From positions 90,824,571 through 90,888,570 of the forward strand of contig NC_134846.1 in assembly GCF_965363235.1 (NCBI RefSeq): a stretch of DNA of 64,000 bases, written 5' to 3'. Position 1 is the stretch's first letter, and every line of letters starts with the position of its first letter. The notes under the pieces were generated by a model that saw nothing but the letters and a program-made list of their open reading frames with translations, was not told the origin of the DNA and searched no databases. The position numbers were made by a program, and so were the translations under genes. The stretch comes from Mytilus galloprovincialis (Eukaryota; Mollusca; Bivalvia; Mytilida; Mytilidae). Shown piece by piece: positions 1 through 64,000 of this stretch.

Positions 1-408
1 AAGTAAGTAAATCAAGGGAGACAATAATATAGAAACTAGAAGAACACAAAGAAGTGGACCATAAAGTAAGTAAATCAAGGGAGACAATAATATAGAAACT
101 AGAAGAACACAAAGAAGTGGACCATAAAGTAAGTAAATCAAGGGAGACAATAATATAGAAACTAGAAGAACACAAATAGTGGACCATAAAGTAAGTAAAT
201 CAAGGGAGACAATAATTCAGAAACTAGAAGAACACAAAGAAGTGGACCATAAAGTAAGTAAATCAAGGGAGACAATAATACAGAAACTAGAAGAACACAA
301 AGAAATGGACCATAAAGTAAGTAAATCAAGGGAGACAATAATATAGAAACTAGAAGAACACAAAGAAATGGACCATAAAGTAAGTAAATCAAGGGAGACA
401 ATAATTTA
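1..408. repeat. 63-bp tandem repeat array, about 6.5 copies
   Basis: Direct repeats of a 63-bp unit begin at 1, 64, 127, 189, 252, 315 and 378. The last is partial, and the third copy is 62 bp. Units differ by only a few substitutions. Because 63 is a multiple of three, the minus strand stays open across the array and gives a repetitive hydrophobic reading. That reading is a by-product of the unit length, not evidence of a gene. The array runs off the left window edge, so its full size is unknown. Confidence 0.95.
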
Positions 409-1521
409 AAACAGCAGAAACACGCCTGTCAAATTTTCTAATTAATGTGGGGTTTCCCCCTTGAGAATTTACTGGACTCTGAAAATCTTCTTTTTAATTC
501 ACTTAATAGCTCCAAACAGACATAAAAAGGAGTTGAAATAACAGTTATTAGAGCACATACAGACTTATTCAATACCATACTATATTAGAGCAGAGCATTT
601 ATAAATGATGCACCAGACACTGGTGCTTAAGATTGCCCTTTTATGCTAAATATCTTGATCACACCAACCATGATTATAAATGTTGATGAGTTAGGGATAA
701 GCATATTTTATTTGCCAAAAACAAGGACAGAAGTATTTGATCCAAGGTAATCAAACTTTAAACTTCTTCTCCTTATAGAGCCACATTCATACAATCTTTT
801 TTGAATAACTATTAGTTGAGTATGTGTGGTTTACCAACAAATTAAATCACATTATGAAATGCATAAAACTAAATGACTATTACAATATTTTATGTAAAAA
901 ATAGTTTTACAAACTACTGCATATAATTTTATATTCTAAAAAACACAAGAAAACATAGTAAAGACAAACTGCATATGAAAAGAATAATGCAATACATGTA
1001 TACACTTTAATTGGGTTTTCTTAAGGAAAATCCAGTTATTACTTTGGTGAACTGAAGTATGGCTGGTAGAGAGCAGGTAAAAGACTGCTAACAGTTTCCT
1101 TGCAACAACTTTTGAACTGTTCAACAAAGAATTTCCAAATTTTGATGTGTCATTATTGGTTCCAAAATTGAGATCAAAAGTAAAATCACAAAAATATTGA
1201 ACTATGAGGAAAATTCAAGTTGAAAAGTCCCTAATTAAATGGCAAATTCAAAAGCTCAAATGAATAGATAACAACTCATATTTCTGACTTGAGCAGGCAT
1301 TTCTTATGTAGAAAATGGTGGATTAAACCTGGTTTAATATTCAAGATAATTTCCAAAACAGCAAAATTTTAACATTTATGATTTTTCTAGCAGGATATTC
1401 TTGCTGTTAAAGTCAGTATCGTAAACAAAATGTGTTTATTCTATATCTTGTCGATGCTTCATTGTATTCAAAGCATACTTTACAAAAGGTTTTCCTTAAC
1501 ATGTTATTTTCTTGCTTTCAG
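409..1521. other. AT-rich non-coding stretch, probably intron
   Basis: No credible exon, RNA gene or TIR element was recognised. The stretch ends in a polypyrimidine tract and CAG acceptor at 1519-1521, so most of it is probably intron upstream of the Q-rich exon. Confidence 0.5.
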
Positions 1522-2073
1522 ATTGAAAGTATCGATAAACAAGAAAGTGTTCAGAAACAAGCTGCAGCAGATGGTAGGCAACAAGTTCCAGGAGAACAGC
1601 AACAACAGTTGCCTCAAAAACAGGTCCCATTTGACAATCAACAACAAGTTCTAGTAGACAGACATCAACAGTTACCACAGGGACAGGTTCAAGCAGACAA
1701 CCAACAACAGTTACCACAGCAACAAGTTCCAGCAGAAAGACAGCAGCAAATGGGAGGAGAACAAAATGTGGAACAACAGGAAGTAGGAAAACAAATAAAC
1801 CTTCCTGTCAGAGAAAGTTCTAACCAGGGACAGCCACAAAAAGTTGACAACATTGAACAAAATATGGATGACAATTTACGATTTAAAAGAAACATTCCCA
1901 ACCAAATAAATTTAAAAGGAGTAAAAGAAAATACAAAAGAAAAAGCAAAAACAGACAATACTAAAAAAGGTGCTCAAAAATTGAAAGACATAAATAAAGA
2001 CGTTAATGGTGAGATGAAGAGAAGACTTTTAAGTGAAAATAATCTGCAAGATAACATTGAAAAGTCAAGATAA
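1522..2073 (+). CDS. terminal exon of an unassigned Q-rich protein
   Basis: An open frame of 183 codons plus stop follows a good acceptor (TTGCTTTCAG, 1512-1521). The frame upstream of the acceptor is low-complexity intron, so I start the exon at 1522 in phase 0. The first third has degenerate repeats of roughly 14 residues, built from QQQ, LPQ and QVP blocks alternating with charged residues (for example QQQLPQQQVPAERQQQ). The last 90 residues are rich in K, N, D and E, end near NIEKSR, and have no membrane segment. This looks like a disordered or coiled tail such as those of Golgi or cytoskeletal coiled-coil proteins, but I do not recognise the family. Upstream exons lie outside the window or were not found. 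The 3' UTR continues past 2074; its end is not clear. Confidence 0.6.
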   Translation: MESIDKQESVQKQAAADGRQQVPGEQQQQLPQKQVPFDNQQQVLVDRHQQLPQGQVQADNQQQLPQQQVPAERQQQMGGEQNVEQQEVGKQINLPVRESSNQGQPQKVDNIEQNMDDNLRFKRNIPNQINLKGVKENTKEKAKTDNTKKGAQKLKDINKDVNGEMKRRLLSENNLQDNIEKSR

Positions 2074-3930
2074 TACTTACAAAAGCTGTAGTGACTAGAT
2101 TTGGTTTATATTCTATTTTTTGTTATTTTTACGGTAAAATGCGTGTGAAACTTTTGTGTAATAACAAATCAAAACTACAGAATATTTGTGTAATCTAAAA
2201 TCTATACCTACTAAATTAAGTTTCATGTATGTAATTAAATGTATGTTTCTTTAATACCATAATTATGTACTGCTATTTTTTTTTTTAATGCATTACTAAT
2301 GTTCCAAATGATTATTTTAGGACAAAGAATAGAAATGCAATGTTTTCTGAAAATTAAATAATTATTTTGTTAATTTTTTTCTTTCTTTGTTTCAGTAATC
2401 AGTATTTTGAAACATTATCTTTCTAAGAATATTACTTTAAGGGTTTTCTTTTCACAGTTCTAACTATCTATTATTATTTCTACACACAGCAATTTAACTA
2501 TAACATCTACAGTTAAAGTTGTCATAGCACAATTTACTATAATAACATATTGACCAAAAGGTGAATAATCTCTCTTAATAGGATTTTCTAAACAGTTATG
2601 GATTTTTGTGATAAATCATAAGGTCACTGTTAGTCAAGAGCAAAACTTTTGAAGTGAATTCAATTAAAGCTGTTTTTACTAAAATACTTTAAAAGTACTA
2701 CTGTCCCAGAACTTTTAAAGTGAATTCAATTAAAGCTGTTTTTACTAAAATACTTTAAAAGTACTACTGTCCCAGAGCTTTTAAAGAGAAAAACAGACAA
2801 ACACAATTCTTTTTCCCTTCTTTTTCAGTATTATAGAATTATCTGTGATAAAGGTTTATCTTGAATGAGAATTGAATTCATTTCATGTTTTCATGTTATC
2901 ATGTTTTAAGAAAACTATGCGTTTTACATAAACATATATGGAGGTATAATAAATCAAGGACTTTAAACAAAATGATTTCAGACCTTATATTTCTTTTCTT
3001 CCATTTATATCTTAATGGCCCTCAATCATTCATTTGCCATGTATAATCAGAAATCTTTCATTACATCCTGATAATGTGAAATGTTTCTTTTCAAAATCAT
3101 GTTTTTAAGTTGTTTATAGAATCATTTACAGAGATGGAAAAAAAATATACTGAATTGTGCACAAAAAGAATTGTTTTATCGAAAACATAATTTTTCTTGT
3201 GAAATAACACAAATACAATTGTTTTTATAGCTGAAAATTGTGTCAGCTTAGTGTCAGCATGTGAAGGTGGAAAAAATAATGAGTATAGCATACCACAGTA
3301 ATGCACATTCACTATAGAGAAAACTATATCTTCATTAGTACTGTATATATAAGAGATTAACTTGTGAATTTACAATGATATAACTAATGTGCTATAGCTT
3401 TGTACATTTTGTACCAGAATGTTTCTGTGAAACTGTTATTTTTATTGTTTAAAAAATATCTATGATCATGTTAAAATTTTGTTTAGTTTGTAAATTTAGA
3501 AATTACTTACAGATATAATGTCGGGTATAAGTTTTTCAATCTAGGGAAACTCTTGAATCATTTATCAAATCATGGTCCATCATAATGCTGAGGGGCAATA
3601 CTTAATTTGTATATACAATTATTTATTTTGGTAGCTTTCTAATGATTAGTTGTCAAGTTTTGAATTTTAACCTTCAATAGCTTGTTCAAGAAAAATATAG
3701 GTTTTATTTTTCAGGAAGTAATGTACATTCAAAGTAGTATATATTTACATTCATGGACATTTTGTATATTTTCATGTAACAACTGTTATTTACTTGTTTT
3801 TAACAATTGAAACTTGATTGTGCACTGTAGCATACCGGTACATTTAGCATAATGAGTGTTTCCCATCTTCAAACAGAAAACATATGTTCCACTATATATA
3901 TAAAGCTTGTAACAAGTAGATATTTATAGA
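2074..3930. other. 3' flank of the Q-rich exon, no further gene seen
   Basis: AT-rich sequence, probably 3' UTR at first and then intergenic. It contains the 2640-2786 duplication listed separately. No reading frame has composition or homology suggesting a gene. Confidence 0.5.
2640..2786. repeat. tandem duplication, about 70-bp unit x2
   Basis: Two nearly identical blocks starting AAAACTTTT and ending CTGTCCCAGA follow each other directly. They contain the same GTGAATTCAATTAAAGCTG core, so the duplication is recent. Confidence 0.9.
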
Positions 3931-4180
3931 TTATTGTTGATAATCTCAGAGAGATGGACTTTCTTGCTTGAGCCGGTAGATGACCAATGATGATCTGTTT
4001 ATCGCTATTTCACCTATGATGATGTTGTCAATTTCATTAGCAAGGCCACTTGCCTCCTTAGTTTCTAGGAATAATTTTCCATCTCAAGCAAGTAGCATGA
4101 TATGAAAAATTATCACAAAAAAAGATCAAAGGAAAAATGCACAAAATAGCGATAAAACAAAATATAGCAATTGAATTTCA
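3930..4180. repeat. dispersed repeat, related copy at 47019-47275
   Basis: Shared blocks include TTTCTTGCTTGAGCC, GATGATGTTGTCAATTTCAT, CTCCTTAGTTTCTAG, TTTTCCATCTCAAGCAAGTA and AAAATGCACAAAATAGCGAT, in the same order as in COX10 intron 2. TTGCTTGAG and CTCAAGCAA form short inverted motifs within each copy. Probably a non-autonomous element. Boundaries are approximate. Confidence 0.8.
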
Positions 4181-4389
4181 ATATAAACTTCTTTTTAGGA
4201 ATTCACACAGTGAATTACCTAAACATGTTGCTGCTGGGGGAAATATGTCCTTTCTCTTCAGATTTGCAGTATAAGTAATATTTTCTGCTAAACGTAACCT
4301 CTGTACAAATTGTTGACTTATAATGACTTGTTTTAATAGCTGAAACATTTACTGAAACATTTTCATATATTTGTTTAGGGGCAAGCTGA

Positions 4390-4512
4390 ATGACGCCTCC
4401 GGGTGCGAGAATTTCTCGTTGCATTGAAGACCTGTTGGCGACCATCTGCTGTTGTCTGCTCTATGGTCGGTTGTTGTCTCTTTGGCACATTCCCCATTTC
4501 CATTCTCAATTT
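4390..4512 (+). repeat. dispersed repeat end (GTTGTCTCTTTGGCACATTCC family)
   Basis: The segment ending CCCCATTTCCATTCTCAATT recurs in the same orientation near 29775-29815 and inverted at 32728-32825 and 48337-48440. It is a widespread non-coding repeat and explains the short minus-strand reading frame here. Confidence 0.75.
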
Positions 4513-4909
4513 TATCATATATATAGTTAAATTAAGGGGTATCATGTGAGATTTAAATTTTGTTGTAATTTGTCAACCTCTAAAACTGTTTTTCTGAAGC
4601 ATTTTCTGTAAAGTCATTTGTAGATTTAGATGTGGTATATATTTATAATTTCATCTTTTAAAGCTAACTACCCAGTATTGCATTTACAGGAACATTATAC
4701 CACTGTCTGATTAGCATGTATATATGTACCACATACCAATATAGTATACATACAGATATACAACCTTCTGGACATTCAGTATAACATAAACCATAGTGGA
4801 GTAAGTTATAGGAGCTTAGGGTGCTTTAATTCTTTGTTTAGTTATCTACAGTAATCCTTTCTATGTTAATGTCATCTGTATGAGGGTAACAATGTCATAT
4901 AACAATAAA

Positions 4910-5170
4910 CATTCTTGCCATTGAAGTTAACAATATTTTTTGGTGCATAACAATAAAATGTACACTTTGTTTTAGACAATAAAATACTCAACTGATTTTG
5001 ACAATTCATGCTTAACTTGTCCAAATAATTTGAGACCTCTGACGAGCCACAATAAGGAAAATATGACGAATCAAGGTAAAATCTTAACCAATTTGATGCT
5101 TATGGTAGCTAAAAATTACCATTTGACACCTGACAGTAAAGTGAATTCTTACCCTGCTGTATGCTTAGAT
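4910..5170 (+). repeat. dispersed repeat, copies at 10930-11170 and 45530-45780
   Basis: Shared ordered blocks: GCATAACAATAAAATGT, TTTGAGACCTCT or its variants, ATATTTTGACAAATCA-like text, and TTTGACACCTGACAGTAAAG. All three copies are diverged, non-coding and on the same strand. Confidence 0.7.
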
Positions 5171-7050
5171 TTTTTCTCTTGATCTCTTAGTATTTTTGAA
5201 GCTCACCTTGGTACTCCCAATGATTGGGTCAAAAGTTAATCAAATTATTTAAAGTATGTCAATTGTATGAATATATGTATAAATTTTCAATTTAAAGCAG
5301 ATATATCAGTATAAATGTATATGTGTATTTGAGATTAAACACACAAATTTAGGAAAATTCAATATACACTCTTACCTAGAAAGATATTTTACTCTCGTTT
5401 GTTACATGTTTGTACAACACATCTTTAAGAGAATTATAGTCATGGGTATAATAATAGTGGGGATCATAATAATTGTATTTAATGGTTAATAATTTTTTGA
5501 AAAAGAATTCAAGGGCCCATGTGGGGTTTTTGTATATGTATGTCAATTTAGATAAGTATTCTACTAGTGCTTACTGTTTTGTTATATATAATTTGTTAAA
5601 CAAATTCTACCTGTTACAAACTCTCTGGTTTTAATCAAATTGATAGGCTTTGTATGATGTCATGTCTTTTTGTGATCTCATAAAGTGCAATTATTGTGAA
5701 AATCATCTCATATGTCTATTTTTATTAAAATATTAAAAATAATACATGTATCTTAATCTTTTCAATATTTATATTTGTCAATATAATATAAGATCATTCC
5801 ATAGTAGGAGTGATATTGGAAGGATTTAATTGTGTTTTTGTTGGTTTTCTGCAATTGGTCTTTATCATACTTTATTTTCAGATACAGCAGTTTACTTCAA
5901 AAAGTAGAACTTGAACTTTTCCCCCTTGTTTCCTCTTTCAAAATTAAAAAAAAAGTCCAAACATGTGCATTTCTTACTCAAGTTGAAATATTAAACAATT
6001 TATTTTTCACATGAGTAGTCATTTTTATTGATTATCTCCCTTGTCACAATAATTTATTATTACGGAAACATCACATTAGATTAGTTGATCACTTTATATC
6101 TTATTTTATAGAAAATGACCACTCTAAATTTTTATTTTCCATAGATCTTGACCTAAAAAGTAAATCAAGAAGGCCAAACAAGGAAAATCTACTATATAAT
6201 GTTTAAAGATGTTCTTTTAAGCTTGCTTAATATTCATAACACTGGAGACTGAATGTATCATATTTATAACCCTGCCCACTTTCTGGTACAGTCATCTTGT
6301 GAAGATATGATAGTCGATAAAACAAACATAAAACATTAAGACATATAGGTCTTCAACAAGACAATACAACATTAGATTTTTATAACTGTTGAAGAAAACA
6401 GAATACTTTTCTATAATTTTTCATCACAACTATAATATTCTATGTCATAGACCAGAAATGATTGTTTTAGAAATACAAATATTTAACTGATGAATAGTTT
6501 GAAGTAGATAAATTTTAAGACTTTGAAAACCAGATTTGTGTACGTCAAAGTATAAACAGATTTTTATATTCATATCAATACTAACAAAGACTTATCACAG
6601 ACCTGCCTTATACCTTCTTTCTCAAATGGTAAAATATAATATAACAAAAGGCAATCTCTCTGAGGGAATTCCAGAATCCACAGGCACATGAACATTTAGT
6701 GAGGTTAAACCAATATATTGTCTTCAACCAGATTCGTATAGTGACCCATTTTAAGCTGTGCTGTTTCGGACTTCATCAACAATATGTTCATGAAAAAGCC
6801 TGTTTAAAACTCCATTGACACGGTTACTGACATCTCAAAAAAAATTACAATAAACATTACTGTTGACGTTTCTGATGGTATGAAGGTTGCTTCATTGACA
6901 TAAGTTTTCCTTTGCTGGTGTTCTCAAAAGAAGTTGAATGCTTGTGATTTGAAGAGATAACACTTTCATTAACATACACAGTCATGTAGTGCCTGTAGGA
7001 TAATCAGTGAAAACCAACATAAAACACTTCACTGTGAAAAATTAACACAA
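5171..7050. other. AT-rich intergenic, nothing recognised
   Basis: No exon with supported splice sites, RNA gene or clear repeat structure was identified. Short open frames here have the composition expected by chance. Confidence 0.45.
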
Positions 7051-7079
7051 CGAGTGATTAATATTGAATTACCTTGTAT

Positions 7080-7690
7080 GAACTTTGGTATCAGAAAACA
7101 TGACCAGCCACTCAAGCACAAAAACCATAATAAAGATGATCAGTCTTCAGTACATGTCAGTTTGGTATATTTCATTGACCTCTTTTTTATGGTTTGTTGC
7201 TCAATGTTTATTTTTGTCCGTTTTTTTAATACGGTATGTAGCAATAGGTTAACTATATTTGATGTTTGGAAAGATTGTAAGATGTATATGTTTGTCTGGA
7301 AATTATCATCTGACCGTTACCTTATTTTCATGGGTCAATCTTAAGTTTATCTGGTTTGTTTGTTTCTTAGATACTACCCGGTATATGTAAAAGGTCAACT
7401 ATATTTAAAACATGTATTGATTGTAAGGTGTACACGTCTGTCTGGAAGCTTTCATCTGACATTTGCCCCCATTTCATGGTTCATTGATCAATGTTAAATT
7501 TTCCTAGTTTCTTTGATGTGAAGTAGGTCAACTATATTTAAAGCATATTTGGTGTATGGAATGATTGTAAGGTGTAGATGTATTTCCAGTTTGGTTTACC
7601 TGACCTTGACCTCATTTTCTTTGATCATGTTTAATTGATGTGAAAGTTGTAGTAAAGCTTTATTTTAAGGACTGTCCACATAATATCAAT
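7080..7690 (+). repeat. dispersed repeat (TGACCTTGACCTCATTTT family)
   Basis: The stretch has internal quasi-repeats of about 150 bp containing AGGTTAACTATATTTGATGT, GATTGTAAGATGTA, TGTCTGGAA and CATTTTCATGG. Related copies lie at 28840-29450 (mostly inverted) and 53150-53640. Non-coding and strongly diverged. Confidence 0.7.
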
Positions 7691-7878
7691 GGATCAATGG
7701 TTAGTAAAGAAGGCGAGACATTTCAGCGTGTTCACTCTTGTTTGAGATAAGAGTGATGAATATGTATTTGTTTAATCAAGATTGTGAAATAATTAAAGAA
7801 TCTACAAAAAGATAGAGGGTGTCATACAGATCCAAAAAGCTGCTCACATTTTCAACTTGGCAGATAAATATATACATA

Positions 7879-7969
7879 GATGACAAAATATGAAGTCATT
7901 CTGCTCAAAAGTACATGTACTAGTGAAATGTTCATACTTCTGAGCAGAATGACTTCATATTTTGTCATC
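7879..7969. repeat. perfect 29-bp inverted repeat (hairpin)
   Basis: Arms 7879-7907 and 7941-7969 are exact reverse complements around a 33-bp spacer, and the pairing extends inward with one mismatch. The centre of each arm reads GAAGTCATTCTGCTCA or its complement. This is probably a foldback remnant of a MITE. Confidence 0.9.
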
Positions 7970-7999
7970 AAATATTTTTAAAAAGTATCTGCAAACAGG

Positions 8000-8940
8000 A
8001 AGTAGGTGTCAGACAGATTCTTACAGGTTACAATACATCCTAGAAAGCTGTTGACCAAATATGAATTTATGGGCAGTACTTCCTGTGAAGAAGTGTCGAC
8101 AAAAATATTTGTTTGATGAAAAAATTGACAACCGCAGAACAAGGGGATTGCAATTAAGCATCATTATTAGAACGAAGGTAAATAAGTATATAGCTCCTCA
8201 CTCAACTGTTTCAGTTCTTGTTCATCCTGAATTTGGCTTTCAAATATTCGACTTCACTTTGAGCGTTCCTGATGAAGGTAAATCTAGAAAAGTGCTTTAT
8301 ACACGTGAAATTCATACCGTGTTGTTTTAATTTTTTTTCTACCAATCACAAATCTTAACAATACTTTGGATTTCTGTCGCCGTTGACAAGTTGCAGCTAT
8401 GTGAAAGTGCTTCACACAGTTAAAATGCTCACATGAAGCTCAATTTCACAATTTAGAAAGTTCCTGAGAAAAATGCAACAAAAAGTTCATAAATGTATAA
8501 AAATGGCTAAGTTTGTAAGAAAATAATTGATTATGAAAATGTATCACACAATATGACATGCTCACATGAAGCTAAATTTATTTTCAGGTAGCTCAGATTT
8601 GTATTACTGAAAAAAATGTCAGAAAGATTGTACCAGAGACAGACTATAGAAAACCAGAAACAAAGAACACCAATAAAAGCTTTATTCCTCTGCTTTTTGT
8701 AGGTTTTTTTAATGTGCAAATACCGAACATGTGTCATGGATGGATAACCCATATCCTTTCTTTTCTACATTCTATATATACCCCTCCATCAGTGCTTGAG
8801 CAACATTAATCATGTCCATATTGTCTGGAAAATTCTTAATAGATGTATGAAATCTTATATAAATTTTGGACAATCATGTCACCTTCTTCAACATTATTTA
8901 CATTTAGTTTAAAGACAACTCCAAAACAGTCCTTGATTCC
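8000..8940. other. intergenic, no gene recognised
   Basis: An 89-codon plus-strand open frame at 8061-8330 (sorting as NLWAVLPVKKC...) has no recognised family, no splice context and no homologous copy in the window, so I do not call it. A possible poly(A) signal for the minus-strand ATP5MF gene (TTTATT on +) lies at 8949-8954. Confidence 0.4.
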
Positions 8941-9097
8941 AAAATAGATTTATTATACACAGATACCCTGTCCATCAGCTGTATCTTTTAATCTGTATGA
9001 CTAAGAAATATGAACTCTTTATAACATTATCAGAATCTATTTAATAACACATTAATAAAGTTGTCTGATCACACATAAGTCTAATGTTTGTTCCTCC

Positions 9098-9126
9098 TTA
9101 ATGGTACTTGGAGTGTCTTTCATTGG
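9098..9126 (-). CDS. ATP5MF: ATP5MF exon 4 (last 9 residues and stop)
   Basis: Acceptor TTTCTTTCAG. Only 29 coding nt, encoding (S)NERHSKYH and TAA. The ending matches the KYH terminus of animal subunit f. Easily missed by gene finders because of its length. Confidence 0.9.
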
Positions 9127-12100
9127 CTGAAAGAAAGAAAAAATATGGTTAACACAATTTCTCTTGGTTGAATTATTTAGATATTTACAATCAATATACC
9201 TTGATATAAAATATGAAAATCATAAAAATAACTTTCAAAAACATTTTTTAGAAATTTTTGGAAATAAATTCTAGACACAAACAAATGTCAGTTAAAATGT
9301 GTAAATCTTTTTCTATAACTTTTACAATATTGGATGTTTTGATATCAGGATTTTGATTGCATTTCATGCAATCTTTACCAGGTTTACCCTAAAAATCTAT
9401 GAAGTACAAATGAATGTTTAGCTATGATAAAATAAGTCAGTTGTGTGAGTGCTACCATCTTGTCATTTTTTATGGTTTTTTTTGTGGACTATTAAGTTTG
9501 TAAAATGGGATCAAATTCAGATATATATCATGTATATTGCATCAAATTTCTCTTTTTTTAATTTCTATATGTAAGATTTTATATATAAGCTAAGAAATCA
9601 CATTATGCATGTTATGTGTTAATATACATACAATATTTAGGATACTGCATGATGTAGAAATAGGTCATTCCCACAGCTCCATATAACCAGATAAAATACA
9701 TTGAGGCTGCTGATGTCTTATATTTCTGCATAACAGTCCACATTCCTGTGAAAAAAAAATGAAATAATTATCTATAGTTATAGAACGTAGACAACTTAAT
9801 TACACTGATATTGCTAGCGATCGTCATTTCGTAATTTAAGAAACAGTTTTCACAATGACGAAAGTATTTCAAATCATTATAGATATTAATTTTATTGTGG
9901 GAAGTGGCTGCTCATAACGTCTGTTACGGATGGACCAATATGGCAGATGACTGTATCGATAAGATTTTATATTTCCTAAATACTTTTGATCAAAAGCATT
10001 GTTGGTAGAGAAAATTGGTAAATGTGTGTATAATATATATTACATGTAAAACACAAATGGGAATAGAATAACGAAATAATGATTTTATTTGTTTGACACA
10101 TTCCCCCGTTTACGTTTTCAATTTATGTACATGTATTGGAGTATATATTTCATTGATAAGTTTCTTGCAAAGTTCATGGATATCATAGGATGCATAGAAT
10201 GTTATCCTACATGTAAATGAACTGTTTTTATTTTTGTGATAAAGTCTGGAAATTTGATGTGTGTTACAGTTAAGTCAGGACCAAAATATTTTTGACTGCA
10301 GGATAAACGCGTTCTCAATAAACCAGATGTAGTATGATTGTTATTTGTATAAAGATTTGAACAATTACTGGTCACCCTACTTCCTTATAAAACTTATACT
10401 TACAGTAAGCTGGATAACAAAATGTGAAAAACATTGTAACTATTGAACGACCTTATTTATACCGAATCAAAAACTAAAACTGCATACAGCAACAACCACT
10501 AGACCTGGGCTAATTATATAAGGTTTTAATTTAACTTACTTCTACTTAGGACCATGGAGAATGGTCGCACACCCAACTGTCTACGACCAAACCACTTTGG
10601 TAGTTCACCTAATTTGCAGTCCCAGAAGGAAACATCAGCTAGAAAGTAAACAAGATTTTATATCATTTGAACAAATGTACATTTTTTTTTTTACATTACA
10701 CAATCATTTATTATCATGATTATATTCTTTCAAGGACTCATTCTAAATTTGGCTTCTTCTTCATAACCAGTAAAACAATAAATTAGTGACATCATAGGCC
10801 CTTTCACGGTTACTGCAGCCATGTCGCAAATGGGGCAGATTTTCATAATGGAGGCAAAAATGGTTTAACCATTTGAAAAATAATTAAATAATACATCACC
10901 AGGGTTGTAATAGGAAGATCTTCAACATGTTCATGAGAATTTATGGTAAAAAATGTTGCCAAATGACATTAAAAGCATTTTTTGTTGCATGACAATAAAA
11001 TGTTCCCTTTCGTTGAGTCGATAAAAAAATCTACTACCGGTAAATAAATAATGGTACATGTAACTATAACTATTTGAGACCTCTTACGAAGGATATTTTG
11101 ACAAATCATTGTAAAATTTTGCCCAATTTGTCCCTGTAACAGACCTGTTTACCCACCATGATGTGTATCAGTAGAATTGTCAGTAGTTTTGCAATGTTGT
11201 CAGTAAATTAATACTTGCAAAGCGGCACGAACCATCAAGAGGGGTTTGAGGGCATGCCCCCCCCCCCCCCCCCAAGAAAATTTTGAAAAATTAGATGCAA
11301 TTTCCTGCATTCTGACAGTATCTGCAGTTTATTCAGATATTTTTGCAACAAAGATTATAACCTAAAATTTGCATGATTTGACAAAAGTTGAGCTAAAGAT
11401 TGGAATAAGTCAATACACGCAAATCTGGTATTTCACTGCATGTGTACAAAAAATGTACTTATAAAGAAACAAAATATGTACGTTTAAAATTTCATTAATT
11501 ATTTAATCTTGTACAACACATACATGTACATTAAAAATACAGAACCTCAAAATAATAAACTCAATAGGAACTAGATTTCAATACTTATGACTAGAAATTT
11601 AATTGCCATTGAACAATGTTGAATGACTATAAATATTATCAAGTTACTTTCACATACAAAATTGCCAATAGTTAAGACTTCAACAAGGTACTATGTACAT
11701 TGTATTTAATTCACTGTGTCTTTCTTTTCTCTTCGTTGTAATCATTGATTTAATTGTATTCATTAATTTAATTGTATTCAAATAATTGTAATCATTTTGT
11801 AATTTAACTTGTGATTATTCTGCCTGTAATGGGCGTCTTTAATTGACAATAAAATATATTTGATTTGATTTGACTGTTCAGAGTTCGCAGGATCTTTGTT
11901 CAGTTCGTTTTTTTCTAACACAAGAAAAAACTTTTCACAATGTGTACTATTGTTGGGAATTTTCATAATTCCAAACTCTGGCATCCTGATTCATGCCGTC
12001 CATGATTTATACTTGATTGCTATCATTTTGCGGTTTAAAGAGCGGCTATTCCCAGTAAAAAAAGTGCCTTTTAACCCTTTCGCCGATGAGTCCCGGTTTA

Positions 12101-13413
12101 CCGGGATTCACGCTTCAGACAGCTGACGATGAGTCCCGTTTTACCGGGATCGGAATACCTCTTTTATATTTCCCGCTTAAAACAGTGCAAACATGAGTTA
12201 TCTTTCTTTGATGAATACCCCGATGAAAGTGTAAACATGGCGCTTCCGTTTGTTGAAAATCGTGTCAAAATCAGAGGAAATTTACGGAATTTACGAGAAT
12301 TTGAAATGAGGGAACATTTTTTTTGAAAGAATATGGAAGAATTGAAGCCAAACTAGTATACTTTTTTCACATAAAATGTTGTTTTATGTACAAAACACTT
12401 GGAATGGACATCGTTCAGTGTGAGGAATTTGTACAGCCTCATAAAATTTTTCAAAATTTTGCCGTTTTGGGTTAAAAAATTACGATTTGGGGTCAAAGTG
12501 CAGAATTTTGAGAATTTCACCTAGAAAATCTGTACTTTATCATGACGAATCCAAGTAATTCTATTAAAAAATCTGTGTAAATTACAGACAATCCGATCAA
12601 GTAAACACCTCTGCTGTAACAGTACAGAATAGAGAATATATCTGACCGTTTCAAGCCCAACAGTAAAAGGTATTCTTAACCTCATACAAAATGCAACAGT
12701 GAAGTGGCCTTGGTTTAGACTTTATGTATAGCATGTATACCTGGCTGCACGGTAGTCCAAATAATTATGACGTCTAGCATGTCTAGGAAGGATTTTAAAT
12801 TTTTTTTGCTTTGACCCTTTTCTTTCGACAAAAAAGGTCTATGTAATGCGTCAAAGAAAAATACTTTCAAGGGGGTCTCTGCACAGAAGAAAGCGAAATA
12901 AAATTGAATGAACAATTAAAAATTTCTTGCGCGTTTATCTTTTTACCGATTTCACGAAACACGGGGAATATTGAACCTTTTTAAACAGCTGCATGTGAAA
13001 TAAAAATGATAAAACAGGTTGCATGAAAATAACGCTTTACAACTCTCTTCAAGACGTCATAATTATTTGGACTATGTTTGTAGTTGAACGGCTGCAGATA
13101 GACTACAAAAATGTAATAAAACTACATAGTACGAGTACAGATCAGTAACCATAATTTGAACCTTAGTTTTACCTTTTGCATAATTCCGTGATGGATAATA
13201 AGGACCATGTACCCTTGGGTTGAATTCTTTAGGGTATGTTCCAGCTCCAAAATACTGAAAAAGTTTAGGCAATGCTTGTGTAAATCCTGTGCCCTTGCCG
13301 AATTTTTTCTGTATATTTTCCCAACTGGTCTCTCCGGGAACCTGTCTGTCACGTTTAGATGTTACTTCTACTAATTTCTTTGGCAATTCCTCAATTTCTT
13401 GTTTAATACCCAT
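9098..13413 (-). CDS. ATP5MF: ATP synthase subunit f, mitochondrial (4 exons)
   Basis: Complete gene; exons in transcript order are 13173-13413, 10540-10638, 9632-9745 and 9098-9126. Total is 483 nt, 160 aa. Subunit f is a small inner-membrane subunit of the Fo stator and dimer region of complex V. Family signatures are YPKEFNPRVHGPYYPSRNYAK (residues 60-80), ADVSFWDCKLGELPKWFGRR (81-100), a single membrane segment at about 127-147 (MYFIWLYGAVGMTYFYIM) and the basic C-terminus RHSKYH, as in animal subunit f. I chose the ATG at 13411-13413 because the in-frame codon just upstream is GTG. Human subunit f is about 94 aa and fly about 107. Here about 57 extra residues precede the conserved core, with a basic, amphipathic look. 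Intron 1 (2.5 kb) holds several MITEs. Confidence 0.93.
9632..9745 (-). CDS. ATP5MF: ATP5MF exon 3 (membrane segment)
   Basis: Acceptor after a poly-T tract (CACAG) and donor T|GTATGT. 114 nt. It contains the single transmembrane helix and the FYIMQYPKY motif. Confidence 0.93.
10540..10638 (-). CDS. ATP5MF: ATP5MF exon 2 (residues 81-113)
   Basis: Acceptor TTTCTAG and donor AGAA|GTAAGT. 99 nt, phase-preserving. It encodes the ADVSFWDCKLGELPKWFGRR block, which aligns with the family core. Confidence 0.93.
10930..11170 (+). repeat. dispersed repeat copy (see 4910-5170), in ATP5MF intron 1
   Basis: Shares the GCATGACAATAAAATGTTCC, TTTGAGACCTCTTACGA and TATTTTGACAAATCA blocks with the copies at 4910 and 45530. 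Just downstream is a 17-C homopolymer (11257-11273). Confidence 0.65.
12069..12180. mobile_element. piggyBac-like element end (TTAA CCCTTT...)
   Basis: TTAACCCTTTCGCCGATGAG at about 12070 has the TTAA target plus a CCCTTT-type terminus, as in piggyBac-like elements. It is followed by two imperfect copies of GATGAGTCCCGTTTTACCGG (12085 and 12128). The opposite end was not found, so this is probably a fragment or solo end in ATP5MF intron 1. Confidence 0.45.
12750..13073. mobile_element. MITE with 22-bp TIRs, about 324 bp
   Basis: The left end TAGTCCAAATAATTATGACG (about 12750) and the inverted right end CGTCATAATTATTTGGACTA (ending 13073) are exact complements. The element lies in ATP5MF intron 1, about 100 bp from exon 1. 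A related solo end is at 17840-17860 (CAAATAATTATGACGTCT). The termini begin with TA, which fits TA target choice. Confidence 0.85.
13173..13413 (-). CDS. ATP5MF: ATP5MF exon 1 (start, residues 1-80)
   Basis: Starts at ATG (13413 reading left) and ends AAAG before GTAAAA, phase 1. It encodes the non-standard N-terminal extension and the conserved NPRVHGPYYP motif. Confidence 0.9.
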
Positions 13414-14640
13414 GATGGACACTGCAGATAAATAAGGTCCAACTTGGTTTGTAAGTGTCCTTGCCCGGTGCCCTCAGACCTCTTTTCTGGTACCGAAAAG
13501 CAACAAAAAGAAACAGGGAACCACGTCAGAAACACATCCGCACAACTTTCAAGCTTTATTTTCACATGTGCTCTTACAAAATGAATATCATCGTTCATTA
13601 AATATATAAAATCGTTAATTGAACTTAAATTGTTCAGAAAATTAATAAAAATGATAAAATTTTGATTAAAACGAGAACTATTTTTACATGTAACAATGTC
13701 CGTTTTGATGAAAATAATTGCTCCTAAAGTAAACAGTTCATCCAACACAAGTAATAGCTTTTCTAAAAAGCTTGCCGTATTTTAGCTGATTATATTGAGG
13801 TCAGTGGTTTGTGAGTATGTTATTTGTATTGGAATATTGCACTCCGAGCAATATGAATGCATAGCCCTTTTTTTTCTACTAATTTATGATTTTAGTTGTA
13901 TTATTGGGAATCCGGGTCCGTTCGCGCCCATTCACGTTCGCACCCACTCATGTTCGCCCCCTTTCACTTTCGCACCCTACATGTTCGCACCCAAAGTCCG
14001 TTCGCACCCTACATGTTCGCGCCCAATTTCAACTTTGTAATCAAGTAGTATGCTTATAAGTATTATTGTTTTCATTGTCTCAAAATAAAGTGGTACAGCA
14101 TTTTTTTGTGTTGAATAAATCTTAATCATGTTTTGGATAGTGTATTGTTAAAAAAAATATTCCTTTCTAAATAAAGTGGGATTCTGTCAACGTTCAAGTT
14201 ATTTTGTGTTGAATAACTCTTTTTCATGTTTTGGTTAGTGTATTACTATAACATGTATAACTTTGTTTCATTGACTTGTTTCAAAATGAAGTGAGATTCT
14301 GACTACGTTTTTTTTTTTTTTTTGAGTCTTGAATAAATTTTATCATGTTTTGGTTATAATAGTGTATTGCTATATTTTATTGTTTCATTGTTTCAGATCA
14401 AAGGGACCAAGCTGTTAAAAACAATTATCTTTTGTGTTTTTCATTTATAATCTTCAATCTTTTACTCATACCTAGCTATAAATACATTCAGTATTTACAC
14501 GAAAGCAATTAAAAATTGGTGGACCAGGTTTATATTAATGGAAGGAGACTTAATAAAATGGGGAATGATATTTATAATGAAATGCATAGTGTGTCTATTA
14601 TCAACTTGATAAAAGAGCATATAACCTACATATAAAAAAG
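13414..14640. other. ATP5MF upstream flank and intergenic
   Basis: This should hold the ATP5MF promoter and 5' UTR, but no TATA box or known motif stands out. A degenerate GTTCGC-rich minisatellite at 13916-14030 is listed separately. A weak 130-bp quasi-repeat containing ATGTTTTGG and GAATAA recurs at about 14100, 14220 and 14340. Confidence 0.45.
13916..14030. repeat. degenerate GTTCGCACCC minisatellite
   Basis: Units of about 13-18 bp, such as ATGTTCGCACCCA, CCGTTCGCGCCCA and CATGTTCGCCCCC, repeat about seven times. It is GC-richer than the surroundings and lies about 500 bp upstream of the ATP5MF start codon. Confidence 0.85.
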
Positions 14641-15110
14641 AAGATGTGGTATGATGACAATGAGAAACTATCCACAAAAGACCAAAATGACACAGACATT
14701 AACAACTATAGATCACCGTACGGCCTTCAACAATGAGCAAATCCCATACCGCATAGTCAGCTATAATAGGCCCCGATAAGACAATGTAAAACAATTCAAA
14801 CGAGAAAACTAACGGCCTTATTTATGTAAAAAAATGAACGAAAAACAAATATGTAACACATAAACAAACGAAAACCACTGAATTACAGGCTGCTGACTTG
14901 GGATAGGCACATACATTAATAATGTGGCAGGGTTATACATCTTAGCGGGATCCCAACCCTCCCCTAACCTGGGACAGTGGTATATTAGTACAACATAAAA
15001 ACGAACTATAAAAATCAGTTGAAAAAGGCTTAACTCATCAGATGGACAAAAATACAAGTGGACGTGGCCGGGTATGTACTTTTGAGAGATACTTCTTGAC
15101 AAAATGGACT
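14630..15110 (-). repeat. dispersed repeat family copy (related to 48337-48700)
   Basis: Contains GATGTGGTATGATGACAATG, CTGCTGACTTGGGATAGGC, AATGTGGCAGGGTT and CCAACCCTCCCCTAACCTGG. The last three motifs recur in the same order near 48585-48655. Non-coding here. Confidence 0.7.
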
Positions 15111-15411
15111 ACTACAGAAGGCCTTTCAAATTTGAGAATGATACATCTAATACTTACATGTATAGAAGTGATTGATATCTTTAATATCTGACTTTTGTCT
15201 TAGAAGATGCAATTAGTTTTGACAGTACAAGTTAAGTGTTGTTATTTCTTATTTCCAGATGTAGTAATACTTGAAAAAGATGGTTTTATGGTAATGGGAC
15301 TTAGAATGAAATATTAATTGCAAATAATTTTCTTCAACATGTTGTCACCTGTCTTATATTTTTTAATATATCACGTTGTGGTTTGTAATCTTGACATTTT
15401 TTTTTAAAGTT
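15111..15411. other. AT-rich intergenic
   Basis: Nothing recognised. Confidence 0.4.
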
Positions 15412-15545
15412 CCAATGGCAGATTCAGGGGGGAGGGGTTTGGCCGATCAATACATTTGAATGGGGACATATAGTTGGACCCCCCCCCCCCTTTGCCCTGG
15501 GTTGGAACGTCCCTTTTTAAAAATTGCTGGATCTGCCCATGATTT
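15412..15545. mobile_element. short hAT-like MITE (GGCAGATYCAG ends)
   Basis: CCAATGGCAGATTCAGGGG at the left and the inverted TTGCTGGATCTGCCCATGA at the right resemble the CAGTGGCGGATCCAG ends of hAT-type elements. A C-homopolymer lies inside. Confidence 0.5.
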
Positions 15546-15728
15546 CTGAAGATGAGGGCTTCATATTACTATTAGCCTTTCATAGTGCTTTATATTTGGT
15601 TGCACATGTAATCAAGCTTTTGTTACTTTGAATATTTATATTTTCATTTCTGATGGCAACCATTTCATGTAATACATATAGTCAGGATTATTAGTTAGTT
15701 TTACTTGTTAATGTTTATTGTCATGATC

Positions 15729-16382
15729 AGTGGCGGATCCAGAAATTTTCATAAGTGGGGGCCGGTTGACTGCCTACTTAAATCTACCTCTGGTGATTGA
15801 TATGGACTAAATAGAATTGCTGTTTGGTGTGAACCAGGATTTGCGTCGAAGACCATACTACAACCTATAATGGTTTACTTTTATAAATTGTGACTTGGAT
15901 AGACAGTTGTCTTTGGTACTTCAATATGAGAATCAGTTATATCTATGTACAAGATTGAGAAAAAAAATTTGTAATAAATTTAAAACATATACATGTATTT
16001 AATTCTGTAATACCTGATAATATTTATCAGTTATTTGTGCTTTTTTCATTTGATGTTTACTCTCTGATAATGTCAGTATAATTTGAATGGTTGTCATAAA
16101 AAAATTGGCTCAGTTTGCAATTGTCATGTGCGGGTACAACACATCTGGATCTTCTTTCCCCTTTCATTCATAAAATTACGCATGAAATTTATCACAAAAA
16201 TGCACCAGTTATTTGGTGAATGAAACACTTGTCATATTGTTTTATTTAAAGTCAGAGGCTGAGTTAGAGGGTTTTTCAGGGGGCCTGGGCTGCCCCTTTT
16301 GTTAGAAAAATTTGGTTGTTTATATAGGGAATCACTGGAGCATGACTGGAGCGGGCCCCTGCTTCTGGATCCACCACTGAAG
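15729..16382. mobile_element. hAT-like non-autonomous element, about 650 bp
   Basis: Left end TCAGTGGCGGATCCAGAA and inverted right end TTCTGGATCCACCACTGA form an 18-bp TIR with one mismatch. No transposase frame is present. An 8-bp target duplication was looked for and not found, so the ends may come from different copies. Confidence 0.7.
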
Positions 16383-17080
16383 TTTCAGTAAAGTTAGATT
16401 AGCTTTTTTGACATATTATGTTGAAATTTGAACAGAAAATGAATGAAAAACCTAATAAATTTTAAAAATGCACTTTTATTAAAAGCTTTCTTTGCTTATT
16501 CACAAGGACGTAACATATCCTCCATGCTATTCCAATCTCAGTTTTTGTTCATACATACATGTAGTCTGGTGCTGTTCCAATGCAAGTAGTCTTCTTTTTT
16601 CTGTTTCTTGAGAAGTATCTGGTTTACCTGTTCAGTCACTATAAAGTGTTACAATTCATATTTAAACGCAACACATAAATAGTGACCAAAAAGGTACCGC
16701 TATCACATGAGAGAAGCTAATAAAAAGTAAAATGTATACATTTTAAATATTTTTGTGGGAGCATGAAATGTAGTACATATATAGATAGTTTTTTATAGAC
16801 CATAGAACAAATAAGCAAACAAATTCAAAGGAAATGTACATGTAAGATGAATAATAAAAAAGAAGAGCCATGGCCAGGGGCCCAAACTTGACAGCATTTG
16901 GTGTTGAACAGGTTAAATGTCTGCATTGACAATAAATATAGCCTTTGTTAAAGGTGAGCCAGGTCACCTTTCCCTTAATCAGCCATATTAAAGGTAACCG
17001 CATGTTTCTGGGCTGGGTCGAAAAATAAATGAACATGACTTTGAAAAATGCTAAAATTCTAAGATAAAAGATATACACCA

Positions 17081-17592
17081 AATTGGGGAGACATCTATTA
17101 TATTGATATATAATGAATATGAATATGAAGTTGACAAGAACTAAGCCTTTCAGATAATATACAGACTATTACAGTCAGCCTAAAGACTCTTTGCCTACTG
17201 AAATGTTTGCTTACACAGTGCTTTCCTAAAATGATTTAAAATCAGTGTGAAAATTGGGGAGACATCTATTATATTGATATATAATGAATATGAATATGAA
17301 GTTGACAAGAACTAAGCTTTTCAGATAATATACAGACTATTACAGTCAGCCTAAAGACTATTTGCCTAGTGAAATGTTTGCTTACACAGTGCTTTCCTAA
17401 AATGATTTAAAATCAGTGTGAAAATTGGGGAGACATCTATTATATTGATATATAATGAATATGAATATGAAGTTGACCAGAACTAAGCTTTTCAGATAAT
17501 ATACAGACTATTACAGTCAGCCTAAAGACTCTTTGCCTACTGAAATGTTTGCTTACACAGTGTTTTCCTAAAATGATTTAAAATCAGTGTGA
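17081..17592. repeat. 171-bp tandem triplication
   Basis: Three copies start at 17081, 17252 and 17423 with AATTGGGGAGACATCTATTA and end AAATCAGTGTGA. They differ at only a few positions, so the array is young. Confidence 0.95.
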
Positions 17593-18074
17593 TAGTTTTC
17601 ATAAAGAATGCTAAGCGTACAGGTATTAAGACAAAATAAATGTTATGTTACATGTATCTACCCAAATAAGTAAAATATAAAAATTCTTGACTTCTAAAAT
17701 AATGATTAATCTCCTGATTTAATTGACTTATCAGTATGCTTCCATCCACTGATGGAAATTCTATCTGAGTTGATTTATTATTAATTATTGTGCTTTGAAT
17801 ACACCTTATTGCTACAAAATGTACATCACAAATGTTCCTAGTCAAATAATTATGACGTCTGGCAAGGCTATTTTATTATTTTTCTGGGACACCTTCCTGC
17901 GACGTCCTAACACAGAAGACATTTTTTAACATGTGGACTTTGAGAGTAAATTTTTGGGTGAACTTTATGACCTAATTTATAGTAGAGGGGGCCCACTTTA
18001 GTCATGATTCAGTGATTTCCTATATAAGCAAACACATTTTTTCCCAAAAAGGGGGGGCCTAAATCCGCCTCTGC

Positions 18075-18150
18075 TGATGCCACAATGGAAAAGTAATTGT
18101 TGTATCACGTCAACGGTTGAAGAGGGACAGATTCTCAGGTCAGCTGGGAC
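18075..18150. repeat. MITE fragment (GCCACAATGG-AAAGT family)
   Basis: The stretch with GCCACAATGGAAAAGTAATTGTTGTAT followed by a GGGACAGATTCTCAGGTCAGC-like run matches 22570-22640 and, more loosely, 44050-44110. It is a truncated copy of that inverted-repeat MITE family. Confidence 0.65.
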
Positions 18151-18429
18151 AATTAAGGTGGGAGACTTCTCCCGTCATGCTTCAGTGATTCCCTACATAA
18201 TTAACCAAATAGTAATTATATCATCACGAAAAAATGTACTAATTGTAAGACCTGATGATGTGAATAAATTGAAATCAGACATATCAAATGCAGTTCTCAG
18301 TGCTGTTGATATATCAATGGACAATGACTGCTTATACTATAATAGTCCCAGGTCCAACAACCAAAATTTTCCCAGAAAGGGGGGGGGGGGCTCCTGGACC
18401 GCCCTCTAAATCCGCCTCTGACAACTCAA

Positions 18430-19440
18430 AAGAATCATCATGTACGAGTATACATCAAATTGTCTACCCCACATTGAAGCGAACATCTTTTGGGAGCTCG
18501 CTGTGTTGCAAGTATTTTGGGTTTGAAGAAAATAAGATGCGATCATATAATTTGCTGCCTTCAATAATAATATCATCTATAGTCGGATCCCTCTATAGTC
18601 GAGGACGTTCAGCTAGAGCTAGGGGGTTAGCCTAGATATACAACTGTATCCAGCTATGTTCGATATAAAGTCGTTCACCTATTAAAGGACATTTTTTTCT
18701 TATTTTTTCTGTACACTTAGCTTTGATTTTTCATTACCATGCATTGTCAAGCTTGGTAACTCATAATTGTTTCTCAGTGATAATAGAATGCACAATACAA
18801 AGTATGGGATGTCAACAGTACAGTAAACTTGCAAAAGCTGACACTATAGATCACTGTAACCCTTGTCGATAACTATACCGTGATGCTTGGTGAAGGCTTC
18901 TTTGCACACAAGAAACCATATTGCGCACCTTGTGAGTTTTGTATTCTTCTAATCAGTCAGTTGTTTTTATGGTTGTGTTTATTTACACCAAAAATCAATG
19001 AAGCGATGAAAGCGCGGGAAACGAAATGACATCTCCGGTAAATTCCGTGATTTTAATATTTCTAATCAATATGTACAAGCAATGAAAAATAAATGGTTAT
19101 TATTTTTATACTTAGTGCATAAGTTTTGTGTATTTATTATTTAAAATATTTGCTTACGAAGAAAATTAACACTAAAGTATCTCAATCATTCAATCGTTTT
19201 AATACACAGTTTAAAGTGTAGATTGTGTGTATTACTGTTCTATTTTTAAAGTAGATCAATGATACATAAATATACAGCCTCGTAACAAAATTGCAACATA
19301 ATTTCAAGATAACATGATTTTATTATCACAGAATAGTATTGATTTAATTGATTGCACTAAATTGACAGTGCTTCGTTAATAAACATTATGCTCTTTACGA
19401 TAGCAAATGAACACTTCATTACAATTTATACCGATGACCT
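18430..19440. other. AT-rich intergenic, no gene recognised
   Basis: No supported exon or repeat structure was found on either strand. Confidence 0.4.
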
Positions 19441-19652
19441 ACTATCATGATTTTTATCCGACCGCACATACGGACGCGTTGACACATAATGCATACCACT
19501 CATTAATAGCCAATCAGACGTTAATATGACCTTCATTTCCCCCATAATCATTCCGGAAACAGCCACGAAGCAGCCATTAAATAGTATTTATAACCAATGA
19601 AATACCATTAACAGATTTACCCGAACCTGACGTCTAGCATCTGACTAATCAG

Positions 19653-19676
19653 ACCGTATCACCATGGTGATACGGT
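19653..19676. repeat. 24-bp perfect palindrome
   Basis: The half-site ACCGTATCACCA is followed directly by its exact reverse complement, with no spacer. It lies in a slightly GC-richer stretch (19440-19790) with several CpGs. Confidence 0.95.
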
Positions 19677-19914
19677 AATTATAGACTGGTTCGCCTGTCT
19701 AGATCAATGTGCATATTACATATTTCATATATCAAAGGGAGATAATTTGGAGCTATTTTTTGCTGAAATTTTTGTACCCTTAATTCTAAAAATGTGCGCA
19801 CTGTCAACACTTTTACAACCCTATGAAGTCACAAAAAGTTTGTGAGTTAATTGTTCTAGTTTAAATACCAATAAATTCGTATAAATATATAATATAAATA
19901 AATATGTAAACAAA

Positions 19915-20400
19915 GGACAGGCAACACAGCAATCGTAACTACTCGGCCATTCTCGCTACGCAGTACAATAGCCTCGTATGCACTACGGAGAAATTCTTCT
20001 TAAATTGTTGGCCGGAATTGTAGTGATCCGCGACACAAAGAAGTTCTATCCTCCAGGTGGCGCTACAATTTGGTTACATATCACAGAGTAATCAAGAACT
20101 TTAACTCTGCCAAATATTTTGGCGCGAAAGAAGGAGCAAAGTAAATAAGTAATGGTAAAAAATTTGTACCATTCCAGTCGAAAAAATATAAAATTCAATC
20201 GGATCGGAAAATTTTCCGGACAGGAGCAAGTTAAATCAGTAGTGGTAAAAAAAATGTACCAGTCCAGTCGAAAAAATATAATTTTGAATCGAATCGGAAA
20301 ATTTTCCGGACAATGATTCCTCCGCCTAATGCATACGAGGTTATTTCTTCGTGCAACCAGAAAGGCCGAGTTGTTCCGATTGGCAACACAGTAGTAGAAA
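19915..20400. mobile_element. inverted-repeat element, about 480 bp, with internal 88-bp duplication
   Basis: The left arm has GGCAACACAGCAATCG, ACTCGGCC and GCCTCGTATGCA. The right arm carries the imperfect inverses TGCATACGAGGT, GGCCGAGT and GATTGGCAACACAG in the opposite order. Inside, an approximately 88-bp unit containing CCAGTCGAAAAAATATAA and CGGAAAATTTTCCGGACA is repeated twice (about 20133-20220 and 20222-20312). Confidence 0.75.
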
Positions 20401-22440
20401 TAGGTAGCTATGAATAGAGTTATTTCCATTATGTTGTCTAGTGTACAGGGAATTAAATTTGATATCAGAAAAAAACATTTAATTTTGTTTTTGTTTAGAA
20501 CAGTCTATAGTTTAATGACATAACTTAATTAAAAAAATAAGTTAAAAAGAAAACTTTCTACATTGTCTAACCAAGAGAAGATTACTAGTACATTTTACAT
20601 GTATTGGATAGTCTATGTTTACTTGAATGTTCCAATTATTTGGTTTTGGTGAAAGTTTCATCATTTCTTTAAATCAAAATACTGGGAAACACAGGTCAAA
20701 ATGTTGTTTACCATAACGAAGATAAATTTATAAAATTGAAGAAAGTAGCTAGCTGGGAAATTGATGAAATCTTAAAGAAGACAGTATTATATTTAAGATG
20801 GAAAAAAAATGTCCAATGATCACCTTGTTAGTTTGTTAGAGATGAAAACAACTTATAATATTATATATGATATTATACTGCTTTCTACAAAGGAGTCTAC
20901 ATGTATGTCATCTTTTATAAATTGAATTTGAAAATGTTTGTTGTGACTTGTTTATTTTTTGTTAAATATTGGCAATTTTGTTTTGTTTCTTTGTTAGTTG
21001 TTAATTTCTGAGTCATTTGGTCTTTTGTGGAGAGTTGGCAATCATACCACATCTTCATTTTTATCCTTTAAATTAATATGGCCTATAATTTAAAAAATGA
21101 TTATTGCCTTATTTGTGTTCTGCTGGATGGAATCTGATAGTAAGAGTGTGTGCATGTTCCCGGACTGTCTAACAGGTGAACTAGTCTGTTGTTGTGATTG
21201 CAATGAGATAATATATGATTTTATAAAACATGACCAGGCATGCATACAATGTGTGTTTTTTTTTTATGTCACTATAACGCTTGAGGTGTACATTTGTATC
21301 TGTGTATTGGTTTGTGACAAATCTTACAGCCCTTCTTTGTACTTTTCTATTTTGTTTAAATTCTCAGTAAAGAAATGTTCCCCGACTAAATATCCTAGTG
21401 ATGGTCCAAAGATTTGTATGCCCTGTTGCTTTTATACTGAGGTGAACTAATGTTTTCACTTTGACCAATAGATGTTTAAAATTTTCAAACAATTATATGT
21501 ATTTCAAATATTGTTGGCTGTTTTCTTATTTTAATACTGTTATATCAGTAAGTATTTGATTCTTTTATGTTGACTGCACATTTTCATAGATATTAAACTT
21601 TCCATCAGCACAATAACAAGTCAAGTCACTATAGTCTATATATATGGGGGGGGGGGGGGGGGGGGGTCATATATTGCTGTCATTGCTGGTGCAGATAAAT
21701 GAAAATAGCCATTTCTATAGAAAAATGCTATTTTGACGGCTTAAATCACAGCAGTTGTTAAATTTTAATTAGTGCACAGGAGTTTGAACTCCTTTGGCTG
21801 TGATCTGACAGTACTGCAAAAATAGCTATTGCCAAAAATAAAAATAAAATATCTAAATCCTCATTTTTTGGGTAGATCTTTCTTTTTGTTTTGGTAATTA
21901 TATTTATAATAAATATTTTTACATGTTATATACATTCAATTATTTTTTGAGAATACCATTTAAATGCGCTTATCGATCTTTATTGTAGCAGACGTTCTTC
22001 CATTCAGCTGTATTCATAATAAGGAAATTCCTATGAAACATCCGGAATCTCCTGCGCGACTGGTTGCGCATTAAATAGTTCAAAAAAGAACTAAAATGGC
22101 GTTGGTCTCCACCTGTCTATATATAGAACAAGGTGATTATATATAGCGGGATCCCAGTCTACCAACATTATTGCTGGTAATGTTGCAATTTTATTGATGA
22201 AAATATAAGATAGAAAATGGTAACTATAATATTAGGCTGCTGTCGGCACTGCGATTACAAAATACCCTTTCATAATACTGAAAATAATACTGCTTCAAAA
22301 ATCCAATGCAAAATTATTTTAGTGACATTGTCAGTGTAATTTTTCATAATTCTGTAAAGTTCTGTTTTACAGAATACAGAATACTGTTTTGACAAAAAAA
22401 AAATTCTGCTTCTGCCACTACAACCAACGAACTGATTATA
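20401..22440. other. intergenic; includes a 21-G homopolymer
   Basis: No gene recognised. A 117-codon plus-strand frame at 21097-21450 is Cys-rich in translation but has neither family resemblance nor splice context. A run of 21 G occupies 21646-21666. Confidence 0.4.
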
Positions 22441-22484
22441 TGTGCATGGATTGAGAACGCATACTCATGACTCATGGCACTGCT

Positions 22485-22640
22485 TGAACAATACACCTTA
22501 TCACACTTGTCTGCAATACATAAGATACAGGTTCCCGCATAATTTTGATGTCATAATACAAATATCTGACGCCACAATGGTAAAGTTATTGTTGTATGGC
22601 GTCAATAGTTGGCAGGACAGATTCTTTGGTCTGCCGGGAA
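22485..22640. mobile_element. half-copy of an inverted-repeat MITE (see 43972-44232)
   Basis: ATACACCTTATC, CAGGTTCCCGCATAATTTTGA, GACGTCATA-like text and TATCTGACGCC follow each other as in the left arm at 43972-44110. The right arm is replaced by the ATACA array that begins at 22638. Confidence 0.65.
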
Positions 22641-22831
22641 TACAATACAATACAATACAATACAATACAATACAATACAATACAATACAATACAATACAA
22701 TACAATACAATACAATACAATACAATACAATACAATACAATACAATACAATACAATACAATACAATACAATACAATACAATACAATACAATACAATACAA
22801 TACAATACAATACAATACAATACAATACAAT
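22638..22831. repeat. (ATACA)n pentanucleotide array, about 39 units
   Basis: An uninterrupted pentamer repeat is followed by a short satellite at 22863-22882. Since 5 is not a multiple of 3 and no stop forms, four frames stay open. The resulting IQYNT and VLYCI repeat reading frames are artefacts. Confidence 0.98.
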
Positions 22832-22945
22832 AGTGTTATTTACTGGCTGTTTCTGTATTGGCACAATACAATACAATACAATATTTTTATTTTCCAAATT
22901 AAAGGGCCTATTAAGAGCATAACATTAATTACAACATGACATAAA

Positions 22946-23128
22946 CATTACAGAGTGATTAAAGAAACATAAAATAATAATTCAAATTCATGAGGAAAGA
23001 ATCAGTGGTCAAGGGGAGATAATTTTGATATCTTATACATTACAGAGTGCTTAAAGAAACATAAAATAATAATTCAAATTTATGAGGAAAGAATCAGTGG
23101 TCAAGGGGAGATAATTTTGATATCTTTT
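22946..23128. repeat. tandem duplication, about 91 bp x2
   Basis: Two near-identical blocks run from CATTACAGAGTG to GATAATTTTGATATCTT, directly adjacent. Confidence 0.9.
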
Positions 23129-23730
23129 AGAGTATTTAAGTTAACTAATTTTTTGATTTTCTAAGTTGCAGGCCTTATCTAGGTATGCACATAAAATAGA
23201 TAAAAATCTGCTATCTTCATTAATCATGATCCATGAAAAAAGATCTTTTCTGTTTGAATTATTTAAACTGGGGTATTTTTTGATATAATCAGTCACATCT
23301 CTTCTGAGGTTATTATAAAGAGGGAATATCTATGAGCCATATGAGATATATTGGGTGTTATATGAGTATAATGGTATGAGGATTACTTTCAAGTGCATTC
23401 TTCCGAAGAACCATCTTGAGCATTCCAATACTTGATGATTCATGTTCTTTGGGAGAATGAGTTTTTGTGGTAATCAGTAAATAGCAGGATACCGATGGAA
23501 ACTAGAAGCATTTGTTGTTGCAATCTTTTCAAACTGTCTGTTTTAAGGTGTTAACTGTAGCCAGAGACATATATACACATATGTACATGTATATATGTCT
23601 CTGTTGTAGCATTGTGCAAAAGGTGTACTTTCTTTTTTTTTCTTCTGCATGTTCTGCCTTCTGGTCAATTTTGCCACCAGGTTTCAAGTTCTTTTTGGTT
23701 CTTGTACTCCGAAATTTGTCCCCTTTATTG
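23129..23730. other. intergenic, nothing recognised
   Basis: AT-rich; no supported gene or structured repeat. Confidence 0.4.
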
Positions 23731-23911
23731 AGGGGCCTGATGGGTTATTTTCGTTCTTTTCGTGATCGGCATTATCGTGATCCGATTTTCTACAGATTTT
23801 TTTTTGTTTTTCTATTTTTGTGATCCGTGATCATGGAATTTTATTTTCTGTGAATCCTGATTGACCAAAAATGAACTCATGAATCGTGATGAGACCCCCC
23901 ATCAGGCCTCT
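23731..23911. mobile_element. hAT-type MITE, 181 bp, with 8-bp target duplication
   Basis: TIRs AGGGGCCTGATGGG and AGAGGCCTGATGGG (inverted) are flanked on both sides by the identical octamer CTTTATTG (23723-23730 and 23912-23919). The 8-bp duplication is the hAT hallmark. The perfect duplication implies a fairly recent insertion. No coding capacity. Confidence 0.85.
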
Positions 23912-24402
23912 CTTTATTGGCCTTTAATTTGTATTTAGTTGCATTTGACAAATGGTTGTAATATAAATCTGATGATTTCCCTCTTTTCCTGAACCTGTGA
24001 ACTGAAACAAAGTTACTATTTCTTTATTCTTGATTTTGTTGGGGTTAAGTGTTTCCATCTGTTGTTCTGTAACTGGATTTGTTTTCACTTGAACCATTTA
24101 TGAACTTTGAACAGAGGTACACTACCTTTTTTTGTCCCTGTGAAATTGAATACAAGTAACATACATGTATGATAGTTTGGTTTTCATTGAACACCACTTC
24201 AGCTCGATTACATCATCTTCAATGTTAAACGATCTGAAATGTACATTTTCAACCACAATTCTGCAATATTCATACATTGTACATGTCATATCTCAAGCTG
24301 ATAAGGTATTCCAGGGCTTGTATTTCCTATCATGATTTCCTTGACAGAGGGATGCTAAACCAAGTATTCCAAGTGGAGATTGTTTAGCCATGTACTTCAG
24401 TC

Positions 24403-24471
24403 ACAACAGGCGCGGATCCAGAGGGGGGGTTCCAACCCCCGGAACCCCCCCTCTGGATCCGCGCCTGTTGT
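24403..24471. repeat. perfect 31-bp hairpin made of two hAT-like ends
   Basis: Arms 24403-24433 and 24441-24471 are exact reverse complements around a 7-nt loop. Each arm begins with CAACAGGCGCGGATCCAGAG, close to the CAGTGGCGGATCCAG ends seen at 15729 and 16382. It looks like an element reduced to two abutting terminal repeats. Confidence 0.95.
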
Positions 24472-25080
24472 ATAACAGGTATCTTCTCAATTCAAACTTC
24501 TTAAATTGATGCTGAAGATCCAAACAACTTCTAAAAAACTGTACAGAATTGAGCAGTTGTGGTGTCAAAAACAATATTCAGACATTATTATTTCACAAGA
24601 AGTTTTTCACATACATGTACAGCATGTACAGTTTATCAGCAAGTATTCAGGTATCAAGGTACTGTTTCTAAGGCTGCTTAGGCGCCATACATGTATTTAA
24701 GATAGATAATCTTCAGATTTATAGGATGCTACATGTACATGATGTATTAGAGACAGAAAAAAAAGTATTGTTTATCATAATCCTTATATATATGTTATAG
24801 TAAAATTGTTCATAAAAATTTTGGAATATTTTATTCAATTTATAAATTATTTTTCAGGTATCTTACGAGGTTGAATAGAGACTAGACATGCTAGTGGATG
24901 AAAGAACCAATCAGTTGATGCATATTAATTATAATAAAACATTTTCCATAGAAAAACCTTGATGGACACATGATGGAGTATAAAATTCAACTTGCATAAT
25001 AAAATGACAAATTACAAACTTTATTAAAGATGTAGAAACAGTAGAATAAAGGCTATAGATGGTATTGATTTGAATAAAAG
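24472..25080. other. upstream flank of the F-box gene
   Basis: No gene. A possible acceptor (TTATTTTTCAG, 24848-24858) could precede a 5' UTR exon running into the F-box ORF. The coding frame is closed by TAA at 25075-25077. Confidence 0.4.
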
Positions 25081-26406
25081 ATGTCTGACAGATTATCAGT
25101 GGTGTATCTCCCAAGTATATCTGTTGTTCAGATTCTATCGTATCTAACATGGGAGGATAAGATGGCGGTCTCATCAGCGTTTCCTATATGGGATATTATA
25201 CTGTCATCAGCATCAGCTTGGCCCATTGTCCTGTATGAAAATGAACTGACAGAAAATGCTTACTTCATCCCTGAGAGAAGGTCACGCTTCATGTCTTGTA
25301 TAAAGCAGTACGGCCAATATATAAAGAACATCACAATAGAATTTGCCTTTGAAGTAGGACATGATGGTCTAAACATATTCCAAGCTATATCTGAACATTG
25401 TGTTAATTTACAAGGTTTTTTACTGGTACAAGAATGGGAAGTCGGGAGTATTGGTATAGATCTTGATAGCTGTGCTATAGAATCAGTCTGTCAAATACTA
25501 GAGAAATGTACAAAGTTAAAATCTGTAGGAATCAATTATTGTGACAATGAATATCATGTAGAACAAGACATAGGACTCCTGGATGTTATAGTTAACAAGA
25601 ACTTAGCCAATAAGATTACTCAATTGGAAATTTCCTGTATGCTCTTTTATGAAGATTTTGATCAGCGTGAATTTCCAGTGCTTACAAAATTTCCTAATCT
25701 TAAAAAATTACGAACACGACGTGAGATAATGACATCAGGCTTACTATTAGAATTGGTTAATAATTCATTACAAGAACTGACACTCGTGCAAGAAGAAGAA
25801 TTGCCGTTCCCTTTACAAAATGATTTAAATGAGGATTTTTGGAAACTTGTATTAAAAAGCTGTCCTAATTTTAAACTGGATCTTGTGCTACGTTACCTTA
25901 TGGTTATTAAAGAAAATTTTCCTCGTTCTATGCCTCTAAGGTGTCTGACTTTAGATGACCTAGCTAATATAGTGACTAAAGGTGTTTTAGATCATATAAT
26001 AGATTGTTATCACAACACACTGACAACATTTAAATACACCAATTCTTTATTGGAAAATAACGAAGCTGGCGACAGAAGACTTCCATTTGCCCTCGTTGAT
26101 ATGATTAGACGATGTCCAAAGTTTAAGTGCTTACAATATGGTTTTCCTCTATCAAGTACTTCAGTGCTGCTTTTAGCTAGAATTAGAAAGCTAAAGACTT
26201 TAATTCTGCATGGTGTAGAAATATCTTATGAATATGATTGGCCAAAGAATCCTGACTGGCCACCAGAGTTTATCCATTGGTTGAAGGAATGTGGTTCTAG
26301 TCAAGGTAAACTAGAAAATACAGTATCAGGACTACAAGACAGGCAATGGAGATTGACATATGATCCTTTTACATTAGATGATCGACTTAATGCTTTATTC
26401 ATATGA
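25081..26406 (+). CDS. intronless F-box only protein 33-like (441 aa)
   Basis: A single uninterrupted frame from ATG at 25081, with an in-frame stop 3 nt before that start, to TGA at 26404-26406. Residues about 5-50 form an F-box: LPSISVVQILSYLTWEDKM, with the W at 38 and W at 48 spacing typical of the domain that binds SKP1 in SCF ubiquitin ligases. Then comes CIKQYGQYIKNITIEF, like the segment after the F-box in FBXO33 and FBXO39. The C-terminal half (FWKLVLKSCPNFKLDL; PLRCLTLDDLANIV; DRRLPFALVDMIRRCPKFK; LLLARIRKLKTLILHG) follows FBXO33 order and spacing, and suggests degenerate leucine-rich repeats for substrate binding. Human FBXO33 is about 555 aa; this one lacks its long N-terminus. 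The intronless state may reflect an old retrocopy or the family's usual large exon. Substrate unknown. Confidence 0.8.
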   Translation: MSDRLSVVYLPSISVVQILSYLTWEDKMAVSSAFPIWDIILSSASAWPIVLYENELTENAYFIPERRSRFMSCIKQYGQYIKNITIEFAFEVGHDGLNIFQAISEHCVNLQGFLLVQEWEVGSIGIDLDSCAIESVCQILEKCTKLKSVGINYCDNEYHVEQDIGLLDVIVNKNLANKITQLEISCMLFYEDFDQREFPVLTKFPNLKKLRTRREIMTSGLLLELVNNSLQELTLVQEEELPFPLQNDLNEDFWKLVLKSCPNFKLDLVLRYLMVIKENFPRSMPLRCLTLDDLANIVTKGVLDHIIDCYHNTLTTFKYTNSLLENNEAGDRRLPFALVDMIRRCPKFKCLQYGFPLSSTSVLLLARIRKLKTLILHGVEISYEYDWPKNPDWPPEFIHWLKECGSSQGKLENTVSGLQDRQWRLTYDPFTLDDRLNALFI

Positions 26407-26996
26407 TATAATTCACATGTATGATATATATATATATGAGAGCAATTATCATTCTTGTGAGTAGATCAGCATGATCAGAAATGTCTTTTAAGTGATAGAA
26501 TTCACATGTTTGATACTTTGATATGTATAATTGCAATTGTCATGCTTGTGAGTAGATCAGAAATGTCTTAAGTGACAGAATTCAGGGCTTTACTTTTAAA
26601 CCCATTTTAGTTTTGGTAAGTTTAGTATTAGGCTACACTATATCATGCTGTGTAGCTATCAATGCTTACCTAGAATATTTACCCGGATCCAAATATTAAT
26701 TATTTTTGAATAGTTTAAATATATATATTTTATTTTATAAGCTATGGTTCATGTATTACAATGTACATTGTATGTAACATGTGTAAGATTCTTGCATGTT
26801 TCATGTTTATAAGTTGAGTTTCATATTAGGGTATAATTTATGATTGAAAGCTTTAAGGTTCTGCATTATAGTAATGTATATAAACATTATCATATATACA
26901 TGTAATGATGAATGACCATGATTAGCATGATTAGAGAGAATAACCATGATAACAGAATCAGTCTTGAATATCTGTCATTTCTGACATGTCTGATAA
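26407..26996 (+). other. 3' flank / probable 3' UTR of the F-box gene
   Basis: AT-rich with no other frame. Two diverged copies of GAATTCACATGTATGATA and AATGTCTT blocks (26410-26480, 26500-26580) point to a short tandem duplication. No strong AATAAA was found before the MITE at 26997. Confidence 0.4.
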
Positions 26997-27238
26997 GGCC
27001 AAATAAAAATATATGTGTGGTTCCAGTAACCCTACCGTCCCTACTTTTTCGGCTTAAAAATAGCCTACCCTAAAGATTTTATTGTCATTTTTCATTAAGC
27101 ACTGTTAAAGTCAGAATGATGCTCCCAATGACTCAATGTAAAAAAAAAACATAAAATAAAAAAAAATCCCTACCTTAGTAACCTACCCTAATTTTTTTCC
27201 AGATGTAACTGGAACCACACATACTTTTTTATTTGGCC
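26997..27238. mobile_element. PIF/Harbinger-type MITE, 242 bp
   Basis: Ends GGCCAAATAAAAATATATGT (left) and its near inverse at the right share about 34 bp, including GTGTGGTTCCAGT. Flanking TAA triplets at 26994-26996 and 27239-27241 form the 3-bp TWA target duplication used by PIF/Harbinger elements. Confidence 0.8.
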
Positions 27239-28690
27239 TAAGTAATTTAATAATGCCAAAATCCTTTTGAATAGAATGAATTCACATTATTGCTACATAA
27301 ATAAAATGTGATACATACTGTAATCATTAATGATTCACATCTGTGATAAAAATGTTTATTTCATGCAGTGTTTTTCTCTTATTTTGTCCATATTTAATAT
27401 CACTTTTATACATGAAATACTGGACACATGCATCACAACATCATCCTTCGGCCCCACCATAACTAAAACTTGAATTACCTGGTATACACAAACACATGAT
27501 GAATGGTTATATCTGCAGCTAATACCAGCTATACAACCTACTCTTGGTTACAAGCATTATGTTTTCTGGTCTGTGCGTCCATTCGTTCGTCTGTTTGTAC
27601 GTCCGTCTGTCCTGCTTCAGGTTAAAGTTTTTGGTCAAGGTAGTTTTTGATGAAGTTGAAGTCCAATCAACTTAAAACATAGTACACATGTTCCCCATGA
27701 TATGATCTTTCTCATTTCAATGCCAAATAAGAGTTTTTAGTAATTTTTTACCCCACGGTCCATTGAACATAGAAAATGATAGTGCGAGTGGGGCATCCGC
27801 GTACTGGGGACACATTCTTGTTCAACAGAAGTTTCAAATGACATGTAGCATCTTTTAAGTCATTATTTAAACAGAATATGTACATGGCTTGAGTTGGTCA
27901 GATTTGACATTTCTGTTTATACAAAAATAAGATCCAAAGAACACAGACGACAGATGGAAACAGACATAAAAAATATTACATGGTAAGACATCCCTTACAG
28001 TAAATAAAAATTAATTGTGAACAAATTTAACAGAAACTATCAGATTTGCCGCCAATTTTTTTTTCTTGAAATGACATTTATATATAAAACTAAGATATGA
28101 CACAAAACTACCACTTAAAAGGTTCTAGTTCAAGCTAATTTTCTAGACTGGGCTTACTCTAAAGAAAATTCGGACAGGACAAAAGGTTAACAATTGATGT
28201 CTTTGTATGTTAAATACATGTTCAGGATAAGAACATGTTTTTGGTACTGTGATGAAGGCTTCATTGGGACTGAGATGATAATGTACTATAAACTTAAAAT
28301 ATTGTTAAGAGTCTTTACCAACCAATCTTAATTATTTCTAAATGAAGCTTGGAGAAACAATTACAGTATTGTCAATTTCAAGTCTTTGTTCTGACCTGGA
28401 TTTCAGGCAGTCAAGGTGAGAATGTCACAACCTACCACAGAAAGGAAAGTTCAGAAACTTCATGGAGTATTAAAATATGTATGATAGAAAGTACAATAAA
28501 AATCAGTTCAGACAAGAAAAGATGGTGCCATCTTATTTGTTCAGTTATTTCCAAATGATTTTTGTCTCCTGTGTAGATTACAGGATGAGGATACTTTAAT
28601 ATCCAGGGAAGGCCATGGTGGTTATTTTACGAATACATGTATAAAGCTTTAGGGACCTATATGATTCATGTCTTGTTTACAGATGCACTA
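27239..28690. other. intergenic with a dispersed repeat at 27540-27830
   Basis: 27540-27830 has CGTCCGTCTGTCCTGCTTCAGGTTAAA..., with GTACTGGGGACACATTCTTG at its end. Part of it resembles 54480-54680. Short open frames at 28349-28558 and 28637-28903 lack homology and are not called. Confidence 0.45.
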
Positions 28691-28699
28691 TTTTTTAAA

Positions 28700-29450
28700 G
28701 TTTCTGTGTGGCATATTTTTATTGTCCAGCCCAAGAACTTTTTTTGCAGAAAGCTCGACAGGGAAAGTGTTACGGCGGCAGCTAGGGTAGAGGCTTTAGC
28801 TAACTTATTAAAAACTTTATATTTTAAAGGTGGAAGACTGGATGCTTCATACTTTGTATATAGATTCCATTTGTCACATACCTCATTTTCACGGTTAACA
28901 TAATCCAAGAAAAGAAGGTCAAGGTCAAATAAACCAAACAAGACATACATGTACACATAATTCAATACACCAAATATAATTGACCTATTGCCTATAGTTT
29001 CTTAGACAATACAATACAATATGCTTTATTTAAAAACACGAAAAGGTAAATACATACAAAATACAATCACATACAATCAGAGAAATAAATAAAACAGACA
29101 ACCAAGAAAACTAAACAAACATTGAACAGTGAACCATGAAAATGAGGTCAAGGTCAGATGAATCATGGCAGACAGACAGGTACACCTTACAATCAATCTA
29201 TGCATTAAATAAAGTTGACCTATTGCTTTTAGTATCTTAGAAACAAAACTTAACTATGAATACTTAACATTGACCAATAATCCATAAAAATAAGATCAAG
29301 GTCAGATGATACCTGCCAGACAGACATGTACAACTTACAATCATTTCATACAACACTGCTTATAGTTTAAGAAAAACAGACCAAAACACAAAAACTTAAC
29401 ATTGAGCATTATGAACCGTAAAAATGAAGGCAAAGTTGAAATGTCCACAA
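28700..29450 (-). repeat. dispersed repeat (CATTTTCATGGTTCA family, mostly inverted)
   Basis: The right part carries GTGAACCATGAAAATGAGGTC, AAGGTCAGATGA, CAGACAGGTACACCTTACAAT and TTGACCTATTGC in about 150-bp cycles, the inverse of 7080-7690. The left part (28745-28850) contains the other end, GACTGGATGCTTCATACTTTG. The reading frames over it are not genes. Confidence 0.65.
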
Positions 29451-31668
29451 AAGATGGGGAAAGATTTATGACTCAAAAGATCTTTTTTAGAGATGAACCT
29501 TAAACAAACTTTTAAGTTATATTTAGTGTGACCTAGACCTTGACCTAGGTACTCACTAAAAAATTAGGAGCAACCCCTTTAATCCAAATGACATTCTCCA
29601 CCCAAGTTTAGTGAAGGTTGGACAAATTATTCATGATAATTTTGACATATTGGCCCAAAACATCAATAGGAGTCTTCATCTTTTAATTATTAATTCAAGT
29701 GTGGTATAGATATATTCTTCACGGCTCAAAATATTGAAAGTTGATATCTGCTGTTGAATTCTGCCACTCGGGTTGTTGTCTCTTTGACATATTCCTCATT
29801 TCCATTCTCAATTATATGAAGGATTTTACACCTGTGTCTTTGCTTTTAAAAGAATAATCTATAAAGGTGATAGCAGTGAAATTGTTTACAAATATAACAA
29901 ATAAGGAAAGACTTTTTATTGATTCATTTAATTGCTTAATTCATCCAGTCATAATTCTGATACACAATAATTTTGACTAAATATCTGTATCTTTTCATTA
30001 TATTCTGTATTTCATTCCCTTTAAACATACTGTCATTGTACATGACAATTAATTTATGGAATTGGTGATAACATTTCCTGTTCCCTGTGCATGATTTTGT
30101 TTTCTGTGGCATGCCTCATCTTTCACGAATGCTGTATCCACATACATCATACTTGCTCTATTGAACTAACATTTCATGTTTTGACTTCTTCTGGAATTTG
30201 AAAAAATAAATAAAAATTAATTAAAAGGGCACTAGCTACAAGATATATATATTAAAAATCTAAAGTATGACTTTTTCTGGTTCAATCATTTCACTTTCAC
30301 TAAAATTAATTTGGCTTGTTTAATTTTCATAAAATTTTGACAAAGTATTTACTCCGACCCTTTAACAATAATATAAAAATTTCAAAAATTTTGAACCAAG
30401 CATTTTGTCAGAAAAATTACACTGGTTATATATATAGCAGTTTGACAAACACTAATTTTGATCATTGGGAAGCTTAATATTGCCTTCACAACGCAACATA
30501 ATTAAAACGTTTAGCTGATTTTACAGAGTTATCTCCCTGTAGTGTTAGGTACCACCTTAATGAATGTGAAAAAGTGAAATGATAATTCCCTTTTAGTAGC
30601 TATTATGGTTCAATTTTGTGTAATTAAGCTAAGAAACATTGCTAATGAATTATTCACGTGCATGTGAATAATTCGACCTTATTAAATCCATATTCATGTG
30701 AACTCCTCAGTTAGAGATAGTATAATGCATGCATTGTCCGTGTACAGTTATTTAAAGACAAAGAATGTCAACATTGAAAGTGAAACAAAGATAAATCATT
30801 TGATTGACTGCTTCGATCCACAAAAAAATTTCTTATAAGGTAAAAACGATGATGAACATATATTTTTCTTAGATATTATAAAATTAAACAGACCTATAAA
30901 ATTCCAATTGCACGAGTTGCTTAATCTATTTGTATCTATATTTATGTTTACATCACTTATATGGTCATCAGAGGTCAACTCGATAGTTAATTAGATGGGG
31001 TCTAGACTAAAATACACAAAATTTGAAAATTTGAGTCAAGTCCGTGAACATGAATTTGACAGCTAGTGCCCCTTTAATAAATATTTAACAGTGCCCAATA
31101 ATAATTTTCATCCTGTTCCTTTGGTCCCATAGGAAATCATACCACATCTCCTTAATTATATTGCTGTCTCTGTGACAGGAACTAAACAACTCGCCTCATT
31201 ATTATCAATAAATGTATCTGTTTCAACCTTCTAAAAATGTGTAAATATTCTTTATCAATAACTGACTCTACCAAAGCGCACTATTAATTTTTCAAAGCAG
31301 AAGTGAAATTTTCTGCATTAACTTTGATTAACTTCCTTACAAACTTATTTCTTTAACCTTTAACTCTGACAGTTGTGTTTACATACTGGGAAGCATGATT
31401 TTAAGTACTCCACATGAGAAACTATATAAAATGTATAATGGTAAAATATACAAAGGGGAGATAATCAGTAAGCAAGGTACAGCCTAGGAGAGAAAATGAG
31501 TTATGCCTAATATTCATAATTGTCTAAATGTATGCCTTTAGAAATAGTGAAAAGTAAACACTTTATTTTAGATCATGTTTCAATGAAGCAGTTCATCAAA
31601 TTGATTTCATATTTGTTTCATGGCTATGCATTCATGAAAATATAATAAAATAATTATAATAAGTTTTA
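29451..31668. other. intergenic, no gene recognised
   Basis: Contains a short repeat end (GTTGTTGTCTCTTTGACATA, 29770-29815) and an inverted repeat at 30647-30674. Otherwise AT-rich and featureless. Confidence 0.4.
30647..30674. repeat. short inverted repeat (11-bp arms)
   Basis: GAATTATTCAC and GTGAATAATTC flank a 6-nt loop. Arms match perfectly. Confidence 0.9.
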
Positions 31669-31874
31669 TTATAAATACAATATAAAGTTAATTAAATCAT
31701 TTGGCATACCATTATTCTGTTTTTTATTTGCTGACTGGAAATCTGTTATAGGCTGTATATGGTCAAGCCAAGCCTGTGGATTGTCTAGCCATAGTTTGTA
31801 GTCTTTCCTCAGAAGAAATCTCTTGACTGTATCACATTCCAGACAGGTAACAACAAGGTGTTTCTCCTTTTTAC
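31669..31874 (-). CDS. RPP21: RPP21 exon 4 (second zinc CxxC and C-terminus)
   Basis: Acceptor TTGTATAG. Encodes KKEKHLVVTCLECDTVKRFL, then a divergent tail ending FILYL and TAA. Confidence 0.92.
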
Positions 31875-34800
31875 CTATACAATATATTACATTTAACTTC
31901 AATGAGAGTCAGATATACTAGACTTTTATACACTTTGGATGATATTACAGCTTGTCATAATGCATTGCTAGCTTTCTTTTTGTTAATGATGTACGCTATC
32001 CTCTAGATTTTTTGTTGCTGAGCCTGCATCATTTTATGTTACAAAAGCAAAACATTACAATTGATTGATTTGTGATTGCTTTATGCAGCATCACAACACA
32101 TAACCATACTAGATTCCTAGATGTACACTGATAAACAGGGATTTCTGTATATTTATATGTACCGATTATCAGGTTGTCTGCATTTTGATATCGTAAAATA
32201 TCAGCTGCGAGACATAATATGAAGCTTTTTGTCGAGTAAGCGCAGCGAACGAGATCAAAAAGCCTTCATATTATGTCGAGCAGCTGATATTTTACAATAT
32301 TAATATGCCGATAACCTGATAATCGATTTATCGGGCTGTATTTGCGTCTTTTGGAAGTATTGTCTTAGTTTCACCAGCAACCGGAAGTAGACTTGATAAG
32401 TTCGGGTCAAACTTATCAACGTCGGTTCAAACATTATGACGTCGCTGATATGTCCAGGTCAAAGTTATTAAGGCCAGGTCAACGTATTTGACGTCACAAA
32501 GCCGTGATATGGAGTTTTATTAAGAGCTGAGCCGATTGATATAGACAGTTGGACGACGGATAAAACAAAATATCAGTTTCAAGTCATAATTACAGCTGTT
32601 TTGGCAAGTGAGGACAGTAAACTAGCTAAAGAACTTTTCTTTGTGATAAGCAGATGATATTTTATATTGCCTACATTTGGGAAATTTTATAATCAACATA
32701 CAGATTGTTTTTGTGTGGTTTCAATAAAATTGAGAATGGAAATGGGGAATGTACCAAAGAGACAACAACCCGACCATAGAAAAAAACAACAGCAGAAGGT
32801 CACCAACAGGTCTTCAATGTAGCGATGTTTTTTTTCATATTTTTTTTTTTAGATTACTGTGGATTCTTTTATTTTTGAGGGTACCATTTTTTGCAGATTA
32901 AGGGAAAATTATCTTATCATGGATATTTGATTTCTAGTTTGACAAAAGTATGCATACTAGCCTATAAAAAGTTTATGCTTTAATTTTTGAACATTAAATT
33001 TTTGGTTCGTGTATATCGAGGAAATCCAAGAAAATTGTTATCCAACGAATAACAATGGATCCACAATGAAACTGAGCACAGAGTGAGAAGAAATAGATGG
33101 GATTGTGGCACCAACAAATTGAATCTATGTATGATTATTTGTGACATAGATATATACTGTAGACATCACATCACCTTTACTTACTTTTTGTCCTCACAAT
33201 GGCTGTTACTCCTGGTATCAATAAAACACAGCACTTTTTACACATTGTTCTCTTGATGTCAACATGTCTGTAAAATAAAATATATTCCAAATAATTGATT
33301 TTTTTTAAATCAAGTCAGACAAACAAATCAAGAAAAGTTTAAACAATGGTGAATAGCAAAATTGGTAAATGTACATGAAACTAACTTGAGCATGACATGA
33401 AGTAATTTACAGATATATAAAGCAGGTAGTTAATAAAGGGAAGTAATTCAATAAATATAATCTAATTTAACTTTTAACCAGCACACTGATACACAATTAT
33501 GGAAATTGCATGGTAAAATTAACATGCGTAGTTGTGTATTCCTTGTCACAAACATGTTCTAAGAATTTTCCTACCTGTATGAAAAGATAAGCCCATAAAT
33601 AGGGTGTTACTTAAAAAGACCATATTTTGATTTGAAGATGTTTTTTTTAGTTATTTGTTGTTTGGTTGCTGTCTAGAGTGTAGCATTTATCTAGTTCACT
33701 TGTCCAAATAAATAGTCCATTTTCAAAAAAATCAAGTTATCAAGATTCAAGGTTGTTCAATCAAGGAGAATTTTTTTTTACCATACATGAATTTTGCTGA
33801 TTAATGTTTTAATTATTTTAGTGTAAGTAAAAGTTTTCTACAAGTACAAATTTGTATGTAGAACTTACAATCTAAAGACTAACGTCTTTGCTAAGTAGAA
33901 TTCACAATCTAGAGAGAGACTTCTTTGCTAAACAGAACTTATAATCTAAGATTTGACCTTTTTGCTAAAGGAACTTACAGTCTATTCAAGACCTTACTTC
34001 TCTCCTAAACAAACTTACAATATAAGAATTGACTATGGGTACTTTGCTAAACAGAACTTACAATCTCAGAACTGACTTCTTTGCTATGCTTCTCATTGTT
34101 GTTAGATAAAATCTGCAAAGGTTGAGATCTCTAGGGTCAGACTTGATACATTGATTGGCAGCCTAAAATAACAAGAGGCTCTCAAGAGCCTGAATCGCTC
34201 ACCTGAATTTTTTTGGTTTAATCTCATATCAATGATTATTTTGGCTTTTCAATTTATTTAAATGTTCTTTGAATCGTCCTATTTTCTTCAAAAGCAAAAA
34301 AAAAATCATTTTCTCCTATGTTCTATTTTAGCCATAGGAGCTATGTTTCTTGACATACAAGGAAATGAAATATAAAATTTATACTAGATACTCTGAAACT
34401 CTAAAACTCATTTAGCCTAAGTTTGGCTGAAATTGATACAGCAGTTTCAAAGGAGAAGATTTTTTAAAGTAAGTCAACATGATGAACAAATTGTGAAAAA
34501 AGTCTTTAAAGGGCAATAACTCCTTAAGAGGTCAATTGACAATTTTGGTCAAATTGACTTATTTGTAGATCTTACTTTGCTTAACATTTTTGCTTTTAAC
34601 AGTTTATCTGTATCTATAATAATATTCAAGATAATGACCAAAAACTGCAAAATTTCCTTAAAATTACCAATTAAGTGGCAGCAACCCAACAATGGTTTGT
34701 TTGATTCATCTGAAAATTTCAGGGCTGATAGATCTTGACCTAATGAACATTTTTATCCCATGTCAGATTTGCTCTAAATGCTTTCGTTTTTGAGATATAA

Positions 34801-36111
34801 GCCAAAAACTGCATTTGACCCCTATGGTTTATTTTAAGTAACGGCGGCCATGTTTTTTGACGGATCAAAAATCGAAGCACACACTTTGTGCAGGATAATC
34901 TAAGGAACAATCATGCTAAGTTTCATCCAAATCCATTCAGCAGTTTCAGAGGAGAAGATTTTTTAAAGTTAGCAAATATGATGAACAAATTGAACCATGC
35001 CAGGCAAACATGTACAAAATTGTCATTAAAGGACAATAACCCCTTAAGGGGTCAATTGACAATTTTGGTCATATTAACTTATTTGTAGATCTTACTTTGC
35101 TGATCATTTTTGCTGTTTACAGTTTATCTTTATCTATAATAATATTCAAGATAATGACCAAAAACTGCAAAATTTCCTTAAAATTACCAATTAAGTGGCA
35201 GCAACCCAACAATGGTTTGTTTGATTCGTCTGAAAATTTCAGGGCTGATAGATCTTGACCTAATGAACATTTTTACCCCATGTCAGATTTGCTCTAAATA
35301 CTTTCGTTTTTGAGATATAAGCCAAAAACTGCATTTGACCCCTATGTTCTATTTTAAGTAACGGCGGCCATGTTTTTTGACGGATCAAAAATCGAAGCAC
35401 ACACTTTGTGCAGGATACTCTAAGGAACAATCATGCTAAGTTTCATTCAAATCCATTCAGTAGTTTCAGAGGAGAAGATGTTTGAAAAATTGTTAACGAC
35501 GACGACGACGTCGACGACGACGTCGACGACGACGACGACGGACGCCAAGTGATGAGAAAAGCTCACATGGCCTTTTAGGCCAGGTGAGCTAAAAAGTCAA
35601 CTCAACACACATGTATAAATACATAATCCCACTAAGCTGGAGTATCCCAGTAATATTTGAAGTCTGTATTATATTTTCTTGAAGTTATAACTCATACTAC
35701 GAAGATGATTTCTAAAGGTCATTATCAGTTGTCCCTCTTAAATATTTCAAAGGAAAACTATCTTATTGTTCATCTCCATTATAGGTTTATATAAATAAAG
35801 AAGGTTGGCTGATTAAAATGAGGGTCCTGGCAGTTTTCTGGTTATTTTTTAGGCTTGTTTCAATGTATATTTGCCTATACAACTTGTATGTATGACATTT
35901 GGGAAAAAATCCTGATATTTAAAGGTATTTGTAAAAATGTGCTGTGTACAAGTTAGCGATGGTAAAAGAAGTATACCAGTAAACAATTAGCCAACTAAAA
36001 ATGGTATAGCTTTAAAAATAATGTTATAGCTATAGTTACATGTACCTGATATAAGTATTGCATTCTTTGAAACTGTTCTTTTTGTGGAATTCCACCTTTG
36101 TTCTTCCCCAT
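31669..36111 (-). CDS. RPP21: ribonuclease P/MRP protein subunit p21 (Rpr2/Rpp21 family), 4 exons
   Basis: Complete gene; exons in transcript order are 36046-36111, 34062-34162, 33185-33267 and 31669-31874. Total is 456 nt, 151 aa (human RPP21 is 154). The protein is a zinc-ribbon subunit of the nuclear RNase P/MRP ribonucleoprotein that removes tRNA 5' leaders. N-terminal FQRMQYLYQAANQCIKSDP and LCRFYLTTMRSIAKKSVLR match the alpha-helical part of the family. The zinc ligands are C65-x2-C68 (VDIKRTMCKKC) and C94-x2-C97 (LVVTCLECD), at family-typical spacing. The final 30 residues are divergent. All junctions are GT-AG and phases agree. The ATG lies 4 nt after an acceptor-like CAG, so a 5' UTR intron is possible. 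Intron 1 is largely one repeat element (34171-35591), and intron 3 holds a MITE. Confidence 0.93.
32163..32326. mobile_element. inverted-repeat MITE in RPP21 intron 3
   Basis: The left arm CGATTATCAGGTTGTCTGCA, then GTAAAATATCAGCTGC and ACATAATATGAAG, is mirrored by the right arm through ATAACCTGATAATCGA. A GC-rich centre (GTAAGCGCAGCGAACGAG) forms the loop. A diverged relative lies at 43764-43895. Confidence 0.85.
32728..32825 (-). repeat. dispersed repeat end (inverse of 4390-4512)
   Basis: AATTGAGAATGGAAATGGGG, AGAGACAACAACCCGACCATAG and CAACAGGTCTTCAATGTAG, as in the copy at 48337. Confidence 0.75.
33185..33267 (-). CDS. RPP21: RPP21 exon 3 (first zinc CxxC)
   Basis: Acceptor TTTTACAG and donor AAAA|GTAAGT. 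Encodes HVDIKRTMCKKCCVLLIPG and onward. Confidence 0.93.
34062..34162 (-). CDS. RPP21: RPP21 exon 2 (residues 23-56)
   Basis: Acceptor TTATTTTAG and donor AGATT|GTAAGT. Encodes the AANQC...LCRFYL...KKSVLR helix block. Confidence 0.92.
34171..35591. mobile_element. bivalve-type dispersed element with AGCTCACCTG-like ends, internal duplication
   Basis: It begins ACAAGAGGCTCTCAAGAGCC then CGCTCACCTG and ends GGCCAGGTGAGCT; CTCACCTG and CAGGTGAG are inverted. The interior carries a unit of about 485 bp twice (CAGTTTCAAAGGAGAAGATT at about 34442 and its near copy at about 34938; both contain GGCAGCAACCCAACAATGG), then a GAC-rich run with GACGTC palindromes at 35500-35550. No protein frame. It occupies most of RPP21 intron 1. 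Confidence 0.8.
36046..36111 (-). CDS. RPP21: RPP21 exon 1 (residues 1-22)
   Basis: ATG in a good context (GAAGATGG), ending TATCAG|GTACAT. Encodes MGKNKGGIPQKEQFQRMQYL and two more residues, phase 0. Confidence 0.88.
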
Positions 36112-36187
36112 CTTCCTGAAATTAAAATGATTTGATAAAGCAGGTTTATTAGAAGCATGCATTGCTTACCTGACTAAATGTTTACTG

Positions 36188-36640
36188 GTCCGAGACCACA
36201 TTTGTCGTCCCTTGATTTTCCTTGTTTACGAATATAGTCCCTAGTGTTGACAGTGGGTTACTTGCCAATATTTTTCATACCCCTTCCAAATTTATTTCTC
36301 CATGTTTGATGCCTCAAAGTTGAAGAAGTGGGGGTGAAATTACACTGCAAACAAATTTGGGTCCAGAATTTTAAAGGAAAGTAGTGATTTGGTCCAGCTG
36401 AAAAAGGTTAAAAATTAGCACTTCGGACGCTGTCAAAAGATTTCAAGACGCCCCAAACATAAAATTGTCCATATTTTGAGTTAGAGCCAATGAAGTTTTC
36501 TATAATTTTGATATAATTTGTCCCAAAAGTAGTACAAAACACACTGTAAAAATTTCATTGAGAAAGCGCAGATGGGATTTTTTTAATTTTCATTTATGTT
36601 CTAAAAGAAATGCACTACGAATTAGTTGTGGTCTCGGACA
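36188..36640. mobile_element. MITE with GTCCGAGACCACA ends, about 453 bp
   Basis: GTCCGAGACCACA at the left and its exact inverse TGTGGTCTCGGAC at the right. The interior is AT-rich and non-coding. It sits just upstream of the RPP21 start, so it may displace or contribute to that promoter. Confidence 0.8.
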
Positions 36641-36864
36641 TACTATTGTCAGCATAGATTTGTTAAAGAAAAAAAATGTTAAAAATGATTTCTTTTAGCT
36701 TTCATATTTCTATTTACCATGTGTTTACCATGTTTACTGGTGATAACTGTTTTGAATGTGTTTCCAAAAATATCCTGCTTAAATGTCAAAGTGTACAAAT
36801 GTATGTATCTAGGAAGGTCTTAACTACAGATCTGACAATTCTGATGTTTCCAATTAAAATATTC

Positions 36865-39800
36865 TACATCTACATCTACATTGTATGACAATCCATCAGC
36901 ACATCGATGACTATACAACGGCACATCGCAAACAGACACTTAATAAAATATAACAATTTATGAGTGCAATAATTCAAAAATAATTTTGTGCAAAAAAAAA
37001 TTAAAAAAAATTAACACATTTACATATTTACAAACAGGTTGGATATCTAAATATACTGACTCTGGATCAGTATTCTAAACTGATCCAGGGAGGATCAGTA
37101 TTCTAAACTGATCCAGGGAGTTGACACTGATGACATTCAATGGAAGTGAGTTTAACAGTACAACTGTGAATGGAAAAAAGCTGTACTTGAAGTAATCTGT
37201 TCTTGTGCTAAATGTTTGGTATTGTAATGAATTAGTGAATCTGGTGTTTTTGACTGGCTGTGGTAAAAGGTAAAGGTTTGGATATACTGCAATGAGATTG
37301 TGTAAGATTTTGTACAGCATAGTTACTCGATTGATGTTCTGCGAGTTTCAAGTGACTTCCATTGAAGATGGTCAATCATGGAAGTGACACTACTGATGTT
37401 GTGGTACCTGTTGACATGCTGCCCTTCTTTGTACTTTTTCAATGTTGTCTTTTTGTTTTTGGGTGTGAGGTGACCAAACTGAAGAGCAGTATTCTAAATT
37501 CGAACATACCATGGATTTGTATGCCAAACTTTTTGTTTCTTCCTGGTTTATTTTTAAATTTCTTTTAAGAAAGCCTATGATCTTATTTGCTTTTGCAGTA
37601 ACGTTGTTGATATGTGTATCCCAAGACATGTGAGAAGGGGTGATACCGAGATATTTTGCAGTGCTGACGGATTCTAAGATGTGGCCTTTTAATACATAGT
37701 CATGTTTGAATGGTGGCTGTGATCTTGTTACAGTGAGAGAGTTGCATTTTTCTGGATGGAATTGCATACCCCAAGTTTGTTCCCATTTGGCTAGGCAGTT
37801 TAGGTCATTTTGTAGTACTAGTAGGGTACAATCTTGGTGATTTGTTATGTTTCTGTATAAGATACAATCATCTGCAAACAAGCGTGTTTTTGATGTTACT
37901 GCTGCAGGTAGGTCATTAATGAAGATGAGAAAAAGTAGTGGACCCAAGACTGAGCCTTGGGACACTCTACTTACCACAGGCATTTGGCTATATACCTCTC
38001 CGTCAAGCGCAACCTGTTGCGTTCTGTTATTAAGGAAGGCTGATACCCAATTCCAGGTCAGGGCCGTAACTACCAATGAGGCAGGGGAGGCAACTGCCTC
38101 CCCTGAATTTTCTACACCAATTTTTTGTTTTTGAAGTAATAAAAGGGAAGTGACAATATGTACACGAAGAACTTGAATTTGTATTATGAACAACACATGT
38201 TTACAGTTTTAACAGTGTTATCATGATACGTGATATATATCTGTTATTTTCAGGATTTTTTTTATCGAAAGTGAACCATTTCAGTATTTGTTTTTTGGTG
38301 GTTTTTTTTTCGTGTGGCCATCCATCTGTTATTCAATATTTCCTATGTCGTACGAGAACGCATATGAAACTTTGTTATCGGCAATTTTGATTAAAAGTTA
38401 ACTAATCACATTTATTTACCATGTTTAGGGGCTCAATTAAGCAGAGGAAGTTCCCTTTGTATTGTCATGATTCAAAGCTTTATTTAGAGTCGATATTCAA
38501 TAAACTACATAAACACAAGCTCTAGTGAGCTTTTCAAATCGACTTTTGTGAATCTTTTATGATATCGGAAATTCGTTACCGGCTGAATCAGCTTTTGGAT
38601 AATTTTTTGAACATGTCTAGTCAGACAGTACGTCTCCCGATCGTACGAGAATATTATGGTCATTGACTCAATGCCTAAATTAGTAGTTAAACACTCCCAT
38701 TCGTTGTAGTTCTATATTCAGCTTTCAAACTATGATATTGAAATTCAAGGTCCTCGATAAAAAAAAATATTCTTGCGTTCTATTATCTTACTTGATATGG
38801 TTTTTTTTAACTTACCAGTTTGATTTCTAACAAAAATATCTTTAAATACAGATAATAATTGTTTGCAAAACAAATTGCTCCCGAGTTTCAAGCATTACTG
38901 ATGAGTTGTAAAGTAAGGAAATCGAAGGAAAACAGGTGTTTTTTTTCGCCATTTTATTGAGAGAAAAAAATCGGCGGTCACAATGTATTTAATGTTAATA
39001 ATTATAGTTAAAAGTACGACCCACAAGACGGAGCCTTGGCTCACCCCGAACAGCAATCTCAGTTTGTTTTTGCATAAAAATTGCTTCCAGGTTCAAGCAA
39101 TACTGACGAGTCTTAAAGTAACGAAATCGAAGGAAAACGGGTCATTTTAAGCCATTTTACTGATCGAAAAAAATCGGCGGGAGGCTGCACCCCAAAACCC
39201 CCTCTCTAGGGGCCTTAATCGGCGGTCCCAAACCCCTGCCTCACCTGAAATTGATCCCTAGTTAGGGCCCTGAAGAAAGATGTGTTAAAATGAAAGTGAG
39301 ATGTGGTGCAAATTCAGGTGTAAATTGTTAAAGAATACATGCTGGTATTTCATCTGGACCTGTAGCTTTAGACGGATCAAGATTTTTTAAGAGTTTTTCT
39401 ATGCCATTTGGTGTGTACATGTATTTCTGCAATAGATGGATAGTTGTCCGAAAGAGTTGGTATTTGTTCTTTATCATTTTCAGGTGTAAAAACAGAGTGG
39501 TATTGTTTATTGAGTATTTCAGCTTTTTGTTTTGTGTCATCTATCAGAATGCCCTCAGATCTTAATGGTGCAACTCCTGAACTGTCTTTTTTGGTGGACC
39601 TAATATAATTCCAATTTTTTTTTCTGTTTTTGAAAGGTTTGTAAGCTTTCGTCGTAACAAATGATAATTTCCAGATATGTTCAATAAGCTTTTCTTGTCT
39701 CTTTCTGAAGCAGTTTTTTTGTTTCCCTGTACTGTTTATTGATTTTATTGTGCGAGTCTGTTTTCATTTTTTTGAACAATTTGTTCCTTTTTCTAATCAG

Positions 39801-40110
39801 TGACTTTGTTTCTTTATTAATCCATGGTAGTTTCTGTTTGGTGTTATTTGTTATTTTAGTAGGGATGGACTCTTCCATGGTTTTTAATACCTTTGTTTTG
39901 AAATTATCCCAAAGTTCGTCCATTGTGAGATTTTCTAGGTTTGTAATATCGTTAAGGTGTATGTTATTAAGCTTTTCTTTAATTTGTTCAGTATTTGCTT
40001 TTTTGTATAGGAAAACTTTTCTAGGTGTTTTTTTTTGCTCTTCTAGGTTTTAAGTTGGATTCAATATAAACAATTTCGTGATCGGAAATTCCGGGAATGA
40101 CTTAAGTTTT
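36865..40110 (-). mobile_element. 5'-truncated APE-type LINE (jockey/CR1-like), interrupted
   Basis: Reading leftwards: end of the endonuclease domain with its SDH motif (GISDHEIVYIES, near 40085), a basic linker (39681-39923, LPWINKETKSLIRKRNKLF), the start of the reverse transcriptase (39328-39420, KATGPDEIP), then after an insertion the RT core (37390-38057: SQGSVLGPLLFLIFINDLP and the catalytic RLFADD), and a C-terminal piece (37075-37320). Between KATGPDEIP and FLNNRTQ about 115 residues, including RT box A, are missing. The C-terminal piece is out of frame with the core, so the copy is dead. A TGTAGATGTAGA-like tail ends it near 36865. A 27-bp tandem duplication lies at 37063-37118. Confidence 0.85.
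38057..39274. mobile_element. DNA element with CAGGGCCNTAACTA ends inside the LINE
   Basis: Left CAGGGCCGTAACTA...GAGGCAGGGG and the inverse right end CCCCTGCCTC...TAGTTAGGGCCCTG are imperfect TIRs of about 14 bp plus subterminal matches. Two internal blocks (AAATCGAAGGAAAAC...AAAAAAATCGGCGG) at about 38925-38975 and 39125-39180 are duplicated. No transposase frame and no target duplication were seen. hAT-like by terminus only. Confidence 0.65.
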
Positions 40111-40494
40111 ATTTACTAGAGAGCTGTTATTAGTAAACCAGATGCTCCGCAGGGTGCAGCTTTATACGACCGCAGAGGTCGAACCCTGAACAGTTAGGGC
40201 AAGAATGGACACAACATTTAAGCTTGATACAGCTCTGAATTTGGATTGTAATTAAATTGTTGACACAACATAGGTTTCTGACATAGAATGAATGTGGTCT
40301 AAGAACTTATGCTAAAAAACTTAAAAATTTTAAATTGAACATTTACCTATTATGGTCCAATATCCAAAATCTAAATACATGGTTAGATTCAGCATATCAT
40401 AGAACATGTAGAACCCCGAGAATTCAATTTTTGATGAAATCAAACAAAGCTTTTTGGACCTAAATGTAGACCAATTTGAAAACAGGACAATACT

Positions 40495-40775
40495 GTACAA
40501 TTCAATATTTCTTGCTATTGTGCAAAACTGTGCAATTGAAAATTTCTTGCTATTGTACAATATTGTGCAATTAGATATTTCTTACTATTGCGCAATACTG
40601 TGCAATTGAAGATTATTTGCTATTGCACAATACTGTGCAATTGAAGATTTCTTGCTACTGCGCAATACAGTGCAATTGAAAATTTCTTGCTATTGCACAA
40701 TACTGTGCAATTGAAGATTTCTTGCTACTGCGCAATACAGTGCAATTGAAAATTTCTTGCTATTGCACAATACTT
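40495..40775. repeat. short satellite, about 35-38 bp unit (TACTGTGCAATTGAAGATTTC)
   Basis: About seven tandem variants of ATTGCACAATACTGTGCAAT followed by TGAAGATTTCTTGCT. Internal to the element above; a single relic is visible in copy 2 at about 55012. Confidence 0.9.
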
Positions 40776-41949
40776 GATATAATAATTTTGGACCCCGATT
40801 TGGACCAACTTGAAAACTGGGCCCATAATCAAAAATCTAAGTACATGTTTAGATTCAGCATATCAAAGAACCCCAAGAATTCAATTTTTGATAAAATCAT
40901 GCTAAGTTTAATTTTGGACCTTTTGGACCTTAATGTAGACCAATTTGAAAACAGGACCAATCAAAGTGATGGATATCACTCATGGAAAGATTAGAAGAGT
41001 AGTTTGAATTATTTAATATTAAGGTATGGTGGGGAAAATGAACATTTATAAAGCTCTATTGCTGAAAATTGCATTTACAGCAGGTCTTTAGAAGGAAACC
41101 TGCTTTTCCAGTATGAGGATAAAATGAGCTCAAATTAAATAATATGGGTCTCTTAATTTGCACAATTTTATTTAAACTGCAGTTTATTTCTTATCGAAAT
41201 TATGCTGCCGGTTCTGAACATGTTTCAAAAAAACATAAAAATGCAAAATTTCTTCTAGTAAATGTTACCAACTATCCTTGTAAGACATAAATCTGGACCA
41301 ACAGCTTAAAACTTTAAAGTGTCAACAAAAAAAATGGAAAAATGTTGTTTTGGGGCAATTTGTTAGTTGAAACAGAGGTTATATGGCATTGAAGATTAAA
41401 AGTTTTAGAGTGCCTTTTGATCAATTTTTAAAGTATTTTTCAACACAGGCCATTGAAAATGTACTTTTTCAACGTAAACCAATTAAAAACTTATCTTATT
41501 GAAATGAAGATTCTTTCTTGATTGCAAAAATATATATTCACTTCTAATAAAAATTCAAATGACAAAAATAGACATTTATAATGATTGATGGGAAATAAAC
41601 TAATAAACAATGGTTTGTTATATATATGGTTAAAATTAAAAGTTTTAAAATTTTAAAACTGTTTCAAGCCAATTCCTGATAAAAAAAAAAAAAGTGAACT
41701 AATTTACTTGTAGATTAATTACAGATGATTATTGGAAATTTATCAAGTAAATTATAGGCCTTACTTGAATACCTTTTATTAAATCATATTTATATTCATA
41801 TTACATTTTTTTTAATATCTTGTTAATCCATTAATCATTTATCTTTCAGATATAATTTACAGAATCACTTTATGTAATGTAGATCAAAAGTAATTGGCAA
41901 TAAATAAATCTATCATCCTTATAAATATCAAACATCTAATATACACATT

Positions 41950-42572
41950 TGTGTATTCAATTATGAGGTCAAATACTTGTGTATTAAGACATGTAAATAT
42001 AGAAGTGCATATGCTGAATTTAGAGCAGGTGTTGCTCCGATTAAAATTGAAACTGGCAGATATGAAGGTATAGATGTAAATGAAAGGTTCTGTTTTAATT
42101 GTAGAAAAAATGATTTGAATATAATTGAAGATGAAAAACATGTTTTATTAGAATGCCCATAATATGCAGATTTGCGAACGATATTTTCTAACAGTGTATG
42201 TAATATAGAAAGTAGTTTTAGTAATTTAAGTAATGAAGAAAAGTTTTTATTTATGTTTCATGATGATAGAGTTTGTTATTTTACAGCCAAAATCTGCCAT
42301 GAAGTACATTTTAAGAGAAAGTGTATTTTATACTCGTAATAAGTGTTTATAATGCTGTTTGTTTTCTTTTGTATAATTGTTTTTAATAGTATGGTGTTTT
42401 ATGCTAAGACAGTAATAGATGTAATATCAATGTATTTTAATCTGTGTTTTTACAGTCTCTCATAACTCTTTTTAGAGTGGCTCTTTTATAAATTGTTAAT
42501 ATTATATTGTGTTGTATATCAAATGTTTTAAAGAGGTGGGACTCTAATAAATTATTTGTTTGTTTGTTTGTA
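41950..42572 (+). mobile_element. LINE 3' fragment (C-terminal zinc knuckle and TTTG tail)
   Basis: The frame from about 41977 reads YRSAYAEFRAGVAPIKIETG...ERFCFNCRKN...EDEKHVLLECP, the C-terminal CxxC...HxxxxC segment of APE-type LINE ORF2 proteins. A TAA follows the ECP motif, and the same frame continues for about 60 recognisable residues. The 3' end AATAAATTA followed by TTTGTTTGTTTG (42549-42572) is a microsatellite tail. Dead, 5'-truncated copy. Confidence 0.8.
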
Positions 42573-42960
42573 AGAATTATATGTATATTGAGTGGTCTGT
42601 ATAATTATGTAAGACTGAGGTTGATAGGTAATGTGGTCAATTTGATTGGCAGTTTAGGAGGTGGGGCATTATAATTAAAGGTCCACCTTGTCTCTGATTG
42701 TTTAGTGATAATGACAGTTGTCAATCATACTAGTTGAATCAATACCCATGCAGTTACCTAATCAAAATGTTGTTTAAAAAGCCTGCACATCAACACACCT
42801 TAATGACATACATTCTTGAATGAACTGCTCCAATAATATACCCAGTTTTTTTCAGTTTATATGTGTATTATGTGCACATACATGAGAACCATAGGGAACT
42901 ATATTTCAGTGTGAATACATTTAGTGACAGTAGCTAACCTGTCCTGTTGTTAGGGAGGCC
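42573..42960. other. AT-rich sequence between LINE tail and resumed element
   Basis: Nothing recognised; probably part of the insertion in element copy 1. Confidence 0.35.
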
Positions 42961-43763
42961 GGTGCCTAAGTAAAGAATTAGAACAAGTTATAATCTTTCC
43001 AAAAATTAAGAATCTGAATACACGGTTAGATTTGGCATATCAAAGAACCCCAATAATTCATTTTTTTATGAAATCAAACAAAGTTTAATTTTGGACCCTT
43101 TTAGCCCTTAATTTGTTGGGACCAAAACTCCCAAAATCAATCCAAACCTTCCTTTTGTGGTCATAAACCTTGTGTTAAAATTTCATAGATTTCTATTAAC
43201 TTATACTAAAGGTATTGAGCAAAAAACAAGAAAAATGGTTATTTGGGACCTGTTTTTGGCCCCTTATTCCTAAATTGTTGGGACTTAAACTCCAAAAATC
43301 AATCCCAACCTTCCTTTTGTGATCACAGACCTTATGTTAAAATTTCATAGATTTCTGTTTACTTATACTGAAGTTATTGTACGAAAACCAAGAAAAATGC
43401 TTTTATGAGCCCTTTTTGGACCCTAATTCCTAAACTGTAGGGACCAAAACACCCCAAATCAATCCCAACCTTCCTTTTATGGTTATAAACCTTGTTTTTA
43501 AATTTCATAGATTTCTATTTACTTTTACTAAAGTTAGAGTGCGAAAACCAAATGTCTTCGGACGATGACGAAGACAACGACGACGACGACGCCAACGTGA
43601 TACCAATATACGACAAAAAAAAATTTCAATTTTTGCGGTCGTATAAAAAGAGATCAAGTGTGCACTGTGATGTTTCTGTGTAATGTGTTGGTTTTGTTAC
43701 GACTTGTTCCAAATAGTTGTCTTGGTATATGTCTATAAGTTGTTGACATTGTTTTGAGTTGTT

Positions 43764-43895
43764 AAATATCAGCCGCTCTACACAATGTGAAGCTTTTTAG
43801 GTCGTTCACTGCGCTCATGCACTTACCAAAAAGGTTCACATTGTATCTAGCAGTTGATATCTTGCAATATCAATATGTAGAAAACCTGATAATAT
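43764..43895. mobile_element. diverged inverted-repeat MITE relative of 32163-32326
   Basis: TTAAATATCAGCCGCTCTAC...ATGTGAAGCTTTTT and the inverse AAAAAGGTTCACAT...GATATCTTGCAATATCA, with a right end AACCTGATAAT as in the intron-3 copy. Confidence 0.7.
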
Positions 43896-43971
43896 ATATA
43901 CATATGTCTATTTTAAAATCTGTGCACGTTGACCCAGAGAATCTGCGACAGTTGAACTATTGATGTCATAA

Positions 43972-44232
43972 TACACCTTATCGCTATTTGTCCGGTGTTA
44001 CTAGATATCACACAGGTTCCTGTAAAATTTTGACGTCATAAAACAAAATATCTGACGCCTAAATGGAAAAGTGATTGTTGTATGCATCAAAAGTTCAGCC
44101 GGGATCGGCGATAAGCCGTATAAAACAACAATCATTTTTCCATAATGTAAATGACATCAGATATTTTGTATTACGTCAAAATTAATGAGAACATGGGTCC
44201 AGTTATGCCGGACAAATAGCAATAAGGTGTAT
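43972..44232. mobile_element. inverted-repeat MITE with about 130-bp arms
   Basis: The left arm ATACACCTTATCGCTATTTG...TTTTGACGTCATA...AAATATCTGACG is mirrored on the right by CAGATATTTTGTATTACGTC...CAAATAGCAATAAGGTGTAT. Half-copies or fragments are at 22485-22640 and 18075-18150. Confidence 0.85.
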
Positions 44233-44703
44233 AACAAGAAAAATAAGATTTATTAAAACAAATAAAGTAGTAGTATTGCTAATAAACATGATAAATTTTT
44301 GTTTTCATCATATTAATTTTTAATTTTATGCAGGAGAAAAATACTATCATGATAGCCTAAAGCAATATTTTTTTCTGGTGAATTTTTGTTATGATATGTT
44401 TTATAGATAGGCATGATAAGGGTGGATAAACTGTCAGTTTCAGAAACTTCAAAATTTTGTACACTTCAACCTTGACTTGTCTTACTCTTTTTCAACTGTT
44501 TTCCTTTTTTAGCATTTTCCACAAGGTTTGACTAATACCAAATTGAATGTTCCGTTTTATATACATTTTTTTAACATTTTAAAAGCATGTAAAAAATGTT
44601 TGGTTGTTGTAGATGATGTGTTCGAAACTTCTTATATACATTTATCTGAATGGTCATTTCAAAATAAAATATTGTTATGTAAAGTTTGATTTTTTTGGTA
44701 ACA

Positions 44704-44791
44704 GGATGAACCTTCACAGGGACAACATGAAACCACTCAACAGCAAAAAGAAACCGTCTCGATAAACTACGTTGTTTTATATTATAAATAA
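44704..44791 (+). other. possible exon immediately upstream of COX10 (uncertain)
   Basis: A T-rich tract and acceptor (TTTTTTTGGTAACAG) precede GATGAACCTTCACAGGG. One frame reads DEPSQGQHETTQQQKETVS and ends at TAA (44789-44791). Another reads NLHRDNMKPLNSKKKPSR and stops at 44774-44776. It may be the last exon of an upstream gene, or the acceptor side of a COX10 5' UTR exon, since the COX10 ATG is only 60 nt further on with no stop-free link. Confidence 0.3.
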
Positions 44792-44850
44792 CAAAATGTA
44801 GCTTTTAGATACATCGTAAACTTGGAAATGACTTTAATGTAACGATCGAT

Positions 44851-44976
44851 ATGCATATAATGAAAGTAGGATGGAGTGTTGGCAAGAAGAAGTTATTTCA
44901 ACTGCAAATGTCAACAAAGTCATGCATGTCACATCTAGAGGTTACACAACGTGTAAAGTCTTCGTGGAGTATACAA
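44851..44976 (+). CDS. COX10: COX10 exon 1 (presequence, residues 1-42)
   Basis: ATG to ATACAA|GTATGT, 42 codons, phase 0. Encodes [19 protein letters not shown] and a further basic stretch typical of mitochondrial import. A second Met is at residue 4. Confidence 0.8.
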
Positions 44977-47900
44977 GTATGTTTAATGTCGTTTTCATAA
45001 AATTTTTGCATTTATGAAATGAGTCATATTTGTGAATTATTAATTTTTTAGCTTTTTTACACATGTTAGACTGTAGTCATTCATCCTGTTCATTGTCAAA
45101 TATTAGTGGGCTTGATCCCAGTTTATAAACATAGTTCAAAGTGGGTAACACGAATGACCGAATAACACTGATATTATCCGAATAACACTTGTAATGACCG
45201 AATAACACTTGAAATTTTAATATTAGCACATATTTGTGACTTTTAAACATTGATTATTAAATAATAATATACTATCAATGTATTTTATAACTTACAAATG
45301 CTTTGCAGAAAACAGACAAGTTCATAGAAAACTTTTTAAATTTAGTGTGTTTAGTGGAGGTAAAAATAGTGTGGAAAATTCGGGAACACATCATTTTACA
45401 GAGCAGTTGCTTAGAAACATGCTTAGGATTTCCCACGGCACACTTTCATACTATTTCCACCTCTTTCCTAAAAATCTGCCCCCTATCCAATATGGCCGAA
45501 CTAATCGTGAAGAGCCCTATTGGGGCACCTTCATGACGAACAATGGTAAAAATTCTTGTCAAACAACGTTAACAGTAATTTTAGGTGCATAACGATAAAA
45601 TATCAACTTGTTTTGGTGAATCACATTAACAAAATTATTTTAGGCCGAGCTGACAAATTATGATAAGAATATTTTGACAACGCACAGTAAAATTTTAAAC
45701 AATTTGTCGCTTACTATAGCCAAAAATGACTGTTTGACACCTGACGGTAAAGGGCATTCCTATCCTCATTCATGAGTCAACCAGCACAGATTTCCAAATA
45801 GAAATATAATATGGTGTATATATGTAATCAAGTAATCGTTGGTTTTATCTAACAATACTTGTGTACTCGCTCAGAAATATACCAACACGGAAACACAAAG
45901 TTACATACTTTACATTCTGTGGCTTGTTCTTTAATTCATTTGCAATTTTACTATACATAAACCATAAAAAAATAGATTGAACTGAGATCCTCTAGAAGAG
46001 GTAGAACTTATATATCTTGTTACTCATGATCATTGCAAGCAAAATCTGTAATAAATTGTATTCAGCAATATCATGAACAATATAAGATGACAAGAGATAA
46101 GATAATATATATTCCTGGTCATCCTTGATATCAATGACCAGTCAATCAAATCATGATGACCAATAAACTGTCACATGACTGTTAAACCTTTATTTAAATA
46201 AATGCATTTTGAATTGTACCTGTGATTCCAATACTAAACAAAATGTATGTGTGTATACATATATATTACAATTATCACATGATTTATCTTTTATTGTTAC
46301 AGTTAGCTCAAAGGACAGCTTCATCCAAAGCACAGAGGGTGTTTAAAGAATCAAACCATGTTGAAGAAGAGAGAATAAAACCAGATATGACCACTGTCCA
46401 TCAATCTATCCTTAATCAGGGATTATCGTTACATCATAAACATTCTAGCACACTCCTTCATCTAAATGAAAACTTACTCGATATCAATGGTGTACAGTTA
46501 CAGGATACTGTTAGAGATAATCCAAAATGGCTGACTCCAGAAAAACTTAAACTTATACAAAATGAATTGAAACGAGACAGAAAGGCAGAGAGCCCAGCAA
46601 GTAATATAGAATCACTTGTAGATTGGACGTGGCATGAACAGAAAGTTGATTATTCTAAACTCTTACACCATTATTTAATGTTATCAAAGATCAGATTAAC
46701 AGGTAATATAGAATCACTTGTAGTCCCTTTGTGACATATACAGTCATGATAGTGTATGAATGTTATTTTAAAATTATAAATATATTATAGAACTGTTTTA
46801 GCAATAGCCAAGTCCTTATTGATATGATTAGAACTGAACCATTTGTAAATTCAATTGGTTTGCATATTTGTTGTTAAATATACAATGATATAGACCCATA
46901 CAGTTTATATTATGGACCTTTAACTATATTAAAAGCTTATGTTTTTCGCATATATGTATCTTTTGTACTAATATTTTGTGAGAAAGTGTTTAGATAAATG
47001 TCTTGTTCATGTGTAATTATAGATTATTGTTGATCATCTCAACTTTCTTGCTTGAGCCAGTACGGCGAAAGCGAGAAAAGCAATCGAGTTGAGATGATCA
47101 ATGGTAATCTGTTTATCGCTATTTTGCCTATGACGATGTTGTCAATTTCATTAGCAACGCTACACGCCTCCTTAGTTTCTAGCGATAATTTTCCATCTCA
47201 AGCAAGTAAATGTAGCATGATATGAAAAATTATCACAAAAAAAATTTAAAGGAAAAATGCACAAAATAGCGATAATTCATTGTTTCCGGACTGGTTGTAT
47301 TAAAACAGATTGCTAGTTTTGTTCACGAGGAATGTGTTTTTTTCAGGACTGGTTGTATTTTAATATAGATCATGTGTATGTATTATTTATTTTAGGACTA
47401 GTTGTATTAACACAGATGGCAGGTTTTGCTATAGCACCAGGTGCATTTGACCTTTGGACTTTTATGTTTGCCACTGTGGGTACATCTCTTACCTCAGCTT
47501 CAGCAAATGCCACTAATCAGGTACAGTATATTATAGTCCTAGGCCTCAAGGGTTAACTTTTTTATGAGATTTTGTTCCTACAATCATATTTTAACCAAAC
47601 ATCCCTGTTGATCGACCACCAAATTACCAGTAAAACAGTTTCATTAATACTTTAGTTTTAAGCAGTTGTGTTGGTGTATTTGTGTGAAGGATTTTAATTA
47701 TTTAACTTTGAAGTGCTCAGATGTGTTGGTGTGTTGGTGTATTTGTGTGGTTAAGTGATTAGTACAATGGCCTTCTATAATTCTACTACTGTTATCACTA
47801 GCCATTCTTCACTGAGATTGCGAGTTTGAACCCCACTTGTGCAAGTGCACTCAACTTAACTCAAATCTTAATTGACTAGGATTGTCAGTTTTCCTATGAA

Positions 47901-50900
47901 TAACTATCAAAGGTTGTTGTTTTCTCTGGGCACTCAGGCTTCCTCCACTAATAACAACTGGCTGCCAAGAAATAGCCCAAATATGTGCTAAAAAGTGGCG
48001 TTCAAACACCAACAATCAACATAATATCATTACATGTATAGCAATTAATGATTTCAATTTTCATATTAAGGTCACAGATAATTATAGATTTTATTGTAAC
48101 AATGGAGTATTATTTATGTTTATATTGTAGTTTTTGGAAGTCCCATATGACTCGCAGATGAACAGAACAAAAAATCGAGTTATTGTAAGAGGATTTTTAA
48201 CGTGAGTTTAATTTTAAGAGTACAGGTTCACCATTTAACATCAACATACATGGTCCCCAGGGAAGTCCAATTTCTAAATGGAGTACCCACTAAAAAAGGT
48301 AAATTTGGAATTGTGCATACATTTTCACACATAAAAATGAGAATGGAAATGGAGAAATGGGGAATGTCAAAGAGACAACAACCCAACCATAGAGCAGACA
48401 ACAGCTGAAGGCCACCAATGGGTCTTCAATGCACAAGAAACTCCCACACCCAGAAGCGTCCTTCGGCTGGCCCCTAAACAAATATGTATACTAGTTCAGT
48501 GATAATGGTTGTCATACTTAACTCTGAATTATACACAAGAAACTAGAAATAAAAATCATACAAGACTAACAAAGGCCAGAGGCTCCTGACTTGGGACAGG
48601 CGCAAAAATGTGGCTGGGTTAAACATGTTTTTTGAAATCTCAACCCTCCCCCTAAACCTCTAGCAAAAAAACAAACGCTAAGTAAAACTCAGTTTAAGAG
48701 AAGTCTGAGGTCAGAAGAAGTAAAAAAAGAAAATAAACAAAATGTCAATAATACATATAACAACAGACTACTAGCAGTTACTGACATGCCAGCTCCAGAC
48801 CTCAATTAAACTGATTTAAAGATTATGTCTTCATCATATGAATATCAGGCACAATCCCTCCCCTTAGGGGTTTAGTATTATACCATCATAAAATATATGA
48901 AAAGAACATAACCTGTGTCATGCCAACAACTAGTTTTAAAATAAATGTGTTTAATTCCAATGCAAAGACCCTATAAGTGAATCAAAATTAAAGCCAACAT
49001 ATGCAATCCTTTAATGACCTGACAACAGTATCTTAACTATATCCTTTCTTAACAAGTCTGTTTAAAGGTTTTGTTAGCTTTTGAGGTGAATACTGACATT
49101 TTTGTGCTTCGTAAAAAAATATTACCATAAAAGATTGGATGTAATATACCTAAACGTATAAGATGATACACTTGACACCCACCCATAGTTTAAATTGTCT
49201 TCTGTTGGTCCAACGTATGTTTTAATGGAACAGCAAAAAATGTATGTTTTAAGGGAACAGCAGTAACCAAATATAACATTATTATTAGAGTTTAGATCTG
49301 TAGGCTTTTGTACAGCATTTATAAATGGTAATGATAAAAATGGGAGATCAATTATTCCAACTTCAGGAAAATCTGTTCACATATCTTTGTATCAGATAAA
49401 AGAATGCAAGCTTTTTTATATTGTGATACTCAACCAGTCGCATTATTCGAATTTTTAAAAACCTCGCAATAATTTTTGAATTTACAGTATCTAATAGAAG
49501 AGTGTACAAGTTTCATATTAAAGTTACATTTTTTTTACACATGAAGTTTTTTAATTATTTTCAGACCAACACATGCTTTGTCATTTGCTGCGGTTTGTGG
49601 AAGCATTGGAGTTGTGACATTATTTTTTGGAGCTAATCCTCTGACAGCCGGCCTTGGAGCCTTTAACTGGATCTTATACACGGTGGTTTACACTCCAATG
49701 AAAAGAATGAGTATAACCAACACATGGTTTGGGTCCATCGTAGGAGCTATACCCCCCATGATGGGTTGGGCTGCTGCCACAGGGGCACTGGAACCAGGTA
49801 ATATCAAAATCTTTATTGGGCCTTATAACATGTATAAGAATCTTTTTCTTCTATAACGGGTTGGACAAACAGTCCATGGGCTCTTGACTAGATTTCAAAT
49901 GTAGAGATATTTGTTTCTAGTTCAGTTGCTGCTAGAGACAGAATACAAGGAATCCACATGTTTAGTCATAAAAAGTTAGGCAGTTAAAAAAACAAATGTA
50001 CTAAACCTCAATTTGTATTAAAATTATCAGTGTCCATTTATACTGGCTAATTTCATGAACATTTTTGTGGAATAATTGACAGGTGACTATCATATTTCTT
50101 GCCTACTTCAGGCACATACAGTTAACCAAACTAATGAGTTGAACCAGGTTTTATGGCATGGTACTTAAAAGTTAAGAGATGACGTAAAAATTGCCAAAGA
50201 CAACTATACACCAAAGTTTAAAAGGATGAAGATATAAGCAACAATGGGTCTCTGTACAGCATTTCAGTTCTTATATAAATTGAATCTTTTATGCAATGGC
50301 TGAGTATTGTTACATTATTTTCAACCAAACAGACAAACCTCAGTATGAGTCTTTGTAAGAGCTCATGTATATTCATGTCTCTCCAGGCACTTTGTCTTCC
50401 ACCACTAATAAAACTGACTGCCATGAAATAGCCAATAGTTCCACTGTGGTGAAAGTGGCATTAGACTTCAATCAATAAATACACATAACATAATAAACTC
50501 ACACAAATGTATTGGTTGACCTTGATCAGAATATTGCTATATAAATGTATTGGTTGACCCTGATCAGTATATTGCTATATAAATGTATTGGTTGACCCTG
50601 ATCAGAATATTGCTATATAAATGTATTGGTTGACCCTGATCAGTATATTGCTATATAAATGTATTGGTTGACCCTGATCAGTATATTGCTATATAAATGT
50701 ATTGGTTGACCCTGATCAGTATATTGCTATATAAATGTATTGGTTGACCCTGATCAGTATATTGCTATATAAATGTATTGGTTGACCCTGATCAGTATAT
50801 GGCTATATAAATGTATTGGTTGACCCTGATCAGTATATGGCTATATAAATGTATTGGCTGACCCTGATCAGTATATGGCTATATAAATGTATTGGCTGAC

Positions 50901-51683
50901 CCTGATCAGTATATGGCTATATAAATGTATTGGTTGACCCTGATCAGTATATTGCTATATAAATGTATTAGCTGACCCTGATCAGTATATGGCTATATAA
51001 ATGTATTGGTTGACCCTGATCAGTATATTGCTATATAAATGTATGGTAAGTTGCATATGTTGAAGTGGTTATAGATATGAATTAAAAAGTTTATCAAATC
51101 AAGCATGTAAATTATCAAAAAGAAATGTGAAGTCAATTTTTGTAGATTTCAATGAAAGCTCTAGAAAAAAATCTTTCTGTCCAAATTTAACTTAAATACC
51201 AGTATATTATATTTTTCAGGAGCATGGTTACTAGGAGCTATATTATTTGCCTGGCAGTTTCCACATTTCAATGCATTAAGCTGGAATCTTCGTCCAGATT
51301 ATTCCCGAGGTGGTTACCGGATGATGTCCGTCATTAACCCTGACCTTTGTAAAAGGGTGGCGATGAGATATTCCTTTGGAATGATTGGACTATGTCTTTT
51401 AGCACCAGTTTTAGATATAACAACATGGACTTTTGCATTTGATTCCTTACCCCTGAATGGGTATTTCGCTTACCTCGGGTGGCGTTTCTATCGTGATGGT
51501 GACAGTAACTCTTCAAGGAAACTTTTTAGATTCAGTTTAATTCATATTCCAGTTCTGTTGATACTGATGATAATAAGTAAGAAGCATAAGGATGAATCAG
51601 AACCAAGCAGTGATATCAAACAATTAACAACAAAACTGACAGATTATATTAAAACAATTTCTAAATATACTAATAACTTATAG
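44851..51683 (+). CDS. COX10: protoheme IX farnesyltransferase, mitochondrial (6 exons)
   Basis: Complete gene; exons are 44851-44976, 46303-46702, 47396-47520, 48131-48201, 49565-49797 and 51220-51683. Total is 1419 nt, 472 aa (human 443). It converts heme B to heme O in the inner membrane, the first step of heme A synthesis for cytochrome c oxidase. Residues 1-60 are basic and hydroxylated with almost no acids, as in a mitochondrial presequence. UbiA-family hallmarks: [20 protein letters not shown] at the first helix; the Asp motif [18 protein letters not shown] (D224); the second motif [11 protein letters not shown]...[12 protein letters not shown] (H334, D345). Several further membrane helices follow. 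I start at 44851 because an in-frame TAG lies at 44806 and no earlier ATG exists. All junctions are GT-AG with matching phase. Possible poly(A) signal at 52879-52884. Confidence 0.96.
45290..45780 (+). repeat. dispersed repeat copy in COX10 intron 1
   Basis: 45530-45780 matches 4910-5170 (GCATAACGATAAAATATCAA, TTTGACACCTGACGGTAAAG). The preceding 45300-45530 contains a translated-looking segment (CCCACGGCACACTTTCATAC...) but belongs to the same non-coding repeat. Confidence 0.6.
46303..46702 (+). CDS. COX10: COX10 exon 2 (residues 43-176)
   Basis: Acceptor TTATTGTTACAG and donor AACAG|GTAATA. Encodes a soluble N-terminal region, then [17 protein letters not shown], the start of the catalytic domain. 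Confidence 0.95.
47019..47275 (+). repeat. dispersed repeat copy in COX10 intron 2 (see 3930-4180)
   Basis: Same ordered blocks as at 3930, with an additional GTACGGCGAAAGCGAGAAAA segment in the centre that makes CTTGCTTGAG and the inverse flanks more obvious. Confidence 0.8.
47396..47520 (+). CDS. COX10: COX10 exon 3 (residues 176-217)
   Basis: Acceptor TTATTTTAG and donor AATCAG|GTACAG. Encodes [20 protein letters not shown] and [18 protein letters not shown]. Two partial copies of its first 20-34 nt precede it in the intron. Confidence 0.95.
47740..48020 (+). mobile_element. tRNA-derived SINE in COX10 intron 3
   Basis: An A-box-like TGGTTAAGTGATTAG (47748) and B-box-like GCGAGTTTGAACCCC (47819-47833) form an internal pol III promoter. 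The tail has TCTCTGGGCACTCAGGCTTC, CTGGCTGCCAAGAAATAGCC and AAAGTGGCGTTCAAACACC, resembling the conserved 3' domain shared by bivalve SINEs. Same strand as COX10. Confidence 0.75.
48131..48201 (+). CDS. COX10: COX10 exon 4 (Asp-rich motif)
   Basis: Acceptor ATATTGTAG and donor TTAAC|GTGAGT. 71 nt, encoding [20 protein letters not shown] and the join to GFLT. Confidence 0.95.
48337..48720 (-). repeat. dispersed repeat in COX10 intron 4
   Basis: AAATGAGAATGGAAATGGAG, AGACAACAACCCAACCATAG, then GGCTCCTGACTTGGGACAGG and CTCAACCCTCCCCCTAAACC. It combines the 32728 and 14630 repeat text, showing both belong to one longer family. Confidence 0.75.
49565..49797 (+). CDS. COX10: COX10 exon 5 (residues 242-319)
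   Basis: Acceptor ATTATTTTCAG and donor CCAG|GTAATA. Encodes [40 protein letters not shown] and [12 protein letters not shown], all conserved COX10 text. Confidence 0.96.
50375..50480 (+). mobile_element. SINE 3' fragment in COX10 intron 5
   Basis: TCTCCAGGCACTTTGTCTTCC, AACTGACTGCCATGAAATAGCC and GAAAGTGGCATTAGACTTC match the tail of the 47740 SINE; the tRNA-like head is absent. Confidence 0.7.
50505..51045 (+). repeat. 38-bp minisatellite, about 14 copies, in COX10 intron 5
   Basis: Unit AAATGTATTGGTTGACCCTG followed by ATCAGTATATTGCTATAT. The variants (GCTGACC, ATATGG, TTGATCAGAAT) occur in blocks, a sign of ongoing unit exchange. It ends about 175 bp before the exon 6 acceptor. Confidence 0.97.
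51220..51683 (+). CDS. COX10: COX10 exon 6 (second motif, C-terminus)
   Basis: Acceptor ATTTTTCAG. Encodes [20 protein letters not shown] through to a hydrophilic tail and TAG at 51681-51683. Confidence 0.96.
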
Positions 51684-53100
51684 TATTAGTAATGTTCTTG
51701 TGAAGTGTTTTTAAAATGTCGGCCATAACAGGGATAGTAATTACATGATACTTAAAGGTTTACTATTGAAAGGGTATGGTATAGTGAAATGTTTACTTAT
51801 AGAATTATGCATTCTCTTTTTCTCAGGACTTGTGTTCCCCATTTCCAATCAAACAGACAAATCATTTTATGGTGTAGTAAAACAGATTTTTTGTTTCTAT
51901 GAAAAATTAAACTTTGTGTGTAACACTTCAAAGAATGAAAAGTATGATATACAGTATTATTACAGTTAACTTCCTTTATCTAATTTATTGTCTTTTATTT
52001 GTAAAAGTCATATTAATCATGTGTTAATACCAAATCAAACAAAGCAACACATAAAATATGTATGTAATTATAATCATTCATATTGATGACTTTCATGTAC
52101 ATATTTGCAGAGAGCAGACTTACCAAAAAACATGATTACCTCCCCTGGATGTCTAAAAAACATGATTACTTCCCCTGTATTAGGCATTTTAAAACTTCAT
52201 GTTATTCTATTTAACAAGGATTTACAATACAAATCCTTGTATTTAACAAAAAAAAATTTGCAATTGTAGATCAATTTCACAGAAATATTTGTTTGTTGTA
52301 TTTATAAGAATTAAATTATAACTCTGTTATAAACTGGAGTTAATTTAAGGTTGAAGTTACATGTACATTGTACGTGTTTCATGAACATTATGAAACTTGT
52401 GTTTTGAAATAACATACTTTCTTATCTAGAATACTTTGTCTGTGTTCTTTATTCTTGTGATTACTGTTTGTTTTTATATCTATCTTAATTTTTTTTTATA
52501 CATTTCAAAATATCATTAAATTTAAGACATTATTTGCACTTCCATACATATTGATCAAAGTATCAAGACACTTGTTGCAGTTGTGATTTGTTAAAACAGT
52601 AAAACAGCTGCTATCTTCTAATGATTTTTTTAAAATTTATAATAGATTGATATCTGGTTCTTGTATACATATACTTGATTTTTAAATTAGATCAAGGGCT
52701 CGAATCAACTTGTTATAATTTTTTCCTTTATTCAAAATTGAAAACGAGAGCGAGATTGAAATAATCAGATTTTGATCAATTTGTATTTATTTTAAACTTA
52801 ATAAATACAGCCATGTACCAAATGTAAACAGTGATTAGTAATTCCGGTGTGTATTGAATTGATTTTATGAAATCATGGAATAAACTCTTCAAACATCTCA
52901 GAGTTGTTCATTTTGAGGCTTACATAGGTTGAGTTAACTTTTCTGGACATGAGTAGTTTTTACTTTTTTTTAGTAAAAGGTGTTCCCCCATATTCAAAAT
53001 TATACATGGTGTAGGACACCTGATTTGTCTGGCTGCATATACACAATAAACAAGAAATCTTGACTTATTAACAGACATTTACTTTATTGTCTTGCCTACA
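51684..53100 (+). other. COX10 3' UTR and flank
   Basis: AT-rich, no other gene. A 35-bp tandem duplication (AACATGATTACCTCCCCTG) lies at 52129-52186. AATAAA occurs at 52879-52884, followed by a GT-rich stretch. Confidence 0.5.
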
Positions 53101-53149
53101 ATGAAAGGAGCAGAATATGAGACTTAGAGATTATAATCCTGTGATGACG

Positions 53150-53640
53150 GCCTAAACAGTTGTTTGTAGTAAACCTGGAGGCTTCATTTGTAAACAGATG
53201 CCTTATGTAACAAAGTTTCTGTCTGTAATATGAAGGGTATCTTTGACCTCATTTTCATGGTGCAGTGAAGTCTTGATAAAACAGTTTTGTTTTTTGTTAT
53301 GTGAATTTCTCACCTATTATGAGTAATAGGATAACTTTATTTGGTGCATGGGTTCCTTGCAAGGTCTAAATGTCTGTCAGACAGGTCTGTTTCTCAGATA
53401 CAGCAAGCTAAGCAATATGTCAACTATATTTGGTGCATTGAATAATGCAAGGTGTGCATGTCTGTCTGGCATTGTTTATCTGACATAGACTGCATTGACC
53501 ATAGTTTATGGGTCAAACTATGTTTTCCTGGTTTGGTCAGTTTCTGCTCTTTGGTGGAGTTAAGTTTAAGTGGCACTTGTAGACAAATAATATCTTTAGG
53601 ATTATCTAAACAAATCAAATAATGAATAGTAAATTAAAGC
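53150..53640 (+). repeat. dispersed repeat (CATTTTCATGG family, + orientation)
   Basis: GGAGGCTTCATTTGTAAACA, TTTGACCTCATTTTCATGG, TGAGTAATAGGATAACTTT and GCAAGGTCTAAATGTCTGTC are arranged as in 7080-7690. Confidence 0.7.
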
Positions 53641-54745
53641 AGGCAAAACATTTCAGCTGGTGCACTTATTTACAATTTCACAATATTAGTATGTTCAGAA
53701 TTTATAGTTCAACAAATTGTATGCAGTAACAGCGAGTTTGTTGTTTTGTACCTGTAGTATTCATATGGTGTATTTTTTAATTTTGTGCATAGGATTTGTA
53801 ATAGGTCAGATGTAAGTAGCAGTTTTCTTATTTCTACGGTCAAATTAAAAGCTGAACCTTTTCATTCAATTCTACCTATCAGGAAGTTTGTGTAAAGGCA
53901 AACTATGTTACAGTTTACATTGTAATGGATCTTAAGGATGTACTTGGGTGAGGTTTTGGAATTTGTGTCAAATGTTCGGACTCCTTGGTGTTTTTCCATA
54001 CAATACAATGTAAAATATTTTGCCCCATAACACCCATTTATTTCTTTCATATAAGACTTAATAGGTCATGAAAGGTCATTTACCAGAATTTTAGAAGATT
54101 TTTGATGTTCTTTTTTTGTTTTGAGACCCAAATAATACCATTGCAAATATAAGGTAAAAGTCAGAGATAGCCTTTTCCTGCCATATTTTAAATCTCAAAT
54201 ATCTCGAAAAGGAGGTCCATGACCTATCAATATTTTTAGCTTATCTTTATCCTTAATTGATGCTCTACCAGCTTATAGTATCAATTTTAATTTCTTAATT
54301 TTTACCTAACCTTATCTAAGTACATCCTTAAGATCAGAACCACTTCATATAAGTGTGAAGACACAAGTTGAACTTTCTTACACTTTGGAGAAATTATTTG
54401 TCAAAGATAACAAAGATGTGGTAGTTGATGCTGGTTGATGCCAAGCCTACAATAGAAGAGGAATTATGTTTTTCAGCCTGGGTATCCACCTATTAGTCCA
54501 TCTATCCTGTATCAGGTTAAAAGTTTTGGTTTAAAAAATGTTAAACTTGTTTTTAAATAGGTTAAAGTTTAAAACTTGGTACACAAACTCGTTATGAAAT
54601 AAGTTATCTTTAAATAATACCCAAAAATAAGGTTTGACCCATTTTTTGTAGATCACTGAACAAGTAGCTGTGACGGCAGGGAATTTTTGTTAATAACTAA
54701 ATTATTATGAAATAAAGGTTAATTTATTCACACAACTAAAATTTA
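53641..54745. other. intergenic; weak repeat at 54480-54680
   Basis: No gene recognised. 54480-54680 resembles 27590-27760 (CATCTATCCTGTATCAGGTTAAA, TTGGTACACA). Otherwise AT-rich. Confidence 0.4.
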
Positions 54746-54825
54746 AATGGGTGAACCACAGGCACTCGTCTCATAATTTTTTTCCCTATATACCTTTATA
54801 TAACACAAGGTACTTAACTCACAAT

Positions 54826-56700
54826 TTAAAACCAGGTGCTCCGCAGGGCGCAACTTATACGACCCCTATGGTTGAACCCTGAACAGTTAAGGCAAATTTG
54901 GTCACAATATTCAAGCTAGATTCTGTCTGAATTTGGATTGTGATCAAATTTTTGACATGATACAGGTTTTTGTCACAAAATTAATGTGGTCAAAGATCTA
55001 ACAAATCGATTGCATAATACTGTGCAATTGAAGACTTCTTGAAACTTTTCAAAATTTGAAATTTGAAAAATTTTGAAAAAAGGAAGCCCTTAAATGGTAA
55101 ACAAAAAATCCCCCCCCCCCCAACTTTTTGAAACCCCCTTGAAGCAATAACCCTTTAACTCAATCCTATGCTTTCCATTGCAGTATTGAACCTTGTAGTA
55201 CAATTTCAGAGAGATCCATACACTTAAACACAAGTTATTGTCATGATTGTTTGGAAACTAGAAACATGCTTCTTTTTGGCCCTTTTTTGGCCCCTAATTC
55301 CTACATATTTTGGGCAATTAACCCAAAACTTAATCCCAGCCTCCCCTTTGTTATATGGTACATTGTGGTACAACTTCAGAGAGATCCATACAATTACACA
55401 TAAGTTATTGTCTTGAAACTAGAATAAACAGCTGCACCATGATTTTGAATCAAAACCAAAAAGTATACAGATCTTTAGATTAATATAACAAAGAAGTGTG
55501 TAAAGTTTTAAGCAATAATCATAAATTATTTTTGAGATACGGCGCGACATGTAAAAAAACTCTCCCCTGTTTAACAAAAATACTCAATAACTCCAAAATA
55601 AAGTTTTGAATCATCACCAAAAAGTATACAGATCTTTAGATTAATATAACAAAGAAGTGTGTAAAGTTTTAAGCAATAATCATAAATTGTTTTTGAGATA
55701 CGGCACAACCTGTAAAAAAAAAACCTCCCCCTTTTATACAAAATACTCAATAACTCAAAAATGAAATTTTGAATCATCACCAAAAAGTATACAGATCTTC
55801 AGATTAATATAAAAAGACATGTGTAAAGTTTTAAGCAATAATCATAAATCGTTTTGAGATATGGTGCGACATGTAAAAAACCCTCCCCCTTTTTTACAAA
55901 ATACTCAACAACTCAAAAATAAAATTTTGAATCATCACCAAAAAGTATACAGATATTAAGATTAATATAATTAAGAAGTGTTTAAAGTTTTAAGCCATAA
56001 TCAAGAATCGTTTTTGAGATACGGTGCGACATGTGAAAAAAACACACCCCTGTTTTAGTTACAAAGTGCCGTAACTCAAAAAGTTTTAATCTTATTTTCA
56101 CCAAAAAGGATACATATCATTTGACCATCATAAGAAACAACTATGTTAAGTTTCATGAAATTTGGATAAGTCGTTCTCAAGTTACGGTGCAACATGTTTA
56201 CGCTGGACAGACAGACGGACAGACGGATGGACGGACGGACAGACAGATGGACGGACGGACAGACAGAGGGACGGACACCAGACATTTGTATACCATAATA
56301 CGTCCCGTCAAAATTTTGACGGGCGTATAAAAATGCTTGTTTTTACCCCTTTTTGGCCCTTAATTCCTAAACTTTGGCCCCATAACCCCTAAAATGAATC
56401 CAAACCTTCTACTTGTGGTTTTAAACATTGCGGTATGATTTCAGAGCAATTGAAATACTTCTACACAAGTTATTTTCCTGAAACTAGAAAAATGCTTGTA
56501 TTGGGCCCCTAATTCCTAATCGGTTGGAACCACCATCCCCAAAATCAATCCCAACCTTCCTTTTGTGGTATTGAACCTTCTGAAAAAATTTCATGAAGAT
56601 CTATTCACTGAAACTAAAGTTATCATCCGGAAACCAATGTGTTTTTGGACGACGACATCATACCATTATACGATCCCAAAATTTTTTGGGGGTTGTATAA
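54826..56700. mobile_element. dispersed element copy 2 (TTATACGACC family), with nested array
   Basis: Opens AACCAGGTGCTCCGCAGGGC and TTATACGACCCC; closes GGGGGTTGTATAA. The TGCTTTCCATTGCAGTA-like and CCCTTTTTTGGCCCCTAATTC blocks match copies 1 and 3. 55420-56335 is a second element inserted in it, with ATACGTCCCGTC/GACGGGCGTAT ends. Confidence 0.75.
55442..56086. repeat. about 160-bp tandem array, 4 copies, then GACGGACA microsatellite
   Basis: Units start at about 55442, 55605, 55767 and 55926 with TTTTGAATCA and contain AAAGTATACAGATCTT and TTTTGAGATACGG. A run of GGACGGACAGACAG follows at 56205-56280. Confidence 0.9.
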
Positions 56701-56702
56701 AA

Positions 56703-57414
56703 ATATCAGGCGGTGAAGAAATTCCGTTATATGTCAATTTCTAAATTGACTAAAACTTGTTATGACGTAAATCTTAATTAATTTATCTTCACAATGGTGT
56801 ATAACAAGCCTACTTTTGTTGTCGGTATCATCCATAACAGTCCTACCCAAGTATGTCAATCGTAATTATTTCGTCTACCTACACAAAATTGGCTATAAAC
56901 GTCTCGCAGTAAATGATTAATTATAAAAACTGTTTCATAAAAAACTGTTATTGTTTGTCTGAATAGAACTTTTCCCCCAGTTAGTAAAATTGTATAAGAT
57001 ACCTTGAAAAAAACCTCACAAGTGCTATTTGTGGTATGTCTAATAAGTTACAAGTTTCCTTTTTAGATACAAATTTTCCTAAGACGTCAATGTCATTCAG
57101 ACTCTCTCTTGACTTTACGTATGAAAATGAAACAAGATCAGATAACTTCGATAATCATTTAGACTTTCCCATAAAATTAACCAATCGGATATATAAGGAA
57201 ACATGACGCGTTTATTGCCAATTCTTCAGTGGTTGGCAAAATTATAAAGATTGACATACTTTGGTAGGACTGCTTCAGATGATTCCGACAATAAATGTAG
57301 GCATGTTATACACAATTGTGAAGATAAATCAATTTAGATTTACAATATAAGTTTTAATTGGCTTGACAGACTAGAAAGCAGCATATAACGGAATTTCGTC
57401 ACCGTCTGACATTT
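56703..57414. mobile_element. non-autonomous DNA element with about 170-bp TIRs
   Basis: Left TATCAGGCGGTGAAGAAATTCCG..., later TTATCTTCACAATGGTGTAT and GTCCTACCCAAGTATGTC, is matched by the right arm GACATACTTTGGTAGGAC..., ATACACAATTGTGAAGATAA and CGGAATTTCGTCACCGTCTGA. Overall 80-90 percent by eye. No coding frame. Confidence 0.85.
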
Positions 57415-57717
57415 TTCTAAAATGCAAGTTAACCCTTTCCTCCATGTTTTTTTTAATATACTTGAATCGCATAGGATTTTTTTCAGTTAAAAAAAATCAT
57501 CAGTTTTAAAGTATTAATGCATTGTGAAACCAATATTTCATCAATGAAATTCAAGTCAGATAATTCTCATGAATATCCTTTTCATATTGGATACAATTTT
57601 GTTTAAGTCTGAAGCAGACATTTTGTAGTCAAAGCATTTCAACTGAGGTACCTTCTGTTATATAAAGGTATATAGGGGAAAATAATTCTGAGACGAGTGC
57701 CTGTAGGGTGAACTGTA

Positions 57718-58367
57718 TGAAAAACAAAAAACAAATAACATGTTTCAGAATTCCTTAATTTTATTGCACTGTCTTAAAATTACTAATTAAACTCAAATAT
57801 ATAATAACAATATGTACATAAACAAAAATTTAAACATAACAAAGCAAAAAAGATGCAAAAACAAGATTTTAACTAAGAAAAACTTCACTGCTATGAAATG
57901 ATTTTAAATATCATGAAATTTTAATACATACCTGTTATTTCAGAAAACATATATTTTTTAAAGCGTATAAATTAGTCAAGGCAGGTAGTTGTATAAATTA
58001 AAAAATTTAAATGATTGTCGACATATACAAGCATGATAAACTACATTAAATAGCATATTTACCTGACGATATCGGGATATAGGTATTTAGTCGGATCTTA
58101 AACATGTACTTGTGATTTGCTCAAAACCAGTTTTGATAAAAATAAACAAACAAACAAATGTCAAAAGGTTCAGGACTTAATCATACAGTGCTAATGGTGG
58201 GGATGGAATGTTATGAGGTGTATGTACTGGAATGCTGAATAATAAATATTACTTAAAATATAACATAGTTAAACTTTAGGCAATGTACATTCAATAAATA
58301 TTTGGCAAGCAAATTATGGATTTCATTTACACTATAAAACAAATATTACAATCAGGAGGATCTAGTA
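57718..58367. other. 3' UTR / flank of the propeller gene (minus strand)
   Basis: AT-rich; possible minus-strand poly(A) signal (TTTATT on +) at 57758-57763, about 600 nt beyond the stop. No other gene. Confidence 0.45.
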
Positions 58368-58744
58368 TCAGAAATACTCCCAGTTTTTAGCATACCAAGA
58401 CAGTATATGAGTATAATTTTTCATGGCGGAACGTTTAGGACTTTCATCTTCAAACACATTATCACTACTATCACTGTTAGTGTGCCGAGTATCATATCCA
58501 GATGCTTGTTTGACAATGTCACGGAAACCTGTTCCTATGGTGATGATACCAGGAACACTGTCTTCCTCTTCTGCATCGTGTAACGGTAGAATTATACGGA
58601 AATCTTCACTACCATGACAACGGAACACTGTATATGGTCCTACTTGTAGATTCTCAGCATCAGCTACAATTAGACATCCCCATGTTGTACCCATGTAAAG
58701 GTACTTATCTATGACCTTCATAGAGGTGATTTGGTAGTTTCTTG
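58368..58744 (-). CDS. propeller gene last exon (377 nt)
   Basis: Acceptor TTTTTTTTCAG. Encodes ARNYQITSMKVIDKYLYMGT through SWYAKNWEYF and TGA. Confidence 0.92.
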
Positions 58745-61700
58745 CTGAAAAAAAATAAAAGAAAATATTGAAAATAAAATCCAAGAAAGCATCAATCTGT
58801 AAAATTTAAGAAAATCATGAAAAACAGCAAAACATCTACCAATGGACATCCATCAAAACAAGCAGATTCCAAAATCATCTTTAGAAATAGGAACTAAAAG
58901 AAACTAGTCTTAAATATTGATATTTCTATTGGAGAAATGAACTACAGCTTGGAATGAGATAAATACCTTCATAAACATGAGTAGAGACATGACTAGCTTC
59001 AGAGTTAGGTACAACATGTGAATCGAACTTCCCGTCAATCATTAAAGTCTCTGCATTCCACTTGTATATAACAGTGCCTGAAATTAAATTAATGAAAACT
59101 ACTTATTCAAGTGTGCTGGCAGAGATAATCTCTATTAAATTATTCCACAACTTTACATGATGCAGATTGATTTAGAGGTTGAAATGTATGGACACTTGTC
59201 TAATGATTTACTTCTAGATTTGGTAATTTGTGGGTTTTTTTAGGTTATTTTATCACTGATGTGTACCCATCATTTCCTTCTATTGAAATACACATTCATC
59301 TTCCTCAAAACAATAACTTAAGTTATATTACACACATTGTATAGTGATGGTATATATGTTTGGTGATGACTTTATTGTCTCCACTAGAAAAAATCAAATT
59401 CACATGTTGAGAAGGAAAATCAGCTTTGAAAATTATCCTAGGCAGTTTTATGTCATGAAAATTGATAAATAATTAAAAATAAATGACACATTTTTTGCTA
59501 TTTGGGATTTTTTATGAACAGCTATTTTCTACAGATTGCGTGAAAAACATCTAAAGTTTTCCAGTAGAAGAGTTATAATTGTATACTACACAATAAAATC
59601 TGTTCATTACAAATATGTTTACCCAAATAAACCAATATACTAATTCCAAAAACATATAATTTTTTAATCATTTGCAACCTAGAATGAATTATATTATATT
59701 GTCTTGTTCCATACATTGCTTTCTTCAACAAAATTATAGGGTTCATATAAGTTTCATAACAAACAAAATACTTTGAAAAACAAACACTATTTTATGATTT
59801 ATATCACATACCTGGATAAATATAAGCCCATACAGAGTTATCTATCTTACTAGAGACTTCCAGGAACTGACATTGAATTGTGGGTATACCAACATTTGAT
59901 GTTTCTAGGTACTGTTCACTGTTAGTCTCCAAATCTATCACTAAGATCTTCCCATAAGATTGTCCTAACCATAAGCTGTTCCTGAAAAAAGGAAAAGAAA
60001 AAGTCAATACTTCCAAAAAATTTAAACAAAATGGTTGAGTCTTCCATGAAGAAGAAATGCTTGACCTGCAGTCTCCAAACAATTAGACAGAAACAGGTGA
60101 ATCAATGTTTTATTAACCCAAAAAATAACACAGACCACTTAAAATAGAAGTGGCACACAAATATATTTTGTATGTATACAACACTGTTTCTAATAACAAC
60201 CAGACCAGCTTTACATGACTGCAGAGGTCAAACCCTGAATGGTTGGGGCAAGTATTGACATAACATTCAAGCTGGATACAGCTCTGAATTTGGATTGTGA
60301 TTAAATAGTTGACACAGCATAGGTTTCTGACACGAAATGAATGTGGTCTCCTGAACTTAATATTTGTTTGCTTTAGAGCAATTCACAATGCTGTTGAATA
60401 TCAATCCTTTTTCTTTTTAATTTCTGAAATCTGAAATGAGAAAAATTGACCCCCCCCAAATTTTTTTTTAACCCCCCCCCCCCCTTTTCCCTTATTACAA
60501 AAATGATCTCAATTCAAATTTCTAATGGAGTTTGCAACAATAACTACTCATTTAAATACATCATAAAGTATTAAAATATAAAATGTCATACAGCCATGGT
60601 TAAAATTAATATCAATTAATAGTAACTTCTAGAAAAATAAATGGGGAATGTGTCCAAAGGGACACAGATGAAGCCCCCGCTAGTATATAACATTATAAAG
60701 GGACATAACTCAAGAACTGTAAAAGTGAAGCTGCTAAAAATTGAACTTGAGTTTAGAGGTAATAAGCATTATATACACATTTCATAAAATCTAGTTTAGA
60801 CAAACTTAAGTTAAGAAAACAGAAACGAAAAAATTCTTCAATTTTTCCACTTGTACAGGGGCATAACCCTATAATTATAATCAAACTGCTTGTAATCACT
60901 GAATGGGAAAGATTGCTTTAATTTATCAGTTGGTAGTAAAAGTGATATTGCATTGTATATTGTATATAGCATTGATTTAAGTTGATTCAAATATTATTCT
61001 GGACAAAGAAAAATAACTCCAATTTTCAAAGAAGATTTCATAAAGCATTGGTTTTAGGTGATTCAACAACCATTCTGGACAAAGAAAGATAAATCTTATT
61101 TATTGACTTGAAACTACAAAAAGGCTTGTTTTTGGCCACTTTTTGGCCCTTTATTCCTAGGCTGTTTGCCCCATAACTCTTAAAATATACCAACCTTTTA
61201 CTTATGGTATTAAACATTGTGGTACAATTTCAGAACAATTGAAATACTTATACACAACTTATTGTCCTGACACTAGATAAATGCTTGTTTTGGGCCCCTT
61301 TGGTCCCCTAATTCCTAAACCTTAGGGACCATAACCCCAAAAATCAATCCCAAACTTCGTTTTGTAGTTATAAACATTGTGTTTAAATTTTATAAATTTC
61401 TATTGATTTATACTAAAGTTATTATCCGGAAATATCCGTCTTTGGACGACGCTGACGATAACGACGCCGAAGCAGACGGCCCCGATGACGACATGATACC
61501 AATATACGACCCCCAAAAATTTTTGCAGTCATATAAAAATAAGTTACCAACAAATTTACTAATAAACTTGTTTTTATCAAACCCTTACCTCTAAACACCA
61601 ATAAAACGTAACAATCACAACTATACAGTAACTTTATTTACCCATGAAAAACAGCACAGAAACACCTTCCATTGACAGTAAGTTCTTTATGTTCTACCCC

Positions 61701-63464
61701 ATTTCCTGTCAGTAGACCTAGACTGTCCTTACTATCAGAGGTATGAATGGTGTTAGATATAGTATATACATCCAGGATGTCTGTGGCTTTCTTCCCTGTG
61801 TCACGCTTTACCACAATCTTCACATCAAACGTTAACTTCCTGTGACCTAATACCTGTATTCTGGTATCTGGTGGGGTCAGTCTAAAGTCCCACACACACT
61901 CGTAAGATGAAGTACTGCAATATAGAAAAGATATAATTAAATAACATACATAATATTAATGTATGAAGATAAACCATTAGATATATACTTGTATAGTACT
62001 TTAAGAATCTCTTCAAACCAATTTAATGATTTTAAGGATTTACTAAAACTTTACATTGGTTTTCAAATGATCAGATTATGGGATTGAGGTTATGTCCAGT
62101 TGACCCCTGTCAGATGCAGTAACAGTGACCAACAGATATTATCATTCTATTGTAGTAAAGACTAAGGAATGCTTTGATCTTGTTGTATGTTTTCTAACTC
62201 ATCATGAAAACTTTACAGCTAATAATAAGATGAAGAACAGCAACAAAAGAGCTGTCTATTGATATTTCTCCTAATTTCATCAGATTGTCGAATTAAGATG
62301 TTATTCTAACCCTGGATCATGGTATTGCATTCATCTAACCACCATTCCATCTAAAACACTACAGACACCCAATAGATTTTCAAGGTCCAATGAATTCAGA
62401 GCATGTTCTACCTGTTAAAACATGTAATGGGGACACACTTATAAGAGGTTTAAATCTGTACACCTACCTGTAAACACAGACAGAGCCTTGTTTATCTACA
62501 CACCACACATGTGTAGGAGATACACTAATTAAAGTTTATGTACACCTACCTATAAACACAGACAGAGCCTTGTTTATCTACACACCACACATGTGTAGGA
62601 GACACTAATTAAAGTGTATGTACACCTACCTGTAAACACAGACAGAGCCTTGTTTATCTACACACCACACATGTGTAGGAGACACACTAATTAAAGTTTA
62701 TGTACACCTACCTGTAAACACAGACAGAGCCTTGTTTATCTACACACCACATATGTGTAGGAGACACTAATTAAAGTGTATGTACACCTACCTGTAAACA
62801 CAGACAGAGCCTTGTTTATCTACACACCACACATGTGTAGGAGATACACTAATTAAAGTTTATGTACACCTACCTATAAACACAGACAGAGCCTTGTTTA
62901 TCTACACACCACACATGTGTAGGAGACACTAATTAAAGTGTATGTACACCTACCTGTAAACACAGACAGAGCCTTGTTTATCTACACACCACACATGTGT
63001 AGGAGACACACTAATTAAAGTTTATGTACACCTACCTGTAAACACAGACAGAGCCTTGTTTATCTACACACCACACATGTGTAGGAGACACACTAATTAA
63101 AGTTTATGTACACCTACCTGTAAACACAGACAGAGCCTTGTTTATCTACACACCACACATGTGTAGGTGATACACTAATTAAAGTTTATGTCCACCTACC
63201 TGTAAATACAGACAGAGCCTTGTTTATCTACACACCACACATGTGTAGGAGACACACTAATTAAAGTTTATGTACACCTACCTGTAAATACAGACAGAGC
63301 CTTGTTTATCTACACACCACACATGTGTAGGAGACACACTAATTAAAGTTTATGTACACCTACCTGTAAATACAGACAGAGCCTTGTTTATCTACACACC
63401 ACACATGTGTAGGAGACACACTAATTAAAGCTTCTATAGGATATCCTGGTTCATATTTGATTGT
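58368..63464 (-). CDS. C-terminal five exons of a WD40-type beta-propeller protein, DENND3-like?
   Basis: Exons in transcript order: 63364-63464, 61642-61914, 59812-59981, 58967-59077 and 58368-58744. 1032 nt, 343 residues to TGA at 58368-58370; the N-terminal part is beyond the window. The sequence has repeated propeller blades: LISVSPTHVWCVDKQGSVCI; FCAVFHGNSLWLGQSYGKIL; NSVWAYIYPGTVIYKWNAET; ITSMKVIDKYLYMGTTWGCL. It ends TVFRCHGSEDFRIILPL, GIITIGTGFRDIVKQASG, an acidic Ser-rich linker (NSDSSDNVFEDES) and the closing blade NYTHILSWYAKNWEY. I think a DENND3-like C-terminus is the best fit (Rab GEF with a C-terminal propeller). LRRK, ARHGEF10 and JIP3/4 propellers have a similar layout, and I cannot decide by eye. 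Phases agree across all junctions. Confidence 0.85.
58967..59077 (-). CDS. propeller gene exon (111 nt)
   Basis: Acceptor TTTAATTTCAG and donor GAAG|GTATTT. Encodes TVIYKWNAETLMIDGKFDSH through STHVYE. Confidence 0.88.
59812..59981 (-). CDS. propeller gene exon (170 nt)
   Basis: Acceptor CTTTTTTCAG and donor CCAG|GTATGT. Encodes NSLWLGQSYGKILVIDLETN through DNSVWAYIYP. Confidence 0.9.
60205..61545. mobile_element. dispersed element copy 3 (TTATACGACCGC family), in a propeller-gene intron
   Basis: Opens GCTTTACATGACTGCAGAGG and AACCCTGAATGGTTGGGGCA; closes TTTTTGCAGTCATATAA (inverse). Interior TTTGGCCACTTTTTGGCCC and CCCCAAAAATCAATCCCAAA match copies 1 and 2. The satellite seen in copy 1 is absent; a C-homopolymer lies at 60472-60483. 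Confidence 0.8.
61642..61914 (-). CDS. propeller gene exon (273 nt)
   Basis: Acceptor CTATATTGCAG and donor CATGG|GTAAAT. Encodes SSYECVWDFRLTPPDTRIQV through VNGRCFCAVFHG. Confidence 0.9.
62466..63436 (-). repeat. 12-copy, about 82-bp minisatellite derived from a coding exon
   Basis: On the minus strand each unit reads TTAATTAGTGTGTCTCCTAC, ACATGTGTGGTGTGTAGATA, AACAAGGCTCTGTCTGTGTT, TACAG, then GTAGGTGTACATAAAC. That is the 3' half of the propeller exon, its 5' splice site and about 16 nt of intron. Copies start at about 62466, 62546, 62627, 62709, 62789, 62871, 62952, 63034, 63116, 63198, 63279 and 63361. Only the last is preceded by the exon's 5' half and an acceptor. Confidence 0.95.
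63364..63464 (-). CDS. propeller gene exon (first in window)
   Basis: Acceptor TAATTTTGTAG and donor TTTACAG|GTAGGT. 33 codons plus 2 nt: TIKYEPGYPIEALISVSPTH and VWCVDKQGSVCIY. Its 3' part is the founding unit of the 12-copy array. Confidence 0.85.
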
Positions 63465-64000
63465 CTACAAAATTAAAACAAATATGTATCCTAAAATCAA
63501 TATTAGTTTCAACTTCTGTATTATCATTTGATTTCATTATGATGTAAAGTGTATTGTCCTTTTTCAAAAAATATATATACCATTCAATTAAAAAGAAAAC
63601 AAATTAATTGGTTTATACTTTTAGGTGTATAACACCGTCTCAGCCCTATAGGCTATTTTCTGGCAGCTTTTTTATTGTTACAGGAAATAGACAATGCCAA
63701 AAGAGAATAATTGACCCTTTGAGTTGAACACAGAAGCCATTGCGGCAGATAATTAGTGATTTGTCAGTGCCAAATACAGTTTTACTGGCCAATTGAATGC
63801 ATGCACTTTATAAGCTGTACTAGATGTAACATAGAAACTACCTGTATTTTTTTTTTATGTAACATGCACTTTTTTTAAGCATAAAACTTTTTTGTGTTTA
63901 AAATGTTATTGTAATATATGTATGTGTATACTTAAGAAAAGCTGAAATAGAAAAAAAAATAGATTAAAAGTCAATATGAAACAAGTAGATTCATGCTTTT
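63465..64000 (-). other. intron upstream of the first visible propeller exon
   Basis: AT-rich with no other exon recognised; runs off the right edge. Confidence 0.5.

Follow-up and report, generated by a model that had tools for sequence, protein, structure and literature searches.

A twelve-unit splice-donor minisatellite and further exon-intron boundary arrays in an LRRK1-like gene of Mytilus galloprovincialis

The donor array and its host gene

The DNA analyzed here (the window) is a 64,000-nucleotide stretch of the 1.385-Gb genome of Mytilus galloprovincialis (contig NC_134846.1, positions 90,824,571 to 90,888,570), the minus strand of which ends with the final exons of a gene. Exon A (63364..63464, 101 nt), which codes for TIKYEPGYPIEALISVSPTHVWCVDKQGSVCIY followed by AG, is preceded by the acceptor TATTTGTTTTAATTTTGTAG (63465..63484). 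The next exon, exon B (61642..61914), has the acceptor TATATTGCAG and a weak donor, TGG|GTAAAT, and exon C (58368..58740) is the last coding exon and contains the stop. A stronger exon C acceptor is present 4 nt upstream (58744), but it is out of frame with the exon B donor; the start at 58740 was chosen because it is in frame with exon B, and the join of exons B and C as used here is provisional.

In the next 78 kb, the same strand carries exons that Pfam identified as ankyrin, LRR, COR-B, and kinase, as well as a candidate Roc exon that has no Pfam match. LRRK1 was the top PDB-sequence match of the COR and kinase part (2.8e-34), followed by LRRK2, for a manually assembled query of open frames in which a few intronic residues may be included. 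Judging from these upstream exons, after which it was named, and from an annotation made by eye, the gene that contains the window array is an LRRK1-like kinase. Exons A to C, the putative propeller part, returned no Pfam or PDB match. All 14 genome matches of exons A to C (E up to 1) were located at this locus, with no second place beyond the array, and 139 matches to protein kinase exons were obtained in a family search of the genome. No copies were found in prokaryote contigs with the one exact pattern searched.

Tandem Repeats Finder reported an array at 62457-63430 on the minus strand, with a period of 82, 12.0 copies, 96% matches, and a score of 1808 in the one assembly used. Splitting the array at a fixed landmark gave 12 head-to-tail units and 11 unit spacings, eight of 82 bp and three of 80 bp. 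Unit 12 is incomplete and extends for 78 nt to 62457, where single-copy intron begins. Each unit consists of the last 67 nt of exon A (65 in three units), a NAG|GTAGGT donor, and, in every unit except the last, 15 nt of intron. The exonic part of unit 1 is exon A itself, which thus comprises 34 unique and 67 repeated nucleotides. The window contains a 22-nt unit core 12 times, compared with a mean of 0.00 over 100 shuffles. GTAGGT is retained in all 12 units, preceded by CAG in 10 and by TAG in 2, from donor 1 (63358..63363) through donors 2 to 11 (first bases at 63281, 63199, 63117, 63035, 62953, 62873, 62791, 62711, 62629, and 62549) to donor 12, the last of the array (62462..62467). These results bear out a preliminary description in which part of an exon and its donor had been amplified about 12 times into the following intron, placing up to 12 tandem donors there.

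Several of its finer points required adjustment. The intronic part of the unit, put at about 16 nt, is present and is 15 nt long. The 5' half of the exon and an acceptor had been assigned to the first copy alone; the 34 nt are unique to exon A, but an acceptor-like end is found in every unit. Near identity of the units, coding part included, agrees with the 96% matches, except that the units starting at 62938, 62776, and 62614 are 2 nt short in their coding part, which places the repeated coding sequence out of frame there. Nine of the 12 units carry GTT (Val), in frame in six of them, and ATT (Ile) is found in the real exon and in units 2 and 3.

Unit 2 is identical to unit 1, and unit 3 differs from both at one site. 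At the other end of the array, units 6 to 9 form a 324-bp block (62697..63020), and units 6 to 8 are identical to units 10 to 12 over 240 nt; at the 324-bp spacing, exact identity extends over at most 295 nt. This pattern fits a recent duplication or exchange of several units at once. Variable columns are about equally frequent in the exonic (6/67) and intronic (2/15) parts at low statistical power, and, with the same low power, the coding part of the copies gives no sign of being held by selection.

Joining exon A through donor 1 to exon B at 61914, and exon B to exon C at 58740, yields an open frame of 248 codons on translation. Donor 1 is the sole donor of the 12 in frame with 61914; the join to this position was as previously described, and the frame is kept through Tyr, AG|T, and Thr. 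Each of donors 2 to 12 instead gives 34 codons from the start of exon A and then a stop (AGG TAG), directly past the codon that spans the junction, as anticipated by the earlier suggestion that later donors would truncate the protein.

Further arrays at exon-intron boundaries of the gene

Tandem Repeats Finder delimited at least five additional tandem arrays containing a splice site elsewhere in this gene; two lie at donors and three at acceptors. The largest, a 57-bp unit in 79.1 copies (C9:90913891-90909384), extends across an LRR-exon donor, AGAGAG|GTAGGG. A second donor array (45 bp, 2.1 copies, C9:90905365-90905271) belongs to the same exon as an acceptor array of 50 bp in 2.0 copies (C9:90905547-90905448). 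The remaining acceptor arrays lie at a large ankyrin-LRR exon (82 bp, 2.7 copies, C9:90918131-90917912) and at a further exon (76 bp, 2.0 copies, C9:90903105-90902953).

In the donor arrays, the recognizable frame runs from the first donor; in the three acceptor arrays it runs from the last acceptor, and earlier acceptors, which share the same phase, lead to a stop. A single rule, use of the innermost site, therefore suits all six arrays. In the 57-bp array, a stop separates the first of the 79 NAG|GTAG sites from the second (7 of the 79 were translated) and would thus be included by every later donor. Not all extra copies are dead ends, however, as the second donor of the 45-bp array would add 15 codons in frame without a stop.

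Sequence inspection revealed short words at the ends of two of the units. TAGGG occurs on both sides of the 57-bp unit, in the exon and at the start of the intron, and two copies of TGGCA flank the 45-bp unit; shared words of this kind can, in principle, seed duplications. At the ends of the window's own array no clear shared word is seen, and microhomology therefore does not account for its initial duplication.

The number of boundary arrays was compared with that expected by chance. The gene has 13 distinct arrays with a period of at least 20, and 6 of them cross a junction, where random placement over about 38 kb (the estimated gene minus extra copies) predicts 0.93 to 1.47 for 44 to 70 junctions, a bracket that is itself an estimate from a gene annotated by eye. 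The probability of 6 or more is 0.0001 to 0.0014, or 0.0007 to 0.0055 for 5 of 12 when the window's own array is left out, in a test that is post hoc. By a second route, a density of 2.15 arrays per 10 kb, taken from the genome sample described below, and a unit of about 65 bp lead to an expectation of about 1.4% of junctions, compared with 6 in an estimated 44 to 70 here. Random neutral duplication predicts fewer boundary arrays than this; a mutational bias or a benefit may contribute.

No enrichment of donors was found in minisatellites of the wider genome: among 43 distinct arrays of period 20 or more in 20 sampled stretches of 10 kb each (200 kb), none had a unit donor score of 6 or higher, compared with means of 1.13 for shuffled units and 1.01 for randomly chosen segments. 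On this scale, the window array scores 7.3, the 57-bp array 6.2, and the 45-bp donor array 3.9; the threshold of 6 therefore overlooks some real boundary arrays. The sampled stretches are exon-poor by eye (60 best open frames), and the rate at real boundaries is not given by them.

Two features of repeats in these data are recorded here in their own right. Many units of the 57-bp array can be read as an LRR-like peptide, VGDLSSLKRLCLSKSSIRE, and a 47-bp array of 5.1 copies, with TATTTACAG repeated, is present just upstream of the acceptor of the LRR exon (C9:90914359-90914119).

Origin of the arrays and alternative readings

Overall, we consider it probable that the window array is a minisatellite of the type called mirages in amphioxus, generated by tandem duplication across an exon-intron boundary followed by unequal exchange, and that it is a nearly neutral passenger. 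As its present structure suggests, a short duplication would first have taken the last 67 nt of exon A, the donor, and about 15 nt of intron. Exchange would then have multiplied and homogenized the copies, a process consistent with the identities among units. From exon definition and the amphioxus cases, the spliceosome is expected to pair the acceptor of the exon with the nearest donor, so that the extra copies would leave as intron and the gene would stay functional. Use of a later donor, which on translation gives a stop after the junction codon, would probably be followed by decay of the mRNA. Taken together, these steps would make the array a nearly neutral passenger, and the five further arrays of like kind suggest that boundary duplications have been made or kept repeatedly in the LRRK1-like gene. 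Among the three roles originally proposed for the array, neutral slippage fits best. A buffer of spare donor sites is not supported, since donors 2 to 12 all truncate the frame and could not substitute for donor 1.

A different role could be read into the sequence around the donors. In every unit, TTTACAG or TTTATAG directly abuts GTAGGT, giving AG|GT in 12 of 12 units, and stepwise (recursive) removal of the intron through such sites would leave the mRNA the same. The array might accordingly serve as a ratchet, in which TTTACAG|GTAGGT acts as a zero-length exon, or recursive splice site, and the intron is removed by one or several units at a time. Ranked by acceptor plus donor score, the 12 unit sites occupy positions 1 to 10, 12, and 13 among the 217 minus-strand AG|GT sites of the window. 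All five scoring variants applied to the 429 AG|GT sites of both strands placed them within ranks 1 to 36, three of the variants within ranks 1 to 20 and those with a T-rich tract or a uniform background within ranks 8 to 36. Joining through the unit sites also leaves the coding sequence unchanged, although by construction. However, the score tables are not based on mussel introns. The unit acceptor varies with scoring and unit from about the 79th to the 99.7th percentile of AGs (three unit types scored); with the T-rich tract or uniform background it falls at the 79th to 93rd percentile of all AGs, below the gene's own acceptors. Other AGs are present upstream of the site within each unit, and exon ends in AG|GT are common in general.

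Drosophila ratchet points offer a direct comparison. They share with the 12 mussel units the juxtaposition of acceptor and donor, here as AG|GTAGGT, but in the available part of PMC8605326 they are found mainly in long introns, with two in one gene, and need a cryptic exon, whereas the mussel sites are putative and known from sequence. On this evidence, we regard operation of the array as a ratchet as unlikely. It is similarly improbable that two properties hold together, namely, that duplications spanning splice sites are made or kept several-fold above chance in this gene and that the AG|GT of the units permits stepwise removal of the intron with the same mRNA as the result, no matter which copies take part. 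If both were true, the array would be splicing-invariant, its copy number would be free to change with the protein unaffected, and mussel genes would have, in boundary minisatellites, a protected mode of repeat growth.

A poison-splice control, in which later donors are used in a regulated way to introduce a stop and so reduce the amount of protein, was also among the roles initially proposed, and we judge it to be very unlikely. The stop after 34 codons from each of donors 2 to 12, together with the stops that arise from the 57-bp donor array and, in the three acceptor arrays, from the outer acceptors, is what such a control would produce; intron sequence, however, often yields an early stop by chance. 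No extra constraint is visible in the donor or exonic columns, where variation is about as frequent as in the intronic part, at low power. The in-frame extension of 15 codons from the second donor of the 45-bp array further argues that truncation is not a property common to the six arrays.

A special RNA structure was considered as a candidate and rejected, as exon A with units 2 and 3 (296 nt) folds with a z of −0.46 and equal or better folding was obtained for 57 of 200 shuffles; a supporting sign for the poison-splice proposal is missing here too.

Inflation of a shorter array or plain duplication during assembly is very unlikely: one amphioxus mirage was apparently misassembled in a genome draft, according to a supplementary-file legend of PMC3087553, but the mussel array has a consistent variant pattern, with alternation of 82 and 80 in units 6 to 12, unit-specific substitutions, and defined ends, and the gene contains five other boundary arrays that differ in unit length.

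Comparison with known systems and other observations

Minisatellites at splice boundaries are a kind already known, if little studied, and the available parts of the literature contain related human, plant, and yeast cases. The closest parallel to the preferred reading, a mirage-type minisatellite, is provided by amphioxus, where minisatellite-like tandem duplications over a 5' or 3' exon-intron boundary are described, in the portions of PMC3087553 and PMC3902484 available, for Adh3, the globins BflGb6 and BflGb9, troponin C, and PGBD5. According to the same portions, many of the units carry AG/GT and evolve in concert, haplotypes differ in copy number, and splicing is reported to be undisturbed, the mirages in Adh and troponin C generating no aberrant mRNAs (PMC3902484). 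The mussel units likewise run head-to-tail across the boundary, and three donor and three acceptor arrays represent both boundary types within one gene; concerted evolution is apparent in the identity of units 1 and 2 and of units 6 to 8 with 10 to 12. Unlike the amphioxus cases, the host is a bivalve, and six arrays occur in one gene, one of them with 79 copies.

Three further systems resemble the mussel arrays in part. The human IFI6 (6-16, G1P3) minisatellite, described by Turri et al. 1995 and recounted in the available text of PMC4526556, also provides repeated splice donors, and two of its downstream repeat units are used as donors for different isoforms, whereas mussel donors 2 to 12 would produce no translatable isoforms. 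Intron gain when an AGGT segment is duplicated in tandem (Rogers 1989 and Hellsten 2011, as described in the part of PMC4974935 available), for which fission yeast cases appear in the accessible part of PMC3629103, has in common with the mussel gene that a duplicated AG|GT can give both donor and acceptor; the mussel duplication, in contrast, spans an existing donor and lengthens an old intron, with no new one required. Variable internal tandem repeats at exon-intron boundaries, as in the mussel gene, are reported from human segmental duplications in the available part of PMC2812944, where they were found between paralogs of recent origin and are associated with novel introns, but no second copy of mussel exons A to C was found.

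No molluscan report of such arrays was found among the matches listed, judged by title and the start of the abstract in a collection covering few subscription papers. More notable than the single array is the clustering of six in one LRRK1-like gene. Such a cluster in a mussel suggests that mirages are not a cephalochordate oddity, and the gene would offer a natural test bed both for the choice of the spliceosome among 12 or 79 near-identical donors and for how a tandem duplication turns into a new intron.

Other features of the window and its surroundings were noted separately. The first 419 positions hold a 63-bp array of 6.7 copies with donor-like AAAGTAAGT in plus-strand units, some of which are open in one frame. 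A reverse-transcriptase-like open frame on the minus strand (37390-38208), identified by eye, probably derives from a retroelement. A 38-bp array of 14.2 copies (50505-51044) is located in an apparent intron of a gene that we take to be COX10-like from translations of the open frames that contain its exons (46213-46734, 49545-49856, and 51165-51683). One of the 20 sampled stretches, L014, includes a 47-bp array of 99 copies at 5446-10000. Finally, in a neighboring gene, presumably chitinase-like to judge from its translation, a 21-bp array (C9:90957087-90956285) starts at an apparent exon donor and contains 26 exact occurrences of GGGTARGT.
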